Shown here piece after piece: positions 1 to 56,376 of a stretch of 56,376 bases of DNA; position 1 is the stretch's first letter, and each line of letters opens with the position of its first letter. The notes under the pieces are model-generated. The model saw only the letters and a list, made by a program, of their open reading frames with translations, was not told the origin of the DNA and searched no databases. Both the position numbers and the translations under genes were made by a program. Source of the DNA: Salegentibacter sp. 24 (GTDB lineage Bacteria; Bacteroidota; Bacteroidia; Flavobacteriales; Flavobacteriaceae); assembly GCF_004362395.1 (NCBI RefSeq), contig NZ_SNWE01000027.1, positions 1-56,376 of the forward strand. Direction: 5' to 3'.

Positions 1-59
1 AAAATGAAGAACAAAAGGATTTAGTAAACCTCTTCGATTTAGATAGAAATCTATCTTAG
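1..59 (+). CDS. possible C-terminal end of a truncated protein
   Basis: A frame open from the window edge, read from base 3, encodes about 18 residues ending in LFDLDRNLS and stops with TAG at 57-59. The composition looks like an ordinary protein tail, but it is far too short to identify. The last bases (41-56) form a six-base inverted repeat. It may equally be non-coding; the sequence left of the window would decide. Confidence 0.3.
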   Translation, partial: NEEQKDLVNLFDLDRNLS

Positions 60-130
60 AAGCTCGGGTGTCCCCATGCACAAAACAGGAAAAATTGGAA
101 TTTTAAATTACTTAAAATCTTTTTTACTTG

Positions 131-185
131 AAAATAAAAAAATGGTTGATCGAAAAGCTTTTATGCTTTTTAATCAACCATTTTT
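131..185 (-). terminator. terminator of lpdA, possibly bidirectional
   Basis: ATGGTTGAT at 142-150 pairs perfectly with ATCAACCAT at 173-181. An inner stem, AAAAGC at 153-158 with GCTTTT at 165-170, extends the hairpin. On the minus strand the stem is followed by a T-rich run (complement of the A-rich 131-141), just after the lpdA stop codon. A shorter T-run at 181-185 could also serve a plus-strand transcript entering from the left. Confidence 0.8.
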
Positions 186-202
186 CTTGTAGTTATATAA
201 AA

Positions 203-1609
203 CTATACGTGAAGTGCACGATTCTCGGTGGCAGCCAGGGCAGCTTCCTTAACCGCTTCGGCATAAGTTGGATGCGCATGACTGATTCTGGAAATGTCCT
301 CTGCAGATGCCCGGTATTCCATGGCCGTAACAGCTTCAGCAATAAGATCGGCAGTACGTGCACCAATCATATGTACCCCTAACACCTCATCAGTTTTTTC
401 ATCGGCAAGTATTTTTACAAAACCATCGGTATCTCCACTTGCCCTGGATCGGCCAAGTGCACGCATAGGGAATTTTCCTTCTTTATATTTTACACCATCT
501 TCCTTAAGCGCTTCCTCGGTTTTACCCACTGAAGCAACTTCAGGCCAGGTATAAACCACCCCCGGGATTAAATTATAATCGATATGTGGTTTTTGTCCGG
601 CAATGGTTTCAGCTACAAAAGTTCCTTCTTCTTCAGCTTTGTGAGCGAGCATTGCTCCACGAACAACATCACCTATAGCATAGATATTCTCTACATTTGT
701 TTGCAAATGTTCGTTAACCTCAATCATCCCTTTATCGGTTACTTTAACTCCTGCTGCATCAGCATTTAAGCCATCAGTAAAAGGCTTACGACCAACCGAA
801 ACCAGGCAATAATCTCCTTTAAACTCTACTTCTTTATCTTTTTTATCATCAGCTTTGATGATAATCTCATCGCCTTTGCGCTCTACCGACTTCACCTTGG
901 TAGAAGTATGGAACTTCACCCCTTGTTTTTTTAATACTTTTTGAAGTTCCTTGGAAAGTGCACTATCCATAGTTGGGATAATACGATCCAAAAACTCAAC
1001 CACAGTTACCTCAGCTCCCAAACGGCGATAAACCTGCCCGAGTTCCAGTCCAATAACTCCACCCCCAATTACAATCATATGCTTGGGAATTTCCTTAAGC
1101 TTTAAAGCTTCGGTAGAAGTAATAATTCTTTCCTTGTCAAGTTCTATAAAAGGAAGGTTTGCTGGTTTTGAACCAGTGGCAATAATTGTTTTTGCAGCTT
1201 CGATGGTCTGGGTCTCACCATCATTATTTTCAATATTAATATGGGTGTTATCTTTAAAAGAACCAACCCCTTCAAAAACATCGATCTTGTTTTTGTCCAT
1301 CAGGAACTTTACTCCGTCGCAGGTTTGACTTACAACAGATGATTTTCGTTCCATCATTTTTTCAAGATTTACTTTAACTTCTCCCGGAATCTCAATTCCG
1401 TGGTCCGCAAAATGTTTTACAGCATCGTGGTAATGATGGGAAGAATCCAATAGCGCCTTACTGGGGATACAACCTACATTAAGACAGGTTCCACCCAATG
1501 TTGAATATTTTTCTATGATAGCAGTTTTCATTCCCAGTTGCGCGCAGCGTATAGCGGCCACGTATCCTCCTGGGCCAGATCCTATAACTGCAACATCATA
1601 TTTACTCAT
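203..1609 (-). CDS. lpdA: dihydrolipoyl dehydrogenase
   Basis: This is the E3 flavoenzyme that reoxidises dihydrolipoamide in the pyruvate and 2-oxoglutarate dehydrogenase complexes, passing electrons to NAD. The 468 residues match the family length. The FAD-binding glycine motif is at residues 10-15 and the redox-active disulfide pair is C42/C47 in GGTCLNVGCIPSK. The NAD-binding motif VIGGGVIGLELG is mid-protein, and the C-terminal dimer region carries the active-site HAHPTYAE. The ATG at 1609 follows a well-formed promoter (1649-1679), so the gene is probably its own unit despite lying behind the aldehyde dehydrogenase. A terminator sits directly after it. Nothing is odd in the sequence, and the housekeeping role is secure. 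Confidence 0.96.
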   Translation of the reverse strand: MSKYDVAVIGSGPGGYVAAIRCAQLGMKTAIIEKYSTLGGTCLNVGCIPSKALLDSSHHYHDAVKHFADHGIEIPGEVKVNLEKMMERKSSVVSQTCDGVKFLMDKNKIDVFEGVGSFKDNTHINIENNDGETQTIEAAKTIIATGSKPANLPFIELDKERIITSTEALKLKEIPKHMIVIGGGVIGLELGQVYRRLGAEVTVVEFLDRIIPTMDSALSKELQKVLKKQGVKFHTSTKVKSVERKGDEIIIKADDKKDKEVEFKGDYCLVSVGRKPFTDGLNADAAGVKVTDKGMIEVNEHLQTNVENIYAIGDVVRGAMLAHKAEEEGTFVAETIAGQKPHIDYNLIPGVVYTWPEVASVGKTEEALKEDGVKYKEGKFPMRALGRSRASGDTDGFVKILADEKTDEVLGVHMIGARTADLIAEAVTAMEYRASAEDISRISHAHPTYAEAVKEAALAATENRALHV

Positions 1610-1648
1610 AATTTTATCTTTTATGTTGATTTTTTAACAAAGTAAACA

Positions 1649-1679
1649 CAAAAGTACAACTATTCAGGGCAATGACCAA
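1649..1679 (-). promoter_or_regulatory. Bacteroidota-type promoter of lpdA
   Basis: Read on the minus strand, TTG (1679-1677) is followed after 20 bases by TACTTTTG (1656-1649), matching the Bacteroidota -33/-7 pattern TTG-N19/20-TAnnTTTG. Transcription would start near 1645 and give a leader of roughly 35 nt before the lpdA ATG. It is the only promoter in the window where I see both boxes. Confidence 0.6.
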
Positions 1680-1697
1680 TGCCACTAAAATTATGAT

Positions 1698-3056
1698 TTA
1701 AGCTTTAACATAAACTGTTTTCTTATTGACAAATTCCATCATTCCTTCTTTTGCCAGTTCCCGTCCGTAACCAGATCGCTTGGTTCCACCAAATGGAAGT
1801 CGGGGATCGGATTTGACCAACTCGTTGACAAAGTAGGCACCATCACTTACTTTTTCAGCCATTTCCATAGCCTTTTTAATATCTTTAGTAAATACGGTTG
1901 TACCCAGCCCAAATTTTGATTTTTCTGAAAGTTCAAAAGCTTCCTCTATACTTTTTGCTTTAATAACAGCTGCTAGAGGACCAAAGGTTTCCTCATCGAA
2001 AGCAGGCATGCCAGGTCTTACATTGCCAAGAATGGTTGGCTGATGAAAACAATTATCCTGCTCCCCACCAAGGATTAGTTCGGCGCCCTGTTCCAGTGAT
2101 CTTTTAACCTGACTTTGAAGTTGATCGGCAAGATCCTTCCTGGCCAGTGGACCTATCTGGGTAGTATGGTCCATTATATCTCCTACTTTTAAATCATTGA
2201 CAGTAGCTTTGAATTTCGAAATAAATTCCTCATAAATTCCTTCTAATAAAATAAATCGTTTCGCTGCAATGCAGCTTTGTCCGCAGTTTAACATCCTGGC
2301 CGAAACGGCCGTCTTTACAGCCCGATCAATATCGGCATCTTCCCAAACAATAAAGGAATTATTTCCGCCCAGTTCAAGTAAACTCTTTTTAATATATTTC
2401 CCGGAAAGCTGTGCCACTGCCGACCCTGCGGCTTCACTTCCGGTTAAAGTAACCGCCTGAACTGCATCGTGAGCAATAATCATTTCCGTTTGATCGTGGT
2501 GGACAATTAAATTCTGAAAAACACCTTTTGGATATCCTGCCTTTTTGAATACTTCTTCAATTTTCAAAGCACAGCCAAACACATTTGGCGCGTGTTTCAA
2601 AATTCCGGTATTTCCAGCGGTAAGTGTTGGCGCGGCGAACCTGAAAACCTGCCAAAATGGAAAATTCCATGGCATAATAGCGAAAACGCTTCCTATGGGA
2701 TCATGCCTCACATAGCTATGGGTGGCATCGGTTTTTATCTCTTCAGGAGCTAGAAATCCTGCAGCATTTTCAGCGTAATAGTCACATACCCATGCGCATT
2801 TATTAATCTCAGCTCGTGATTCAGAAATTGGTTTTCCCATCTCCTGAGTGATCATTTGCGCATAGTCATTAACATGGTCCCTTAATACCTGTGCGGCATT
2901 TTTTAAAAGTGCAGTTCTTGAGGAAAGAGGCTTTTTGCTCCAATCTTTAAAAGCATTTCCAGAAAGGTTTAAAACTTTTGAAGTTTCTTCTGTTGTTTGC
3001 GCAGTATACTTCCCCACCTGCACTCCGTTATAGGGATTTGTGCTATAAAATTCCAT
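1698..3056 (-). CDS. NAD(P)-dependent aldehyde dehydrogenase, succinate-semialdehyde type
   Basis: This protein belongs to the aldehyde dehydrogenase superfamily and oxidises an aldehyde to a carboxylate with NAD(P). The best guess is succinate semialdehyde to succinate, the last step of GABA use. Visible motifs are PWNFPFW (N131), the general base E228 in LLELGG, and the nucleophile C262 in CGQSCIAAKR. At 452 residues it is slightly shorter than GabD, resembling the short GabD1/Sad group. It lies downstream of a cluster holding a GABA-type aminotransferase, which supports a semialdehyde substrate. A 150-base gap with a perfect inverted repeat separates it from the C45 gene, so it may have its own control. 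Substrate specificity is inferred only. Confidence 0.85.
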   Translation of the reverse strand: MEFYSTNPYNGVQVGKYTAQTTEETSKVLNLSGNAFKDWSKKPLSSRTALLKNAAQVLRDHVNDYAQMITQEMGKPISESRAEINKCAWVCDYYAENAAGFLAPEEIKTDATHSYVRHDPIGSVFAIMPWNFPFWQVFRFAAPTLTAGNTGILKHAPNVFGCALKIEEVFKKAGYPKGVFQNLIVHHDQTEMIIAHDAVQAVTLTGSEAAGSAVAQLSGKYIKKSLLELGGNNSFIVWEDADIDRAVKTAVSARMLNCGQSCIAAKRFILLEGIYEEFISKFKATVNDLKVGDIMDHTTQIGPLARKDLADQLQSQVKRSLEQGAELILGGEQDNCFHQPTILGNVRPGMPAFDEETFGPLAAVIKAKSIEEAFELSEKSKFGLGTTVFTKDIKKAMEMAEKVSDGAYFVNELVKSDPRLPFGGTKRSGYGRELAKEGMMEFVNKKTVYVKA

Positions 3057-3132
3057 TTTGTTTTATTTTTTATGACTTTGGATTAGGGTTGAGAATTATT
3101 TAAAATTAGAAGGAATTAACTATAAAGACTAA

Positions 3133-3168
3133 TGTCATAAATAATAGCAAAATCCATTATTTATGACA
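3133..3168 (-). repeat. perfect 13-base inverted repeat upstream of the aldehyde dehydrogenase gene
   Basis: TGTCATAAATAAT (3133-3145) and its exact reverse complement (3156-3168) flank a 10-base spacer. The repeat is 77 bases upstream of the aldehyde dehydrogenase start and 38 bases after the C45 stop. No clear T-run follows on either strand, so a simple terminator is unlikely. It could be an operator for a dimeric regulator or an intercistronic mRNA hairpin. Confidence 0.6.
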
Positions 3169-3205
3169 CCAGGTTTTATAATTTTCTTAAATTAAAAAAT
3201 AGAAA

Positions 3206-4456
3206 TTAATTCCTCCAGGAATCGTAATATCCTGCCCCCATTTTACTCCAGAAACCGGCTACAGCCTGCCAGGAGACTTCTCCATCATTAATTATTTCCC
3301 CTCTTAATTTTTCAAGTTCCTTTTCGTTTGTTGATGGGTGGGCCTGAGCCATAGCATTTACCATAATTTCAGTAATGCTTTCCTGCCAATCCAGATTCTC
3401 TGCGTATTGCTCTTCAAATGGATCTTCTACCGTATTGGCCATTTCTATAGCTGGCTGGTTCCAATTGTGAGCTGCAATCTGGGCTGGTTCGTAATTTATG
3501 AGCTTATAAACCTCCTGAAAATTTTCAAAGGTTTGTTGTAAAGAAGTTTCAGGCCACCGAAGTTCTACTGAGCCTTTCAAGGGTTGGTATACCGAGGTAA
3601 ACAAGGTTCCAAAACCTTCCTTAAATTTAGTGTTATAAAGAGGCGCCTTTAGAAAAGCATCGGCTACCTCAGTGGAATCTACTTTTTTAGCTGACAATAT
3701 TTTATTTAGAAACGAAGATCTTTCCAGGGTTTTATTAAAGGCCGCATTTTCCGGCCAGTCTATTGTTCCCTGGTGATTGGTCGTAAAAGCAGCATCAGTT
3801 ACCAGTGGGGCTTTATCTGGCGCCAGTTGTACGGTTTTAAATTTCCCTGTTTTATCAACAACGGTTACGTTATAAGACATATGGGAAGGGATCCTGCTCA
3901 AAGCTTCTACAGCTTGCGCTACATTGCTACAAAATTCCAAAACATAACGTAAAATAAAGGGGATACCGAAACCTACGCCTACCTCTTTTCGACCTCCGAA
4001 AGTTAGGGAAACAGCAAGACCTTCCTCATTCATCCCATCTACGGCACCAATTAAGCAATCGCTGGTTGCTATCACCTTTTTGTTATTCCAAGAGGTGAGC
4101 AGTTGTGTTCCCTCCATTAGGTCCGGATGAAAATCGTAATTTCTAACCAGCTGAATATCTTTCCCAGTAGTAACTGCCTGGGAGCAGCCACTTATGTATG
4201 CTGGAGGTTGGAAACCTGTTAAAAAACGAGCCGCAAGCTTATCTCCTTTTGCAAGTTTGCAAAGGCGTTGATAAGTAGGCCACATCTCTGGCATAAACTT
4301 TTTAAGTGCTGCCTGCGATGTTTCAAGATCAGGATAATTGGCAGTTCCTTTAGAATTAAGCCAGGTTTTATAAGCTGGCCAGTGAGTCTGATATAATTTT
4401 TTCCATTTTGACCCAGGTTTTCCAGGTTCAGAAATAGCATTGAAATATAATTGCAT
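3206..4456 (-). CDS. C45-family autoproteolytic Ntn hydrolase / acyltransferase-like protein
   Basis: This is a member of the Ntn-hydrolase superfamily related to acyl-CoA:6-aminopenicillanate acyltransferase and bile-salt hydrolases. These enzymes cut or transfer linear amide bonds using an N-terminal cysteine exposed by self-cleavage. The likely nucleophile is C91 in ISGCSQAV, so cleavage between G90 and C91 would give chains of about 90 and 326 residues. Family motifs RNYDFHPD (about 105-112) and DGMNEEGLAVS (about 140-150) follow as expected. No signal peptide or membrane segment is seen, so it should act in the cytoplasm. It follows the ATP-grasp gene after 85 bases. Whether it hydrolyses or makes the amide produced by its neighbours is unknown. 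Confidence 0.8.
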   Translation of the reverse strand: MQLYFNAISEPGKPGSKWKKLYQTHWPAYKTWLNSKGTANYPDLETSQAALKKFMPEMWPTYQRLCKLAKGDKLAARFLTGFQPPAYISGCSQAVTTGKDIQLVRNYDFHPDLMEGTQLLTSWNNKKVIATSDCLIGAVDGMNEEGLAVSLTFGGRKEVGVGFGIPFILRYVLEFCSNVAQAVEALSRIPSHMSYNVTVVDKTGKFKTVQLAPDKAPLVTDAAFTTNHQGTIDWPENAAFNKTLERSSFLNKILSAKKVDSTEVADAFLKAPLYNTKFKEGFGTLFTSVYQPLKGSVELRWPETSLQQTFENFQEVYKLINYEPAQIAAHNWNQPAIEMANTVEDPFEEQYAENLDWQESITEIMVNAMAQAHPSTNEKELEKLRGEIINDGEVSWQAVAGFWSKMGAGYYDSWRN

Positions 4457-4541
4457 TGGTATGGGTTTTAAATAACTATTTGTATCATTAAGGTTGGCAA
4501 AGTAGTTTTAATTCCTCTTAAACCTTCAGAATATCAGTATA

Positions 4542-6332
4542 TTATTTAGTTAAAGTTCCTGATAATTTTGGCTTTTTCTTATCTTCTACCATCTCAGAAC
4601 TATATTGTCCCCTAATAGCTTTAATCCAATGCTTGGCCCTGTTATTAAGTTGAAAATCATCGGTCATCATTCTCCCTCGGCTAACTAGTATTCCCATATC
4701 AGCGCCTTCATAGAGATAATCTCCTTTTCTGCTAATTCTCAGAAAGAAGGCTTCATTTTCATTCTCTACCGCTCTACGGTGCGTATCCATCCTATCGAAC
4801 TGGATATGACCAGTATCGTACATTCTATAGATACCGGAGCTTGGTGCTTTAGTAACATATTCTATGGTATCTTCAGTATGCTTTACAATTAGCTGGCTCC
4901 ATCCATCAATATTTTCCTGGTGTGCCCAACGATTATTAATAGCTTCGATATCAAGTTCATAATCGATATCCATCCATTCTAAGATATGAAAAACAAAAAG
5001 AGGTGCATCTGCAAGAGCAAAAACAGCGTGATTCGTTATAGAACTAGCTCCGGTAACCCTTGGATTTAATTCTCCTAAATAAATCTCTCCGTTATCCTGA
5101 TCTATTAAAAAATCGAGTTCAAAATATCCTTTATAGCCTTCTTCTCTTAATTGATTTCCAAATAATTGGGTATATTCAATAGCTTTATCTCTAAGTTCTG
5201 GAGTAAATGCATTGGGATATATCTCATTGCCACACCAGCCACCTTCATAAGGGGTTAGTTCCTTAAAGCCTACGAGTTCCGTCATTAATGGAGCTACAAT
5301 TGTTCCGTGCCGGGTAACGCAAGCTTCTATGGCAGAACCTCTGCAGCGAATACGCTTCATCACTTTAACTTCCTCCTCTTTCTCGATCTCTTCTGCATTT
5401 TTTTGATACTCTTCTTCATTCGAAATAAAGAAAGTAGTATGACCAGAATCCCCAAATGGAGTTTGAATAACCAACTCGTTACCAAGGTGTTTTGAAACCT
5501 CTCTTAGATGCTGATAATTATTTACTTTAGTCAATACATAAGGCACACAGGCTACTCCTGCTTTTTCTGCAATCCGGTTGGTATTGACCTTATTGTCCAG
5601 AAAAGTTCGCATTTCGGCTTTGGGGAACATAATTTCCAGGCCTAGTTTATTTGCAAGTTCTTCAGTTTTTTCATTAAACATAAGAAACATGGCTTTACCA
5701 GCCTTCCCATTCACAGATCTTGTTTTAAGATAATCCTGAACCTCGGGGTGTTGCAAAAGATAATTGTTTATGTCTTCAATACCTTCAAAATCATCGTGTG
5801 GTATCTCGGTTTTTGGTGAAAACACGTTAGGATGCAGCCCATCAAAGCACTCTATATGGCAAATAAATTTGAATCCTTTAATCCATTCATCAGCTCCTAA
5901 AAGATTGAAGTTAGTAGCACTTATAAAGTATAAGGGTTCTTCATTTTTATGGAAAGATCTACGAATATCTGAAACTCCCTTGAGCCCATTCTTTCTTTTA
6001 TTAGGACCAGGTGTATTGACAGCCAAATTTTTATCTTTAGCCTTAGTACCTCCCACTGTCTTTTTAATTTTAGTACTTTTGGCCTTTCCACCGCCGGAGG
6101 CGGTAGTAGTTTTTTTCTTTTTAGCAGTGGAAGAAGCAGGAGTCTTACCTTGCTGAGCAGTGGAGTCCGATGGTACGGATTTCTTTCCTTTCAAAGGTTT
6201 TTCTTCGGTAACTTTTAATTTACGGTCTTTTTTAGCACTGCGTTCGGGAGAAATCGGTTCTTTTTTTGGTGTGGTTTTCTTTTTATTAGTTGCTCCTTTT
6301 TTACCGGAGGTCTTTGGCTTTTTAGAATCCAT
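4542..6332 (-). CDS. ATP-grasp ligase with lysine-rich N-terminal tail
   Basis: Residues 1-120 are a low-complexity tail rich in Lys, Thr, Ser, Pro and Gly (many KKKK and KKTT runs). Residues about 130-575 form an ATP-grasp carboxylate-amine/thiol ligase of the kind often labelled biotin carboxylase. The Mg-ATP residues are recognisable: ELDFLID (405-411) and LGELNPRVTGAS (419-430), with E421, N423 and R425. There is no biotin-carrier or carboxyltransferase domain, so peptide- or amide-bond formation is more likely than carboxylation. The start lies 4 bases after the decarboxylase stop, so the two are surely cotranscribed. The tail resembles histone-H1-like bacterial tails and may bind nucleic acid, polyanion or partners. 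Substrates are unknown. Confidence 0.85.
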   Translation of the reverse strand: MDSKKPKTSGKKGATNKKKTTPKKEPISPERSAKKDRKLKVTEEKPLKGKKSVPSDSTAQQGKTPASSTAKKKKTTTASGGGKAKSTKIKKTVGGTKAKDKNLAVNTPGPNKRKNGLKGVSDIRRSFHKNEEPLYFISATNFNLLGADEWIKGFKFICHIECFDGLHPNVFSPKTEIPHDDFEGIEDINNYLLQHPEVQDYLKTRSVNGKAGKAMFLMFNEKTEELANKLGLEIMFPKAEMRTFLDNKVNTNRIAEKAGVACVPYVLTKVNNYQHLREVSKHLGNELVIQTPFGDSGHTTFFISNEEEYQKNAEEIEKEEEVKVMKRIRCRGSAIEACVTRHGTIVAPLMTELVGFKELTPYEGGWCGNEIYPNAFTPELRDKAIEYTQLFGNQLREEGYKGYFELDFLIDQDNGEIYLGELNPRVTGASSITNHAVFALADAPLFVFHILEWMDIDYELDIEAINNRWAHQENIDGWSQLIVKHTEDTIEYVTKAPSSGIYRMYDTGHIQFDRMDTHRRAVENENEAFFLRISRKGDYLYEGADMGILVSRGRMMTDDFQLNNRAKHWIKAIRGQYSSEMVEDKKKPKLSGTLTK

Positions 6333-6336
6333 GATT

Positions 6337-9093
6337 TTAATTTTTTAAGTTAGTGATCTTTTTTTTAGAATTGTTCGCCATAGAGCCCATAGAGCTCACT
6401 GTTTTCTGGCGGTTTAGCACATTGTCTTTAAAAATTCTCAGGCCGAGATCTGCCCGGTAACCGTGAATTTCTGATACATCCAGCGCTGTTAGAAACCGGA
6501 CAATTTCTTCACTTACGACCTGACCAGGAACAAGCACCGGAAATCCAGGTGGATAAGGAATTATAAAAGATGAAGCTACAAGGACCCTGTTGTCCTCCAT
6601 GGCGGGCAAACATTCCAAAAGTGGCATATATTCATAATTCTCCTCATTGTAGGCCAAGAAAAAAGCTTCTCGTATATTTCCTCCAGGAACTCCAGGAACT
6701 GCCTGGAAGGAATGGTGGAAATAACTAAAATCTGGTAAAGGTGGAAAGTCCTCGGTCAAAGACTTAATTCGGTCTTGACGATTATTCCCTTCCTTTTGAC
6801 TAAGGGTTTTAAATTCCTGATCCAGCTCATCGGCAATTTTTAATAGTGCATTTGTTAGATAAGTAACACTTCCCCTGGTAGTTCCAATATTTGTCATAAA
6901 CAAAACCGTATTCCTGGAGGTTTTGTTAATCTGAATATTAAATTTATCCATAAGATATCTGTTCTTAAAAGTATCACCATCCACTCCTGTTCTACCAATA
7001 TGCAGGGTGATTTTTGTGGGGTCCAATACAAATTCATCCTGTTCCCAGGCAGTTTCCATCCTGGTCCAACCTTCCTTGGAATTATAATATTCTTTTATAC
7101 CCGATTTTCTGTGCTGTTTGGGGATAAAGTTCCCTATGGTTAATACATCAAAATATTTCTTTAACCGTGGGTGATCGTTGACTTTAGCCCTTAGAACCAT
7201 TGCCAGTTCAATACTTTTCTCTACTAGCTCATAACCTTCGAATTGCACCTGCCTTCTTCCGACATCCAGAGAGGCCAACATCTGATAATTTGGAGAAGTT
7301 GAGGTATGTGTCATATAGGCTTCCATAAAAGTATTCTCACTTTTTTTACGGAAATCTTCATCCCATACATGTATCATTGATCCCTGGCGAAAACTACTTA
7401 GGGTCTTATGTGTACTTTGAGTTGAATAAACCCTAATGCGAACTTCATCGGGATTGGGCAGACTAGGAATTTCATTCTTTTTTAAAGATTTTATATGGGC
7501 ATTGTATTCTTCCCGGTAAGTATTGCTTTGGTATTTATCAAACAATTTTTTAGCAACAAACATTCCTGTACGTTGCTTATAATTATAGGTAAAACCAGCA
7601 AAGGCAAACCAGGCTTCATCCCACAAAAAGATCATATCTGGTTTTATAGCCAGAATCTCCTGCATAACTCTTTCAACATTATAAACCAACCCATCAAAAG
7701 TGCAATTGGTTAGCAATAACATCTTAACCAAACTTAATCTACCAGCCTTTTTTAATTGAAGCAATTTTTCTTTAATCTGCTCTAATGGTACTGCGCCATA
7801 CATGGAATATTCTTCTATAGGATAAGAATCCAGATAAACTGGATAAGCGCCAGCTAATACAAGCCCGTAATGGTGTGATTTATGACAGTCTCTATCTATT
7901 AAAATTACATCTCCCGGCTTTACAAGTGCCTGCACTACAATCTTATTAGCGGTAGAAGTTCCATTGGTTACAAAAAAAGTGTTTCTGGAGCCGTAAGCTT
8001 CACTAGCCTTTTGTTGTGCTTTTTTAAGCGAACCGGTCGGTTGCAAAAGAGAATCTAATCCACCGGTCGTTGATGAAGTTTCTGCCAGAAACATGTTTCT
8101 TCCGTAAAAATTTCCAAAATCCTTGATCCACCTGGATTTAAAAACCGAATTCCCCCTGGAAATTGGCATGGCATGAAATATTCCCGTAGGTTTTTTACTG
8201 TAGTCCTTTAGCGCTGAAAAGAAAGGTGTTTCATAGCGTTCACTTATTCCTCTAATAACGGTGAGGTGAAGTTCTTGTAGGTCTTCAGTTCGATAAAAAA
8301 TTCTTCTAAAAGTTTTTAAGGTGCTATCTTTTAAATTTCCTAATGCAGTATCGGTTACATAGTAGGTATCCAATTCCGGCCTAAATTTTTTAACCATAGT
8401 ACCCAAAATCGGTCCTAACTCTTTAGGCGATTTATCAGCATATTTCAGTCTTAAAATATTTTGAATAAAAGGCTTGATTACGGGGGTGATCTTTTTTGAA
8501 TGATATGGCGGTGCATACCGAATTACTACCGCCTGAATATTAAAATTAAATTGAAGGGCGATTAATGCATCCTCAAAAGAACGCTGGACTACAATTCCGT
8601 ATGCAAACTGTTCATTAGAAAGTCGCATTTCTTTTAGATCATGGCGTAATTTATTTTCTTCTGCCTGAGAAATATCCTCCACAAACATGACCTCAAAATA
8701 ATTTTTTCTTGCTACTTCGGTGTATTCCGCTTTATCGGTAAGCTCGACCCCCGGATCTTCTTCTTCTAAAAAATCAGGATTGCTTCTATACCTATCACTT
8801 ACCAAATTTTTTGTGATCTCTGCTATTTTGTGAGACAGGGCAGTATGTTCCTGTCTTTCTAACATTTCCCTTAACGAATCAATACAAGAAATACCAGGAA
8901 AGGCAAAAAAACACTCCACACCCTCAAGATCTTTTAAAAGGTGTTGGAGGTTTTTTTTGTGGACCTTTTCATTTTCTGAACCACGGGCAGCAGAATGGAG
9001 TTTAGTAGACTCACTTTTTAAGTTATTCCAGGATTCTACCCTAAGTTGAGCAATATTGTAATAATGTGCACTATCTATTTTTTTCTCTGGCAT
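6337..9093 (-). CDS. Orn/Lys/Arg decarboxylase-family PLP protein, unusually long
   Basis: This is a fold-type-I PLP enzyme of the major Orn/Lys/Arg decarboxylase family, which turns basic amino acids into diamines or agmatine. The PLP lysine is K563 in STHKTLSSF. The cofactor region includes TNGTSTANK (376-384), the HKSHH stretch (404-408) and the aspartate of DEAWFAF (D492). At 918 residues it is much longer than LdcI or AdiA (about 710-760). The extra length is mostly N-terminal: about 290 residues precede the core, with a receiver-like wing domain around 130-195. The C-terminus ends in a short basic tail (NSKKKITNLKN). It is tightly coupled to the VOC gene (2-base gap) and the ATP-grasp gene (4-base gap). 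The amino-acid substrate cannot be read from the sequence. Confidence 0.88.
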   Translation of the reverse strand: MPEKKIDSAHYYNIAQLRVESWNNLKSESTKLHSAARGSENEKVHKKNLQHLLKDLEGVECFFAFPGISCIDSLREMLERQEHTALSHKIAEITKNLVSDRYRSNPDFLEEEDPGVELTDKAEYTEVARKNYFEVMFVEDISQAEENKLRHDLKEMRLSNEQFAYGIVVQRSFEDALIALQFNFNIQAVVIRYAPPYHSKKITPVIKPFIQNILRLKYADKSPKELGPILGTMVKKFRPELDTYYVTDTALGNLKDSTLKTFRRIFYRTEDLQELHLTVIRGISERYETPFFSALKDYSKKPTGIFHAMPISRGNSVFKSRWIKDFGNFYGRNMFLAETSSTTGGLDSLLQPTGSLKKAQQKASEAYGSRNTFFVTNGTSTANKIVVQALVKPGDVILIDRDCHKSHHYGLVLAGAYPVYLDSYPIEEYSMYGAVPLEQIKEKLLQLKKAGRLSLVKMLLLTNCTFDGLVYNVERVMQEILAIKPDMIFLWDEAWFAFAGFTYNYKQRTGMFVAKKLFDKYQSNTYREEYNAHIKSLKKNEIPSLPNPDEVRIRVYSTQSTHKTLSSFRQGSMIHVWDEDFRKKSENTFMEAYMTHTSTSPNYQMLASLDVGRRQVQFEGYELVEKSIELAMVLRAKVNDHPRLKKYFDVLTIGNFIPKQHRKSGIKEYYNSKEGWTRMETAWEQDEFVLDPTKITLHIGRTGVDGDTFKNRYLMDKFNIQINKTSRNTVLFMTNIGTTRGSVTYLTNALLKIADELDQEFKTLSQKEGNNRQDRIKSLTEDFPPLPDFSYFHHSFQAVPGVPGGNIREAFFLAYNEENYEYMPLLECLPAMEDNRVLVASSFIIPYPPGFPVLVPGQVVSEEIVRFLTALDVSEIHGYRADLGLRIFKDNVLNRQKTVSSMGSMANNSKKKITNLKN

Positions 9094-9095
9094 AA

Positions 9096-9512
9096 TTATT
9101 CTTTTGAATGTAAAGCGAGTTTATTTCCTTCAGAATCAATAAAAATGGCAAAATGACCTGACTCCTGGTTTATTAAAGTTTTGGTCATTACAATTCTCCC
9201 ACCAGCAGCTTCAACTCTGTTTAAAATATGGTTTAGATCCCTTCCGGCATTGAGATAAAGAAGGGGACCAATTATTCCTGGTATTGAATTTGGCCCCGTA
9301 ACAATGGCTCCTCCAATACCCTTTTCCGCTGGAAAAAATGCCATTGCATAATTACCATCAAATTGGGTTTCCATATCAATATTGAAAATCCGATTATAAA
9401 AATCAACGGCTTGTTGAAAATTGATTGCAGGAATTTCAAACCAGCTTATAAAGTCTTTTACAGGTTGTTCTCCTTGTTTTTCTTTTTTCTTCTTTTGTGT
9501 AGTTCCTCCCAT
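9096..9512 (-). CDS. small VOC (glyoxalase/bleomycin-resistance fold) protein
   Basis: A 138-residue single VOC module of the glyoxalase I-like superfamily, whose members are metal-dependent isomerases, dioxygenases or binding proteins. It opens FISWFEIPAINFQQAVDFY and closes FIDSEGNKLALHS, which are the two characteristic beta-alpha-beta-beta halves. The first 20 residues carry a lysine-rich stretch (TTQKKKKEKQGEQ), echoing the basic tails of the next two proteins in the operon. It starts 15 bases after the nitrilase stop and ends 2 bases before the decarboxylase start. The family assignment is firm; the function is unknown. Confidence 0.82.
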   Translation of the reverse strand: MGGTTQKKKKEKQGEQPVKDFISWFEIPAINFQQAVDFYNRIFNIDMETQFDGNYAMAFFPAEKGIGGAIVTGPNSIPGIIGPLLYLNAGRDLNHILNRVEAAGGRIVMTKTLINQESGHFAIFIDSEGNKLALHSKE

Positions 9513-9527
9513 AGTTCTGTTTTTTGA

Positions 9528-10460
9528 TTATGCTCCAAATCCTTTATATCCTGTAGGATTTTCCGGTGGTTCATATTCGTGTTCTTTCAACTTTAATTCG
9601 GCAAGATTATCTAGTCGGGTAGGTTTAATAAGCGGCCCCAGGGAATTAAGATAAGGCAACTGAGCACCCTGCTGGTATATATGGAAATCACCTATATGAT
9701 CTCTAAAACTTTTTAAAGGTTGCCCTAAACGTAGTACACCTAGTTCCCGACTTCTTCTTACCCGATTTATATTGAGTTCCAGTGGAAAAATCTCTTCGTT
9801 CCCTTCAGCCTGATAGATCACCCTGCCATCGGGGCCACAAACCAGGGATCTTCCATTGCCACCTGATTCGAGCCCGTTCACATCGAAAAAGTAGCATTGA
9901 TTGACAGCGGCCATAGCCCTTACTATAGATAATTCTATTTCCCTATCTATAGTTCCTGTCATAGTTGGATGCAGAATAACCTCTGCTCCCATTACCGCCA
10001 ATGTTCGAACCGTTTCAGGAAACCACATATCATAACAAATGGATATTCCGAATTTAGCCACTCCCGGCACATCAAAAACACAGAATCCTGAACCCGGGGT
10101 AACTCCAACTTCATAAGGATAGAAAGGAAACATTTTTCTATATCGTGTAACAATTTCCCCTTGCGGATTGATCACCGTTGCAGTGTTATAGATTTTACCT
10201 TCACTTTTCTCAAAGATGGAACCTGGCAATAACCAAACTCCGTGCTTTCTGGCCATAGCCTGCATTTCCTTTTCAAAATCTCCCGGAATTTCCTGCGCAT
10301 TATGGGTTAAGGGACCGTAGCCGCATAACTCGCTAAACACTACCATATCAACCCAGGGGTAAAGACTCATGGTAATATCTAGTTTGAGCTTCATCATTTC
10401 CACATTGGAAGTGACTGCGGAAACCTTCATTTGTATTCCTGCTATTGCAAATGGATTCAT
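9528..10460 (-). CDS. nitrilase-superfamily amidohydrolase
   Basis: A carbon-nitrogen hydrolase of the nitrilase superfamily, which hydrolyses amides, carbamoyl amines or nitriles through a Glu-Lys-Cys triad. The triad is visible as E44 in FSELCGYG, K109 in YRKMFPFY and C142 in ISICYDMWFPE. The 310-residue length is close to N-carbamoylputrescine amidase and beta-ureidopropionase (about 290-330). Its place in an operon with a basic-amino-acid decarboxylase makes an amidase acting on a diamine or omega-amino-acid amide plausible, but this is inference. A -7 box at 10486-10493 may give it a promoter independent of the aminotransferase gene. Confidence 0.87.
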   Translation of the reverse strand: MNPFAIAGIQMKVSAVTSNVEMMKLKLDITMSLYPWVDMVVFSELCGYGPLTHNAQEIPGDFEKEMQAMARKHGVWLLPGSIFEKSEGKIYNTATVINPQGEIVTRYRKMFPFYPYEVGVTPGSGFCVFDVPGVAKFGISICYDMWFPETVRTLAVMGAEVILHPTMTGTIDREIELSIVRAMAAVNQCYFFDVNGLESGGNGRSLVCGPDGRVIYQAEGNEEIFPLELNINRVRRSRELGVLRLGQPLKSFRDHIGDFHIYQQGAQLPYLNSLGPLIKPTRLDNLAELKLKEHEYEPPENPTGYKGFGA

Positions 10461-10485
10461 ATATTTTCAATTTATTATTATCCGC

Positions 10486-10493
10486 CAAAACTA
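10486..10493 (-). promoter_or_regulatory. candidate internal -7 box for the nitrilase operon
   Basis: On the minus strand this reads TAGTTTTG, an exact match to TAnnTTTG, placed to start transcription about 20 bases before the nitrilase ATG. No TTG box is seen at the expected distance upstream, so it is a weak call. Confidence 0.35.
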
Positions 10494-10508
10494 TTTTTTC
10501 GGACTCCT

Positions 10509-10538
10509 TAACTAGTTTTCTCTTAAAAAAACTGGTTA
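10509..10538 (-). repeat. hairpin between aminotransferase and nitrilase genes
   Basis: TAACTAGTTTT (10509-10519) can pair with AAAACTGGTTA (10528-10538) with one wobble pair and an 8-base loop. No T-run follows on the minus strand, so it is not a standard terminator. It lies in the 166 bases between two genes of the cluster and may cause partial termination or mRNA processing. Confidence 0.4.
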
Positions 10539-10626
10539 GTACATTTACTACTTAAATTCACAACAAAATAGTTAGGTAACAGCTCCCGGAATTTTCCTGA
10601 ACAGCTTTTCAACAACTCACTAAAAT

Positions 10627-11934
10627 TTAAGTATGTTTTCTTATTTGGTTCTCCAGAATATCCAAACCTTTATTTAATTGTTTATCGCTAATTACCAACG
10701 GGCACAATATTCTTAGAACATTTTTAAAGGTACCTGCGCTTATTAAAATGAGACCTTCCTGGGCGCAGCCTTTAAGAATCTTAGCACATAATTCCGTATG
10801 TGGATTTGATGGATCGTTATCCTTTATGAATTCGATCCCTATCATAGCACCTATTCCTCTTACATCACCAATCTCCGGACATTCCTTTCTAAATGTTTCC
10901 ATCCGCTTTGTAATGATCTTACCGATATAAATGGCACGTTCATTAAGATTCTCATCCTTCATAAACTGGATAGTAGCTAAGGCAGCAGCACAACAGACTG
11001 GACTTCCTATATAGGTGCCGCCAATAGTACCCGGCTCTGCAGCATCCATGATTTTAGCACTACCCAGGACAGCAGCAATAGGAAGGCCAGAACCCATAGA
11101 TTTGGCGTAGGTACTCAGGTCAGGCTGTACTCCATAATGCTGCCAGCTGGCCCAATGACCTGTGCGACAGAACCCGCTTTGGATTTCATCGAATATGAGC
11201 AAAACCCCGTGCTCATCACAAAAGGAACGAAGTCCTTCCAGATATTTTTTTGGAATAGGATTAAAACCACCTTCTCCCTGAAGTGGCTCTACAATTATGG
11301 CAGCAACACTATTGATATCAACCATACTATGCGCACTCTCCCTGAGCCTTTTGAGTTCTGTTTCCACAAATTCTTCCATGGTTTGTGTACCGTGATATTT
11401 GTAAAAATTTGGAAAAGGAATTCGATAAACTTCTGGAGCAAAAGGCCCTGAAGAAAATTTATAGTTCACCTTACTGGTCAGGCTCATCCCCATCAATGTC
11501 CGGCCATGATATGCTTCGGTAAAACAAATTACCGCTGGTCTTTTTGTTGCCTGTCGTGCAATCTTAATCGCATTCTCCACAGCTTCAGCCCCTGTGCTGA
11601 TTAACATTGCTTTTGTTCTATCCCCATGAGGAAGAATTTCAGCAAGTACTTCACAAAGCTTGATATAAGGCTCGTATGTAACTACATTAAAACTGGTATG
11701 AAGATATTTTTCGGCCTGTTCCTGGATAGCCTTTACCACCGGTTCCGGACAATGCCCGGCATTGACAACACCTATTCCCCCAGCAAAGTCTATATGCTCT
11801 TTTCCGTCTACATCTGTTATTATTGCTCCTTTAGCCTCTTTAACCGTGGCTGTATTGAAAACACCAACTCCGTTGGCTACAATGTTTTTTCTCCTATCAA
11901 GGAGTTGCTGAGATTTGGTTTGCTCTTCAGTCAT
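10627..11934 (-). CDS. class III aminotransferase, GABA-aminotransferase type
   Basis: A class III PLP aminotransferase related to GabT/PuuE, moving the omega-amino group of GABA, 5-aminovalerate, ornithine or similar to 2-oxoglutarate. With the ATG at 11934 (MTEEQTKSQ) it has 435 residues. The PLP lysine is K278 in YAKSMGSGLP and the pyridine-binding aspartate is D249 in FDEIQSGF. An in-frame TTG at 11979 would add 15 residues, but the ATG agrees better with the family N-terminus. Directly upstream on the same strand are a possible 42-codon frame and an Lrp-type regulator. Together with the aldehyde dehydrogenase it could form a GABA-to-succinate route. The exact amine is uncertain. Confidence 0.88.
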   Translation of the reverse strand: MTEEQTKSQQLLDRRKNIVANGVGVFNTATVKEAKGAIITDVDGKEHIDFAGGIGVVNAGHCPEPVVKAIQEQAEKYLHTSFNVVTYEPYIKLCEVLAEILPHGDRTKAMLISTGAEAVENAIKIARQATKRPAVICFTEAYHGRTLMGMSLTSKVNYKFSSGPFAPEVYRIPFPNFYKYHGTQTMEEFVETELKRLRESAHSMVDINSVAAIIVEPLQGEGGFNPIPKKYLEGLRSFCDEHGVLLIFDEIQSGFCRTGHWASWQHYGVQPDLSTYAKSMGSGLPIAAVLGSAKIMDAAEPGTIGGTYIGSPVCCAAALATIQFMKDENLNERAIYIGKIITKRMETFRKECPEIGDVRGIGAMIGIEFIKDNDPSNPHTELCAKILKGCAQEGLILISAGTFKNVLRILCPLVISDKQLNKGLDILENQIRKHT

Positions 11935-11979
11935 AAATACTTGGATATTCTTTTGAATGGTTAATTTAAAAACTTGCAA

Positions 11980-12351
11980 AGGGAGGGAAGATAAAAGTAA
12001 GTAGGTCCTAAACCTTCTTTCGCCGCTTGTTAATATACAATATTATTTTCGTATATCCCACGTCCTTTACACTGAAAACCAGACTTAAAGGCGATTTATC
12101 GCTAATTTCAGGAGAGAAAACTTGTTCAATATTCATTCTAAAAGATAAACCAGAATACTATTTATTTCATTAATATTCAATAATTTATAGATCCATAAAA
12201 AGCAAACTGTAATCAATTTTTCATTTACCAAATTACCTAACTTGAAATTTTTGAAAAAATATCAAAATTAAGTTGCAAAGAACTTTAAAGTTTAATATTG
12301 TCCCATTTGAGATATTGAGGGATCCTATTTTAAAAAATTCTTTCAAATAAA
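11980..12351 (-). other. 372-base gap between lrp and the aminotransferase gene
   Basis: This stretch is very AT-rich on its lrp side (12140-12351) and less so at 12000-12130, where a 42-codon frame lies. It holds a small palindrome, GCGAT-TT-ATCGC (12091-12102), which falls inside that frame. I see no clear terminator for lrp and no complete promoter. One TAATTTTG (minus strand, 12270-12263) is too far from the aminotransferase gene to be its obvious promoter. Confidence 0.4.
12008..12136 (-). CDS. possible 42-residue protein
   Basis: A frame from ATG at 12136 to TAG at 12008 encodes 42 residues, beginning MNIEQVFSPEISDKS and ending with a very basic NKRRKKV. It sits where base composition rises above the AT-rich surroundings, 73 bases upstream of the aminotransferase ATG and on the same strand. 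There is no recognisable domain or strong ribosome-binding site. It could be a real small protein, a leader peptide, or the decayed end of an older gene. Confidence 0.3.
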   Translation of the reverse strand: MNIEQVFSPEISDKSPLSLVFSVKDVGYTKIILYINKRRKKV

Positions 12352-12810
12352 CTAAAGGGGAACAGCCGTGGTACTTTTCACAGGACTGATAACAAAGGTG
12401 CTTTGGGTGCTACCAATATGATCTAAACTGGTTAGTTTAGTGACCATAAATTCACGGTAGGCTTCCATATCTTTGACCAGTACTTTTAAAATATAATCAT
12501 ACTCGCCGCTTACATGATAACATTCCATTACCTCAGAGAGCTTCGTGACTTCAGTTTCAAATTTTGTTAGGTAAGACCGGGAATGTTGAATAAGTTTTAT
12601 CTGACAGAAAACCATAAAACTCTTTGCTACTTTATTTGGTGATACCAAGGCAACATATCCTGAAATTACGCCCTCGCGCTCCAGGCGTTTAATGCGCTCA
12701 AAAACAGCAGTTACTGATAGCTGCAATTTATTGGAAATCTCCTTATTGGTCATCTTACTATCGTCCTGAAGATGTTTTAAGATCTTCAAATCTTTTTGAT
12801 CTAATTTCAT
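12352..12810 (-). CDS. Lrp/AsnC-family transcriptional regulator
   Basis: The 152 residues show the standard two-domain layout. An N-terminal winged helix (KDLKILKHLQDDSKMTNKE, ending with recognition helix TAVFERIKRLEREGVI) is followed by the RAM/AsnC effector domain. Family members sense amino acids and control nearby metabolism genes. It is divergent from the methionine-gamma-lyase-like gene (157 bases between starts) and lies upstream of, and in line with, the aminotransferase operon, so it is well placed to control both. The effector is unknown; an amino acid used by these enzymes is the natural guess. Confidence 0.92.
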   Translation of the reverse strand: MKLDQKDLKILKHLQDDSKMTNKEISNKLQLSVTAVFERIKRLEREGVISGYVALVSPNKVAKSFMVFCQIKLIQHSRSYLTKFETEVTKLSEVMECYHVSGEYDYILKVLVKDMEAYREFMVTKLTSLDHIGSTQSTFVISPVKSTTAVPL

Positions 12811-12967
12811 ACTGAAAAATTTTCTAAACCGAATTTTAAACTGACTTAAATACCGATTTATTTTCTATTTAATATTCAATTTATAGTTTTATTTACTGTT
12901 TTTATATAAATATATTGATTTATTTACCTGTTAATCTTAATTTTAAAAAATCATTAAACCAACAACA

Positions 12968-14182
12968 ATGAATTATAAGCCCGCAAATAATATTCAGGAT
13001 CTTCAATATTTTGGCGAATTTGGAGGCGTTAATCCCTCGATATCTGATTCTTCGACCTATACTTTTCTTTCCGCCAAAACTATGTTTGATACTTTTGAAG
13101 GAAACTCTGAAGGATGTTACCTTTATTCCCGACATTCCTCTCCATCTAATTTATATTTAGGTGAAGCTCTTGGTGCGATGGAAGGCACCGAAACCGCAAA
13201 CGTGGCGGCCAGTGGAATGGGTGCTATCACCTCTACCCTGCTTCAGCTATGCCAGGCAGGTGATCATATTGTTTCCAGCCGCACGGTTTATGGGGGGACC
13301 TACGCCTTTATGAAAAATTTTATTCCAAAGTTCAACATACAGACTTCCTTTGTAGATATCACTAACCTAGAAGGCGTTGAAGCAGCGATTACTAAAAATA
13401 CCAAAATTTTATACTGTGAAACCCTAAGCAATCCACTTTTGGAAGTTGCCGACATTGAGGCATTGGCTAAAATCGCAAAGAAACATCAGCTAACTTTTGT
13501 GGTTGATAATACCTTTTCCCCACTGTCAGTTAGTCCGAAGGAATTGGGCTGTGATGTTGTAATTCATAGTTTAACTAAATTCATTAATGGTAGCAGTGAT
13601 ACAGTCGGTGGTGTTACCTGCGGGACTCAGGATTTCATCAATGCCCTTCGCAGCGTGAATGACGGGGCCAATATGTTGCTTGGCCCTACCATGGATAGCA
13701 TGAGGGCTGCTTCGGTTTTAAAGAATTTAAGAACCTTACATATAAGAATAAAACAGCACAGTAAAAATGCGATGTTTCTTGCTGAAAAATTTCAAGAAGA
13801 TGGTTTAAGAACGGTTTATCCCGGGTTACAAAATCACCCTGGCCATAAGACTTTTAAAAGAATGATGAATAAAGAATACGGTTTTGGAGGTTTGTTAACT
13901 TTAGATGTTGGCAGCCTTGATAAGGCCAACGAATTAATGGAGTTGATGCAGGAGAGAAATCTTGGGTATCTTGCCGTAAGTTTAGGCTTTTACAAAACCC
14001 TTTTTAGCGCCCCTGGCAGTTCTACCTCTTCTGAAATACCTCTGGAAGAACAGGAAAAAATGGGATTAAGTAATGGATTAATTCGTTTCTCCATCGGTCT
14101 GGACAACGATATAGAACGTACTTATAAAATGATGAAATCCTGCATGGAAGAAGTTGGAGTGTTGAGCAAGGAGACTGCGTAA
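12968..14182 (+). CDS. Cys/Met-metabolism PLP enzyme, methionine gamma-lyase-like
   Basis: A trans-sulfuration family PLP enzyme (methionine gamma-lyase, cystathionine gamma-lyase and relatives). The PLP lysine is K204 in SLTKFINGSSD, the cofactor aspartate is D180 in VVDNTFSP, and YGGTY (108-112) holds the catalytic tyrosine region. The usual YSRxxNPT segment is changed to YSRHSSPSN, so substrate preference may differ from textbook members. The 404 residues match the family. It is transcribed away from an Lrp-type regulator, which suggests amino-acid-responsive catabolism releasing 2-oxobutyrate, ammonia and a thiol. The family is certain; the precise reaction is not. Confidence 0.88.
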   Translation: MNYKPANNIQDLQYFGEFGGVNPSISDSSTYTFLSAKTMFDTFEGNSEGCYLYSRHSSPSNLYLGEALGAMEGTETANVAASGMGAITSTLLQLCQAGDHIVSSRTVYGGTYAFMKNFIPKFNIQTSFVDITNLEGVEAAITKNTKILYCETLSNPLLEVADIEALAKIAKKHQLTFVVDNTFSPLSVSPKELGCDVVIHSLTKFINGSSDTVGGVTCGTQDFINALRSVNDGANMLLGPTMDSMRAASVLKNLRTLHIRIKQHSKNAMFLAEKFQEDGLRTVYPGLQNHPGHKTFKRMMNKEYGFGGLLTLDVGSLDKANELMELMQERNLGYLAVSLGFYKTLFSAPGSSTSSEIPLEEQEKMGLSNGLIRFSIGLDNDIERTYKMMKSCMEEVGVLSKETA

Positions 14183-14273
14183 AAAAAGGATGACCACTTC
14201 AAAAATCGACTCGTTATCTTAGAAAAAGATTTTCGAACATTCTCTTTTTTGTATATTCACAAAAAATAATATT

Positions 14274-14855
14274 TTGAAAAAATTTCTTCTTCCCCTTTTC
14301 GTGCTGTTCTTAAGCCTTAACCTTTATTCACAAACCCAAAATGAAATTCGGCTATATTATGGTATCACCGATAGCAATCTATTAAGAAGTGAACGAGTTG
14401 ATGGCGCCGGAAATTCTGATATTGAAAATTCATATGAATTGGGGTTTAGATATTTACTTGCCATTACCGATAATTTAGCTCTGGAAACCGGACTTAATTA
14501 CTGGCAAGGCGATGTAGTGACAAGTTCTGCGCTCCCAAGGCCGGGTGAAGCTTCTTCTTCACAAGAATTGCAGACCACCTCTATTCCGATTTTTGCAAAT
14601 TTTACTTTTCTGGATTATTTCTTTGTAAATGGAGGTCCGGTGATGGATTTTCAAGGTTCCGCTAGCCAGTCAATAGACCCTCAGACTGGGATAGGCGTAG
14701 GTTTTGGACTTGGAGCTCAATATGCTTTTAATAACTTCAATATCTACATAAATCCTAATTTTAGAAGATATGCGGTAGTCCCGTTTGAGGAGAAGAATTT
14801 TCATCAGAAACTGACCACCTTTGGAGTACAACTTGGGATTGGTTATAAATTTTAA
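14274..14855 (+). CDS. outer-membrane beta-barrel protein
   Basis: A 193-residue secreted protein with a clear signal peptide (MKKFLLPLFVLFLSLNLYSQ) and a barrel-like alternation of strands ending in GIGYKF, with the C-terminal aromatic typical of outer-membrane barrels. It resembles the small porin-like proteins common in Bacteroidota. The start is TTG at 14274; it is needed to give the signal peptide its basic N-terminus. No specific role can be assigned. It may or may not be transcribed with the antiporter gene 130 bases on. Confidence 0.72.
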   Translation: MKKFLLPLFVLFLSLNLYSQTQNEIRLYYGITDSNLLRSERVDGAGNSDIENSYELGFRYLLAITDNLALETGLNYWQGDVVTSSALPRPGEASSSQELQTTSIPIFANFTFLDYFFVNGGPVMDFQGSASQSIDPQTGIGVGFGLGAQYAFNNFNIYINPNFRRYAVVPFEEKNFHQKLTTFGVQLGIGYKF

Positions 14856-14899
14856 ACAATTTATACTTTCATTGAAAACTTGCTCATTTTCCTTTAAAA

Positions 14900-14913
14900 T
14901 CGTAAAATTACGA
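14900..14913. repeat. short palindrome upstream of nhaC
   Basis: TCGTAA and TTACGA flank two A bases, a perfect six-base inverted repeat 75 bases before the antiporter start. It is compatible with a small operator, but could be chance in AT-rich DNA. Confidence 0.25.
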
Positions 14914-14987
14914 CCGAAAGTAAAAATCTGATTAAAATAAATTCAACCCAAACCTTGAAAAGAGGTTTATATACACTTCAAGCCTGA

Positions 14988-16475
14988 ATGGAAAACAGAG
15001 ACAAGCCAGAGAACGAGAAAATTCCAACAAATGAAGAACTTGGCATTTGGGAAGCCTTAATTCCCGTTTTTGCTCTTATTGCAATGTTGGCTTTTAACGT
15101 GTATGTTTTTGGCGGAGATGCATTAAGTGGTTCTAACCAGTTTGTACTATTGCTCGGCGGTGCTGTTGCAGCTGTAGTGGGTTATTTCAATGATGTGGAA
15201 TATGATAAAATGATAGATGAGGTTGCCGGCAACATTCAAAGTACTTCAGGGGCCATTTTAATTTTATTAATGGTAGGCGCACTTGCAGGAACCTGGCTTA
15301 TCTCGGGAATTATTCCCACTATGATCTACTACGGCTTACAAATATTGAATCCCACCATCTTTCTTGCAGCCTGCGTGATCATTTGTTCGGTGATTTCTGT
15401 GGCTACCGGAAGTAGCTGGACCACTTCTGCAACGGTAGGTATTGCCCTTATAGGAATTGCAGAAGCCTTGGGGATTTCCGTTGGAATGACAGCAGGAGCG
15501 ATTCTTTCCGGAGCATATTTTGGTGATAAATTATCCCCATTGAGTGACACTACCAATCTTGCACCCGCCATGGCAGGTACAGATTTATTCACGCATATAA
15601 AATATATGACCCTTACCACGGTTCCTACAATTATTATAACCTTAATTATTTTTATATTTATTGGTTTAAACCTGGAACCTTCTGGCGACACCGATACTTC
15701 GGCAATATTGGCTTCCATTGAAGATACTTTCTCCATAACTCCCTGGCTGTTTATTGTACCGGCAGTTGTTATTGCATTAATTATTAAGAAAACCTCTCCT
15801 TTAATAGCCTTATTACTGGGTACTCTTTTAGGCGCTGCCGCCGCCTTAATTTTTCAACCTGAAATTGTGGCACAGATAGCAGGAACCAGTGATCTAAATT
15901 TTATTAGTGGTTACCGCGGCGTTATGCAAGCCATTACGGTAGATACAGCGGTAGAAACCAATAATGAAAATTTAAACGATCTGTTTTCATCTGGAGGAAT
16001 GGCTGGAATGCTTGGTACCATTTGGTTAATTATTTGCGCCATGGTTTTTGGCGGAATTATGGAAGCCATTGGAGCCCTGGCTACAATTAGCAAAGCACTA
16101 TTAAATTTATTCCATACCACTTTTGGTTTATTTGCCAGTACGGTTTTTAGCTGCCTTGCCTTAAACGCAACAGCCTCGGATCAATATCTAGCAATTGTGG
16201 TCCCTGGAAAAATGTTTGCCAAGGCCTATCACAATAAAGGGCTTGCCCCTGAAAATTTAAGCCGAACATTAGAAGATTCAGGAACGGTAACTTCAGTATT
16301 AGTTCCCTGGAATACTTGCGGGGCATACCATAGTGGCGTATTAGGCGTTCCAACGGTCAGCTATATCGGCTATGCCTTTTTCAATTATTTAAGCCCGTTT
16401 ATGACCCTTCTTTTTGCTGCTTTCAGCATAAAAATCAAAGAACTCAGTGATTCCGCTAAAACTCAAACAGCGTAA
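14988..16475 (+). CDS. nhaC: Na+/H+ antiporter, NhaC family
   Basis: A 495-residue polytopic membrane protein with about 11 hydrophobic segments. Conserved NhaC features are visible, including TGSSWTTSATVGIA and GAYFGDKLSPLSDTTNLAPA. Such proteins exchange external protons for internal sodium across the inner membrane for pH and salt homeostasis, which fits a marine bacterium. The ATG at 14988 opens a short charged N-terminus (MENRDKPENEK) before the first membrane segment. It stands alone, with the barrel gene upstream and the peroxiredoxin operon downstream. Confidence 0.9.
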   Translation: MENRDKPENEKIPTNEELGIWEALIPVFALIAMLAFNVYVFGGDALSGSNQFVLLLGGAVAAVVGYFNDVEYDKMIDEVAGNIQSTSGAILILLMVGALAGTWLISGIIPTMIYYGLQILNPTIFLAACVIICSVISVATGSSWTTSATVGIALIGIAEALGISVGMTAGAILSGAYFGDKLSPLSDTTNLAPAMAGTDLFTHIKYMTLTTVPTIIITLIIFIFIGLNLEPSGDTDTSAILASIEDTFSITPWLFIVPAVVIALIIKKTSPLIALLLGTLLGAAAALIFQPEIVAQIAGTSDLNFISGYRGVMQAITVDTAVETNNENLNDLFSSGGMAGMLGTIWLIICAMVFGGIMEAIGALATISKALLNLFHTTFGLFASTVFSCLALNATASDQYLAIVVPGKMFAKAYHNKGLAPENLSRTLEDSGTVTSVLVPWNTCGAYHSGVLGVPTVSYIGYAFFNYLSPFMTLLFAAFSIKIKELSDSAKTQTA

Positions 16476-16537
16476 AAACCCAGTATTAATAAGGCTTATC
16501 ATTGTTAAATAGGATTTATCTATTCTATATAAAATAA

Positions 16538-16566
16538 ACTATAAGAATTCCTTATTCTTATATAGT
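16538..16566 (+). promoter_or_regulatory. imperfect dyad upstream of the peroxiredoxin promoter
   Basis: ACTATAAGAAT (16538-16548) is mirrored by ATTCTTATATAGT (16554-16566), with a two-base bulge. It ends about 40 bases before the -7 box of the peroxiredoxin gene, where an activator or repressor could bind. It does not match a PerR or OxyR consensus well enough for a name. Confidence 0.25.
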
Positions 16567-16607
16567 ATTTTAAAATTTCGATAACATTATACATCGGAAT
16601 CATTCCC

Positions 16608-16615
16608 TAAATTTG
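16608..16615 (+). promoter_or_regulatory. -7 box of the peroxiredoxin operon
   Basis: TAAATTTG matches the Bacteroidota -7 consensus TAnnTTTG exactly and lies 46 bases before the ATG. No TTG is visible about 19 bases upstream, which could mean an activator-dependent promoter. Confidence 0.5.
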
Positions 16616-16660
16616 CACCAGATTACAATAAAGTTAAACCAATAAAAAAATAGTAATAAT

Positions 16661-17299
16661 ATGTCATTAGTAGGAAAAAAATTTCCAAATTTAAGCGTTA
16701 ACGCAATGGATGAAATGGGTGATACCTTTCAATTGAACGTTTTGGAAGAAGCTCAGAAGAATAAGAAAAAAGTATTGTTATTCTGGTATCCAAAAGATTT
16801 CACCTTTGTTTGCCCTACAGAACTACATGCTTTCCAAAAGGCAGCCGAAGAATTCGAAAAAAGAAATGTAATGGTTATTGGAGCTTCTTGTGATACTCCA
16901 GAGGTACATTTCGCATGGTTGAATACCCCTAAAGATAATGGGGGAATTGAAGGTGTAAAATACCCAATTCTTGCTGATTCAAACAGAAACCTAAGTTCTC
17001 GTCTGGGAATTCTTGATATAACTGGTGAATCGTATGATGAAGAAACCGGGGATGTTACCCTAGAAGGAGACAACGTAACTTACCGTGCTACCTATCTTAT
17101 CGATGAAGATGGGAAAATTTTCCATGAAGGAGTAAATGATATGCCATTAGGTAGAAACGTAGCTGAATTCTTAAGGCTTGTAGACGCCTACACTCACGTT
17201 CAGGAAAAAGGTGAGGTTTGTCCTGCAAACTGGGAAGAAGGAAAAGAGGCAATGAACGCCGATAGAGACGGAGTCGCTTCTTACTTAAGCTTAAACTAA
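16661..17299 (+). CDS. 2-Cys peroxiredoxin (AhpC/Prx1 type)
   Basis: A thiol peroxidase of the AhpC/Prx1 group that reduces hydrogen peroxide and organic peroxides. The peroxidatic cysteine is C51 in FTFVCPTEL and the resolving cysteine is C187 in GEVCPANW, so it is a typical 2-Cys dimer. The 212-residue length is slightly above the usual 187-200 because of a small acidic insert around 122-140. A thioredoxin-like gene follows after 22 bases and is its likely reductant; no AhpF is seen. A -7 box and an upstream dyad suggest regulated expression. Confidence 0.93.
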   Translation: MSLVGKKFPNLSVNAMDEMGDTFQLNVLEEAQKNKKKVLLFWYPKDFTFVCPTELHAFQKAAEEFEKRNVMVIGASCDTPEVHFAWLNTPKDNGGIEGVKYPILADSNRNLSSRLGILDITGESYDEETGDVTLEGDNVTYRATYLIDEDGKIFHEGVNDMPLGRNVAEFLRLVDAYTHVQEKGEVCPANWEEGKEAMNADRDGVASYLSLN

Positions 17300-17321
17300 G
17301 AAAAAAGGGAAAGAGATTGTT

Positions 17322-17636
17322 ATGATAAAAGAATTAGAACAGGATAATTTAAACGAGATAGTTTCAGATAATGAAACCGTGGTGGTGCAATATATGGCCG
17401 GATGGTGCGGCAATTGCCGATTGATGAAGCCTAAATTCAAGAAATTGGCTTCAGAAAATGAGAACGCAACGTTCCTGTTGGTAGATGCTGAAAAATATCC
17501 GGAATCTCGAAAATTGGCTAAGGTAGACAACCTGCCTACTTTTGCCACCTTTAAAAACGGAAGTCTCGTAAACCAGGTACAAACTAATAAATTTGAACCT
17601 TTAAAAGACCTAGTAAATGAAGTTACCAGTAATTAA
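17322..17636 (+). CDS. thioredoxin-family protein with CGNC active site
   Basis: A 104-residue single thioredoxin domain with active site GWCGNCRLMKPKF (C29 and C32). It replaces the usual CGPC with CGNC, which would shift the redox potential. The cis-proline segment is NLPTF. Its position directly after the 2-Cys peroxiredoxin makes it the probable electron donor for that enzyme. The purine-rich AAAAAAGGGAAAGAG upstream is a good translation-initiation region. Its last 20 bases overlap the next small gene. Confidence 0.9.
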   Translation: MIKELEQDNLNEIVSDNETVVVQYMAGWCGNCRLMKPKFKKLASENENATFLLVDAEKYPESRKLAKVDNLPTFATFKNGSLVNQVQTNKFEPLKDLVNEVTSN

Positions 17637-17865
17637 GCATTTAGCACGCGAAAACGAAGTTAAAAAACTGGAGCATACCATTGAAGTACTCGAAAGTTAT
17701 ACTGAACACCGTTCAGTTAAGGATGAGGAAATGGATATGATTGGGGAATTGATTTCGAATCTATGTGGTGCTGTAGAAGTTAAGCATTCAATTGATGGAG
17801 GTACTCCAGAGAAAGATGCCTGTAATAACTTTATGCAAAAAGTTGTTGGCTCTATAGACCGTTAG
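17617..17865 (+). CDS. small conserved two-cysteine protein of the peroxiredoxin operon (DUF6952-like)
   Basis: An 82-residue soluble protein, largely helical and acidic, with exactly two cysteines: C50 in NLCGAVEV and C69 in KDACNNF. I recall a flavobacterial family of this look named DUF6952, but cannot confirm it. The gene starts inside the thioredoxin gene (20-base overlap) and ends just before a strong terminator, so it is the last member of the peroxide-defence operon. A redox partner or regulator of the thioredoxin-like protein is plausible from context only. Confidence 0.75.
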   Translation: MKLPVIKHLARENEVKKLEHTIEVLESYTEHRSVKDEEMDMIGELISNLCGAVEVKHSIDGGTPEKDACNNFMQKVVGSIDR

Positions 17866-17889
17866 AACTCGCGTTTTTATATACTTTAA

Positions 17890-17927
17890 AAAGGGCTGTC
17901 TTATAATGAGGCAGCCCTTTGTTTTTA
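17890..17927 (+). terminator. terminator of the peroxiredoxin operon
   Basis: AAAGGGCTG (17890-17898) pairs perfectly with CAGCCCTTT (17912-17920), followed by a T-rich stretch. It closes the three-gene unit 25 bases after the last stop codon. Confidence 0.85.
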
Positions 17928-17994
17928 TGATAATTTTAGTAAATCCCTAAAACAGATGTTCTAAATTTAGCAATCCAATTTAATAGTAACATCC

Positions 17995-18495
17995 ATGTCA
18001 CAAATAACTTTAAAAGGTGAAAAAATAAACACCTATGGTAGCCTTCCCGAAAAAGGCGAGAGAGCACCACATTTCGCACTCATTAAATCAGATCTAGGTA
18101 TGGCAACTTTAAACGATTTTAAAGGAAAGCGTGTCATTCTTAATATTTTTCCAAGTATAGATACCGGTGTGTGTGCCACATCTGTAAGAAAATTCAACGA
18201 AAGGGCTACCGAGCTTGAGAATACGGTGGTACTTTGCATTTCCCGCGATTTACCGTTTGCCCAAAAACGATTTGTAAACGATGAAGGCTTGGAAAATGTA
18301 ACCAACCTATCAGATTTCAGAGATAGAAATTTCGGAAAGGATTATGGTCTTGAAATTATAGATGGTCCATTCGAGGCTTTGCTTTCTCGTGTGGTGATTG
18401 TTTTAGATGAAGAGGCTAAGGTTATACACAGCCAGCAAGTCCCAGAAATTGGCGAAGAGCCCGATTATCTAGCTGCTCTTAAAACCTTATTATAA
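17995..18495 (+). CDS. tpx: thiol peroxidase
   Basis: An atypical peroxiredoxin of the Tpx group, 166 residues, reducing alkyl and hydrogen peroxide. The peroxidatic cysteine C60 is in DTGVCATSVRKF. The segment that in E. coli Tpx carries the resolving cysteine C95 (RFC) reads DLPFAQKRFVN here, so that position is valine. C81 (VLCISRD) is retained but matches a non-resolving cysteine in E. coli. The protein should therefore act as a 1-Cys enzyme resolved by an external thiol. Its stop codon shares one base with the start of dgkA (TAATG), so the two are translationally coupled. Confidence 0.92.
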   Translation: MSQITLKGEKINTYGSLPEKGERAPHFALIKSDLGMATLNDFKGKRVILNIFPSIDTGVCATSVRKFNERATELENTVVLCISRDLPFAQKRFVNDEGLENVTNLSDFRDRNFGKDYGLEIIDGPFEALLSRVVIVLDEEAKVIHSQQVPEIGEEPDYLAALKTLL

Positions 18496-18857
18496 TGCGG
18501 GATAGTTTCCTGGGAAAAAGAATTAGAGGAGGTGGTTATGCTATTAAAGGTGCCTGGTTATTATTAAAACACGAACAGAGTATTCAGGTGCAATTTATAC
18601 TGGCCGTAATTATGTGTATAGCCGGGTATTTCTTTGAAATCACAAAAACAGAATGGATGTTTCAATTCTTTGCCATTGGGCTTGTGATGACCGCCGAAGG
18701 CTTGAATTCCGGAATTGAAGCTATGGCAGATTTTGTACATCCGGATTTTCACAGTAAGATTGGTCATATTAAAGATATTGCTGCTGGTGCCGTTTTTATA
18801 GCAGCAATAATTGCAGTAATCATAGGGGTCTTTATTTACTTTCCTTATATTTTCTAA
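18495..18857 (+). CDS. dgkA: diacylglycerol/undecaprenol kinase (DgkA family)
   Basis: A 120-residue inner-membrane kinase of the prokaryotic DgkA family that phosphorylates diacylglycerol or undecaprenol. It has three hydrophobic segments (about 33-50, 55-70 and 95-118). Signature residues lie in EGLNSGIEAMADF and in HIKDIAAGAV near the third helix. The sequence between helices fits the undecaprenol-kinase-like subgroup as well as true DgkA, so the lipid substrate is open. It overlaps the tpx stop by one base. Confidence 0.9.
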   Translation: MRDSFLGKRIRGGGYAIKGAWLLLKHEQSIQVQFILAVIMCIAGYFFEITKTEWMFQFFAIGLVMTAEGLNSGIEAMADFVHPDFHSKIGHIKDIAAGAVFIAAIIAVIIGVFIYFPYIF

Positions 18858-19127
18858 CCAGGATTTCACTTATTTTATTTTTATCACCAAGTCGATCGAT
18901 TACTAAAAATACCTTGTCTCGACCTTATGGATTCAGCTATTTTCTGGTGGAAACAAAAACAACATTTGATTTACAAACATAGCTTTCACAGCCTGAACCT
19001 TTTAAATACTGAATTCTTTTAAGGTTTATTTCTCAAAAAATAATTGCTTAGATTTGAACGTTTAAGCATATAAATATTACCCACAGAACTGAAATCAAAT
19101 TTCTTTAATTTAAAAGTGGCTAATTCG
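18858..19127 (+). other. gap between dgkA and ftsK
   Basis: About 300 AT-rich bases separate dgkA from the chosen ftsK start. I see no frame of note, no RNA gene and no strong hairpin; only the -7 box at 19128-19135 and the leader that follows stand out. Confidence 0.4.
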
Positions 19128-19135
19128 TATTTTTG
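19128..19135 (+). promoter_or_regulatory. -7 box of ftsK
   Basis: TATTTTTG fits TAnnTTTG. Transcription would begin near 19139, giving a leader of about 19 nt before the ATG at 19158. This argues against the in-frame upstream start at 19116, which would lie upstream of the transcript. Confidence 0.45.
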
Positions 19136-19157
19136 CTCAAAATCCTACTTATCATCT

Positions 19158-21527
19158 ATGGCCAAAAAGAAAACCAGGACTAAAACAAGCACCGGGAAAA
19201 AGTCGACTAAATTTTCCTTTAAACTTAACCGGCAACAAAAGGTAGTTTTAGGTAGTTTCTTTATGCTATTCGGCCTGGCTTTAAGCCTTGCATTTATCTC
19301 CTTTTTGTTCAACTGGCAGATAGATCAAAGTACCCTTGGTGAATTTTCTAACCGTGAAGTGGAAACTAAAAACTGGTTGAGTAAATTTGGTGCTTCAGTT
19401 AGCGACTTTTTTATGTATAAAGGTTTTGGAGTTGCAGCCTTCATTTTTTCCATTTTAGTGAGTTACAGCGGATTCCATCTTTTTCTTGGAATAAGAGCCA
19501 CAAAATTAAGGGAATCCTGGTTCTGGGGAATTTCAATTATGCTCTGGCTGGCTGTCTTTTTCGGGTTTTTCGCTGCAAAAAATCCTCTCCTAGGCGGCAG
19601 GATTGGTTATGAAATGAACGATTTTCTTCAGGATTATTTAGGCTTCTTCGGAACTATTCTATTAATGTTATTTCTTTTTATCGCCTATCTTACGCTAAGA
19701 TTAAAGCTGACACCAGAATTAATAGGGAGTTTTGTAAAGTCTAAAAAGGATAAGCTTGGTAAAGAATTCCAATCTAGTGGAGAAGAAATATCGGCTACGG
19801 ATGAGGAAACTGAATGGAAAGAAAAATCCATCGTCAGAACTGAGAAACCTGCTGAAAAATCTCCTTCAGATATAAAGCTGGATACTACTACCCCAAAAGA
19901 AGAAAAATCAGTTCCTGCTCCAAAACAAAAATCTATTCAACCCGAAGAGGTGGAAATGGAAGTAGAAACCGCACAGGAAGAGGAACTGGATGAAGATAAA
20001 ATAAGCAACAAGATTGTGAAGGATTTCGGTGAATTTGATCCTACTTTGGAACTGAGCAATTATAAATTCCCAACCCTGGACCTGCTGCAGGAATATGGCG
20101 GTGGCATTACAGTAGATCAGGAAGAACTTGAGGAACATAAAAACCGGATTGTAGACACCCTTAAAAACTACAAAATTGAAATTGCTCAAATCAAAGCGAC
20201 GGTTGGGCCAACGGTTACTTTATATGAAATAGTGCCTGAAGCCGGAATTAGAATTTCAAAAATCAAAAACCTCGAGGATGATATCGCTCTTTCCCTTTCT
20301 GCGCTGGGAATTCGTATCATTGCTCCTATTCCGGGAAAAGGAACAATTGGTATTGAAGTCCCTAACAAAAACGCAACCATTGTTTCCATGCGTTCCGTTA
20401 TTGCTTCACCAAAATTTCAAAATGCAGAAATGGAATTGCCAATGGCGCTGGGAAAAACCATTTCCAATGAAACCTTTGTGGTCGACCTGGCAAAAATGCC
20501 CCATATGTTGATGGCCGGTGCCACAGGACAGGGAAAATCAGTTGGATTAAATGCTATCTTAACTTCCCTACTCTACAGCAAGCACCCGGCGGAAGTGAAA
20601 TTTGTTTTGGTAGATCCAAAAAAAGTAGAACTTACGCTTTTCAACAAAATCGAAAGGCATTACCTGGCCAAACTTCCAGACTCGGGGGATGCAATTATTA
20701 CCGACAACACCAAGGTAATTAATACGCTGAATTCCTTATGTATTGAAATGGACAATCGCTACGAATTACTTAAAGATGCGATGGTTCGAAACATTAAGGA
20801 ATATAACGTTAAGTTTAAAGCGAGAAAATTAAATCCGGAAAACGGTCACAAATTCCTGCCATACATAGTTTTAGTAGTAGATGAATTTGCAGACTTAATT
20901 ATGACTGCCGGAAAAGAAGTGGAAACACCAATTGCTCGTTTGGCACAGTTGGCCAGGGCTATTGGGATACATTTAATTATTGCTACACAAAGACCCTCGG
21001 TTAATGTTATTACCGGAATTATAAAGGCTAACTTCCCGGCCAGAATTGCCTTTAGAGTAACTTCAAAAATAGATTCCAGAACAATTTTAGATGGCCAGGG
21101 AGCAGATCAGCTTATCGGGCGCGGAGACATGTTATTTACTCAAGGAAATGAATTAAGACGTTTACAATGTGCTTTTGTAGATACTCCCGAAGTAGATAAA
21201 ATAACCGAATTCATAGGTTCACAAAAAGCTTACCCGGAAGCCCATCAACTTCCTGCTTACGAAGCGGATGATAGTGGCACAGGTGTTGATATAGATGTTA
21301 GCGAAAGAGATAAACTCTTTAGGGAAGCTGCTGAAGTGATCGTTACTGCTCAACAAGGTTCTGCTTCCTTGCTGCAACGTAAACTAAAGTTAGGTTACAA
21401 CCGCGCCGGTAGAATTATAGATCAGTTAGAAGCTGCCGGAATTGTTGGCCCCTTTGAAGGAAGTAAAGCCCGACAGGTTTTAGTGACCGATCTTGCAGCC
21501 CTAGATCAATTATTAAATGAAGAATAA
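19158..21527 (+). CDS. ftsK: DNA translocase FtsK/SpoIIIE
   Basis: The septum-located DNA pump that clears chromosome termini during division. From the ATG at 19158 the protein has 789 residues. It comprises a basic N-terminus, four membrane segments (about 30-190), an acidic low-complexity linker, and the RecA-like motor with Walker A GATGQGKS (454-461) and Walker B VVVDEF (D575/E576). The C-terminal gamma winged helix that reads orientation sequences is present (SLLQRKLKLGYNRAGRII). The frame extends 14 codons upstream, but the promoter position favours the shorter form. lolA follows after 15 bases. Confidence 0.95.
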   Translation: MAKKKTRTKTSTGKKSTKFSFKLNRQQKVVLGSFFMLFGLALSLAFISFLFNWQIDQSTLGEFSNREVETKNWLSKFGASVSDFFMYKGFGVAAFIFSILVSYSGFHLFLGIRATKLRESWFWGISIMLWLAVFFGFFAAKNPLLGGRIGYEMNDFLQDYLGFFGTILLMLFLFIAYLTLRLKLTPELIGSFVKSKKDKLGKEFQSSGEEISATDEETEWKEKSIVRTEKPAEKSPSDIKLDTTTPKEEKSVPAPKQKSIQPEEVEMEVETAQEEELDEDKISNKIVKDFGEFDPTLELSNYKFPTLDLLQEYGGGITVDQEELEEHKNRIVDTLKNYKIEIAQIKATVGPTVTLYEIVPEAGIRISKIKNLEDDIALSLSALGIRIIAPIPGKGTIGIEVPNKNATIVSMRSVIASPKFQNAEMELPMALGKTISNETFVVDLAKMPHMLMAGATGQGKSVGLNAILTSLLYSKHPAEVKFVLVDPKKVELTLFNKIERHYLAKLPDSGDAIITDNTKVINTLNSLCIEMDNRYELLKDAMVRNIKEYNVKFKARKLNPENGHKFLPYIVLVVDEFADLIMTAGKEVETPIARLAQLARAIGIHLIIATQRPSVNVITGIIKANFPARIAFRVTSKIDSRTILDGQGADQLIGRGDMLFTQGNELRRLQCAFVDTPEVDKITEFIGSQKAYPEAHQLPAYEADDSGTGVDIDVSERDKLFREAAEVIVTAQQGSASLLQRKLKLGYNRAGRIIDQLEAAGIVGPFEGSKARQVLVTDLAALDQLLNEE

Positions 21528-21542
21528 TACCAAATTACTAAA

Positions 21543-22184
21543 ATGAAAAAATTAATTTTTATCCTGCTTGCTATTTTGACAATAAGTGTGCAAGCCCAAA
21601 ATTCAAAAAATGCAGAAAACTTACTAAATGAGGTTTCCGCCAAAGTCAAAGGCTATGAAAATATGGTTATCGATTTCAAATATAGTCTGGAGAATAAGGC
21701 CGCTAATGTTAACCAGGAAACTCGCGGCGATGTAAGTATTAAGGATGAGAAATATGTGCTTAACCTTATGGGAACTACCCAAATGTTTGATGGAAAAAAA
21801 ATTTATACCATTATTCCCGAAAATGAAGAGATAAATATATCTACTTATAATGAAAAGGAAGACAATAATATAACTCCTTCAAAGATGTTTAGTTTCTATG
21901 AAGAAGGCTATAATTATGAGATGGCTGCAGCTAAAAATGTAAATGGTCGTAATATTCAATATGTAAAATTAACTCCTAAAGACAGTGATGCAGAGGTTAA
22001 AAATATATTACTGGGTATCGATAGCCAGACAAAAAACATTTATAACCTCATTCAAACCCAGGAGAACGATACTAAAATAACCATTACGGTACAAAGTTTT
22101 AAAACGGACCAGGAACTGGCACAAAATCTTTTTACGTTTGAAGAGGATCGTTACGAAAATTTTTACATCAATAGATTAGATTAA
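21543..22184 (+). CDS. lolA: LolA-like outer-membrane lipoprotein carrier
   Basis: A 213-residue periplasmic protein with signal peptide MKKLIFILLAILTISVQAQ. The LolA-like fold is suggested by the opening helix LLNEVSAKVKGYENM and the strand MVIDFKYSLENK. LolA escorts lipoproteins from the inner to the outer membrane. The placement between ftsK and an LptF/LptG permease gene is a familiar flavobacterial order and links it to envelope assembly. The permease start follows one base after its stop, so the two are cotranscribed. Confidence 0.85.
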   Translation: MKKLIFILLAILTISVQAQNSKNAENLLNEVSAKVKGYENMVIDFKYSLENKAANVNQETRGDVSIKDEKYVLNLMGTTQMFDGKKIYTIIPENEEINISTYNEKEDNNITPSKMFSFYEEGYNYEMAAAKNVNGRNIQYVKLTPKDSDAEVKNILLGIDSQTKNIYNLIQTQENDTKITITVQSFKTDQELAQNLFTFEEDRYENFYINRLD

Positions 22185-22185
22185 A

Positions 22186-23634
22186 TTGAAAATATTAGAC
22201 CGGTACATACTCACCAGTTACCTAAAAACGTTTTTTTCAGTTTTTATCATTCTCATGTTTATCTTTGTGCTCCAAACCATTTGGCTTTACATCGGTGAAC
22301 TGGCAGGAAAGGATTTAGATACTGAAATAATACTCAAATTTCTTCTTTATTTCTCCCCTAAACTGGTGCCTCTGGTCTTGCCGCTTACTATCCTGCTTAC
22401 CTCTATTATGACTTTTGGTAATTTTGCCGAAAATTATGAATTCGCTGCTATGAAATCTTCAGGGATTTCACTTCAAAGAGCCATGCGAAGCTTAACTTTT
22501 TTCATCTTGCTAGTCAGCGTAACGGCTTTCTTTTTTGCAAATAATGTAATTCCTGCTGCAGAATATAAATCTATTAATCTCAGAAAAAATATTGCCAAAC
22601 TCAAGCCTGCAATGGCTATTTCCGAAGGCGTTTTTAACGATGTAGGAACCATAAATATCAAAGTTGAAGATAAAAGCGGGGACAATGGCCAGTATCTTAC
22701 TGATGTTATTATCCACAAAAAAACAAATCGAAGTGGGAATTATACAGTAATTAAAGCAAAAGAAGGAGAGCTATTAGGCAGTACGGATTCTGATATACTT
22801 TCCCTTATTTTAAAAGACGGGAATTATTATGACGAAATTCAACCCTCAGATTATTCTAAAAGAAGAAATAAACCTTTTGCTAAAAGTTATTTTGAAGAAT
22901 ATACCATAAACCTGGACCTTTCGGATTTCAATAATGTTGACCTGGAAGATGAAAGTTATAGCAATACCCAGGGAATGCTAAATATTAGTGAACTACGCGA
23001 AAGTATAGACTCCTTCTCCACCGAGTTTAATGAGAAGAGAAACAAGCTGAGTGAAAATATGTACAATCGCACCGATTTTGAAAATATTGAAGTAAATCTT
23101 AATCCTGCTGATTCTGTAAAAGAAATTGAAAACACCATTCTTGAAGCCTATGAAACCTACCAGGCCAGTCAGATTGTAAACCTATCTTTAGGTTCAGTAA
23201 ACGGGGCTCTTTCCCATTTAAGTATAAAGAAATCTGAATTTCAAAATCACACAAAACAAATTAACAAATTTGAGATCGCTTTGCATGAAAAATATGTACT
23301 GGCTGCAGCTTGTATAATATTATTCTTTGTGGGTGCACCTTTGGGAGCAATCATAAGAAAAGGCGGTATGGGCTTGCCTATGGTAGTGGCTGTTTTGTTG
23401 TTCTTAACCTACCACTTTATTGGCATTTTCGCCAAAAACAGTGCTGAAGACGGTACTATTAGCCCCTTTTGGGCAACATGGCTTTCTACTCTTATTATGC
23501 TGCCTTTAGGAATTTATCTCACCTACCGGGCCACTACAGATCAGGGACTTTTAGCTTTTGGCAATATTACTGAGCCTCTGCGAAAAGGGCTTAAAAAAGC
23601 TGGTCTTATTAGGTCGAAAAGAAAAATAGATTAA
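22186..23634 (+). CDS. LptF/LptG-family permease
   Basis: The 482-residue membrane subunit of the lipopolysaccharide export ABC transporter (LptB2FG). It has three membrane helices at each end (about 15-35, 60-80, 100-120, then about 370-455). A large periplasmic domain lies between them, longer than in E. coli LptG and rich in acidic residues. The start is TTG at 22186, one base after the lolA stop, and yields MKILDRYILTSYLKTF, the typical family N-terminus. Whether it should be called LptF or LptG cannot be settled here. Confidence 0.88.
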   Translation: MKILDRYILTSYLKTFFSVFIILMFIFVLQTIWLYIGELAGKDLDTEIILKFLLYFSPKLVPLVLPLTILLTSIMTFGNFAENYEFAAMKSSGISLQRAMRSLTFFILLVSVTAFFFANNVIPAAEYKSINLRKNIAKLKPAMAISEGVFNDVGTINIKVEDKSGDNGQYLTDVIIHKKTNRSGNYTVIKAKEGELLGSTDSDILSLILKDGNYYDEIQPSDYSKRRNKPFAKSYFEEYTINLDLSDFNNVDLEDESYSNTQGMLNISELRESIDSFSTEFNEKRNKLSENMYNRTDFENIEVNLNPADSVKEIENTILEAYETYQASQIVNLSLGSVNGALSHLSIKKSEFQNHTKQINKFEIALHEKYVLAAACIILFFVGAPLGAIIRKGGMGLPMVVAVLLFLTYHFIGIFAKNSAEDGTISPFWATWLSTLIMLPLGIYLTYRATTDQGLLAFGNITEPLRKGLKKAGLIRSKRKID

Positions 23635-23635
23635 A

Positions 23636-23643
23636 TATCTTTG
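23636..23643 (+). promoter_or_regulatory. -7 box of ribBA
   Basis: TATCTTTG matches TAnnTTTG, immediately after the permease stop. The transcript would start near 23647, giving an 18-nt leader to the ATG at 23665 and excluding the in-frame TTG at 23641, which lies within the box. Confidence 0.5.
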
Positions 23644-23664
23644 CAGCCCAAAATATTACGTACC

Positions 23665-24813
23665 ATGGCGCAGGAAAGCACTATCCAAAATACCCTTAAA
23701 CTTCATAGTATTCAGGAAGCAATTGATGATATCCGTGAAGGGAAGGTAATTATTGTAGTAGATGATGAGGACAGGGAAAATGAAGGTGATTTTGTTGCTG
23801 CTGCAGAAAAGGTGACTCCGGAAATGATTAATTTTATGGCAACACACGGCCGCGGACTCATTTGTGCACCAATAACTGAAGACCGATGTAAAAATCTAAA
23901 ACTGGAAATGATGGTTAGCAATAATACCGATCCTATGGAAACCGGTTTCACCATCTCGGTAGATTTACGTGGAAAAGGGGTTACCACTGGAATTTCTGCT
24001 TCTGATCGGGCAAAAACTATTCAGTCCCTTATAGATCCAGAAACCAAACCTGCAGATCTTAATCGTCCTGGGCATATTTTTCCCCTTAAGGCAAAAGAAG
24101 GCGGTGTGTTACGCCGAACAGGACATACCGAAGCTGCCATAGATTTTGCCAGACTTGCTGGTTTTGAGCCTGCTGGAGTTATCGTAGAGATAATGAATGA
24201 GGATGGCACCATGGCCAGGCTTCCGCAATTAATGGAAGTGGCCCAAAAGTTTGATCTTAAAATTGTATCCATAGAAGCGCTTGTGGCTTATAGAATGCAG
24301 CACGATTCTTTAATAGAGAAAAAAGAGGACTTTGATCTTAATACCCGTTTTGGGAAATTTAGATTAAGAGCCTATCGTCAAACCACAAATAATCAGGTCC
24401 ATCTGGCCCTTACTAAAGGAAGTTGGAGAAGTGATGAAGAAATTCTTGTTCGAGTTAACTCTACCCTTATAAATAATGATATCCTGGGAACACTTACCAA
24501 TGATGCCGATAAGAAACTGGATAACATGTTCAGAGCGATTAATGAAGAAGGTCGGGGTGCTATTGTTTTTATAAATCCTGCCATACAATCTTTAAATTTA
24601 TTACCACGTCTGGCCGAACTCAAAGAACGACAGAAAAAAGGCGAAGTAAAAGCTCCCCCAATCAATATGGACAATAAAGATTTTGGAATTGGTGCCCAGA
24701 TTTTGCACGACCTGGAAATTCATAAAATTAAGTTACTTTCTAACTCCCAACAAACCAAAAGAGTGGGAATGATAGGCTATGGACTTGAAATTACGCGCTA
24801 CGCGAATTATTAG
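23665..24813 (+). CDS. ribB: 3,4-dihydroxy-2-butanone-4-phosphate synthase with degenerate GTP cyclohydrolase II domain
   Basis: A RibBA-type fusion of 382 residues for riboflavin synthesis. The N-terminal RibB half is intact, with the acidic loop [10 protein letters not shown] (33-42) and [10 protein letters not shown]. The C-terminal half has the GCH II fold, but the zinc motif that normally reads ECLTGD...LRCDCG is here [17 protein letters not shown] (about 266-282), with no cysteine. The catalytic arginine segment is DNKDFG (336-341), with Lys in place of Arg. Only the RibB reaction, ribulose 5-phosphate to DHBP, should therefore work. The start at 23665 is chosen because a -7 box overlaps the upstream TTG. 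The stop overlaps the convergent nitroreductase stop. Confidence 0.92.
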
Positions 24814-25442
24814 TTGACTTCAATAATTATATCATTTAAGGGTCTACGCACCTTTTTGAATTCAGAAAACATATCGTCTTCTGCACGATAACCTACCGGC
24901 AAGGCCAACACCGATTTTAAATTATGTGCATTTAAATTTAGAAGTTCATCATATTTATCCGGTTCAAAACCTTCCATGGGGCAAGCATCTATTTCCTCAG
25001 AGGCACAAACCGTAAGGAGCGTCCCTAAAGTCAAATATGCCTGGTTTATAGCCCAGGAATGCACCTCGTCTTCTGCTTTAGACTCAAAACTATTGACCAA
25101 AGAATTCTTAAAAGGATCTAAAATTTCATCCGGAGTTTCTCTTATATACTTTACCCTTCTAAAATATTGTTCAATAAAATTTTTATCAATTTTCTTTTCA
25201 ATACAGATTACTAAAACATGAGAAGCAGTATTTAGCTGTTGCTGCCCCCAGGAAGCAGATTTTAATAATTCCTGCAGTCCTTTATTTCGTACCACTACCA
25301 TTTTTAAAGGTTGTAAACCGTAGGAAGTTGCGGTAAGGTTAAAGGCTTCTTTAAGAATGTTTATTTTCTTGTCAGAGAGAATTTTCTCAGGGTTGAACTT
25401 TTTGGTAGCATATCGCCATTGTAAAGCTTTAATATTACTCAT
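24810..25442 (-). CDS. NAD(P)H-dependent nitroreductase-family oxidoreductase
   Basis: A 210-residue FMN protein of the nitroreductase family (NfsB-like) that reduces nitro groups, quinones or flavins in the cytoplasm. The N-terminal RYATKKFNPEK and TATSYGLQPLKMVV match the FMN-binding segments, and GFEPDKYDELL plus LPVGYRAEDD near the C-terminus are typical. The natural substrate is unknown. It is convergent with ribBA with a 4-base overlap of stop codons, and a -7 box lies about 26 bases upstream. The flavin link with its neighbour is probably coincidental. Confidence 0.88.
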   Translation of the reverse strand: MSNIKALQWRYATKKFNPEKILSDKKINILKEAFNLTATSYGLQPLKMVVVRNKGLQELLKSASWGQQQLNTASHVLVICIEKKIDKNFIEQYFRRVKYIRETPDEILDPFKNSLVNSFESKAEDEVHSWAINQAYLTLGTLLTVCASEEIDACPMEGFEPDKYDELLNLNAHNLKSVLALPVGYRAEDDMFSEFKKVRRPLNDIIIEVN

Positions 25443-25467
25443 CTAATTTTATTCTTTTTGGGATTAT

Positions 25468-25475
25468 CAAAGGTA
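25468..25475 (-). promoter_or_regulatory. -7 box of the nitroreductase gene
   Basis: On the minus strand this is TACCTTTG, matching TAnnTTTG, with an expected leader of about 20 nt. No -33 box is evident. Confidence 0.45.
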
Positions 25476-25568
25476 AACAAACACTCCCGATGCATAAAGT
25501 TTCTGTAATAAATTAAACATATAGGTAAACTATTATTCTTTATCTTAGTATTATAATTGGCCCCGCCT

Positions 25569-26201
25569 ATGAAGCTTTTCAGAAAACTAATTCTTGCTTT
25601 TGCACTTTTTGTGATTTTAAGCATCCTTATTATTTTTGGGCTAGAAGCTTATATTCAAAAGGAAACCTCAAATCTTATTTATTCTGAAATTACAGAAATT
25701 CCCCGGGCTAAAACGGGAATTATTCTTGGAGCAAGCGTTTATTCAGATGGAAAATTATCTCCAATTCTAAAGGACCGGGTAGAAACAGCTTATAAGCTGT
25801 ATGAATTAAACAAAATTGAAAATTTCCTTGTCAGTGGCGATCATAAAAGCGATGATTATAACGAAGTTAATGCGATAGAAAATTACCTTCTTAAAAAAGG
25901 AGTCCCGCCGGAAGATATTATTTTAGATCACTCAGGATTTGATACTTATGATAGTATGTTTCGTGCCAGAGCTGTTTTTGATATTAAAGATGCCATAGTC
26001 ATCACTCAAAAGTTTCATCTTCCCAGAAGTCTTTATATCGCAAAAAATCTGGATGCTGATTATAAGGGTTTAGAGGCACCTCCAATGGCCTATACTTCAT
26101 CTGAAACTATTAAACGTCGGGAACAATTAGCTAATTTTAAAGCAGTTTGGGAAATATTCACCAATCAACAACCTGCCACAATGGAAAACCGGCCTGAATA
26201 A
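25569..26201 (+). CDS. SanA/YdcF-family membrane-anchored protein (DUF218)
   Basis: From the ATG at 25569 the protein has 210 residues: one N-terminal membrane helix (MKLFRKLILAFALFVILS and onward) and a DUF218 domain. The domain signatures are GIILGASVYSDGKLSP, FLVSGDH, GVPPEDIILDHSGFDTYDS and ITQKFHLPRS. Relatives such as E. coli SanA affect envelope permeability to vancomycin; the biochemical role is not established. An in-frame TTG at 25557 would add only four residues and is less likely. It is followed by two further membrane-protein genes, perhaps as a loose group. Confidence 0.88.
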   Translation: MKLFRKLILAFALFVILSILIIFGLEAYIQKETSNLIYSEITEIPRAKTGIILGASVYSDGKLSPILKDRVETAYKLYELNKIENFLVSGDHKSDDYNEVNAIENYLLKKGVPPEDIILDHSGFDTYDSMFRARAVFDIKDAIVITQKFHLPRSLYIAKNLDADYKGLEAPPMAYTSSETIKRREQLANFKAVWEIFTNQQPATMENRPE

Positions 26202-26253
26202 GTTATCGCTATTTTTTCTATATTTAGTTTATCAAACCAAAAACCAAAAGACC

Positions 26254-26610
26254 ATGCTTCAATGGATTGTGCATATTGTAATAGATGCCCTGGTACTGCT
26301 AGCTGCAGCCAATATAATGCCTAAAGTACAGCTTAAAGGTTTTAAAACGGCCATTGTCGTTGCGCTTATTATCGGCGTACTTAGCTTTTTATTAAGCTGG
26401 TTACTCACCTTACTATTAAATGTTGCCACCTTCGGAATTTTTTATTTCCTGGGATTAGGATTTATCACTCGAGTTATTGCTTATGCCGTTATTATAGAAA
26501 TTGCCGACCGGTTTAGTTCTGATTTTAAAACGGAAGGTTTTCTTCCTTCTTTATGGCTCGCAATTTTTTTAGCAATTATCGGAGGAGTTGTGGATGCGAT
26601 ACTTTTTTAG
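26254..26610 (+). CDS. phage-holin-4-superfamily-like small membrane protein
   Basis: 118 residues with four hydrophobic segments covering nearly the whole protein, starting LQWIVHIVIDALVLLAAANIM. This looks like the YvlD/phage holin 4_2 type of small integral membrane protein that is common on bacterial chromosomes and is not evidence of a prophage. The function is unknown. The ATG at 26254 follows a short AT-rich gap after the SanA-like gene. Confidence 0.75.
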   Translation: MLQWIVHIVIDALVLLAAANIMPKVQLKGFKTAIVVALIIGVLSFLLSWLLTLLLNVATFGIFYFLGLGFITRVIAYAVIIEIADRFSSDFKTEGFLPSLWLAIFLAIIGGVVDAILF

Positions 26611-26739
26611 ACTAATTTATCTACCAAAATATAAGGTATATATGAACTTATTTTACGAAGGTAATTTTAACTATACTGCATTGGACTATTTGGGAACCAG
26701 GGACAATAGCTCTAACATTCAATCCTAAAACTCGGTACC

Positions 26740-27615
26740 TTGGAAGATAGAACGGATCTCTACCATATAATAGTTCAATACTTCAAATTGAATTATATCA
26801 ATCTTGTTATAACCCTCCTATTTTTAATAGCAGGCTTTTTCATAGCAAACTTTATCAAACGTAAAATAAAGTTACGTTTAATAAAAAGATCACCTAACCA
26901 TATCACCGCAACTTTTATATCACAAATTACCGGTTTCACCCTAAAATCCATTATAGTCTTAATAAGCCTTTATTTGCTTGGACTTGACAACTTTACAAAT
27001 AAAGTTTTAGCAGGTGCAGGGCTGTTAACTTTTGTAATTGGATTTGCTTTAAAAGATATTGGAGAAAATTTTTTAGCAGGAATTATTCTCGCCTTTAAGA
27101 GTCCATTTAGATTAGATGATTTAATTGAAATAAATGGTATTGAAGGTTTTGTAAAAGATATCAATATCCGTGAGACCTTAATTAAAACACCAGATGGAAA
27201 AGATGTTTTTCTTCCCAATTCCATAATTCTTAAAAATCCATTATTCAATTATACTATTGATGGATTTTTACGTTACGAATTCACCGTTGGAATTGCTTAT
27301 GAAAATAATCCAACTGGTGCTATAGAAATTATGTTAGAAACAGTAAATAATGTGGAAGGGGTTCTCAAGGGAAATTATAAACCTGCCATTACAATTAATG
27401 AACTGGCTACAAATACCATTAATATTAATGTGAAGTTTTGGGTTGACACCTTTTCCAGCTCGAAACGATCATTTCATCACAGTATTCGGTCACAGGTTAT
27501 GAATAAAGTTATTGCCGCCTTAATTGCAAATGGTTTTAGTTTACCAGCTTCTATAATGGAATTGAAAAATTATGAAACAAACTCCTTGAATCTTAAAATT
27601 AAAAAGGATGAATAG
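26740..27615 (+). CDS. small-conductance mechanosensitive channel (MscS family)
   Basis: A 291-residue MscS-type channel that opens under membrane tension to release osmolytes. After two membrane helices, the pore-lining third helix is clear (AGAGLLTFVIGFALKDIGEN). The beta domain begins with SPFRLDDLIEING, and a C-terminal alpha-beta domain follows. The start is TTG at 26740; no ATG lies near the expected N-terminus. This fits the salt-stress profile suggested by the NhaC antiporter. Confidence 0.9.
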   Translation: MEDRTDLYHIIVQYFKLNYINLVITLLFLIAGFFIANFIKRKIKLRLIKRSPNHITATFISQITGFTLKSIIVLISLYLLGLDNFTNKVLAGAGLLTFVIGFALKDIGENFLAGIILAFKSPFRLDDLIEINGIEGFVKDINIRETLIKTPDGKDVFLPNSIILKNPLFNYTIDGFLRYEFTVGIAYENNPTGAIEIMLETVNNVEGVLKGNYKPAITINELATNTININVKFWVDTFSSSKRSFHHSIRSQVMNKVIAALIANGFSLPASIMELKNYETNSLNLKIKKDE

Positions 27616-27774
27616 CTTATTTGAAAGCAATACTAAGGAAGATGGGGTTTATTAATTGGTGCTTTTTAAAAACATAGTTGAAAAAACAAGGTTTGAACAG
27701 AAAATGTGATTTTCTCAAAAATTTAATCATCCCTTTAATAAAAAACTCTCGTAAGGAGTGAATAGTAGCCTAAT

Positions 27775-28866
27775 TCAAATCCTTGATTTTAGCTTTTTAT
27801 TTCTTCGTCCATACCAAATTATAAACCCGCTAATGGGAAGACTGGCAATAAAAAGGCTGGCACAAAAAGCGATGACCTTACCGGTAAGCCCGAAATATTG
27901 CCCCGTGTGTAGTCCAAAAGTCATCTCCTGTAATTTCATTCCCGCACTCTTGCTCGAGTACTGATGATTTTTAATTAATGCTCCGGTTTCTGGATGAAAA
28001 TAAAAGTTAGATTGATGGTCATAATCCATTGCATCAGGATAGGATCCGGTAATTATCGGTGCACTTTCGCCCTGCTCCCACACAAAAAACATTTCATTTC
28101 CAGGGGTTAGTTCCAAGGTTTCAGCCAGGGCAATATCCATTGCTTTTTCAGAATATTCTACATTTTTAAACTCAATATTTAAAATATCTTCTGGCTTATC
28201 CTCCCCTAAATTTGCAATTTCATAAAGTCCCTGGTTAATCCATTCATAAGAAAAACTAAGTCCAGTAATGGCTATAAAGAAGGCCATCAATGAAATATAC
28301 AAACCAGTTATACTATGCAAGTCATAATTTACCCTTCGCCACTTGGCTTTCCATTTGATTTTAAGCCGCTTTCTTAAATGTTTCCGCTTTTTCGGCCACC
28401 ATAGTACTATTCCGGAGATAAGCATAAAAACAAAGATCAAAGTGGAAATTCCCACGACTTGTTTTCCAATTTTTTCCGGGAGCCAAAGATGCATATGCAA
28501 ATCTTCCACAATAAGAAAAAAGTCCTCTTCAAGATTTTCTTTCTGAAGAAATTTTGCTGAATAGGGATTGAAATAAATATGATAGGGTACATCACCTATT
28601 ACAGAATAGACAAATGCGGAACGATCTCTTCCTTGATAAACCACCATTCCAGGTTGGGCTTCAGGAAAAAGTACTTTTGTTTTGTTCTGAAGCTTAGAAG
28701 GCGCAACAAAAGCTGAAGCTTCCGGTTTAATTTTTCTGTAATCCCGTGTGAGGTCTTTAATTTCATCGTGAAAAACAAAAATGCATCCAGTAACGGCCAC
28801 TATAAACACAATAAGACCGGAACCAAGTCCCAGCCATAAATGAAGTTGAGCGATCCATTTTTTCAA
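27775..28866 (-). CDS. PepSY-associated membrane protein, iron-uptake reductase-like
   Basis: A 363-residue PepSY-TM protein with four membrane helices (about 10-34, 140-160, 188-210 and 332-354) and two periplasmic PepSY-like regions. Histidine-bearing segments such as KWIAQLHLWLGLGSG and DLHMHLWLP are typical of the PiuB/FsqB type. These are thought to act in ferric-siderophore reduction or processing at the inner membrane. It lies downstream of a TonB-dependent siderophore receptor on the same strand, separated by 87 bases with a strong hairpin, so the pair forms one iron-uptake unit. Confidence 0.86.
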   Translation of the reverse strand: MKKWIAQLHLWLGLGSGLIVFIVAVTGCIFVFHDEIKDLTRDYRKIKPEASAFVAPSKLQNKTKVLFPEAQPGMVVYQGRDRSAFVYSVIGDVPYHIYFNPYSAKFLQKENLEEDFFLIVEDLHMHLWLPEKIGKQVVGISTLIFVFMLISGIVLWWPKKRKHLRKRLKIKWKAKWRRVNYDLHSITGLYISLMAFFIAITGLSFSYEWINQGLYEIANLGEDKPEDILNIEFKNVEYSEKAMDIALAETLELTPGNEMFFVWEQGESAPIITGSYPDAMDYDHQSNFYFHPETGALIKNHQYSSKSAGMKLQEMTFGLHTGQYFGLTGKVIAFCASLFIASLPISGFIIWYGRRNKKLKSRI

Positions 28867-28902
28867 ACCTTTATTCTTTAACTGTGTTTGCCTTTAAAAT
28901 GG

Positions 28903-28936
28903 CCCCCAACAAAATTTAAAATATTTTTGTTGGGGG
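28903..28936 (-). repeat. strong intercistronic hairpin between receptor and PepSY genes
   Basis: CCCCCAACAAAA (28903-28914) pairs perfectly with TTTTGTTGGGGG (28925-28936) around a 10-base loop. It begins 18 bases after the receptor stop codon in the direction of transcription. No long T-run follows, so partial termination or 3'-end protection of the receptor mRNA is more likely than a full stop. Confidence 0.7.
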
Positions 28937-28953
28937 TCGTTGGTTACTAACTT

Positions 28954-31434
28954 TTAAAATTTATATGTTACACTGGCCGCCACGTTTCTTGGTCTTTGCG
29001 GATTAATAGTAGACCACCCGGTATAATATTCTTCATTAGTAAGATTATTTAACTTCAGGTTGATGCCAAATTTATCTACATTATAAAATAATGATGCATT
29101 TAAAATCGTATAAGATGGCAAAGTAAAAACTCCAGCGGTTCTGCGGTTAAAGATCATATTTTCGCTGGCATAATTCCCACCAAAACCAAGTCCGAAACCC
29201 TTAAGATCACCTTGCTTAAAGCGATAACTGGCCCAGAAATTAGCCAGGGTTTCAGGCCCTGCAGATTCCGGTCTTCTTCCTAAGAATTCAGTTTGATCCG
29301 ATGCAGTTAACTCACTTTGATTATGGCTCAATCCTGCGATTAAGTTCAAACCTCCGAAAGGACTAGCTGTAAGGCTTGCTTCAAACCCACGGCTATACTG
29401 CTCCCCATCCTGTACAAGGTTGAAAGGATTTTCTGCATCCTGCATGACCATATTAGAAACCTGGATATCGTAATAACTCAAGGTAGCTGATAAATGATTT
29501 TGCAGTAAATTGAATTTAGTTCCCACCTCGAACTGTTTTGCTCTTTCAGGATCAAATACGATAGTTCTTGTTTCACCCGTTTCCAGATTATCTACCTGTC
29601 TTGGTCCCACATTACTAAAACCGTCCATATAATTAGCAAAAAGCGCCACTTTGTCTAACACCGGTTGATAAACTACCCCAAATTTAGGAGATAGTGCAGT
29701 TTGACTATTTGTTTCAGTTTCAAACTGGTCCAATCTTAAACTTGTCATTAAAGCCAGTTGTGGGGTAAAGTTCAGAACATTGGAAATATAAGCACTGTAA
29801 ATATCCTCCTGCGCAATATTATTATTTCTGTTTATATCCTCTAATAAACCGGCTGTAGCTTCCTTACTTAAAATACCGCTATCATCATCAGTAATGTAAT
29901 TTGCGGGCTCATATATCCCGAATACACTTTCGTTTACATTTTGCAGGCTGGCCTCACCTATATAAACATCTCCATTCTTAACATAACCACTACTGTTATC
30001 TATAACTTTTCTGGAAAAATAATCTAAACCAGCCACAGTTCTGTTGCGCATTCCTGCGATCTCGAAATCCCCGATAAAATTCTGTTGAATATCAGTACTT
30101 AATGTTGTAGAATTTTGATTACTTACGTAACGGCTAAAGACAAGCCCATCACTAAGATTTGTAACCTCCCCGGGCACTTCTTCCAAACCTTGGTAAAATC
30201 TAGTGGTCTCATATAGATAAGAATAGTTTCCAAGAGCTTTAGCAGAACCTGTTGAAACAGCGGTTTGGGAAGTCCAGTTATCAGATAACTCGTAGTACAT
30301 CTCCGCTTGAAGGCTAAAAGTCGGGTTCTCTACTGTAAGATCATTACTAGTGTAAGAACGTTCAATATTATAACCTAATTCTTCCAGGTTGGTAGCTCTA
30401 AGGGGCGCTGCTCTATCGACAAACAACATTAACGGATTGGTACTTTCGCCGTTATAGAATTCAGTATTTACAAAAAAGGAAAGTTTTTCATTTACCTTAT
30501 AACTTAAGGACGGTGCTACAAATAAGGATTTATTAAATCCGGCATCCTGAAAGCTATTTTCAGTATGATAAGCAGTATTTATCCTCAAAGCAACATCGCC
30601 GGTTTCATCAAGTGGAGTATTTATATCAGCGGTTACCCGGTTTAATCCAAAACTACCAAGTGTATAGGATATATTTCCGCCAAAATAACTGTAAGGCTTT
30701 TTAGTAGTAATATTAATCAAGCCGCCATAAGAAATAAGGCTACTGCCATATAAGGTTCCTGATGGGCCTTTTATAATTTCAATATTTTCAATATTTGCAG
30801 GATCTGGGCTGCCATTTGTAAGTGCCGGTAGGCCGTTCACCATGGTAGGTTGAACCGGGAACCCCCTTAATGAAAAATAACCTGCCCCATCATTACCACG
30901 TCCTGTAGATTCCCATAGTTTCGTTATTCCGGGTGCATTTTTAACGGCCTGGTCAAAACTAGTTATCACCTGTTCCTGCAAAAGTTCAGCAGTGATATTG
31001 TTATAAACCTGTGGATTTTCTATTTTCTTAAGTGGCATTTTTGCCACTCCTACACTGGTAATTCGGGTAAATTTATTTCCATTTCCATTTCCTTTTACCA
31101 CAACGGTTCCTAACTTCTCCTGTTTTCCGATTAAAACAACAGAGGCAATATCGGTTGTTGTACCTGGTTGGACATTTACCTCAAGATGCTGAGTTTCATA
31201 ACCTACATAGGAAATTTGTAGGGTATAATTCCCCTGGGGGATATTTGATAAACGGAATTCACCTCGGTTATTGGTTTCGTCACCAATTTGGAGACCTTCC
31301 ACTTCTATATTAACATCGGAAAGTAAGTCTCCTGAGCTATTTATTACGATTCCCTCTACGCTCCCGGTATTTTGGGCAAAACTAAATTGAACACTTAAAA
31401 GAAATAAAATAATCAGGCTATTTGTTAGCTTCAT
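28954..31434 (-). CDS. TonB-dependent siderophore receptor
   Basis: An 826-residue outer-membrane receptor for ferric siderophore import. A signal peptide (MKLTNSLIILFLLSVQFSFAQ) precedes a carboxypeptidase-regulatory-like beta domain typical of Bacteroidota (about 22-105; GNYTLQISYVGYETQ). A plug domain (about 130-245; IEIIKGPSGTLYGSSLISYGG) and a 22-strand barrel follow, ending in ASVTYKF. The siderophore type cannot be read. The PepSY gene follows on the same strand. Upstream are a -7 box (31473-31480) and an AT-rich Fur-like site (31510-31524), consistent with iron control. Confidence 0.93.
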   Translation of the reverse strand: MKLTNSLIILFLLSVQFSFAQNTGSVEGIVINSSGDLLSDVNIEVEGLQIGDETNNRGEFRLSNIPQGNYTLQISYVGYETQHLEVNVQPGTTTDIASVVLIGKQEKLGTVVVKGNGNGNKFTRITSVGVAKMPLKKIENPQVYNNITAELLQEQVITSFDQAVKNAPGITKLWESTGRGNDGAGYFSLRGFPVQPTMVNGLPALTNGSPDPANIENIEIIKGPSGTLYGSSLISYGGLINITTKKPYSYFGGNISYTLGSFGLNRVTADINTPLDETGDVALRINTAYHTENSFQDAGFNKSLFVAPSLSYKVNEKLSFFVNTEFYNGESTNPLMLFVDRAAPLRATNLEELGYNIERSYTSNDLTVENPTFSLQAEMYYELSDNWTSQTAVSTGSAKALGNYSYLYETTRFYQGLEEVPGEVTNLSDGLVFSRYVSNQNSTTLSTDIQQNFIGDFEIAGMRNRTVAGLDYFSRKVIDNSSGYVKNGDVYIGEASLQNVNESVFGIYEPANYITDDDSGILSKEATAGLLEDINRNNNIAQEDIYSAYISNVLNFTPQLALMTSLRLDQFETETNSQTALSPKFGVVYQPVLDKVALFANYMDGFSNVGPRQVDNLETGETRTIVFDPERAKQFEVGTKFNLLQNHLSATLSYYDIQVSNMVMQDAENPFNLVQDGEQYSRGFEASLTASPFGGLNLIAGLSHNQSELTASDQTEFLGRRPESAGPETLANFWASYRFKQGDLKGFGLGFGGNYASENMIFNRRTAGVFTLPSYTILNASLFYNVDKFGINLKLNNLTNEEYYTGWSTINPQRPRNVAASVTYKF

Positions 31435-31472
31435 CAGTTCTAATTTTATTTAGATTGGTTTTAAATACCCGG

Positions 31473-31480
31473 CAAATGTA
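31473..31480 (-). promoter_or_regulatory. -7 box of the TonB receptor gene
   Basis: The minus strand reads TACATTTG, an exact TAnnTTTG match, which would give a leader of about 33 nt. No -33 TTG is seen at the right distance. Confidence 0.45.
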
Positions 31481-31509
31481 TAAAGCGCAATGCTTTTTTA
31501 AAAGCTTAT

Positions 31510-31524
31510 TTATAATTATTTTAA
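31510..31524. promoter_or_regulatory. candidate Fur box upstream of the TonB receptor
   Basis: TTATAATTATTTTAA agrees at 12 of 15 positions with the Fur core TGATAATnATTATCA, taking T for n, inside a larger imperfect dyad (31505-31535). It lies just upstream of the expected -33 position of the receptor promoter. The region is almost pure A/T, so chance similarity is a real risk. Confidence 0.3.
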
Positions 31525-31640
31525 ATAAAAATAAGATAAAACAATTCAGGTTTTTGAAAATCAAAAACATAGATCGAAATAATTTATTGAAGTAAAAGCA
31601 CATTTTATGTATTCTTAACTTCCCTTGGATTCTAATCTTA

Positions 31641-31648
31641 TATATTTG
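31641..31648 (+). promoter_or_regulatory. -7 box of the HAD phosphatase gene
   Basis: TATATTTG matches TAnnTTTG and predicts a leader of about 16 nt to the ATG at 31668. Confidence 0.45.
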
Positions 31649-31667
31649 CCGCTTAAATTTTTGCACT

Positions 31668-32480
31668 ATGATAAAATTGATAGTATCGGATATGGATGGA
31701 ACTTTGTTGAATGATCAACATGAAATCCATCCTAATTTTTGGGAAATTGAAGAATTGCTGACCAATAAAGGAATTATGTTCTCTGTTGCCAGTGGCCGCC
31801 AATTTTATAATCTAGAAAGCAAATTTGACAGAATTAAGGATCGAATGTTATTTTTTGCCGAAAATGGCACTCACGTGGTCCATAAAGGGAAAGATCTTTA
31901 TGTAAACCCTTTGGATAAAAATGCAGCCCTGAATTTTATAAGAAAAGGTAGGGAGCTTCCCGATACTCATTTAGTGCTCTGCGGAAAGACCTCTGCATAT
32001 ATAGAGAGTAAAGATGACAGCTTCTTTAAAGAGATCAGTAAATTTTACAAAAGGATAAAAAAAGTTGAAGATCTTACCCAGGTTGAGGATACTATTCTAA
32101 AGGTGACTTTTTGCAACTTCAAAGGGGTGGAAGAACATACCTACCCGCATTTTGAAAAATATGCTAAGGATTACAAAGTAGCAATTGCTGCCAATGTTTT
32201 TATAGATATAACTTCCATAACGGCCAATAAGGGAAATGCTATAAGCGGAATTCAGAAAGAACTCAATATCTCACCGGATGAAACGCTGGTTTTTGGGGAT
32301 TATCTCAACGATCTGGAAATGATGCAAAATGCAAAATACAGCTACGCGATGAAAAATGCACATCCAGAAATCATTAACGCCAGTAAATACGTAACCACTT
32401 ATAGTAATAATGAAAATGGTGTCTTGAAAACGATAGAAGAACTCGGTTTATTAAAAGAAGAAGATTCTATAAAAAGCTAA
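31668..32480 (+). CDS. Cof-type HAD-IIB sugar-phosphatase-like hydrolase
   Basis: A 270-residue phosphatase of the HAD superfamily, Cof/IIB subgroup, which removes phosphate from sugar phosphates or other small phosphoesters. Motif I is SDMDGTLLND (nucleophile D8, acid D10), motif II is in FSVASGRQF, and motif IV is FGDYLNDLEMM. The substrate is unknown. Its stop codon overlaps the convergent VOC gene by 4 bases (CTAA), leaving no space for a terminator between them. Confidence 0.9.
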   Translation: MIKLIVSDMDGTLLNDQHEIHPNFWEIEELLTNKGIMFSVASGRQFYNLESKFDRIKDRMLFFAENGTHVVHKGKDLYVNPLDKNAALNFIRKGRELPDTHLVLCGKTSAYIESKDDSFFKEISKFYKRIKKVEDLTQVEDTILKVTFCNFKGVEEHTYPHFEKYAKDYKVAIAANVFIDITSITANKGNAISGIQKELNISPDETLVFGDYLNDLEMMQNAKYSYAMKNAHPEIINASKYVTTYSNNENGVLKTIEELGLLKEEDSIKS

Positions 32481-32917
32481 ACTTTACTATCGTTGACTTC
32501 AATCCAGTACCCATCAGGGTCCTGAAAATAGATCTGTCTTATCCCATCGGGACGCTTGGTCACTGAATCTTTATCACCTTTTCCGTTTTCAAAAGGAATA
32601 TTTTTTGATTTCATAAAATCCATAAATTCAGATAAATTATCAGTATTAAAAGCGGTGTGCACTCCCTTCTTCTTTTCAACTACTTCATCACTTTCAACAA
32701 GATGCAGTTGCACTTTATTGTTCAGCTGGAACCATTTTATGTGATTTCCAAGACCCCCATTAGGGATTTGCTTTAACCCCAGGATAGTGCCATAGAAATA
32801 GACGGAAGCCTTTAAGTCTTTGACCCTAATTGTATCATGATCTTTTCTAAAATTGAAGTCCCCTGAAGCAGAAGTAGCCGCAAATAAAATGACTGCCGAT
32901 AAATTATTGGTTTTCAT
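32477..32917 (-). CDS. VOC-family protein with possible export signal
   Basis: A 146-residue VOC/glyoxalase-fold protein, with the domain from about residue 27 (HDTIRVKDLKASVYFY) to the end (IYFQDPDGYWIEVND). The first 20 residues (MKTNNLSAVILFAATSASG) look like a short signal peptide, so the protein may be periplasmic, though the hydrophobic core is brief. The divalent-metal positions H27 and a C-terminal Glu are plausible as in glyoxalase I relatives. The function is not assignable. It is convergent with the HAD gene. Confidence 0.78.
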   Translation of the reverse strand: MKTNNLSAVILFAATSASGDFNFRKDHDTIRVKDLKASVYFYGTILGLKQIPNGGLGNHIKWFQLNNKVQLHLVESDEVVEKKKGVHTAFNTDNLSEFMDFMKSKNIPFENGKGDKDSVTKRPDGIRQIYFQDPDGYWIEVNDSKV

Positions 32918-33036
32918 TGGTTGGTTTATTTTTCTGAAATTATATAAAATGTATGCTTAATTCCAAATCTCAGGTTAAACTTTTAATCGCGATTTTTAAA
33001 AACCTTATCTTGGTACTGCAATCGCAATAAGTAATT

Positions 33037-34902
33037 ATGCTGTATATTTTACATCATTCCGATGATAAGGAAAAAGTTGAAGAAAATATTTTTCCAATTT
33101 TAGAAGGGACCGAAAATCAAACAATAATTTATCCGGGAACAGATTTTAAAACAGAAACCAATGCTATTATCGTTACTTATCTTAGCGATGAATTATTACG
33201 GGAATTCCTGCCTAAGGCCGCGATAGAGAATTTGAAAATTGGGATCCTTCCTCATCCTGAAAACACTTATACCACAAAGGGATTAGGCATTTCAAGCGAC
33301 CCTAAAAGGGTATTGGAAGAGATCCTTTCAAATAAAGAAGAGCATAAGTTAGATATGCTCTACTGTAACGATATTCCCGTGTTTCAATCGGTCAATATTG
33401 GCAATGTTTTTACTTTTACGGAAGATCAGGGGAAAAACAGCCTTATTGGAGAAGTCCTTACGTTCTTTAAGAACATCAGGCGATTATCTTCCCTTTCACA
33501 TAATTCATATGAAATAAGCTCAGAAGGAGAAAAAATAATCCATACTTCTGCATTAGGAATAATCGTGGTGGAACATGCCTTAAGTTCCATTGTAGCAAGA
33601 AGGCTTGTTTCAGAGAGTTCTTTGAACGATGGCATCTTTACGACGCTTATTATTTCTCCCACCAATTTGTTACAATTAATCTGGTTTTTATTGCGTAGCT
33701 TACTTCCAGGGGGGAAAAAATTAGATAAAGCACCAGCTTTCATAGGGAAGATAAGAATTGCTAAGCTCTGTATCAAAAATTCTTCATCTATGGAGTTTAC
33801 AATAGATGGAGAAAAGGAAAAAGCTGAAAAAATAACGTTTAGGGTAGAACCGGAAACACTTTGTCTAGCTCAATCCAGTAAATACTGTACGAAAAAAGAT
33901 GAAGCTAACCTTAAAAAAAGCAATAAAACCGATACGCTACCCACAGGCGAAAAACGCGAGGAGTTAACAAAGCGCACCATCCCGATTTTACCCAGGGCAA
34001 CAACCGAGGAATTTCAAGAACTATTCAAGGTACTAAGGGAAAATTCTAAAACCAGTTCCATGTATGTGGTTATGATGATTCTTTCCACACTTATCGCAAC
34101 CTTTGGGCTTTTCGCAGATTCTTCTCCTGTCATTATTGGTGCGATGATTTTGGCACCAATCATTGCCCCTATTGTTTCTTTTGCTATGGGAATGGTTCGC
34201 TATGATACCAATATGCTCAAACGTGGTATCATTACTATTTTAATTGGCACAGGTGTTTCTTTAATGTTCTCAGCGGGAGTGAGTCTAATTATACCTATTA
34301 AAATAATCACATCTGAAATTGATGCCCGGTTATCTCCTACACTTTTAGATATGGGAATCGCGATCGTATCTGGGGTGGCTGCGGCTTACGCCCACGCTAA
34401 AGAGGGTGTTGCAAAAAGTCTGGCCGGAGTAGCTATCGCAGTTGCCCTGGTTCCACCTTTGGCCGTCTCGGGAATTGGCATTGGCTGGTGGGACTGGCAG
34501 GTATTCTCCGGAGCTTTTTTACTGTATTTAACCAACTTAGCAGGAATTATTATGTTTGCAGGTATCACCTTTCTTCTTCTGGGTTTTGCTCCTTTTAAAC
34601 GAGCTAGATTAGGATTAGTGTATACCCTTATTTTAATCGGAATGGTTATGGTCCCACTTTCCCTCTCTTTCAACCGGATCAAAAAAGAAGCTAATATTAC
34701 ACGAGAGTTAGAAGGTAGCACCATAAATGAATTGGTTATCCGCAATGTAAGTGTGCGCTTTGGAGATCCTTTAAGGGTCTCTCTAACCCTGGTGGGACCC
34801 GAAAGCCTGGAGGAAGAGGATATTAGAAAAATTAAGACGGAAATTGAAGAAAATATAGGAGAACCCATTAACCTGGAAGTGATTTCTGCTCGTGGATTTT
34901 AA
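33037..34902 (+). CDS. DUF389 / TIGR00341 membrane protein with N-terminal kinase-fold region
   Basis: A 621-residue protein in two parts. Residues 1-310 look soluble, with stretches resembling the diacylglycerol-kinase/NAD-kinase catalytic fold (LKIGILPHPENTY, SIVARRLVSESSLNDGIF). The expected glycine-rich nucleotide loop is not obvious. From about 340 a DUF389 membrane domain follows with five or six helices (SSPVIIGAMILAPIIAPI, then GVAAAYAHAKEG) and a short C-terminal soluble domain. DUF389 proteins are widespread and have no settled role. It appears monocistronic. Confidence 0.82.
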   Translation: MLYILHHSDDKEKVEENIFPILEGTENQTIIYPGTDFKTETNAIIVTYLSDELLREFLPKAAIENLKIGILPHPENTYTTKGLGISSDPKRVLEEILSNKEEHKLDMLYCNDIPVFQSVNIGNVFTFTEDQGKNSLIGEVLTFFKNIRRLSSLSHNSYEISSEGEKIIHTSALGIIVVEHALSSIVARRLVSESSLNDGIFTTLIISPTNLLQLIWFLLRSLLPGGKKLDKAPAFIGKIRIAKLCIKNSSSMEFTIDGEKEKAEKITFRVEPETLCLAQSSKYCTKKDEANLKKSNKTDTLPTGEKREELTKRTIPILPRATTEEFQELFKVLRENSKTSSMYVVMMILSTLIATFGLFADSSPVIIGAMILAPIIAPIVSFAMGMVRYDTNMLKRGIITILIGTGVSLMFSAGVSLIIPIKIITSEIDARLSPTLLDMGIAIVSGVAAAYAHAKEGVAKSLAGVAIAVALVPPLAVSGIGIGWWDWQVFSGAFLLYLTNLAGIIMFAGITFLLLGFAPFKRARLGLVYTLILIGMVMVPLSLSFNRIKKEANITRELEGSTINELVIRNVSVRFGDPLRVSLTLVGPESLEEEDIRKIKTEIEENIGEPINLEVISARGF

Positions 34903-35064
34903 CTAGCTTCGTTTTTTGTATTTAAGCTAATAATCATAAGAAAATTTAACAACAACCTATATTTGAGTTAAGCTTATCTGAAAAAGTAAAATTAAAAGGC
35001 TATAATTTTTGTTTCATGCCAAGGTATTTTTAGATTGCGGGCTTTAAAATATTAAACACAGGTT

Positions 35065-35541
35065 ATGATTAAAATGAAAAGAATTGCAAGCTTATTATTT
35101 GCTTTTGCCCTATTGGGTTCTGCAACTATTATTGCTCAAAACCAACAACTGCCACAGCAACAGGCAGTAGAAATAGATGTAAGTGATCAGGAACTTTCTA
35201 AATTTGCCAATGCTTACCAGAGAATAAGATTGGTAAATCAAAAGGCACAACAGGAGATGGTGAAAAAAGTGGAAGGAAGTGGATTTGAAATTAAACGCTT
35301 TAATGAAATACATCAAGCTTCTTTAGACCCAAATACTGAAATTGAGGTTTCTGCAGACGAAAAGGAAAAACATAAGGCAGTAGTTGCTGAAATTGAAAGT
35401 ATGCAGGGTAAATTTCAGGAACAGATGGAAAATGCTATTACTGAGCAAGGTCTAGAAGTGGAGAGATACGAGAAAATCGCTATGGCACTTCAAACTGATA
35501 CTGAACTGCAACAGAGATTAAGAGAATTAATGCAAGGATAA
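35065..35541 (+). CDS. exported DUF4168-family protein
   Basis: A 158-residue secreted protein: a signal peptide up to about residue 25 (KRIASLLFAFALLGSATIIAQ) and then a helical DUF4168 region made of two similar halves. Each half has a pattern like FANAYQRI...FNEIHQA and IESMQGKF...YEKIAMA. The family is found in Bacteroidota and cyanobacteria without a known function. A second ATG at 35074 would start at MKRIAS and is equally good. It is followed by its own terminator. Confidence 0.85.
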   Translation: MIKMKRIASLLFAFALLGSATIIAQNQQLPQQQAVEIDVSDQELSKFANAYQRIRLVNQKAQQEMVKKVEGSGFEIKRFNEIHQASLDPNTEIEVSADEKEKHKAVVAEIESMQGKFQEQMENAITEQGLEVERYEKIAMALQTDTELQQRLRELMQG

Positions 35542-35563
35542 TTTCTACTATTTGAAATTCTAA

Positions 35564-35596
35564 AAAAGGTCTTCTATATCAGGAGACCTTTTTTTA
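35564..35596 (+). terminator. terminator of the DUF4168 gene
   Basis: AAAAGGTCT (35564-35572) pairs with AGACCTTTT (35584-35592) around an 11-base loop, ending in seven T bases. It is a clear intrinsic terminator 23 bases after the stop codon. Confidence 0.85.
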
Positions 35597-35658
35597 TGTT
35601 TATTTTACAAGTATTTATTTGGTGAAATTTCCAGGTATGCTTTATTTCAAATAGCTAT

Positions 35659-36345
35659 ATGTATGAAACTATAAATTTGAGATCAGCGATTAAATTAGCC
35701 ATTTTAGTAATTACCGCTATTCTATTTTGCCAGTGGAACGGGAGCACTTTATATGCACAAAAAACAATGAAACAAAAAGATACTTTAAAATTTGAAAATA
35801 AAATAGTACCCGATGAAATTTGGAGGGAAACCTATGTGGCACTTTCCCATTACCCCGAATTAAAAGAAACGCCTATTGAGTTCAAATTCAAAAAAAATAT
35901 ACAGAAATCTTTTATGCAGGCACAGCCTAAACTTTCGGGCTTGTTTAAGAATAAAAAAGATCGCGCCTATTTTGTAATGATAAGTGAACACATAGAAATT
36001 GAGGATCAAGTTTTTGATGTCAAAAATGTCCCTTCGGATGTTCTCATAGGCTGGATTGGCCATGAACTCGGCCATATTATGGATTACCGGGAACGCAGTG
36101 CGCTTAATATGATTTGGTTTGGGATAAAATACCTTACTTCAAAAACCTATATTCAGGAAGCTGAAAGAGCTGCAGATACCTATGCGGTCAATCATGGACT
36201 GGGTAAATATATTATCGCGACTAAGGATTTTATCCTAAATCACACCCATTTGGCGGATTCCTACAAAGCCCGAATCAAGAAACTTTATCTCTCTCAGGAA
36301 GAAATCATGGTGTTAATTGATGAGATAGATGAAGAGGAAGATTAA
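35659..36345 (+). CDS. exported or membrane-anchored zinc metalloprotease (HExxH)
   Basis: 228 residues with an N-terminal hydrophobic segment (about 10-25) that is a signal peptide or anchor. The single zinc motif is HELGH (H135, E136, H139). A downstream EAERAAD segment (167-173) supplies the third ligand in gluzincins of the M48-like type. It has no further membrane helices, so it resembles a soluble periplasmic relative of HtpX/M48 rather than HtpX itself. The substrate is unknown. It converges on the GH3 gene with a 4-base stop overlap (TTAA). Confidence 0.75.
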   Translation: MYETINLRSAIKLAILVITAILFCQWNGSTLYAQKTMKQKDTLKFENKIVPDEIWRETYVALSHYPELKETPIEFKFKKNIQKSFMQAQPKLSGLFKNKKDRAYFVMISEHIEIEDQVFDVKNVPSDVLIGWIGHELGHIMDYRERSALNMIWFGIKYLTSKTYIQEAERAADTYAVNHGLGKYIIATKDFILNHTHLADSYKARIKKLYLSQEEIMVLIDEIDEEED

Positions 36346-37868
36346 GCGTTTTGCTCTTTAATAAACTTTTCCCATTTTGCAAATTTTTCCTCATCCATCA
36401 CTTTTTCCATTTTAACCTGTCCGCCTTTTTTCTTATTGGCAGCATTCCACTCTGGAAACATATCAGGATGGACTTTGGTCACCTTCACTCCTTTTAAAGC
36501 CTTAGAACGTGCTACCTTATAATTCTTGTTAGCATTTTTTAAAGATTCATCCAGAGCCTGAGTTAGCTTTTCTTCTGAAGTATCACCTTCAGTACCCAAA
36601 TACCAGTGATGATGAAATTCTCCGTCAATTCTAACGGCAGCCAGTGTAAATTCAGGTATTTTTATATCGAATTTTTCCTCAAGCTCCTGTACGGCAGCAT
36701 TCATTTTATTTACTGAAAGTTGTGATCCTACGACATTTAAAAAGAATTTTGTTCTTCCTGTAATGCGAATTTCTTTACGTTTGACATCGGTAAACTTAAT
36801 GGTGTCGCCTATTAAATATCTCCAGGCACCGGAAACGGTGCTAATTAACAAAACATAATCTATTTCCTCTTCCACCTGGTCTATAGCTATCACAGGTGCA
36901 TCTTCAACAATGGAGCCGTCCTGGTTAATATATTCGGCTTTAAAAGGCACAAACTCAAAGTATATTCCGTTATCCAAGATTAATTTCATCGAAGTGGTAT
37001 CAGGTCTTGCCTGAACAGCCAGGAATCCTTCTGAAGCCAGGTAGGTGTCGATCACCGTAATTGGGTGAGCAAGCAATGCATTGAAACTTTTTTCATAAGG
37101 TTCAAAGGCCACTCCACCAGAGGCGTATACCTTTAAATTAGGCCAGATATCATGGATATTATCCAGCTTGTTGTGTTCTATAACCTTTTTCATCATAAGC
37201 TCAAGCCAGGAAGGAATTCCGCTTAATGCACCTATATCCCAGTTTTTGGCATTTTCAGCAATGCGTTGTACACGTTCATCCCATTCTTCAATTTTAGAGA
37301 TTTCCTCCCCAGGTTTATAATAGCCTCGAAACCAAAATGGAATATTACTCGCGCTAATTCCACTGATTTCTCCTTCCTGGTGATCACCTTCCTTTTCAAG
37401 ATCGGTAGAACTGCCCAACATCATAATCTCTTTTTCAAAGAAATCTGGAGGAAGATCAAAATTACTCAAAGCACTAACCTGTTTTATACCTGCTTTTCTA
37501 ATAGATTCCAGCATTTCATCGGTGACCGGGATTCGCTTACTACTTTTCCCTGTTGTACCTGAACTTACTGCAAAATAAGGCGGTCTTCCAGGCCAGGTGA
37601 CATCCTTTTCCCCATCGTGTAATTTATGCCACCATTGCTCATTTAGTTTGTTGTAATCAAAATATGGAAGCTTTTCTGCAAAAGTTTTTTGAATATTATC
37701 TGACTTTAAAATCGATTCAAAATCGTAATGCCTTCCGAACTGTGTATCTTTTGCTTTCTTTAATAACTTGATAAGCACCTCCTTCTGGGCTTGAACTGCC
37801 TCCGGTTCTGAAACGATAGTATCCCGAAGGTCTATAAGACTTTTTATTAACGAACCTACTATAGGCAT
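36342..37868 (-). CDS. GH3-family acyl-acid-amido synthetase homologue
   Basis: A 508-residue member of the GH3 family within the adenylate-forming superfamily. Plant GH3 enzymes use ATP to join auxin or jasmonate to amino acids. The ATP-binding segment YFAVSSGTTGKSSKRIPVT near residue 100 is well conserved, and YRYLIGDTIKFTDV-like residues (about 344-358) mark the hinge region. Bacteroidota carry many such homologues whose acids and amines are unknown. It stands alone on the minus strand, converging on the metalloprotease gene. Confidence 0.88.
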   Translation of the reverse strand: MPIVGSLIKSLIDLRDTIVSEPEAVQAQKEVLIKLLKKAKDTQFGRHYDFESILKSDNIQKTFAEKLPYFDYNKLNEQWWHKLHDGEKDVTWPGRPPYFAVSSGTTGKSSKRIPVTDEMLESIRKAGIKQVSALSNFDLPPDFFEKEIMMLGSSTDLEKEGDHQEGEISGISASNIPFWFRGYYKPGEEISKIEEWDERVQRIAENAKNWDIGALSGIPSWLELMMKKVIEHNKLDNIHDIWPNLKVYASGGVAFEPYEKSFNALLAHPITVIDTYLASEGFLAVQARPDTTSMKLILDNGIYFEFVPFKAEYINQDGSIVEDAPVIAIDQVEEEIDYVLLISTVSGAWRYLIGDTIKFTDVKRKEIRITGRTKFFLNVVGSQLSVNKMNAAVQELEEKFDIKIPEFTLAAVRIDGEFHHHWYLGTEGDTSEEKLTQALDESLKNANKNYKVARSKALKGVKVTKVHPDMFPEWNAANKKKGGQVKMEKVMDEEKFAKWEKFIKEQNA

Positions 37869-37973
37869 AATCCTGATTTTTGTTAGTATTATTTTAAAAA
37901 ATGAAGGTAAAAAAAACCAAAATCAACATTATTAATGTCTTGACAATTATCAATAATTTAACCTTTAAAAATC

Positions 37974-39533
37974 CTATGAATTTTTAAAACTTTCGATACA
38001 TTTCTCTGCACATCTTTCTCCATCGATAGCTGCCGAGATGATACCGCCAGCATAACCGGCACCTTCCCCACAGGGGTAAAGGCCTTTTATTTGTACGTGC
38101 TCAAAAGTGTAGGGATTTCTTGGGATTCTAACCGGTGATGAGGTTCGGGATTCGGGAGCGTGTACTACTGCATCATTGGTTAAGAAACCACGCATACTTT
38201 TATTGAATTCTTTAAATCCTGTTTGCAGGGTTTTATGAATAAAACCAGGAAAAACCTTCGCTAAATCAGTCGAAGTGATCCCGGGTTTGTAGGAGGTTAC
38301 CGGGAGGTTTTCGGAAACTTTCCCCTGGGTAAAATCTGACAAACGCTGAGCCGGAACTTTCTGCGTTCTTCCACCCTCCAACCATGCTTTCTGCTCTATT
38401 TGCTTCTGAAATTCCATAGCTGCCAGGGGATTTTTTTCAATATTTTTGAAATCGGAAAGTTTCAATTCAACCACGATTCCTGAATTGGCAGTGGGTTGAT
38501 CACGTTTGCTGGGGGACCAGCCGTTGGTAACTACTTCGCCGGGGGCAGTAGCGCAAGGGGCGATAATTCCCCCAGGACACATACAAAAGGAATACATTCC
38601 TCTTCCCCCTATTTGTTTTACTAAGCTATACGGGGAAGGCGGGAGAAATTCACCCCTGGAATCACATTTATACTGGATTTTATCTATAAGTTCCTGGGGA
38701 TGCTCTACCCTTACCCCTAACGCAAAAGCTTTGGCCTCAATTTTAATTTTTTTTCTATACAGAAGTTCAAAAATATCCCGGGCGGAATGACCTGTAGCCA
38801 GGATGATTTTTTTCGCTTTAATACGGTCCCCTTTTAAAGTTCTAATCTCTTTTATTTCATTATTTAGAACAAGGATATCGGTTAATCTGGTCTCAAAAAG
38901 AACTTCTCCTCCACAGGCAATTATAAGTTCCCTTATTCTGGCAATAATGGCAGGAAGTTTATTAGTGCCTATATGTGGATGGGCATCTATCATAATTTCA
39001 GGGGTAGCTCCAAAACCTACGAGTAATTTCAGTATTCGCTCAACGTCCCCACGTTTTTTAGATCGGGTATAGAGTTTACCATCACTATAAGTACCGGCGC
39101 CACCTTCTCCGAAACAGTAATTGGAATCTTCATCTACAATATGTTCAATGTTTAGCGCTTTTAGATCCCGGCGACGAGTTTTAACGTCTTTACCGCGTTC
39201 CAAAATAATCGGTTTAAATCCCAATTCGATACAACGCAGAGCTGCAAATAAGCCTGCTGGACCGGCACCTATAATTACAACTTCCTCTTTATTTCTAACA
39301 TCCTGGTAATCCGGTAGAAGAATCTTTTTCTCAGTAAAATCTTCCTTGACATAAACATCAACTTTTAAATTGATCTTTACCTTACGTTGCCTGGCGTCTA
39401 TCGAACGCTTTAAGATTTCAACATAGTTGATATCTCTTAATGCTATTTTGCCATAACGAGATGCCGCTTTTTTAAGCTTAAACTGGTTTGCTGCCTCTTC
39501 AGGACTAAGGCTTAATTGATATTGATACTTCAT
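37974..39533 (-). CDS. FAD-dependent oxidoreductase of the COG2509 type
   Basis: A 519-residue flavoprotein. After an N-terminal domain of about 90 residues comes the dinucleotide motif VVIIGAGPAGLFAALR (about 92-107), followed by the ERGKDVKTRRRD stretch and CFGEGGAGTYSDGKL. The C-terminal FAD region is GLYPCGEGAGYAGGI. This matches the widespread uncharacterised FAD-dependent dehydrogenases related to BaiN-type and geranylgeranyl-reductase-like families. The reaction is unknown. A -7 box lies 17 bases upstream of the ATG. Confidence 0.86.
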   Translation of the reverse strand: MKYQYQLSLSPEEAANQFKLKKAASRYGKIALRDINYVEILKRSIDARQRKVKINLKVDVYVKEDFTEKKILLPDYQDVRNKEEVVIIGAGPAGLFAALRCIELGFKPIILERGKDVKTRRRDLKALNIEHIVDEDSNYCFGEGGAGTYSDGKLYTRSKKRGDVERILKLLVGFGATPEIMIDAHPHIGTNKLPAIIARIRELIIACGGEVLFETRLTDILVLNNEIKEIRTLKGDRIKAKKIILATGHSARDIFELLYRKKIKIEAKAFALGVRVEHPQELIDKIQYKCDSRGEFLPPSPYSLVKQIGGRGMYSFCMCPGGIIAPCATAPGEVVTNGWSPSKRDQPTANSGIVVELKLSDFKNIEKNPLAAMEFQKQIEQKAWLEGGRTQKVPAQRLSDFTQGKVSENLPVTSYKPGITSTDLAKVFPGFIHKTLQTGFKEFNKSMRGFLTNDAVVHAPESRTSSPVRIPRNPYTFEHVQIKGLYPCGEGAGYAGGIISAAIDGERCAEKCIESFKNS

Positions 39534-39549
39534 TTTATAAAATCTAAAG

Positions 39550-39557
39550 CAAAAATA
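39550..39557 (-). promoter_or_regulatory. -7 box of the FAD oxidoreductase gene
   Basis: The minus strand reads TATTTTTG (TAnnTTTG), giving a leader of only about 13 nt. No -33 box is visible. Confidence 0.4.
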
Positions 39558-39705
39558 AACTTTTCATAGTTGTCTGGTTAATCTAAAAAATATGTATCTG
39601 TTAAATTAAACGCAATACAGGCTAATAATTTTAGTTTGTTTTAAAATATTAACTTATTTTGTAGAATCTTTACAAACCCAAATACTATTACAAACTTATA
39701 CTGAA

Positions 39706-40278
39706 ATGAATTCATCCGCACGCTACCCTATGGTTTCTTATGAGCAGGCTACCCCCGAAGTACAGGAAATTTACGACGACACCAAAAAGACCCTCCAGCT
39801 TCCCTTTGTATTAAACTGGTTCAAATGCCAGGGCTCCAATCCTACAATACTTAGAGGAAACTGGAGCAAATTGAAAAATACTTTAATGGAAGGCGAAGTG
39901 CCCAATGTGCTTAAACAATTGATTATATATAATGTATCTAAGCAACGAGGTTGCAATTACTGTTCTCACGCCCACGGAATTTTTGCCGATAGCATGAGCG
40001 CAATGATCTCGGAAGACAAAGGTTTTAAAGCGACAGAAAATATTGATTCTCCTTCTATGCCTGCAAGTTTTAGAACTGCTGTAAAGATTGTTACCCATGC
40101 CGCGCTTAATCATAGTGAAGTTTCAGATGAAGATTTCCGGGAACTGGAAAAAGCCGGGTTTTCACAAAGAGAAGTTCAGGAGTTAATGGCACAGGCCGAC
40201 CTGGTAAATATGTTGAATACCATTGCTGATGTTTCAGGAATTAAAATAGACAACGAATTACTGGAGACCCCCGAATAA
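39706..40278 (+). CDS. carboxymuconolactone-decarboxylase/AhpD-like protein
   Basis: A 190-residue all-helical protein of the AhpD/CMD superfamily. The redox motif CNYCSHAHG (C-x2-C-x3-H) is present, so it is a peroxidase-related or AhpD-like thiol protein rather than a true decarboxylase. It starts a compact plus-strand group: 12 bases later comes the GAF/DHp protein, then a response regulator and a DUF3820 protein. The link between redox enzyme and signalling pair is suggestive only. Confidence 0.87.
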   Translation: MNSSARYPMVSYEQATPEVQEIYDDTKKTLQLPFVLNWFKCQGSNPTILRGNWSKLKNTLMEGEVPNVLKQLIIYNVSKQRGCNYCSHAHGIFADSMSAMISEDKGFKATENIDSPSMPASFRTAVKIVTHAALNHSEVSDEDFRELEKAGFSQREVQELMAQADLVNMLNTIADVSGIKIDNELLETPE

Positions 40279-40290
40279 GTCCAAATATTT

Positions 40291-41157
40291 ATGGAATCCC
40301 AACAGGATAGAACTTCTCGGGTTTACAGAATCACCTACGAAACCTTTTCAAAATTCAGCAACAATTTAAATCGTTGTAGAAGCCTGGAAGAAGTTTCGCA
40401 GGTTTCCGTGCGCTTTTTAAAATATCTGCTGAATTTTCATCTTTTCAGAATTAGCGTAAATCAGGATGGGAACTATTTGGTGTATTGCCAATGTAATTCA
40501 AAAGGCAAATTTGAACTTATTCAGCGTGAAAACCTATTCCCATATGAATTAAAAATTTTGGAAAATAATATTCCTGTAAGAACGGAAAAAATCCCTAATC
40601 AGTTAAGTGAAAAAATAAATGAAACCACTCTACTCTCTCCAGCATTGTGGTGCTGGACCTTTAAAAAAATGGACGTAGATTTCACTGTCTCCCTGGTGGC
40701 CGACCAAAACAAACCTTTTGAAGTTGGAGATATTGAAATGCTCAAGTTAATAAGCGATAGCTTTCAGGCAAAATTCCAGGAAATTTATTTAAAAGAAGAA
40801 CTGTTTCATAAAAATAAATCTTTGCTACAGGCCCTGGACGTTATAAAAAATCAGAATAGAAAGATTAACGAGATCGTCGAAAATCAAAAGCAAATAATTA
40901 CTGATCGCACTAAGGAAGTAGTAGAAAAAAATGAAAAATTATTACATATTTCAGCTTTAAATGCACATAATGTAAGAGAACCCTTATCCAGAATCCAGGG
41001 TATTGTACAGCTATTTGAAGTTTTTGACGATAAATCTTGTAGAGAAGATCTGCTGCCAAAACTCAAACAATCTTCAGAAGAAATGGATCAGGTTTTACGG
41101 GAAGTAATCGAAATGGCAACCACCGAATTAAACCAATTAAAAGCAAAGGAGTTATGA
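40291..41157 (+). CDS. GAF protein with histidine-kinase dimerisation helix but no ATPase domain
   Basis: 288 residues: a GAF-like sensor domain (about 20-165), a coiled coil (about 165-218), and a kinase-type DHp helix pair with H-box SALNAHNVREPLSRIQG (putative phospho-His H226). The protein ends at residue 288, directly after the second DHp helix. The N, G1 and G2 boxes of a HATPase domain are absent, and the downstream DNA is the next gene (4-base ATGA overlap), so the absence is not due to a frameshift. It may accept phosphate from another kinase, act as a phosphatase, or only bind the response regulator encoded next to it. Confidence 0.8.
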   Translation: MESQQDRTSRVYRITYETFSKFSNNLNRCRSLEEVSQVSVRFLKYLLNFHLFRISVNQDGNYLVYCQCNSKGKFELIQRENLFPYELKILENNIPVRTEKIPNQLSEKINETTLLSPALWCWTFKKMDVDFTVSLVADQNKPFEVGDIEMLKLISDSFQAKFQEIYLKEELFHKNKSLLQALDVIKNQNRKINEIVENQKQIITDRTKEVVEKNEKLLHISALNAHNVREPLSRIQGIVQLFEVFDDKSCREDLLPKLKQSSEEMDQVLREVIEMATTELNQLKAKEL

Positions 41158-41522
41158 GCAACATTATTCTGGTAGACGACCAGCCCATAGCCAATTTTAT
41201 TACGCGTAAACTTTTAGAGATTGAAGGTTATAATAAAGATGTTGTAGATTTCACCAATCCCGAAAAAGCTTTAATTTATTTGGAAGATAAACAAAACACA
41301 CTCATTTTTTTAGACCTGAATATGCCTGAAATGAATGGCTTTGAATTTCTGGATACTTTAAAGGCTAAAGGATATCAACATAGAATAATTATTCTAACTT
41401 CCAGTACAAGTACTATCGATCGACAGAGAGCTCAAAAGTATGCTTCAGTAATAGATTATATAGAAAAGCCTTTAAATAAAAATAAGTTTACCCAGATACA
41501 ACCACTTTTACAAGAATTGTAA
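41154..41522 (+). CDS. single-domain response regulator
   Basis: A 122-residue CheY-like receiver with all key residues: acidic pair D8/D9 in ILVDDQ, phospho-acceptor D54 in FLDLNMPEMNG, T82/S83, and K105 in DYIEKPL. There is no output domain. It overlaps the GAF/DHp gene by 4 bases (ATGA), so the two are made together, and the DHp helix is its likely partner. The DUF3820 gene follows after one base. Confidence 0.93.
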   Translation: MSNIILVDDQPIANFITRKLLEIEGYNKDVVDFTNPEKALIYLEDKQNTLIFLDLNMPEMNGFEFLDTLKAKGYQHRIIILTSSTSTIDRQRAQKYASVIDYIEKPLNKNKFTQIQPLLQEL

Positions 41523-41523
41523 A

Positions 41524-41760
41524 ATGAGCTTGAAACCTGACCACAATGCGCTTTTAGAACTTGCCCACGCTAAGATGCATTTCGGAAAATACAAAGGCTA
41601 TTATTTAAGCGAGATTCCTGAATATTATTTGGTTTGGTATCGACAAAAAGGTTTCCCGGAAGGCAAACTGGGCCAACAGATGAGCGAGGTCTTTGAACTA
41701 AAACTCAATGGAATGGAACAATTGCTTAGAGATATAAGAAGAAAATTTCCAAAACTCTGA
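41524..41760 (+). CDS. DUF3820-family protein
   Basis: A 78-residue soluble protein with the family signature MHFGKYKGYYLSEIPEYYLVW near the start. DUF3820 proteins are small, often encoded near nucleases or exonuclease-like genes, and have no proven function. It starts one base after the response-regulator stop and is probably the last gene of the four-gene unit. Confidence 0.83.
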   Translation: MSLKPDHNALLELAHAKMHFGKYKGYYLSEIPEYYLVWYRQKGFPEGKLGQQMSEVFELKLNGMEQLLRDIRRKFPKL

Positions 41761-41857
41761 ATTTTCTTCAGTTTAATTTGCCATTTTAACTTCAAAAATA
41801 TTAGGTTTAAAATTAACGGCTTTTCTATTCTTCTTTGTAATTTAGCGCCCTGAATAA

Positions 41858-43516
<1,659 letters not shown>

Positions 43517-43568
43517 AAACAATAATGGCCGACTTATTGACCAAAGCCAAGATATAGTTTAGAAAAGC

Positions 43569-45434
43569 ATGGAAGAAAAAAAATTTGATGTTCAATCCCT
43601 AATTGGATTTATACTTATTGGTGGAATTTTACTATGGATGTTATACACCAATAGCCCTTCGGAAGAAGTAGTAGAACCACAACAGGAAACCCAGCAGGTT
43701 GAAACTCCGGGAAATACCGATGCCGATCAACCCGATCAACAGGGTGAAATAAAAAGTCCAGGCTCAGATTCTACTGCACTTGCTGAGGCACGTGAGCGTT
43801 TAGGTGCTTTTGGCTATTCGGCAAGTCTTCCATCGGCTACAGAGAATACCACTACAGTTTCAAACGATGTTTTAGAACTTGAGATTGATAATAAAGGAGG
43901 ATATATTTCAGAAGCCAGGGTAAAGAATTTTCAAACATACGATGATGAACCGGTGTATTTAATTAAGGACGGGAATGCCTCGTTCAACATTAATTTTACA
44001 ACTACAGACGGGAGAACCCTAGATACTGAAAACCTTTATTTTGAACCTGAAGTAACTAAAAATGGAGATAATACCATTATCTCTATGAAGCTTAAGGTTT
44101 CCCAAGACGAATTTCTTGAATATCGCTATGTCCTGAAACCTGGAGAATATATGTTGGATTTCAGCATTAGATCCCAGGGGCTTAAAAATGTTCTAAATAG
44201 TTCAAGAGATATTAACCTGAACTGGCAATTAAAAGGTTACCGTCACGCCAAAAGCATTTCTTACGAAAATCGCTATACTGATCTAATCTATGAATATGGG
44301 GATGGGGATGATGATAACTTGGGCGCCGGTGATCTCGAGGAGAGTGAAGACGAAGATATATCCTACGTAGCTTTTAAACAACATTTCTTTTCTTCCATAC
44401 TACTTACCGATGACCCTTTTCAGAGAGGAAAATTCATTTCAGAGAATCTTGTTGAAGACGAGGAAGTCGATACACTTTATACCAAAAATTTTATCGCTCA
44501 AATGCCTCTGGAACTCAACGGAGGCGAGCTCAATTATAATATGAATTGGTACTACGGGCCAACAGATTATAAAATTTTAAATAATTATGATAGAAATCTA
44601 GATGAAGTAGTCCCGCTAGGTTGGGGAATCTTTGGCTGGATCAACAAATATGTATTTATCCCATTTTTTGCATTCCTGAGTGGTTTTTTACCTAGTTATG
44701 GTATTGCCATTATCGTAATGACCATTGTGGTAAGAATTGTCCTATCGCCGGTTACCTATAAATCTTATCTCTCACAGGCTAAAATGAAGGTATTAAGACC
44801 TGAAATTAATGAGCTAAATGAGAAGCATAAAGATAACCCGATGAAAAAGCAGCAGGAAACCATGAAGCTGTATAGCAAAGCAGGCGCGAGCCCGATGAGT
44901 GGTTGTTTGCCTGCCTTGATGCAAATCCCGGTTTTCTACGCCTTATTCCAGTTTTTTCCAAGTGCGTTTCAGTTAAGAAATAAAAGCTTTCTATGGGCAG
45001 AGGATCTATCGAGCTATGATACAATCGCCGAATTGCCGTTTACGATCCCGTTTTATGGAGATCACGTTAGCTTATTCCCAATTTTGGCTTCTATAGCTAT
45101 TTTTATTTATATGATGATGACAACTGGGCAAAGTATGCAGCAGGCTCAGCAACCGGGAATGCCCAATATGAAGTTTATAATGTATTTATCGCCATTATTT
45201 ATGCTTGTATTCTTTAATAACTACGCAAGTGGACTTTCCTTGTATTACTTCACCTCCAACCTGATTACCATTGGAATTATGCTGGTGATTAAATACGTGA
45301 TTATTGATGAGGAGAAAATCCATGCTAAAATCCAGGAGAACAAGAAGAAGCCTAAGAAGCAGAATAAGTTCACCAGGAAAATGCAGGAAATGATGGAGCA
45401 GGCGGAGCAGCAACAAAAACAGAAGAAAAAATAA
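43569..45434 (+). CDS. yidC: membrane protein insertase YidC
   Basis: A 621-residue Oxa1/YidC insertase that places proteins in the inner membrane, with or without Sec. It has an N-terminal membrane anchor (about 8-24), an acidic low-complexity linker, and a large periplasmic beta domain (about 90-340). The five-helix core begins near PFFAFLSGFLPSYGIAII and includes SGCLPALMQIPVFYALF. The C-terminus is a long basic tail rich in Lys and Gln (KKPKKQNKF, QQQKQKKK) that likely contacts ribosomes. It is directly followed by a strong terminator. Confidence 0.96.
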   Translation: MEEKKFDVQSLIGFILIGGILLWMLYTNSPSEEVVEPQQETQQVETPGNTDADQPDQQGEIKSPGSDSTALAEARERLGAFGYSASLPSATENTTTVSNDVLELEIDNKGGYISEARVKNFQTYDDEPVYLIKDGNASFNINFTTTDGRTLDTENLYFEPEVTKNGDNTIISMKLKVSQDEFLEYRYVLKPGEYMLDFSIRSQGLKNVLNSSRDINLNWQLKGYRHAKSISYENRYTDLIYEYGDGDDDNLGAGDLEESEDEDISYVAFKQHFFSSILLTDDPFQRGKFISENLVEDEEVDTLYTKNFIAQMPLELNGGELNYNMNWYYGPTDYKILNNYDRNLDEVVPLGWGIFGWINKYVFIPFFAFLSGFLPSYGIAIIVMTIVVRIVLSPVTYKSYLSQAKMKVLRPEINELNEKHKDNPMKKQQETMKLYSKAGASPMSGCLPALMQIPVFYALFQFFPSAFQLRNKSFLWAEDLSSYDTIAELPFTIPFYGDHVSLFPILASIAIFIYMMMTTGQSMQQAQQPGMPNMKFIMYLSPLFMLVFFNNYASGLSLYYFTSNLITIGIMLVIKYVIIDEEKIHAKIQENKKKPKKQNKFTRKMQEMMEQAEQQQKQKKK

Positions 45435-45459
45435 ATTACCTATAGTATTTAATCTACTG

Positions 45460-45508
45460 AAGGCTGTTTTTAAGAGGTTAATTCCATCTTTTAAACAGCC
45501 TTTTTTTA
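45460..45508. terminator. bidirectional terminator between yidC and pcm
   Basis: AAGGCTGTTT (45460-45469) pairs with AAACAGCCTT (45493-45502), and inner AAGA/TCTT bases extend the stem. Seven T bases follow on the plus strand (45501-45507). The tail overlaps the pcm stop codon on the minus strand, so the hairpin probably serves both convergent genes. Confidence 0.85.
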
Positions 45509-46150
45509 ATTTTTATCCCCGAGCAAAGGCACAAAGCGGAATTGGCCGAATTCGGTTTTATCAAATTCTTTAGGAGATTTTCTTATAAAAAGGGTCATGG
45601 TTTGTACATCATCCCCCACGGGAATCACCATTCTTCCCCCGACCTTTAGTTGACCTAGAAGATCATTGGGAACATAAGGTGCACCGGCCGTCACAATGAT
45701 TTTATCAAATGGTGCGTAATCAGGCATCCCCTTGTAACCGTCACCAAAACTAAGGTGTTTAGGACGATAACCTATTTTATTCAAAAACATTTTAGTCTTT
45801 CTATAAAGTTCTCGCTGACGTTCAATGCTAAAAACCTTTGCGCCCAGTTCACATAAAATCGCGGTTTGATAACCGCTTCCTGTTCCAATTTCCAAAACCT
45901 TGTCACCTTTTTCGATCTCTAGCTTTTCAGTTTGAAATGCAACCGTATAAGGTTGTGAGATCGTTTGATCAGCTGCAATAGGAAAGGCTTTATCCTGGTA
46001 TGCGTGATCTTCAAAGCTACTATCCATAAATAAATGCCTTGGAATTTTACCAATGGCCTCCAGAACTGCTTTATCAGTAATCCCCTTTTTCTTTACAGTT
46101 TTCACCAATTGCTGCCTTTTTCCTTTATGTCTAAAGTTATCCTGAATCAC
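45506..46150 (-). CDS. pcm: protein-L-isoaspartate O-methyltransferase
   Basis: A 214-residue SAM-dependent methyltransferase that starts repair of isoaspartyl residues in damaged proteins. The characteristic N-terminus (IPRHLFMD, AYQDKAFPI, QTISQPYTVA) is followed by the SAM-binding motif VLEIGTGSGYQTAIL and the post-motif segment DKIIVTAGAPYVP. It is a single gene converging on yidC across a shared terminator. Nothing is odd in it. Confidence 0.95.
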   Translation of the reverse strand: MIQDNFRHKGKRQQLVKTVKKKGITDKAVLEAIGKIPRHLFMDSSFEDHAYQDKAFPIAADQTISQPYTVAFQTEKLEIEKGDKVLEIGTGSGYQTAILCELGAKVFSIERQRELYRKTKMFLNKIGYRPKHLSFGDGYKGMPDYAPFDKIIVTAGAPYVPNDLLGQLKVGGRMVIPVGDDVQTMTLFIRKSPKEFDKTEFGQFRFVPLLGDKN

Positions 46151-46257
46151 GTTTTACTCTTTTAGATTTGTAAAAATACTCATTAGCCTTATAAGTTACC
46201 AAGGGAAATCGCGGGAGATTCCTCCATCAATAGCTAAACTATTTGCAATCAAAATGC

Positions 46258-46265
46258 TATTTTTG
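46258..46265 (+). promoter_or_regulatory. -7 box of the Gfo/Idh/MocA gene
   Basis: TATTTTTG matches TAnnTTTG. Transcription near 46270 would leave almost no leader for the ATG at 46272 but about 14 nt for the ATG at 46284, so it helps decide the start. Confidence 0.4.
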
Positions 46266-46283
46266 TGAAAAATGCTAAAAAAT

Positions 46284-47249
46284 ATGTTGAAAGTTGGCGT
46301 GCTGGGTGCAGGACACTTAGGAAAGATACATCTTAAATTGCTCAATCAGTCCGAAAAGTATGAACTTGTAGGCTTCTACGATGCCGATTCTAAAAATGCT
46401 AAAAAGGTTGCTGCTGAATTCGGTTATAAAACATTTACTTCCATTGCAGAACTTATTGCGGAAGTTGACCTTATTGATATTGTAACTCCTACCCTATCTC
46501 ATTTTGAAGTCGCCAAACATGCAATCACTCAAGGAAAACATGTTTTTATAGAAAAACCTATAACAAATACCTTTGCTGAAGCCCAGGAGCTTATCGCACT
46601 AGCCAAAAAATACGGAGTAAAAGGACAGGTAGGCCATGTAGAACGCTTTAATCCGGCATTTAAAGCAGTGGCTTCCCGGATTGATAATCCGATGTTTATT
46701 GAAGCCCATCGCCTTGCAGAATTCAACCCACGAGGAACAGATGTACCTGTGGTTCTCGATTTGATGATCCACGATATCGACGCCATTCTGAGTGTGGTAA
46801 AATCCAAGGTTAAAAATATTAGCGCCAGCGGGGTTTCAGTAATTAGTGACACTCCGGATATTGCCAACGCAAGGATTGAATTTGAAAATGGTTGTGTTGC
46901 AAATTTAACAGCGAGTCGAATTTCAATGAAAAATATGCGTAAATCTCGATTTTTTCAACGTGACGCTTACATCTCTGTAGATTTCCTGGAGAAAAAATGT
47001 GAGGTTGTAAAAATGAAAGACGCCTCACCAACTCCTGATGATTATGCCATGATATTGCAGAATGCGGAAGGAGTAAAAAAGCAAATCTATTTTGACAATC
47101 CTGAAGTTTTGGAAAACAACGCTATTTTAGAAGAGTTGGAAACTTTTGCAGATGCTATAAACAATAAAACAACCCCAATAGTCACTCTGGAAGAGGGCGC
47201 TGAAGCTTTGCGTGTCGCCAATGGAGTTATTGCCAGTTTTAGTAAATGA
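46284..47249 (+). CDS. Gfo/Idh/MocA-family oxidoreductase
   Basis: A 321-residue NAD(P)-dependent sugar- or metabolite-dehydrogenase-like protein. The Rossmann motif is KVGVLGAGHLGKIH, the family EKP motif is in FIEKPITNT, and the substrate domain contains LDLMIHDIDAIL. The ATG at 46284 is preferred over 46272 because the former matches the family N-terminus and leaves a normal leader after the -7 box. The substrate is unknown. It begins a run of genes extending to miaA. Confidence 0.85.
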   Translation: MLKVGVLGAGHLGKIHLKLLNQSEKYELVGFYDADSKNAKKVAAEFGYKTFTSIAELIAEVDLIDIVTPTLSHFEVAKHAITQGKHVFIEKPITNTFAEAQELIALAKKYGVKGQVGHVERFNPAFKAVASRIDNPMFIEAHRLAEFNPRGTDVPVVLDLMIHDIDAILSVVKSKVKNISASGVSVISDTPDIANARIEFENGCVANLTASRISMKNMRKSRFFQRDAYISVDFLEKKCEVVKMKDASPTPDDYAMILQNAEGVKKQIYFDNPEVLENNAILEELETFADAINNKTTPIVTLEEGAEALRVANGVIASFSK

Positions 47250-47317
47250 TTTAAAGAATTAATTAGGATTAAGTTTCAGTATAATTTTGAATTTAATCTA
47301 AAATAAAACCACACAAG

Positions 47318-48205
47318 ATGAAAAATATAGCAGTTATTGGAGCAGGGACAATGGGTAACGGAATCGCTCATACTTTTGCCCAATTTGGATACAAGGTAAG
47401 CCTAATCGATATTTCAGAAGAAAGTCTGGAAAAGGGGATGAAAACAATTTCGGGAAATTTAGACCGAATGCTTTCCAAAGAAAAAATTAGCCCGGAAGAC
47501 AAACAAGAAACCCTTAATAATATTACAACTTTTACTAATATCCCTAAAGGAGTTAAGGATGTAGACCTGGTAGTGGAGGCCGCTACAGAAAATGAAGACC
47601 TGAAACTTAAAATCTTTAAGCAATTGGATGAAAATTGTTCGGCTAATACTATTTTGGCCAGTAATACTTCTTCTATTTCAATTACAAAAATCGCTTCTGT
47701 GGTGTCCAATCCAGAGCGTGTTATCGGGATGCATTTTATGAATCCGGTACCCATTATGAAACTCGTTGAAATTATTCGTGGTTATACTACTAGTAATAAG
47801 GTCACTGAAACCATCATGGCGCTTTCAGAAAACTTAAACAAAGTGCCTGTAGAAGCCAATGACTACCCAGGTTTTGTGGCCAACAGAATTTTAATGCCAA
47901 TGATTAACGAAGCGATTGAAACTCTTTATAACAGCGTGGCAGGCGTAAAAGAAATAGATACAGTGATGAGGCTTGGCATGGCGCACCCAATGGGGCCTCT
48001 TCAACTAGCCGATTTCATAGGTCTTGATGTTTGTCATTCTATACTTGAAGTGATGTATGAAGGCTTTAAAAATCCTAAATATGCCCCTTGTCCTTTGTTG
48101 ACCAATATGGTAATGGCCGGGAAACTGGGTGTAAAATCCGGGGAAGGTTTTTACGATTATTCTGACAGTAAAAAAGCCGAAAAGGTTTCATCTCAATTCA
48201 GTTAA
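47318..48205 (+). CDS. 3-hydroxybutyryl-CoA dehydrogenase
   Basis: A 295-residue 3-hydroxyacyl-CoA dehydrogenase of the short Hbd/PaaH type, interconverting 3-hydroxybutyryl-CoA and acetoacetyl-CoA with NAD. The Rossmann motif is AVIGAGTMGNGIAH. The catalytic His lies in IGMHFMNPVP, and NDYPGFVANRILMP and HPMGPLQLADFIGLD are characteristic. The hydratase half of FadB is absent, as expected for this group. The DUF1015 gene follows after 18 bases. Confidence 0.94.
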   Translation: MKNIAVIGAGTMGNGIAHTFAQFGYKVSLIDISEESLEKGMKTISGNLDRMLSKEKISPEDKQETLNNITTFTNIPKGVKDVDLVVEAATENEDLKLKIFKQLDENCSANTILASNTSSISITKIASVVSNPERVIGMHFMNPVPIMKLVEIIRGYTTSNKVTETIMALSENLNKVPVEANDYPGFVANRILMPMINEAIETLYNSVAGVKEIDTVMRLGMAHPMGPLQLADFIGLDVCHSILEVMYEGFKNPKYAPCPLLTNMVMAGKLGVKSGEGFYDYSDSKKAEKVSSQFS

Positions 48206-48223
48206 ATAAAAGTAGCATCGGGT

Positions 48224-49474
48224 TTGACAAAAATACTTCCATTCAGAGCTGTAAGGCCTCAACGGGCAAAGGCTGGACTTGTAGCCGCAAAGTCATTTGA
48301 AGAATATACGGAGGCCGAACTACGGGCGGTTCTCCAATATAATCCTTATTCCTTTTTACATATTTTGAATCCGGGATATAAGTTTCAGCACGAGATTACC
48401 GGTGGACAGCGGTTCCAGATGATTCGAAACCGTTACCTGGAATTCAGGGAAGAAAACTCGTTTATAAAAGATGAAGAACCAGCATATTATCTTTATCAAA
48501 TAGTTGGTCGGGAAAATACCTGCTGCGGAATTATAGCTGCCGCAAGTGCACAAGATTACAAAAATAATCTTATAAAAAAACACGAAGACACCATTGCCCA
48601 TCGTGAGACCTTATTTAAAGATTATCTAAAAGTGGTGGGGTTCAATACTGAACCAGTTCTTCTTACCTACCCGGATAATTCGAAAATAAATAATGTGATA
48701 GAACAGGTTATACAAACCCGGGCTGAATATGAGTTTGCTACTGTTAACCGGGAGATTCATTATTTATGGAAAATAGATCAGAAAGATTTGGTTATAAAAA
48801 TTAAAGAAGAGTTTGATCAAATGCCTCATTTGTATATCGCAGATGGGCATCATCGAAGTGCTTCTTCCTATCTGCTGGCTCAGGAATCCAAAGCGTCAAA
48901 TATGGAGCACGATGGTAAAGAAGCTTATAATTTCTTTATGAGTTACCTTATTTCCGAGAGCAACTTGAAAATACATGAATATAGCCGGTTGATAACAGAT
49001 TTAAACGGCCACACCAAGGAGGAATTCCTAATTTTGCTCGATGAATATTTCCGGATCGAGAACCACGGAATGGAAGTATACAAACCATTACAGAAGCATC
49101 ATTTTAATATGTATTTGGATGGGGAGTTTTATTCACTTTACTTACGAAAAACAAACTATGAATTCGACGATTCCTTAAGTAAGTTAGATCCCTATATTCT
49201 TTACAAGAAAGTACTTCAGCCAATTTTAGGAATTGAAGATCTTCGAAATGACAAGCGTATTTCTTATATTCACGGGAAAAATGATCTAATAGAAATTAAA
49301 ACCAGAATAGACAAGGGTGAATTTGCTGTTGGTTTTGGAATGCTTCCTTTGAGCATTGAAGAGATCAAAGAAACAGCTGATGAAGGTTTAACTATGCCTC
49401 CGAAAAGCACTTATATTGAACCTAAATTACTAAGCGGATTAACCATCTACGAGTTTGAATCCAACCAAAAATGA
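48224..49474 (+). CDS. DUF1015-family protein, SerK-like
   Basis: A 416-residue DUF1015 protein. Archaeal and some bacterial relatives are ADP-dependent serine kinases (SerK), so phosphorylation of free serine or a similar amino acid is possible but unproven here. Conserved segments are ILPFRAVRP at the start, KKHEDTIAHRET (118-129), and IADGHHRSASSY (205-216) with the likely catalytic residues. The start is TTG at 48224. It overlaps the YggS gene by 4 bases (ATGA), so the two are translationally coupled. Confidence 0.85.
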   Translation: MTKILPFRAVRPQRAKAGLVAAKSFEEYTEAELRAVLQYNPYSFLHILNPGYKFQHEITGGQRFQMIRNRYLEFREENSFIKDEEPAYYLYQIVGRENTCCGIIAAASAQDYKNNLIKKHEDTIAHRETLFKDYLKVVGFNTEPVLLTYPDNSKINNVIEQVIQTRAEYEFATVNREIHYLWKIDQKDLVIKIKEEFDQMPHLYIADGHHRSASSYLLAQESKASNMEHDGKEAYNFFMSYLISESNLKIHEYSRLITDLNGHTKEEFLILLDEYFRIENHGMEVYKPLQKHHFNMYLDGEFYSLYLRKTNYEFDDSLSKLDPYILYKKVLQPILGIEDLRNDKRISYIHGKNDLIEIKTRIDKGEFAVGFGMLPLSIEEIKETADEGLTMPPKSTYIEPKLLSGLTIYEFESNQK

Positions 49475-50133
49475 ATTGCATGGCTATCTCAGAAAATATT
49501 AAAAAATTAAAAGGCGAACTGCCCAAAGATGTGACCCTGGTTGCTATTTCTAAAACCAAACCCAATGAAGACCTCTTAGAGGCTTACGACTGTGGTCAGA
49601 GAGAATTTGGTGAGAATAAAATCCAGGAAATGACTGAAAAGTGGGAAAAACTTCCTAAGGATATTAATTGGCATATGGTAGGGCACGTACAAAGAAACAA
49701 AGTAAAATATATGGCTCCTTATGTTTCTTTGATCCACGCAGTAGATAGTTTAAAATTATTGAAAGAAATCCATAAGGAAGCCGACAAAAATAATCGTTGT
49801 ATAAATTGCCTGTTGCAAATTAAAATTGCTGAAGAAGACAGTAAATTTGGAATTTCGGCTGAAAAAGCTAAAGAAATATTAGATTCACAAGAATTTAAAA
49901 AATTAGATCATATAAAAGTAAAGGGGCTTATGGGAATGGCTACTTTCACAAATGATCAGGCACAGGTGAGAAAAGAATTTCAGCATTTAAAATCGGTATT
50001 TGATGATTTTAAAGAAATATATTTGGATTTTGAAATCCTTTCTATGGGAATGAGCGGAGATTATAAGACCGCTATAGATTGCGGCAGTAATATGGTGCGC
50101 ATAGGAAGCGATATTTTTGGATCAAGGAATTAA
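49471..50133 (+). CDS. yggS: YggS/PLPBP-family pyridoxal-phosphate homeostasis protein
   Basis: A 220-residue alanine-racemase-fold protein that binds PLP and balances vitamin B6 and amino-acid pools. The PLP lysine is in LVAISKTKP, followed by GQREFGENKIQEM and WHMVGHVQRNKVKY. The phosphate-binding site is near MGMSGDYKTAIDCGSNMVRIG. The overlapping ATG at 49471 fits coupling to the DUF1015 gene; an internal ATG at 49480 (MAISENIKK) matches the family N-terminus somewhat better. Confidence 0.93.
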   Translation: MNCMAISENIKKLKGELPKDVTLVAISKTKPNEDLLEAYDCGQREFGENKIQEMTEKWEKLPKDINWHMVGHVQRNKVKYMAPYVSLIHAVDSLKLLKEIHKEADKNNRCINCLLQIKIAEEDSKFGISAEKAKEILDSQEFKKLDHIKVKGLMGMATFTNDQAQVRKEFQHLKSVFDDFKEIYLDFEILSMGMSGDYKTAIDCGSNMVRIGSDIFGSRN

Positions 50134-50156
50134 TTAAAGAAACAGAAATATATTTT

Positions 50157-51530
50157 TTGTACGCAGTAATAGACATAGAAACCACAGGTGGTAAATATAA
50201 CGAAGAGGGAATAACAGAAATTGCTATTTATAAGTTTGATGGTTTAAAAGTTATAGATCAGTTTATAAGCCTTGTAAATCCAGAAAAAGCCATTCAGCCC
50301 TTTGTGGTGAACCTTACCGGTATTAATAACGATATGCTTCGCAATGCTCCTAAATTTTATGAAATTGCAAAGAGAGTTGTGGAGATTACACAAGATTGTG
50401 TTTTAGTAGCCCACAATGCAAAATTCGATTATCGAATTCTTCGCACCGAATTTAAACGCTTAGGCTTTGATTTCGAGAGGAAATCGCTTTGTACCGTAGA
50501 ACTTTCTAAAAAACTTATTCCCGGACAGGATTCTTATAGTTTGGGAAAACTGGTTAGGGCATTGGGAATTCCACTAAGCGACCGGCACCGGGCCAGTGGA
50601 GACGCTCAAGCTACCGTAAAGCTATTTAAGATGTTACTGGCTAAAGATCTTGAAAAAAATATTTTAAAGGATGCCGTTAAAATAGCACCAAAACGTCAGA
50701 TTGACACCCGCTTGGTGTATATTTTAGAAGATCTTCCCGGAATCACCGGAGTTTATTACTTTCATAATAAGGAAGGTGAAATTATCTATATCGGCAAAAG
50801 CCGAAATATTAAAAAACGAGTAACGCAGCATTTTACCAACGAACAACATAAATCCAGGCAAATGCAAAAAGAAGTTTCTTCGGTTAGCTTTGAAGCTACG
50901 GGAAATGAACTTGCCGCTCTTCTTAAAGAAAACCAGGAAATAAAGTATAATAAACCAAAATACAATAGGGCGCTAAAAAAGAATATTTTTAGTCATGCCT
51001 TATATCATTCAACAGATGAGAACGGATATATTGAGTTAAAAATTGGCCGCGCAGGAAACAAGAACAGTATTACAACCTTTTCTTCACTTAAAAGAGCAAA
51101 GAACGTTTTAGAGATGTGGGTAGAAAAATATGAACTTTGCCGAAAACTTTGTAACCTTGAAAACACAAATGGAAATTGCTTTAATTACACCATAAAAAAA
51201 TGCCATGGGGCCTGTATCCACGAAGAACCAGCCGAAGCTTACAACAAAAGAGTAAGAGCATTAATAGATCAACATTCCTATCAGAACCAACATATGCTGG
51301 TTATAGACCGGGGACGGGAGATAGACGAAAAAAGTGCCCTGCTCGTTGAAGATGGTGAATTTAAGGGGATTGGCTATTTTAATTTGAATCACCAGATCAA
51401 CAACATAGAAATTATACGATCTATAATAACCCCAATGAAAAACGACCGGGATGCACAACATATCATTCAAAGCTACCTCCGTCGAAATTCACGTTTAAAA
51501 ATTGTTCAGTTGGACCCGCTAACTAAATAA
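50157..51530 (+). CDS. DnaQ-like exonuclease fused to a UvrC-type GIY-YIG nuclease
   Basis: A 457-residue two-nuclease fusion. Residues 1-165 are a DEDDh 3'-5' exonuclease (DIETTGG, HNAKFDYRILR, HRASGDAQATV). Residues about 195-275 are a GIY-YIG domain like that of UvrC and Cho (GITGVYYFHNKEGEIIYIGKS). A C-terminal region of about 180 residues follows, with four cysteines at about 331-353, and no helix-hairpin-helix is obvious. Related fusions are called DNA polymerase III epsilon-like or Cho-like and probably act in repair. The start is TTG at 50157, 23 bases after the yggS stop. Confidence 0.87.
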   Translation: MYAVIDIETTGGKYNEEGITEIAIYKFDGLKVIDQFISLVNPEKAIQPFVVNLTGINNDMLRNAPKFYEIAKRVVEITQDCVLVAHNAKFDYRILRTEFKRLGFDFERKSLCTVELSKKLIPGQDSYSLGKLVRALGIPLSDRHRASGDAQATVKLFKMLLAKDLEKNILKDAVKIAPKRQIDTRLVYILEDLPGITGVYYFHNKEGEIIYIGKSRNIKKRVTQHFTNEQHKSRQMQKEVSSVSFEATGNELAALLKENQEIKYNKPKYNRALKKNIFSHALYHSTDENGYIELKIGRAGNKNSITTFSSLKRAKNVLEMWVEKYELCRKLCNLENTNGNCFNYTIKKCHGACIHEEPAEAYNKRVRALIDQHSYQNQHMLVIDRGREIDEKSALLVEDGEFKGIGYFNLNHQINNIEIIRSIITPMKNDRDAQHIIQSYLRRNSRLKIVQLDPLTK

Positions 51531-51564
51531 GTCTCAAATTTCATATTAACTTCACTAAATTATT

Positions 51565-51572
51565 TAAATTTG
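51565..51572 (+). promoter_or_regulatory. -7 box of the potassium channel gene
   Basis: TAAATTTG matches TAnnTTTG and gives a leader of about 18-20 nt to the TTG start at 51597. Confidence 0.4.
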
Positions 51573-51596
51573 GGAAATTCGTAAAATCCGTAATTT

Positions 51597-52430
51597 TTGG
51601 CTAGAACTCAACCCAAAACAGGCTGGAAGGCTCAAATTCATGAAATAATTTATGAGGCGGATACTCCCGCAGGTAAGTTCTTTGATGTTGCCCTGCTTAT
51701 CGTTATTGTTATCAGTATAATCCTTGTGATGTTAGAGAGTGTTGGTACCCTTAACCTTAAATATTACTGGTATTTCTACATCGCGGAATGGATTATTACT
51801 ATAATTTTTACTGTCGAATATATTTTACGTGTTATTTCTATAAAGAAGCCTAAGAATTACATTTTTAGTTTTTATGGAGTTATAGATCTACTTTCTACCC
51901 TCCCGACTTATATTGCTTTTATTTTTGGTGGACATAACTTTCTTTTCGCTATCAGGGCCTTGAGGCTTCTCAGGGTTTTTAGAATTTTAAAAATCACCCG
52001 GTACATAGGAGAATCTAACCGACTCCTTTTAGCTTTAAAAAACAGCCGCCCTAAAATAACTGTTTTTCTTTTTGCTGTGCTGATCATCTGTATAATTATG
52101 GGAACAGTAATGCATTTAGTGGAAGGAGAGAAAGGAGGTTTTGACAATATACCGCTGAGTATTTATTGGTGTATTGTAACGCTTACCACCGTTGGTTTTG
52201 GAGATATACATCCCATCACGCCCCTGGGTCGGTTTATCGCCTCTTTTATAATGATTGTTGGGTATGGGATTATCGCCGTGCCAACAGGTATTGTCACTTC
52301 AGAATTCACAAAATCCCAAAAAGATATTATTCCCACCAATACACAGGTCTGTCCGCATTGTAATGAGGACAAACATCTAGATAAAGCTGAATTTTGCCAG
52401 AACTGCGGAAAACCACTTCATGCAAACTAA
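51597..52430 (+). CDS. voltage-gated potassium channel with C-terminal zinc ribbon
   Basis: A 277-residue six-helix Kv-type ion channel subunit. The S4 voltage sensor has regularly spaced Arg120, 123, 126, 129 and Lys132 (AIRALRLLRVFRILK). The selectivity filter is TTVGFGD (197-203), between S5 and S6. The cytoplasmic tail ends in a CPHC...CQNC ribbon (C252, C255, C267, C270) that probably binds zinc. The start is TTG at 51597, the first usable codon after an in-frame TAA. The gene overlaps miaA by 11 bases. Confidence 0.9.
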   Translation: MARTQPKTGWKAQIHEIIYEADTPAGKFFDVALLIVIVISIILVMLESVGTLNLKYYWYFYIAEWIITIIFTVEYILRVISIKKPKNYIFSFYGVIDLLSTLPTYIAFIFGGHNFLFAIRALRLLRVFRILKITRYIGESNRLLLALKNSRPKITVFLFAVLIICIIMGTVMHLVEGEKGGFDNIPLSIYWCIVTLTTVGFGDIHPITPLGRFIASFIMIVGYGIIAVPTGIVTSEFTKSQKDIIPTNTQVCPHCNEDKHLDKAEFCQNCGKPLHAN

Positions 52431-53331
52431 TTATCTTCTTAATATTGTAGGGCCTACTGCTATTGGAAAGACCACCCTGGCTATTGAACTCGCCCAAAAA
52501 TTCGATGCAGAAATTATTTCAGCAGATTCAAGACAATTCTTTAAAGAAATGAGAATAGGAACTGCAGTTCCATCCGAAGAAGAATTGCAGGCAGCCAAAC
52601 ATCACTTTATTCAGCATATTTCTATTGCGGATCGTTATAATGTTGGCGATTTTGAATCGGATGCCATCCAAAAATTAGAAAAACTTTTTCAAAGCAGCGA
52701 TTTCGCAATAATGGTTGGCGGGAGTGGTTTATATACTAAAAGTGTGTTGCAAGGTCTGGATTATTTCCCTGAAGTTCCTCCCGAAATCAGAGAAAACCTC
52801 AATTTTAATTTTAAAAAAGAAGGCCTCATTCCGCTGCAGGAAAAATTAAAGAAGATGGATCCTGAGTATTATAAAATAGCTGATATTGAAAATCCTCAAC
52901 GGATTATTCGTGCTCTGGAAGTCAGTATAGCCAGCGGGAAGTCCTATTCTTCCTATTTAAATCAACCTAGAAAACAACGAAATTTTAATCCTATTAGCAT
53001 AGGAATTAGCGCAGAGCGTGAAATGATCTATCAGCGCATCAATCGACGCGTAGATCTAATGATGGAAGAAGGTTTACTCCAGGAAGCCGAAAGCCTGTAC
53101 CCTAAACGCACTTTAAATGCTCTAAATACAGTGGGATACAAAGAACTTTTCTGCTTTTTAGATGGTGAAATCTCCTTAGAGGCCGCTGTTGATGAAATAA
53201 AGAAAAATACTCGCAGGTTTGCAAAAAGACAACTTACCTGGTTTAGAAAAGACCCAGAAATTCACTGGTTTGATTTTAAAACTCCAGTTGAAAAAATTGA
53301 GGAATTTATAAAATCAAAAATTTTAATTTAG
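52420..53331 (+). CDS. miaA: tRNA dimethylallyltransferase
   Basis: A 303-residue enzyme that prenylates A37 of tRNAs reading UNN codons. The P-loop is NIVGPTAIGKTTL. The substrate-binding region is SADSRQFFKEMRIGTAVPS with ISIADRYNVGDF, and the C-terminal tRNA-binding segment contains KKNTRRFAKRQLTWFRK. It begins within the end of the potassium-channel gene and is the last gene of the run. I see no clear terminator after it. Confidence 0.96.
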   Translation: MQTNYLLNIVGPTAIGKTTLAIELAQKFDAEIISADSRQFFKEMRIGTAVPSEEELQAAKHHFIQHISIADRYNVGDFESDAIQKLEKLFQSSDFAIMVGGSGLYTKSVLQGLDYFPEVPPEIRENLNFNFKKEGLIPLQEKLKKMDPEYYKIADIENPQRIIRALEVSIASGKSYSSYLNQPRKQRNFNPISIGISAEREMIYQRINRRVDLMMEEGLLQEAESLYPKRTLNALNTVGYKELFCFLDGEISLEAAVDEIKKNTRRFAKRQLTWFRKDPEIHWFDFKTPVEKIEEFIKSKILI

Positions 53332-53592
53332 GAAGGAATCATCCAATTGCTGCAGTTATAACCGGTGTAGCCTTAAGGATCATCCTTTGTAATGATACCT
53401 TAATCACTGCTGCTAAGGACAAAATCTTCTTCCGAAAAGGAAAGAAATAAATTCTCCAATACTATAGAGAAAATATAACAAGATAAAAAGAGAAAGGGAT
53501 TACTCAGAAACTTCTTCCCTTTGCAGATAGCTGCCTATTAAAATAAGAGAAGGACTAAACGGCTAAATTCTATAAAGATTATTCCAAAATTT
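53332..53592. other. gap after miaA
   Basis: About 260 bases without a supported gene. A frame at 53301-53450 is open for 49 codons but has no ATG, GTG or TTG. A weak hairpin (AAAGGGA 53493-53499 with TCCCTTT 53516-53522) lacks a T-run. It may hold the remains of a decayed gene. Confidence 0.3.
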
Positions 53593-54168
53593 TTAAATCT
53601 CTATTTTTGCTCCGAGAAGTTTCACAAATTCCCGTATAAAAGCCGAATGACCCGGCCAGGCTGGTGATGTGACTAAATTACCATCCACAACTGCTTGAGT
53701 TGGTTCGACCTCCTTGTACCTCCCTCCTACCAGCTCGATTTCAGGACCAATAGTTGGGTATGAGGTAAGTGTTCTGCCTTTTAAAACATTTGCAACCGTA
53801 AGAATTTGGATGGCGTGGCAAATAGAAGCTACCGGTTTATCCTTTTCAAAGAAATGTTTAGTGATTTCAATTACTTTCTTATTTAATCTGAGATATTCAG
53901 GAGCACGTCCTCCGGCCATTACAAAACCTGCATATTCATCAACTTTTACATCCTCAAATGAATAATTAAGCTCAAACAAATGACCGGGCTTTTCGGTATA
54001 AGTCTGGTCGCCTTCAAAATCATGAATTGCTGTTTTGATCTTATCGCCTTTTTGTTTGCCAGGACAAACAGTATGTACCGTATAGCCCAACATCACCAAC
54101 ATTTGGTAAGGAACCATGGTTTCGTAATCTTCAGCAAAGTCTCCAGTTAAAAAAAGTATTTTTTTCAT
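53593..54168 (-). CDS. DJ-1/PfpI-family protein
   Basis: A 191-residue type-1 glutamine-amidotransferase-like protein. The nucleophile elbow is VASICHAIQ, with C117 followed by H118, and the acidic partner E14 is in FAEDYE, as in DJ-1/PfpI/YhbO proteins. Relatives act as glyoxalases, deglycase-like enzymes or proteases; which applies here cannot be told. It stands alone on the minus strand. Confidence 0.9.
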
Positions 54169-54314
54169 GATAAGTTGGAATATATTTTCTTTTAAGTTAA
54201 GAAAAATCAGTATAACACTAAAATACAGCTTTTAAAAAATAGTTAAATATAAAATTTCACGATTCCATTCAGGGAAGCTTAAGTAACTTCTATCAAAATT
54301 AAATAATATATATT

Positions 54315-55397
54315 ATGCCAGATCGCCGGACATTCATTAAAAAATCAGGATTATTTATAGCTGCTACCACCCTGCCGATTCCAAATTTTTTAAATCCGAC
54401 AAATAAGGAAAAATTAGGTGTCGCCCTGGTGGGATTAGGAAATTATAGCACGGGGCAATTGGCTCCTGCATTACAAGAAACGGATTATTGCGAATTAAAA
54501 GGTATAGTTACCGGGAGTCCGGAGAAAGTACCGGTATGGCAAGCCAGATATGGCATAAAAGATCAGAACGTATATAATTATGATAATATGGATGACATTG
54601 CTAATAACAATGAGATAGATGTCATCTATATTGTACTTCCTACTGGATTACATGCCAAATATGCGGTTAAAGCGGCAAATGCTGGTAAACACGTTTGGTG
54701 CGAAAAACCAATGGCGAAAACGGCTAAGGAATGCCGTCAAATAATTGACGCCTGTAACAAGAACAGGGTAAAACTTTCTATCGGATACCGAATGCAGCAC
54801 GAAAAGAATACCCAAACTTTGATGAAATGGGCTAAAACCAAACCCTTTGGTGAAATGAAAAACTTAAAAGCCGAAGCTGGTTATTATGGTGACCCTATGA
54901 ATCCTTGGAAACTGAAAAAGGAAATGGGTGGTGGTGCGATGTATGATATGGGCGTGTACCCTTTAAATGCAGCCAGGTATACCACAGGCTTAGAACCAAT
55001 TTCGGTAAGTGCAAACCATTTTACTAATCGTCCGAAAATTTTTGATGAAGTGGATGAAACCACTGTATTTAAGCTTGAATTTCCCAATGGAATCACCGCC
55101 GATTGCAGAACCAGTTTTGGTGAAAATTTAAATAACCTGGAAATCGATTGTGAAGATGGATGGTATTTTTTAAGACCATTTCAGTCTTATTCCGGAGTAA
55201 AAGGCAAAGCAAGCGATGGAACTGTTTTATCCCCATTTGGAAAAAATCAGCAGGCCGTGCAAATGGATGATGATGCCCTGGCTATAATCCAGAATAAGAA
55301 AGTAATAGTTCCAGGAGAAGAAGGCTTAAAGGACATAATCATTTTAGAAAAAATTTATGAATCTGCTAGTAAAAAAGGGGAACGTTTGAGTTTATAA
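54315..55397 (+). CDS. Tat-exported Gfo/Idh/MocA-family oxidoreductase
   Basis: A 360-residue NAD(P)-binding oxidoreductase similar to glucose-fructose oxidoreductase. The N-terminus has a twin-arginine signal (DRRTFIKKSGLFIAATT), so it is probably folded with its cofactor and exported to the periplasm. Then come the Rossmann motif ALVGLGNYSTG, the family CEKPMAKT and a catalytic-domain segment GGGAMYDMGVYPLNAAR. The substrate is likely a sugar or polyol. It converges on the kinase gene with no gap between stop codons. Confidence 0.87.
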   Translation: MPDRRTFIKKSGLFIAATTLPIPNFLNPTNKEKLGVALVGLGNYSTGQLAPALQETDYCELKGIVTGSPEKVPVWQARYGIKDQNVYNYDNMDDIANNNEIDVIYIVLPTGLHAKYAVKAANAGKHVWCEKPMAKTAKECRQIIDACNKNRVKLSIGYRMQHEKNTQTLMKWAKTKPFGEMKNLKAEAGYYGDPMNPWKLKKEMGGGAMYDMGVYPLNAARYTTGLEPISVSANHFTNRPKIFDEVDETTVFKLEFPNGITADCRTSFGENLNNLEIDCEDGWYFLRPFQSYSGVKGKASDGTVLSPFGKNQQAVQMDDDALAIIQNKKVIVPGEEGLKDIIILEKIYESASKKGERLSL

Positions 55398-56315
55398 TCA
55401 GGTTTTAGAAAACGGTATTTTAATAATAGTTTCCACTCCAATCTCTTTATTGCGAATTTTAAATTGTGCTTTTTTTCCATATAATGTGAGCAGGCGATCT
55501 TTAATATTAGAAATTCCTACTCCTTTTTTGAGGAGAGCTTCTTGCTCTTCAGTTAAGGATTTTCCGTTATTTGAAACCCGAAGTACAAGATTTTTATTTT
55601 CTTTAAAAATTTCAATTTTTATTTTAAGATGTATATTGTGATAAGAATATCCGTGTTTCACAGAATTCTCTATAATAGGTTGGAGAATTAATGAGGGCAC
55701 TAAATGATCCATCAAACTTTCGTCTATTTGTTTCTCCACCACTAAATGATCTGAGAATCTAAGTGTTAAAATATTTAAATAATAATCCAGCATTCGTACT
55801 TCTTTTCGCAAACTAACTTGGTAATTGTCACCGCTATATAAAATCTCCCGAAGCAAATCACTCAGGTCGGCAATTGTATCCTGGGCCTTTTTTGCATCCA
55901 TTTCTACCAAAGCTGAGATGGAATTCAAGGTGTTAAACAAAAAATGAGGCTGAAGTTGGGAAGATAACATCTTCATACGTGTATTGATGAGTTGAGATTC
56001 TAACTGCATCTTTTGCTTTTCAGATTCTTTTACCTGTTTCAAATAATAGTAGGTATAAATAATAAAAATCATCGCAAAATAAATAAGGAAATTAAGATCT
56101 ATTACATATATCATCCGGTCAAGGCTGGCTTTAATACTGTAATCAGCAAAATTCATTCGCCCCAATAAAATTCCATATAAATCGAAAAAAAACCGAATTA
56201 CAAATCCTATTAAAATTGAAAATAGCGTATGTAGTAAAAATATTTTAATCCAGGAATAATTTCTATTTAGCAAGCCTTTTGGGGAGTGTAATCTGAACTC
56301 TGTCCTTTGCTTCAC
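55398..56315 (-). CDS. LytS-type sensor histidine kinase
   Basis: A 305-residue kinase with two membrane helices (about 24-45 and 72-93), a short coiled coil, and the His_kinase/HATPase pair of the LytS/YehU group. The phospho-His is H124 in LQPHFLFNTLNSISAL and the ATP-binding N-box is in LILQPIIENSVKHGY. Such kinases usually pair with a LytTR response regulator, which would lie outside the window. The start is GTG at 56315, the only start codon after an in-frame TAG, and it falls inside a 30-base palindrome. Confidence 0.87.
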   Translation of the reverse strand: MKQRTEFRLHSPKGLLNRNYSWIKIFLLHTLFSILIGFVIRFFFDLYGILLGRMNFADYSIKASLDRMIYVIDLNFLIYFAMIFIIYTYYYLKQVKESEKQKMQLESQLINTRMKMLSSQLQPHFLFNTLNSISALVEMDAKKAQDTIADLSDLLREILYSGDNYQVSLRKEVRMLDYYLNILTLRFSDHLVVEKQIDESLMDHLVPSLILQPIIENSVKHGYSYHNIHLKIKIEIFKENKNLVLRVSNNGKSLTEEQEALLKKGVGISNIKDRLLTLYGKKAQFKIRNKEIGVETIIKIPFSKT

Positions 56316-56342
56316 TCCTTCGGGGGTACCCCCGAAGGAGTG
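56313..56342. repeat. perfect 30-base palindrome over the kinase start
   Basis: CACTCCTTCGGGGGT followed directly by its exact reverse complement. In RNA from either strand it would form a very stable 15-pair stem with little loop. It contains the GTG start and the adjacent GAAGGA of the kinase gene. It resembles a mobile or dispersed palindromic unit more than a terminator, because no T-run follows. Confidence 0.7.
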
Positions 56343-56376
56343 GTTGCCAAATCGAGCCTAATGCGGTCTTCAAATC

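Follow-up and report, generated by a model that had tools for sequence, protein, structure and literature searches.

What do seven enzyme genes encoded together on one strand of a flavobacterial genome do, and do they belong together at all? The window analyzed here is a stretch of 56,376 nucleotides from Salegentibacter sp. 24, which carries, on its minus strand, a decarboxylase, an ATP-grasp protein, two candidate amide hydrolases, a VOC-fold protein, an aminotransferase and an aldehyde dehydrogenase. The initial annotation knew of no named pathway that combines these families, and the literature searched held no account of this gene set.

Gene content, co-inheritance and insertion site

In the order of the minus strand, the set includes a GABA-transaminase-like class III aminotransferase, AT3 (10627..11934, PF00202), a nitrilase-superfamily amidase, NIT (9528..10460, PF00795), a VOC-fold protein whose short N-terminus is rich in Lys, VOC (9096..9512, PF00903), and an Rv2531c-type PLP decarboxylase, DC (6337..9093, PF01276, OKR_DC_1). 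These are followed by an ATP-grasp protein of NCBIfam PRK06524, GRASP (4542..6332), an Ntn-type autoproteolytic acyltransferase/hydrolase, C45 (3206..4456), which is an optional member, and a succinate-semialdehyde dehydrogenase (SSADH)-like aldehyde dehydrogenase, ALDH (1698..3056, PF00171). All of them are open frames, Pfam backs the family assignment of each gene, and the re-measured gaps of 166 (AT3-NIT), 15 (NIT-VOC), 2 (VOC-DC), 4 (DC-GRASP), 85 (GRASP-C45) and 149 bases (C45-ALDH) agree with the seven same-strand enzyme genes, with gaps of 15, 2 and 4 bases, described previously. The AT3 frame opens at a TTG (11979); however, the in-frame ATG at 11934, which gives 435 aa, is the likelier start judging from the sequence. 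Upstream of AT3, a promoter of the flavobacterial type matched only when one mismatch was allowed, and it was dropped.

The genes were expected to be conserved together, and this is what was found. In 80 related loci picked via GRASP, counting same-strand matches of at least 80 bits and only loci with sufficient DNA on the needed side, AT3 (62/62), NIT (66/66) and DC (72/73) were near GRASP, as were VOC in 60 of 69 loci, ALDH in 63 of 70 and C45 in 49 of 77. A test in 296 Bacteroidota genomes, made without choosing by GRASP, agrees, with DC in five genomes, NIT in those same five, and GRASP in four of them (DC in the remaining genome, G192, matches as far as base 3 of its contig). The gene set is far from a chance association, and the seven enzyme genes form one conserved, patchily distributed unit. 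Its carriers include Bacteroidota, Ignavibacteriota, Calditrichota, Balneolota, an Acidobacteriota bin and plasmids of rhizobia and other Pseudomonadota. The rhizobial plasmids have DC-GRASP-C45, in one case with adjoining nif genes, and in Cupriavidus necator N-1 NIT-GRASP-C45 is present with DC absent from the stretch fetched. Of the 83 loci clustered, at most 11 shared any additional gene family.

Six genus members do not carry the cassette. In five of them, lpdA directly adjoins the Lrp gene; in the sixth (G612), the two genes lie on separate contigs. This adjacency delimits the unit as a cassette of about 10.6 kb (1690..12345, boundaries within tens of bases) with the Lrp gene outside it. 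The Lrp-type regulator, previously noted to precede the gene set, does not belong to it, being near only 11 of 59 loci of the synteny sample and remaining where the cassette is absent. For the window, the idea that it is the cassette's own regulator was rejected, because five of the six members without GRASP keep it next to lpdA. It is tentatively proposed, jointly with the GABA function discussed below and at somewhat less than even confidence, that the cassette is mobile, gained and lost as a block.

The decarboxylase and its altered pocket

DC aligns to PDB 9n0n over nearly its full length (770 bits). The entry 9n0o is listed as Mycobacterium tuberculosis Rv2531c, whose activity was not clarified (PMC12910592); 9n0n and 9n0p are taken here as the same protein, and DC is, by its sequence, kin of Rv2531c. 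The PLP lysine and the cofactor residues of CadA are kept in DC (Lys563, Asp492 and His404 in 72/72), but the curated NCBIfam models for lysine, ornithine and arginine decarboxylases gave at best 203.3 bits, with a cut-off of 968. CadA Glu526, a predicted lysine-binding residue (PMC5607190), and SpeF Glu532 mark the acidic position proposed to contact the terminal amine in lysine and ornithine decarboxylases; this position is occupied by Asn723 in all 78 DCs of chromosomal loci (the window included, fragments of up to 350 aa left out). Arg727 is also present in 78/78, and Arg313 in all 72 reaching that column. The 14 plasmid DCs have Arg313, Gln721 and Asn723 in every case and Arg727 in 13. 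Arg727 is not constant, as the GRASP-linked DC of Sinorhizobium meliloti SM11 has Pro at this position and the 9n0n alignment has Ile, the latter being a difference between DC and Rv2531c.

A sister clade of DC (tree support 0.999) has an AspT-type antiporter gene adjoining the decarboxylase in the six plasmid loci fetched (from annotation for five loci and tblastn for L123), and its antiporter-linked members carry the same pocket residues as the cassette DCs. In the five annotated loci of this clade, the annotation names neither NIT nor GRASP next to DC. The previous suggestion of a diamine as the decarboxylase product is not sustained, given Asn723 in every aligned DC, the invariant Arg313, the nearly invariant Arg727 and the aspartate-type antiporters of the sister clade. 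Here it is proposed, from these residues and neighbors, that DC may act on an acidic amino acid, glutamate being the likeliest. The missing Glu does not exclude arginine as a substrate, since the arginine decarboxylase AdiA has Thr at the Glu526 position.

Two other neighborhoods were inspected. In Phyllobacterium, the class III aminotransferase next to DC is not of the GABA-transaminase type, and the SSADH scored 598.1 against a cut-off of 646.35. The pSymA stretch L104 has two OKR-type genes, which we take to be SMa0680 and SMa0682; these were rejected as DC relatives of interest, since they share only 28% identity with DC, compared with up to 41% with CadA and 52% with SpeF. The literature covered under those two names held nothing bearing on DC.

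Candidate amide-forming, amide-breaking and terminal enzymes

GRASP passed the NCBIfam model NF005096 (PRK06524, named biotin carboxylase) with 826.1 bits against a cut-off of 684. Its N-terminal tail of roughly 120 residues is rich in Lys, its alignment has a mean column identity of 83% (35 sequences), and its predicted fold is biotin-carboxylase/PurK-like; the pLDDT of the model is middling (68.5), and the structural matches are therefore used for the overall fold only. The GRASP tree was built by a quick method. In biotin carboxylase, the Glu of QVEHPVTE, after the EMNTR motif, is catalytic. Aligned to 3-methylcrotonyl-CoA carboxylase, this Glu faces the Ala of ELNPRVTGASS in GRASP, and biotin-dependent carboxylation was judged unlikely because of this replacement. 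No gene for a biotin carrier or carboxyltransferase was found among the nine window proteins scanned, a scan which carriers of fewer than 90 residues would escape. The PRK06524 family is probably misnamed. The text covered of the CATCH-N paper (PMC7268258) does not mention a biotin carboxylase or amidase.

As previously noted, the locus encodes families that make amides and families that break them, with the ATP-grasp protein, the nitrilase and C45 together. The catalytic triad of NIT is conserved (Glu44 and Lys109 in 67/67, Cys142 in 66/67 with one gap). C45 passed NF040521 (168.9 bits, cut-off 85), has its nucleophile Cys91 at the cleavage point in 54/54 aligned sequences, and its predicted fold is that of isopenicillin N acyltransferase. 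It was also sought genome-wide in 27 genomes whose loci show no C45 in the downstream DNA covered, drawn from a list of 30 loci (L085 excluded, two loci in one genome, L027 as the control, which matched); the test left out L061, which has C45 upstream on the opposite strand, and L064 has downstream DNA too short to judge locally. Twenty-six of these genomes were without any match, and one (G300) had a match elsewhere. C45 thus cannot be the general amide hydrolase, and its role as an essential step was rejected. Distant C45 gene neighborhoods in Sulfitobacter and S. meliloti gave no functional hint.

The reading of AT3 and ALDH as the exit of an omega-amino acid, already made in the initial annotation, is supported. 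AT3 has Lys293 in 63/63 aligned sequences and scored 500.3 bits on the GABA transaminase model TIGR00700, missing the cut-off of 506.65, as did L067 (481.4) and L085 (496.3). A Roseobacter homolog (L086, 45% identity), near NIT-DC-GRASP-C45, was the sole pass among those scored (542.8). ALDH has Glu228 and Cys262 in 68/68; its best NCBIfam model was PRK09406 (501.7, cut-off 730 missed), and on the SSADH model TIGR01780 (cut-off 646.35) the window protein scored 337.4, L078 358.1 and L080 341.5. For the proteins in the ALDH slot of L078 and L080, a lactaldehyde dehydrogenase model was best, with no displayed cut-off passed, and in L082 this slot has a different dehydrogenase, the only TIGR01780 pass among those scored (723.6). 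The missed cut-offs of the window AT3 and ALDH count against these two functions, and the passes of L086 and L082 count for them. With GABA transaminase and SSADH as their nearest models, the two enzymes make GABA a better fit than a diamine in protected form. The Salegentibacter genome has one match to PF00282, three to PF00491 and six to PF00202.

A tentative GABA route and its alternatives

Our tentative reading, held at a little under even confidence, is that the unit makes, conjugates and burns GABA. DC would form GABA from an acidic amino acid, with L-glutamate as the likeliest substrate. AT3 would transfer the amino group of GABA to a keto acid, leaving succinic semialdehyde, and ALDH would oxidize this to succinate. 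GRASP would use ATP to link GABA (or glutamate) to a partner through an amide bond, NIT would hydrolyze this amide or a related one, and C45, where present, may be a second amide hydrolase or an acyl-exchange enzyme; the scheme gives VOC no step. Every substrate in this scheme, including the GABA node, is what we infer from the enzymes, and the amide step with its partner is the weakest part. Stated more specifically, as an undescribed mobile pathway in which an Rv2531c-type decarboxylase of glutamate or gamma-glutamyl amides, with no relation to GadB, is combined with a new ATP-grasp ligase and a dedicated nitrilase to route GABA via a novel amide, the proposal is possible but rather doubtful.

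As in the GABA shunt, the terminal enzymes are nearest to GABA transaminase and SSADH and a decarboxylase is co-encoded; however, this decarboxylase is of the PF01276 and not the GadB type (PF00282), and the ATP-grasp protein and nitrilase are its inseparable partners. The Puu (gamma-glutamylputrescine) pathway of Escherichia coli likewise clusters an amide ligase, an aldehyde dehydrogenase, an amide hydrolase and a GABA-transaminase-like aminotransferase, but a Pfam scan found the cassette without the families of PuuA (glutamine-synthetase), PuuB (FAD-oxidase) and PuuD (class I amidotransferase), and the evidence points away from a diamine. Lysine degradation by DavB-DavA-DavT-DavD uses a flavin monooxygenase, a nitrilase-family amidase, a class III aminotransferase and an SSADH-like dehydrogenase; the last three also occur in series here, with a PLP decarboxylase and an ATP-grasp protein in place of the monooxygenase.

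The order of ligation and decarboxylation could be reversed, an unlikely variant in which GRASP would couple glutamate with an amine or ammonia into a gamma-glutamyl amide, DC, as a glutamine or gamma-glutamyl-amide decarboxylase, would yield the GABA amide, and NIT (or C45) would free GABA for AT3 and ALDH to convert to succinate. It gives each core enzyme one step in linear order and is consistent with the strict pairing of NIT with DC and the neutral polar Gln721 and Asn723. The sister clade, with the same pocket beside antiporters and no NIT or GRASP named, suits a free acidic amino acid instead, and some of the stretches fetched contain GRASP and NIT but no DC. A biosynthetic purpose appears quite unlikely, although ATP-grasp ligases and C45-family hydrolases handle comparable amides in other organisms (carnosine synthase; Tan/carcinine hydrolase of insects). 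DC would give GABA or beta-alanine, GRASP would couple it to another amino acid or amine, the dipeptide-like product would accumulate as a solute, and its recycling would fall to C45, NIT, AT3 and ALDH; the degradative end is, however, nearly constant, and the lack of a further shared family leaves no exporter or stress gene tied to the cassette.

The amide-protected diamine route of the initial annotation, similar to Puu with unrelated enzymes, stands for its amide-making and amide-breaking families and its omega-amine exit, but not for its diamine, and is judged distinctly improbable. It would have DC decarboxylate lysine, ornithine or arginine, GRASP protect one end as an amide, AT3 and ALDH oxidize the other, and C45 or NIT deprotect, which gives roles to six genes. 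DC is an OKR_DC_1 protein that shares DEAW with AdiA, and arginine-catabolic genes surround NIT, GRASP and C45 on two annotated plasmids, of Shinella and 'Roseateles'. The Shinella cluster has, near GRASP-C45, an agmatinase-type gene scoring 212.3 against a cut-off of 174.3, which points to agmatine in that cluster; an arginine-catabolic route of that sort ends in GABA, and these two neighborhoods therefore also count in favor of the GABA reading. The DC pocket, the aspartate-type antiporters, the resemblance of AT3 and ALDH to post-GABA enzymes and the genomes lacking C45 all argue against a diamine. Very improbable is a set making and burning putrescine, with DC as citrulline decarboxylase and NIT as N-carbamoylputrescine amidase; AguB is the top NCBIfam match of NIT and a neutral pocket could accommodate a ureido group, but 85.4 bits is far under the cut-off of 410.25, and the added arginines of DC and the antiporter neighbors would be left unexplained.

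The tight co-inheritance makes the GABA hypothesis testable with three purified proteins. If true, it would explain what a widespread decarboxylase family, including the M. tuberculosis enzyme, an ATP-grasp family and a nitrilase subfamily do, and would represent a new mode of GABA synthesis and breakdown in Bacteroidota and, via rhizobial plasmids, possibly in nodule bacteria.

Composition, conservation and insertion site of the cassette

The cassette is transcribed from the minus strand of the window contig (C27; source genome of 4.15 Mb) in the order class III aminotransferase (AT3), nitrilase-superfamily amidase (NIT), VOC-fold protein (VOC), Rv2531c-type PLP decarboxylase (DC), ATP-grasp protein of PRK06524 (GRASP), Ntn-type acyltransferase/hydrolase (C45) and aldehyde dehydrogenase (ALDH), with successive gaps of 166, 15, 2, 4, 85 and 149 bases. 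Re-reading of order, families and gaps upheld the initial annotation, which had described seven enzyme genes on one strand with gaps of 15, 2 and 4 bases. In residue alignments that count the window and drop fragments under a length limit, the catalytic positions are kept: Lys293 of AT3 (63/63), Glu44 and Lys109 (67/67 each) and Cys142 (66/67, with one gap) of the NIT triad, Lys563, Asp492 and His404 of DC (72/72), the C45 nucleophile Cys91 (54/54), and Glu228 and Cys262 of ALDH (68/68).

Searching GTDB genomes with GRASP yielded 128 confirmed relatives; the best 80 loci were analysed, a gene being counted on a same-strand match of at least 80 bits where there was sufficient DNA on the required side. 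By this rule AT3 was found in 62/62 loci, NIT in 66/66, DC in 72/73, VOC in 60/69, C45 in 49/77 and ALDH in 63/70, the last including dehydrogenases of low identity (26-33%) that occupy this slot in L073, L077-L080, L082 and L083. In the single locus lacking DC (L076) the NIT match is split in two pieces, and this copy is therefore possibly decaying. Because these loci had been picked through GRASP, an independent test was made in 296 Bacteroidota genomes, the identical set being searched with GRASP, DC and NIT; DC was present in five, NIT in the same five and GRASP in four. In the fifth genome the DC match reaches base 3 of its contig, so that GRASP there is possibly just unassembled. Both the locus counts and this test bear out the conservation of the gene set in relatives.

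Some loci carry additional genes, including a tandem C45 pair in the Brumimicrobium cassettes (L031 11607-14083 and L036 11606-13978), a membrane protein resembling amino acid permeases by eye, within the cassette or at its end (L063 14125-15525, L084 8372-9856 and L085 8387-9829; family present in five loci), and an uncharacterised protein of about 235 amino acids between GRASP and ALDH (L035 11590-12291 and L034 2088-2795; family present in six loci).

Counting the source genome, 10 of 299 Flavobacteriaceae genomes and 9 of 15 Salegentibacter genomes carry GRASP. Five of the six Salegentibacter genomes without GRASP have lpdA adjacent to the Lrp-type regulator gene, with gaps of 96 (G613), 102 (G353), 101 (G569), 97 (G620) and 334 (G616) bases; in the sixth (G612) the two genes are on separate contigs. 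The lpdA-Lrp distance is about 10.7 kb in eight of the nine carriers, and in the ninth (G614) the two genes are on separate contigs, close to the contig ends. Homology between the empty-site genomes and the window ends at about 1682 and restarts at 12343-12394. G616 retains a decayed ALDH tail between lpdA and Lrp (L140, matching window 172-1864 and 1888-1937), indicating that this genome lost the cassette. That the seven genes form a single unit, acquired and lost as a block, is among the strongest conclusions here. The Lrp gene does lie beside the set, as initially annotated, but it is a neighbour and not a member, since it adjoins lpdA where the cassette is absent; it is near GRASP in only 11/59 of the best 80 loci under the same rule. 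The closest relatives of the window GRASP are those of other Salegentibacter species, and in a quick GRASP tree families are intermixed, with Ignavibacteriota at two points within Bacteroidota, which suggests horizontal transfer, short of proof.

Pocket and kinship of the decarboxylase

DC matches PDB 9n0n ("probable amino acid decarboxylase") with 770 bits; a 2026 review (PMC12910592) assigns the sister entry 9N0O to Rv2531c of M. tuberculosis and describes its activity as not clarified. When DC is aligned with CadA, AdiA and SpeF of E. coli, its cofactor residues are identical to theirs, but the predicted pocket differs: Asn723 takes the place of CadA Glu526/SpeF Glu532, Gln721 that of CadA Val524 and Arg727 that of AdiA Asp575, while Arg313 replaces a Gly of PGHxGG. 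Asn723 and Arg727 are found in all 78 DCs from chromosomal loci, that of the window among them, and Arg313 in all 72 that reach that column; in plasmid DCs, Arg313, Gln721 and Asn723 are present in 14/14 and Arg727 in 13/14, with Pro in S. meliloti SM11; 9n0n has Ile at this position. For a CadA-type enzyme, docking predicted Lys367, Val524 and Glu526 as lysine-binding (PMC5607190). The putative pocket residues of DC thus argue against lysine and ornithine as substrates and, less firmly, against arginine, since Thr occupies the Glu526 position in AdiA. The diamine-making role first proposed for DC was therefore not sustained, given the Asn in place of Glu526 and the invariant Arg313, again less firmly for arginine; that DC is not an ordinary lysine/ornithine decarboxylase is among the strongest claims made here.

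In eight of the plasmid loci fetched, no GRASP adjoins DC. The DCs of the hand-picked loci L099-L101 and L121-L123 (hits H10, H32, H25, H9, H14 and H24) form one clade (support 0.999), separate from the GRASP-linked DCs (0.98), and in all six one or two AspT-type (aspartate-alanine antiporter) genes adjoin DC, as called by annotation in five and by tblastn in L123. The DCs of L093 and L098 group with the GRASP-linked ones; neither GRASP nor AspT adjoins them by annotation, nor AspT by tblastn, and the plasmid of L093 carries GRASP at another place. No AspT match was obtained by tblastn in the remaining 93 loci searched. An aspartate 4-decarboxylase gene is near DC in L101 and L122, and an HdeA/HdeB-family gene in L101. 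L121 also carries an Lrp gene, a class III aminotransferase of a type other than GABA-T, and an annotated succinate-semialdehyde dehydrogenase, which scores 598.1 on TIGR01780 and misses the cut-off. The gene content of this sister clade resembles that of an acid-resistance system pairing a decarboxylase with an antiporter for an acidic amino acid.

Enzymes of the proposed amide chemistry

GRASP scores 826.1 on PRK06524, above the cut-off of 684, and its predicted model, of middling confidence (pLDDT 68.5), has Foldseek matches to biotin carboxylases, PurK and carbamoyl phosphate synthetase (best E 2.3e-12). The ELNPR motif is kept; the Glu of the biotin carboxylase VEHPVTE segment is absent. 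A Lys-rich low-complexity N-terminal tail was observed (window 5967-6332; L084 from 9881); measured from the first start codon, tails of at least 25 residues occur in 57 of 82 GRASP sequences, 41 of these 57 having at least 25% Lys+Arg. The VOC N-terminus is likewise Lys-rich in the sequences inspected. The C45 model is better (pLDDT 81.8) and matches isopenicillin N acyltransferase (E 1.4e-13). C45 is dispensable, since 26 of the 27 genomes reached through C45-less loci, whose completeness is not given, have no match to it anywhere.

NIT matches above 45% identity were found in eight plasmid records, seven of which also have GRASP. Cupriavidus necator N-1 (L094) has NIT, GRASP and C45, with no DC within the stretch fetched. 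On two Rhizobium leguminosarum plasmids, ABC transporter genes and a gene for an amidase come after DC-GRASP-C45 (L087 11986-17183 and L088 11932-17202), and the stretch fetched gave no match to NIT. Further neighbours include an RpiR regulator and serine hydrolase genes, and in L088 the trio adjoins nifH, nifD, nifK, nifE and nifN.

The proposed GABA end and route

The window AT3 scores close to but short of the TIGR00700 cut-off (500.3 against 506.65), those of L067 and L085 are also slightly below it, and an aminotransferase near NIT-DC-GRASP-C45 in Roseobacter ponti exceeds it (542.8). The window ALDH falls short on PRK09406 (501.7 against 730), while the dehydrogenase in the ALDH slot of L082 exceeds the TIGR01780 cut-off (723.6 against 646.35); for those of L078 and L080 the best model is lactaldehyde dehydrogenase, with no displayed cut-off passed.

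Shinella (L092) and a "Roseateles" plasmid (L089) have GRASP-C45 with a NIT gene 7-8 kb away, and annotated neighbours include 5-guanidino-2-oxopentanoate decarboxylase, agmatinase, ALDH and D-amino acid dehydrogenase. The arginine-catabolic route of these genes yields GABA. In Shinella the ureohydrolase exceeds the agmatinase cut-off (212.3 against 174.3), suggesting agmatine at this locus. The unannotated Sinorhizobium RAC02 locus (L096) has NIT, Lrp, ALDH, GRASP and C45 matches arranged as in these two. GABA would be the simplest metabolite common to all these settings.

No description of the gene set was found in open-licence papers, in agreement with the initial annotation, which knew of no named pathway combining these families; a description elsewhere is possible. 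Here it is proposed that DC converts glutamate to GABA, that AT3 and ALDH would convert GABA to succinate, and that GRASP may make, and NIT break, an amide tied to this route. The identity of the amide is the least firm part of the proposal; conversion of glutamate to succinate through GABA, with a GRASP/NIT amide, is the best-supported reading of the cassette.
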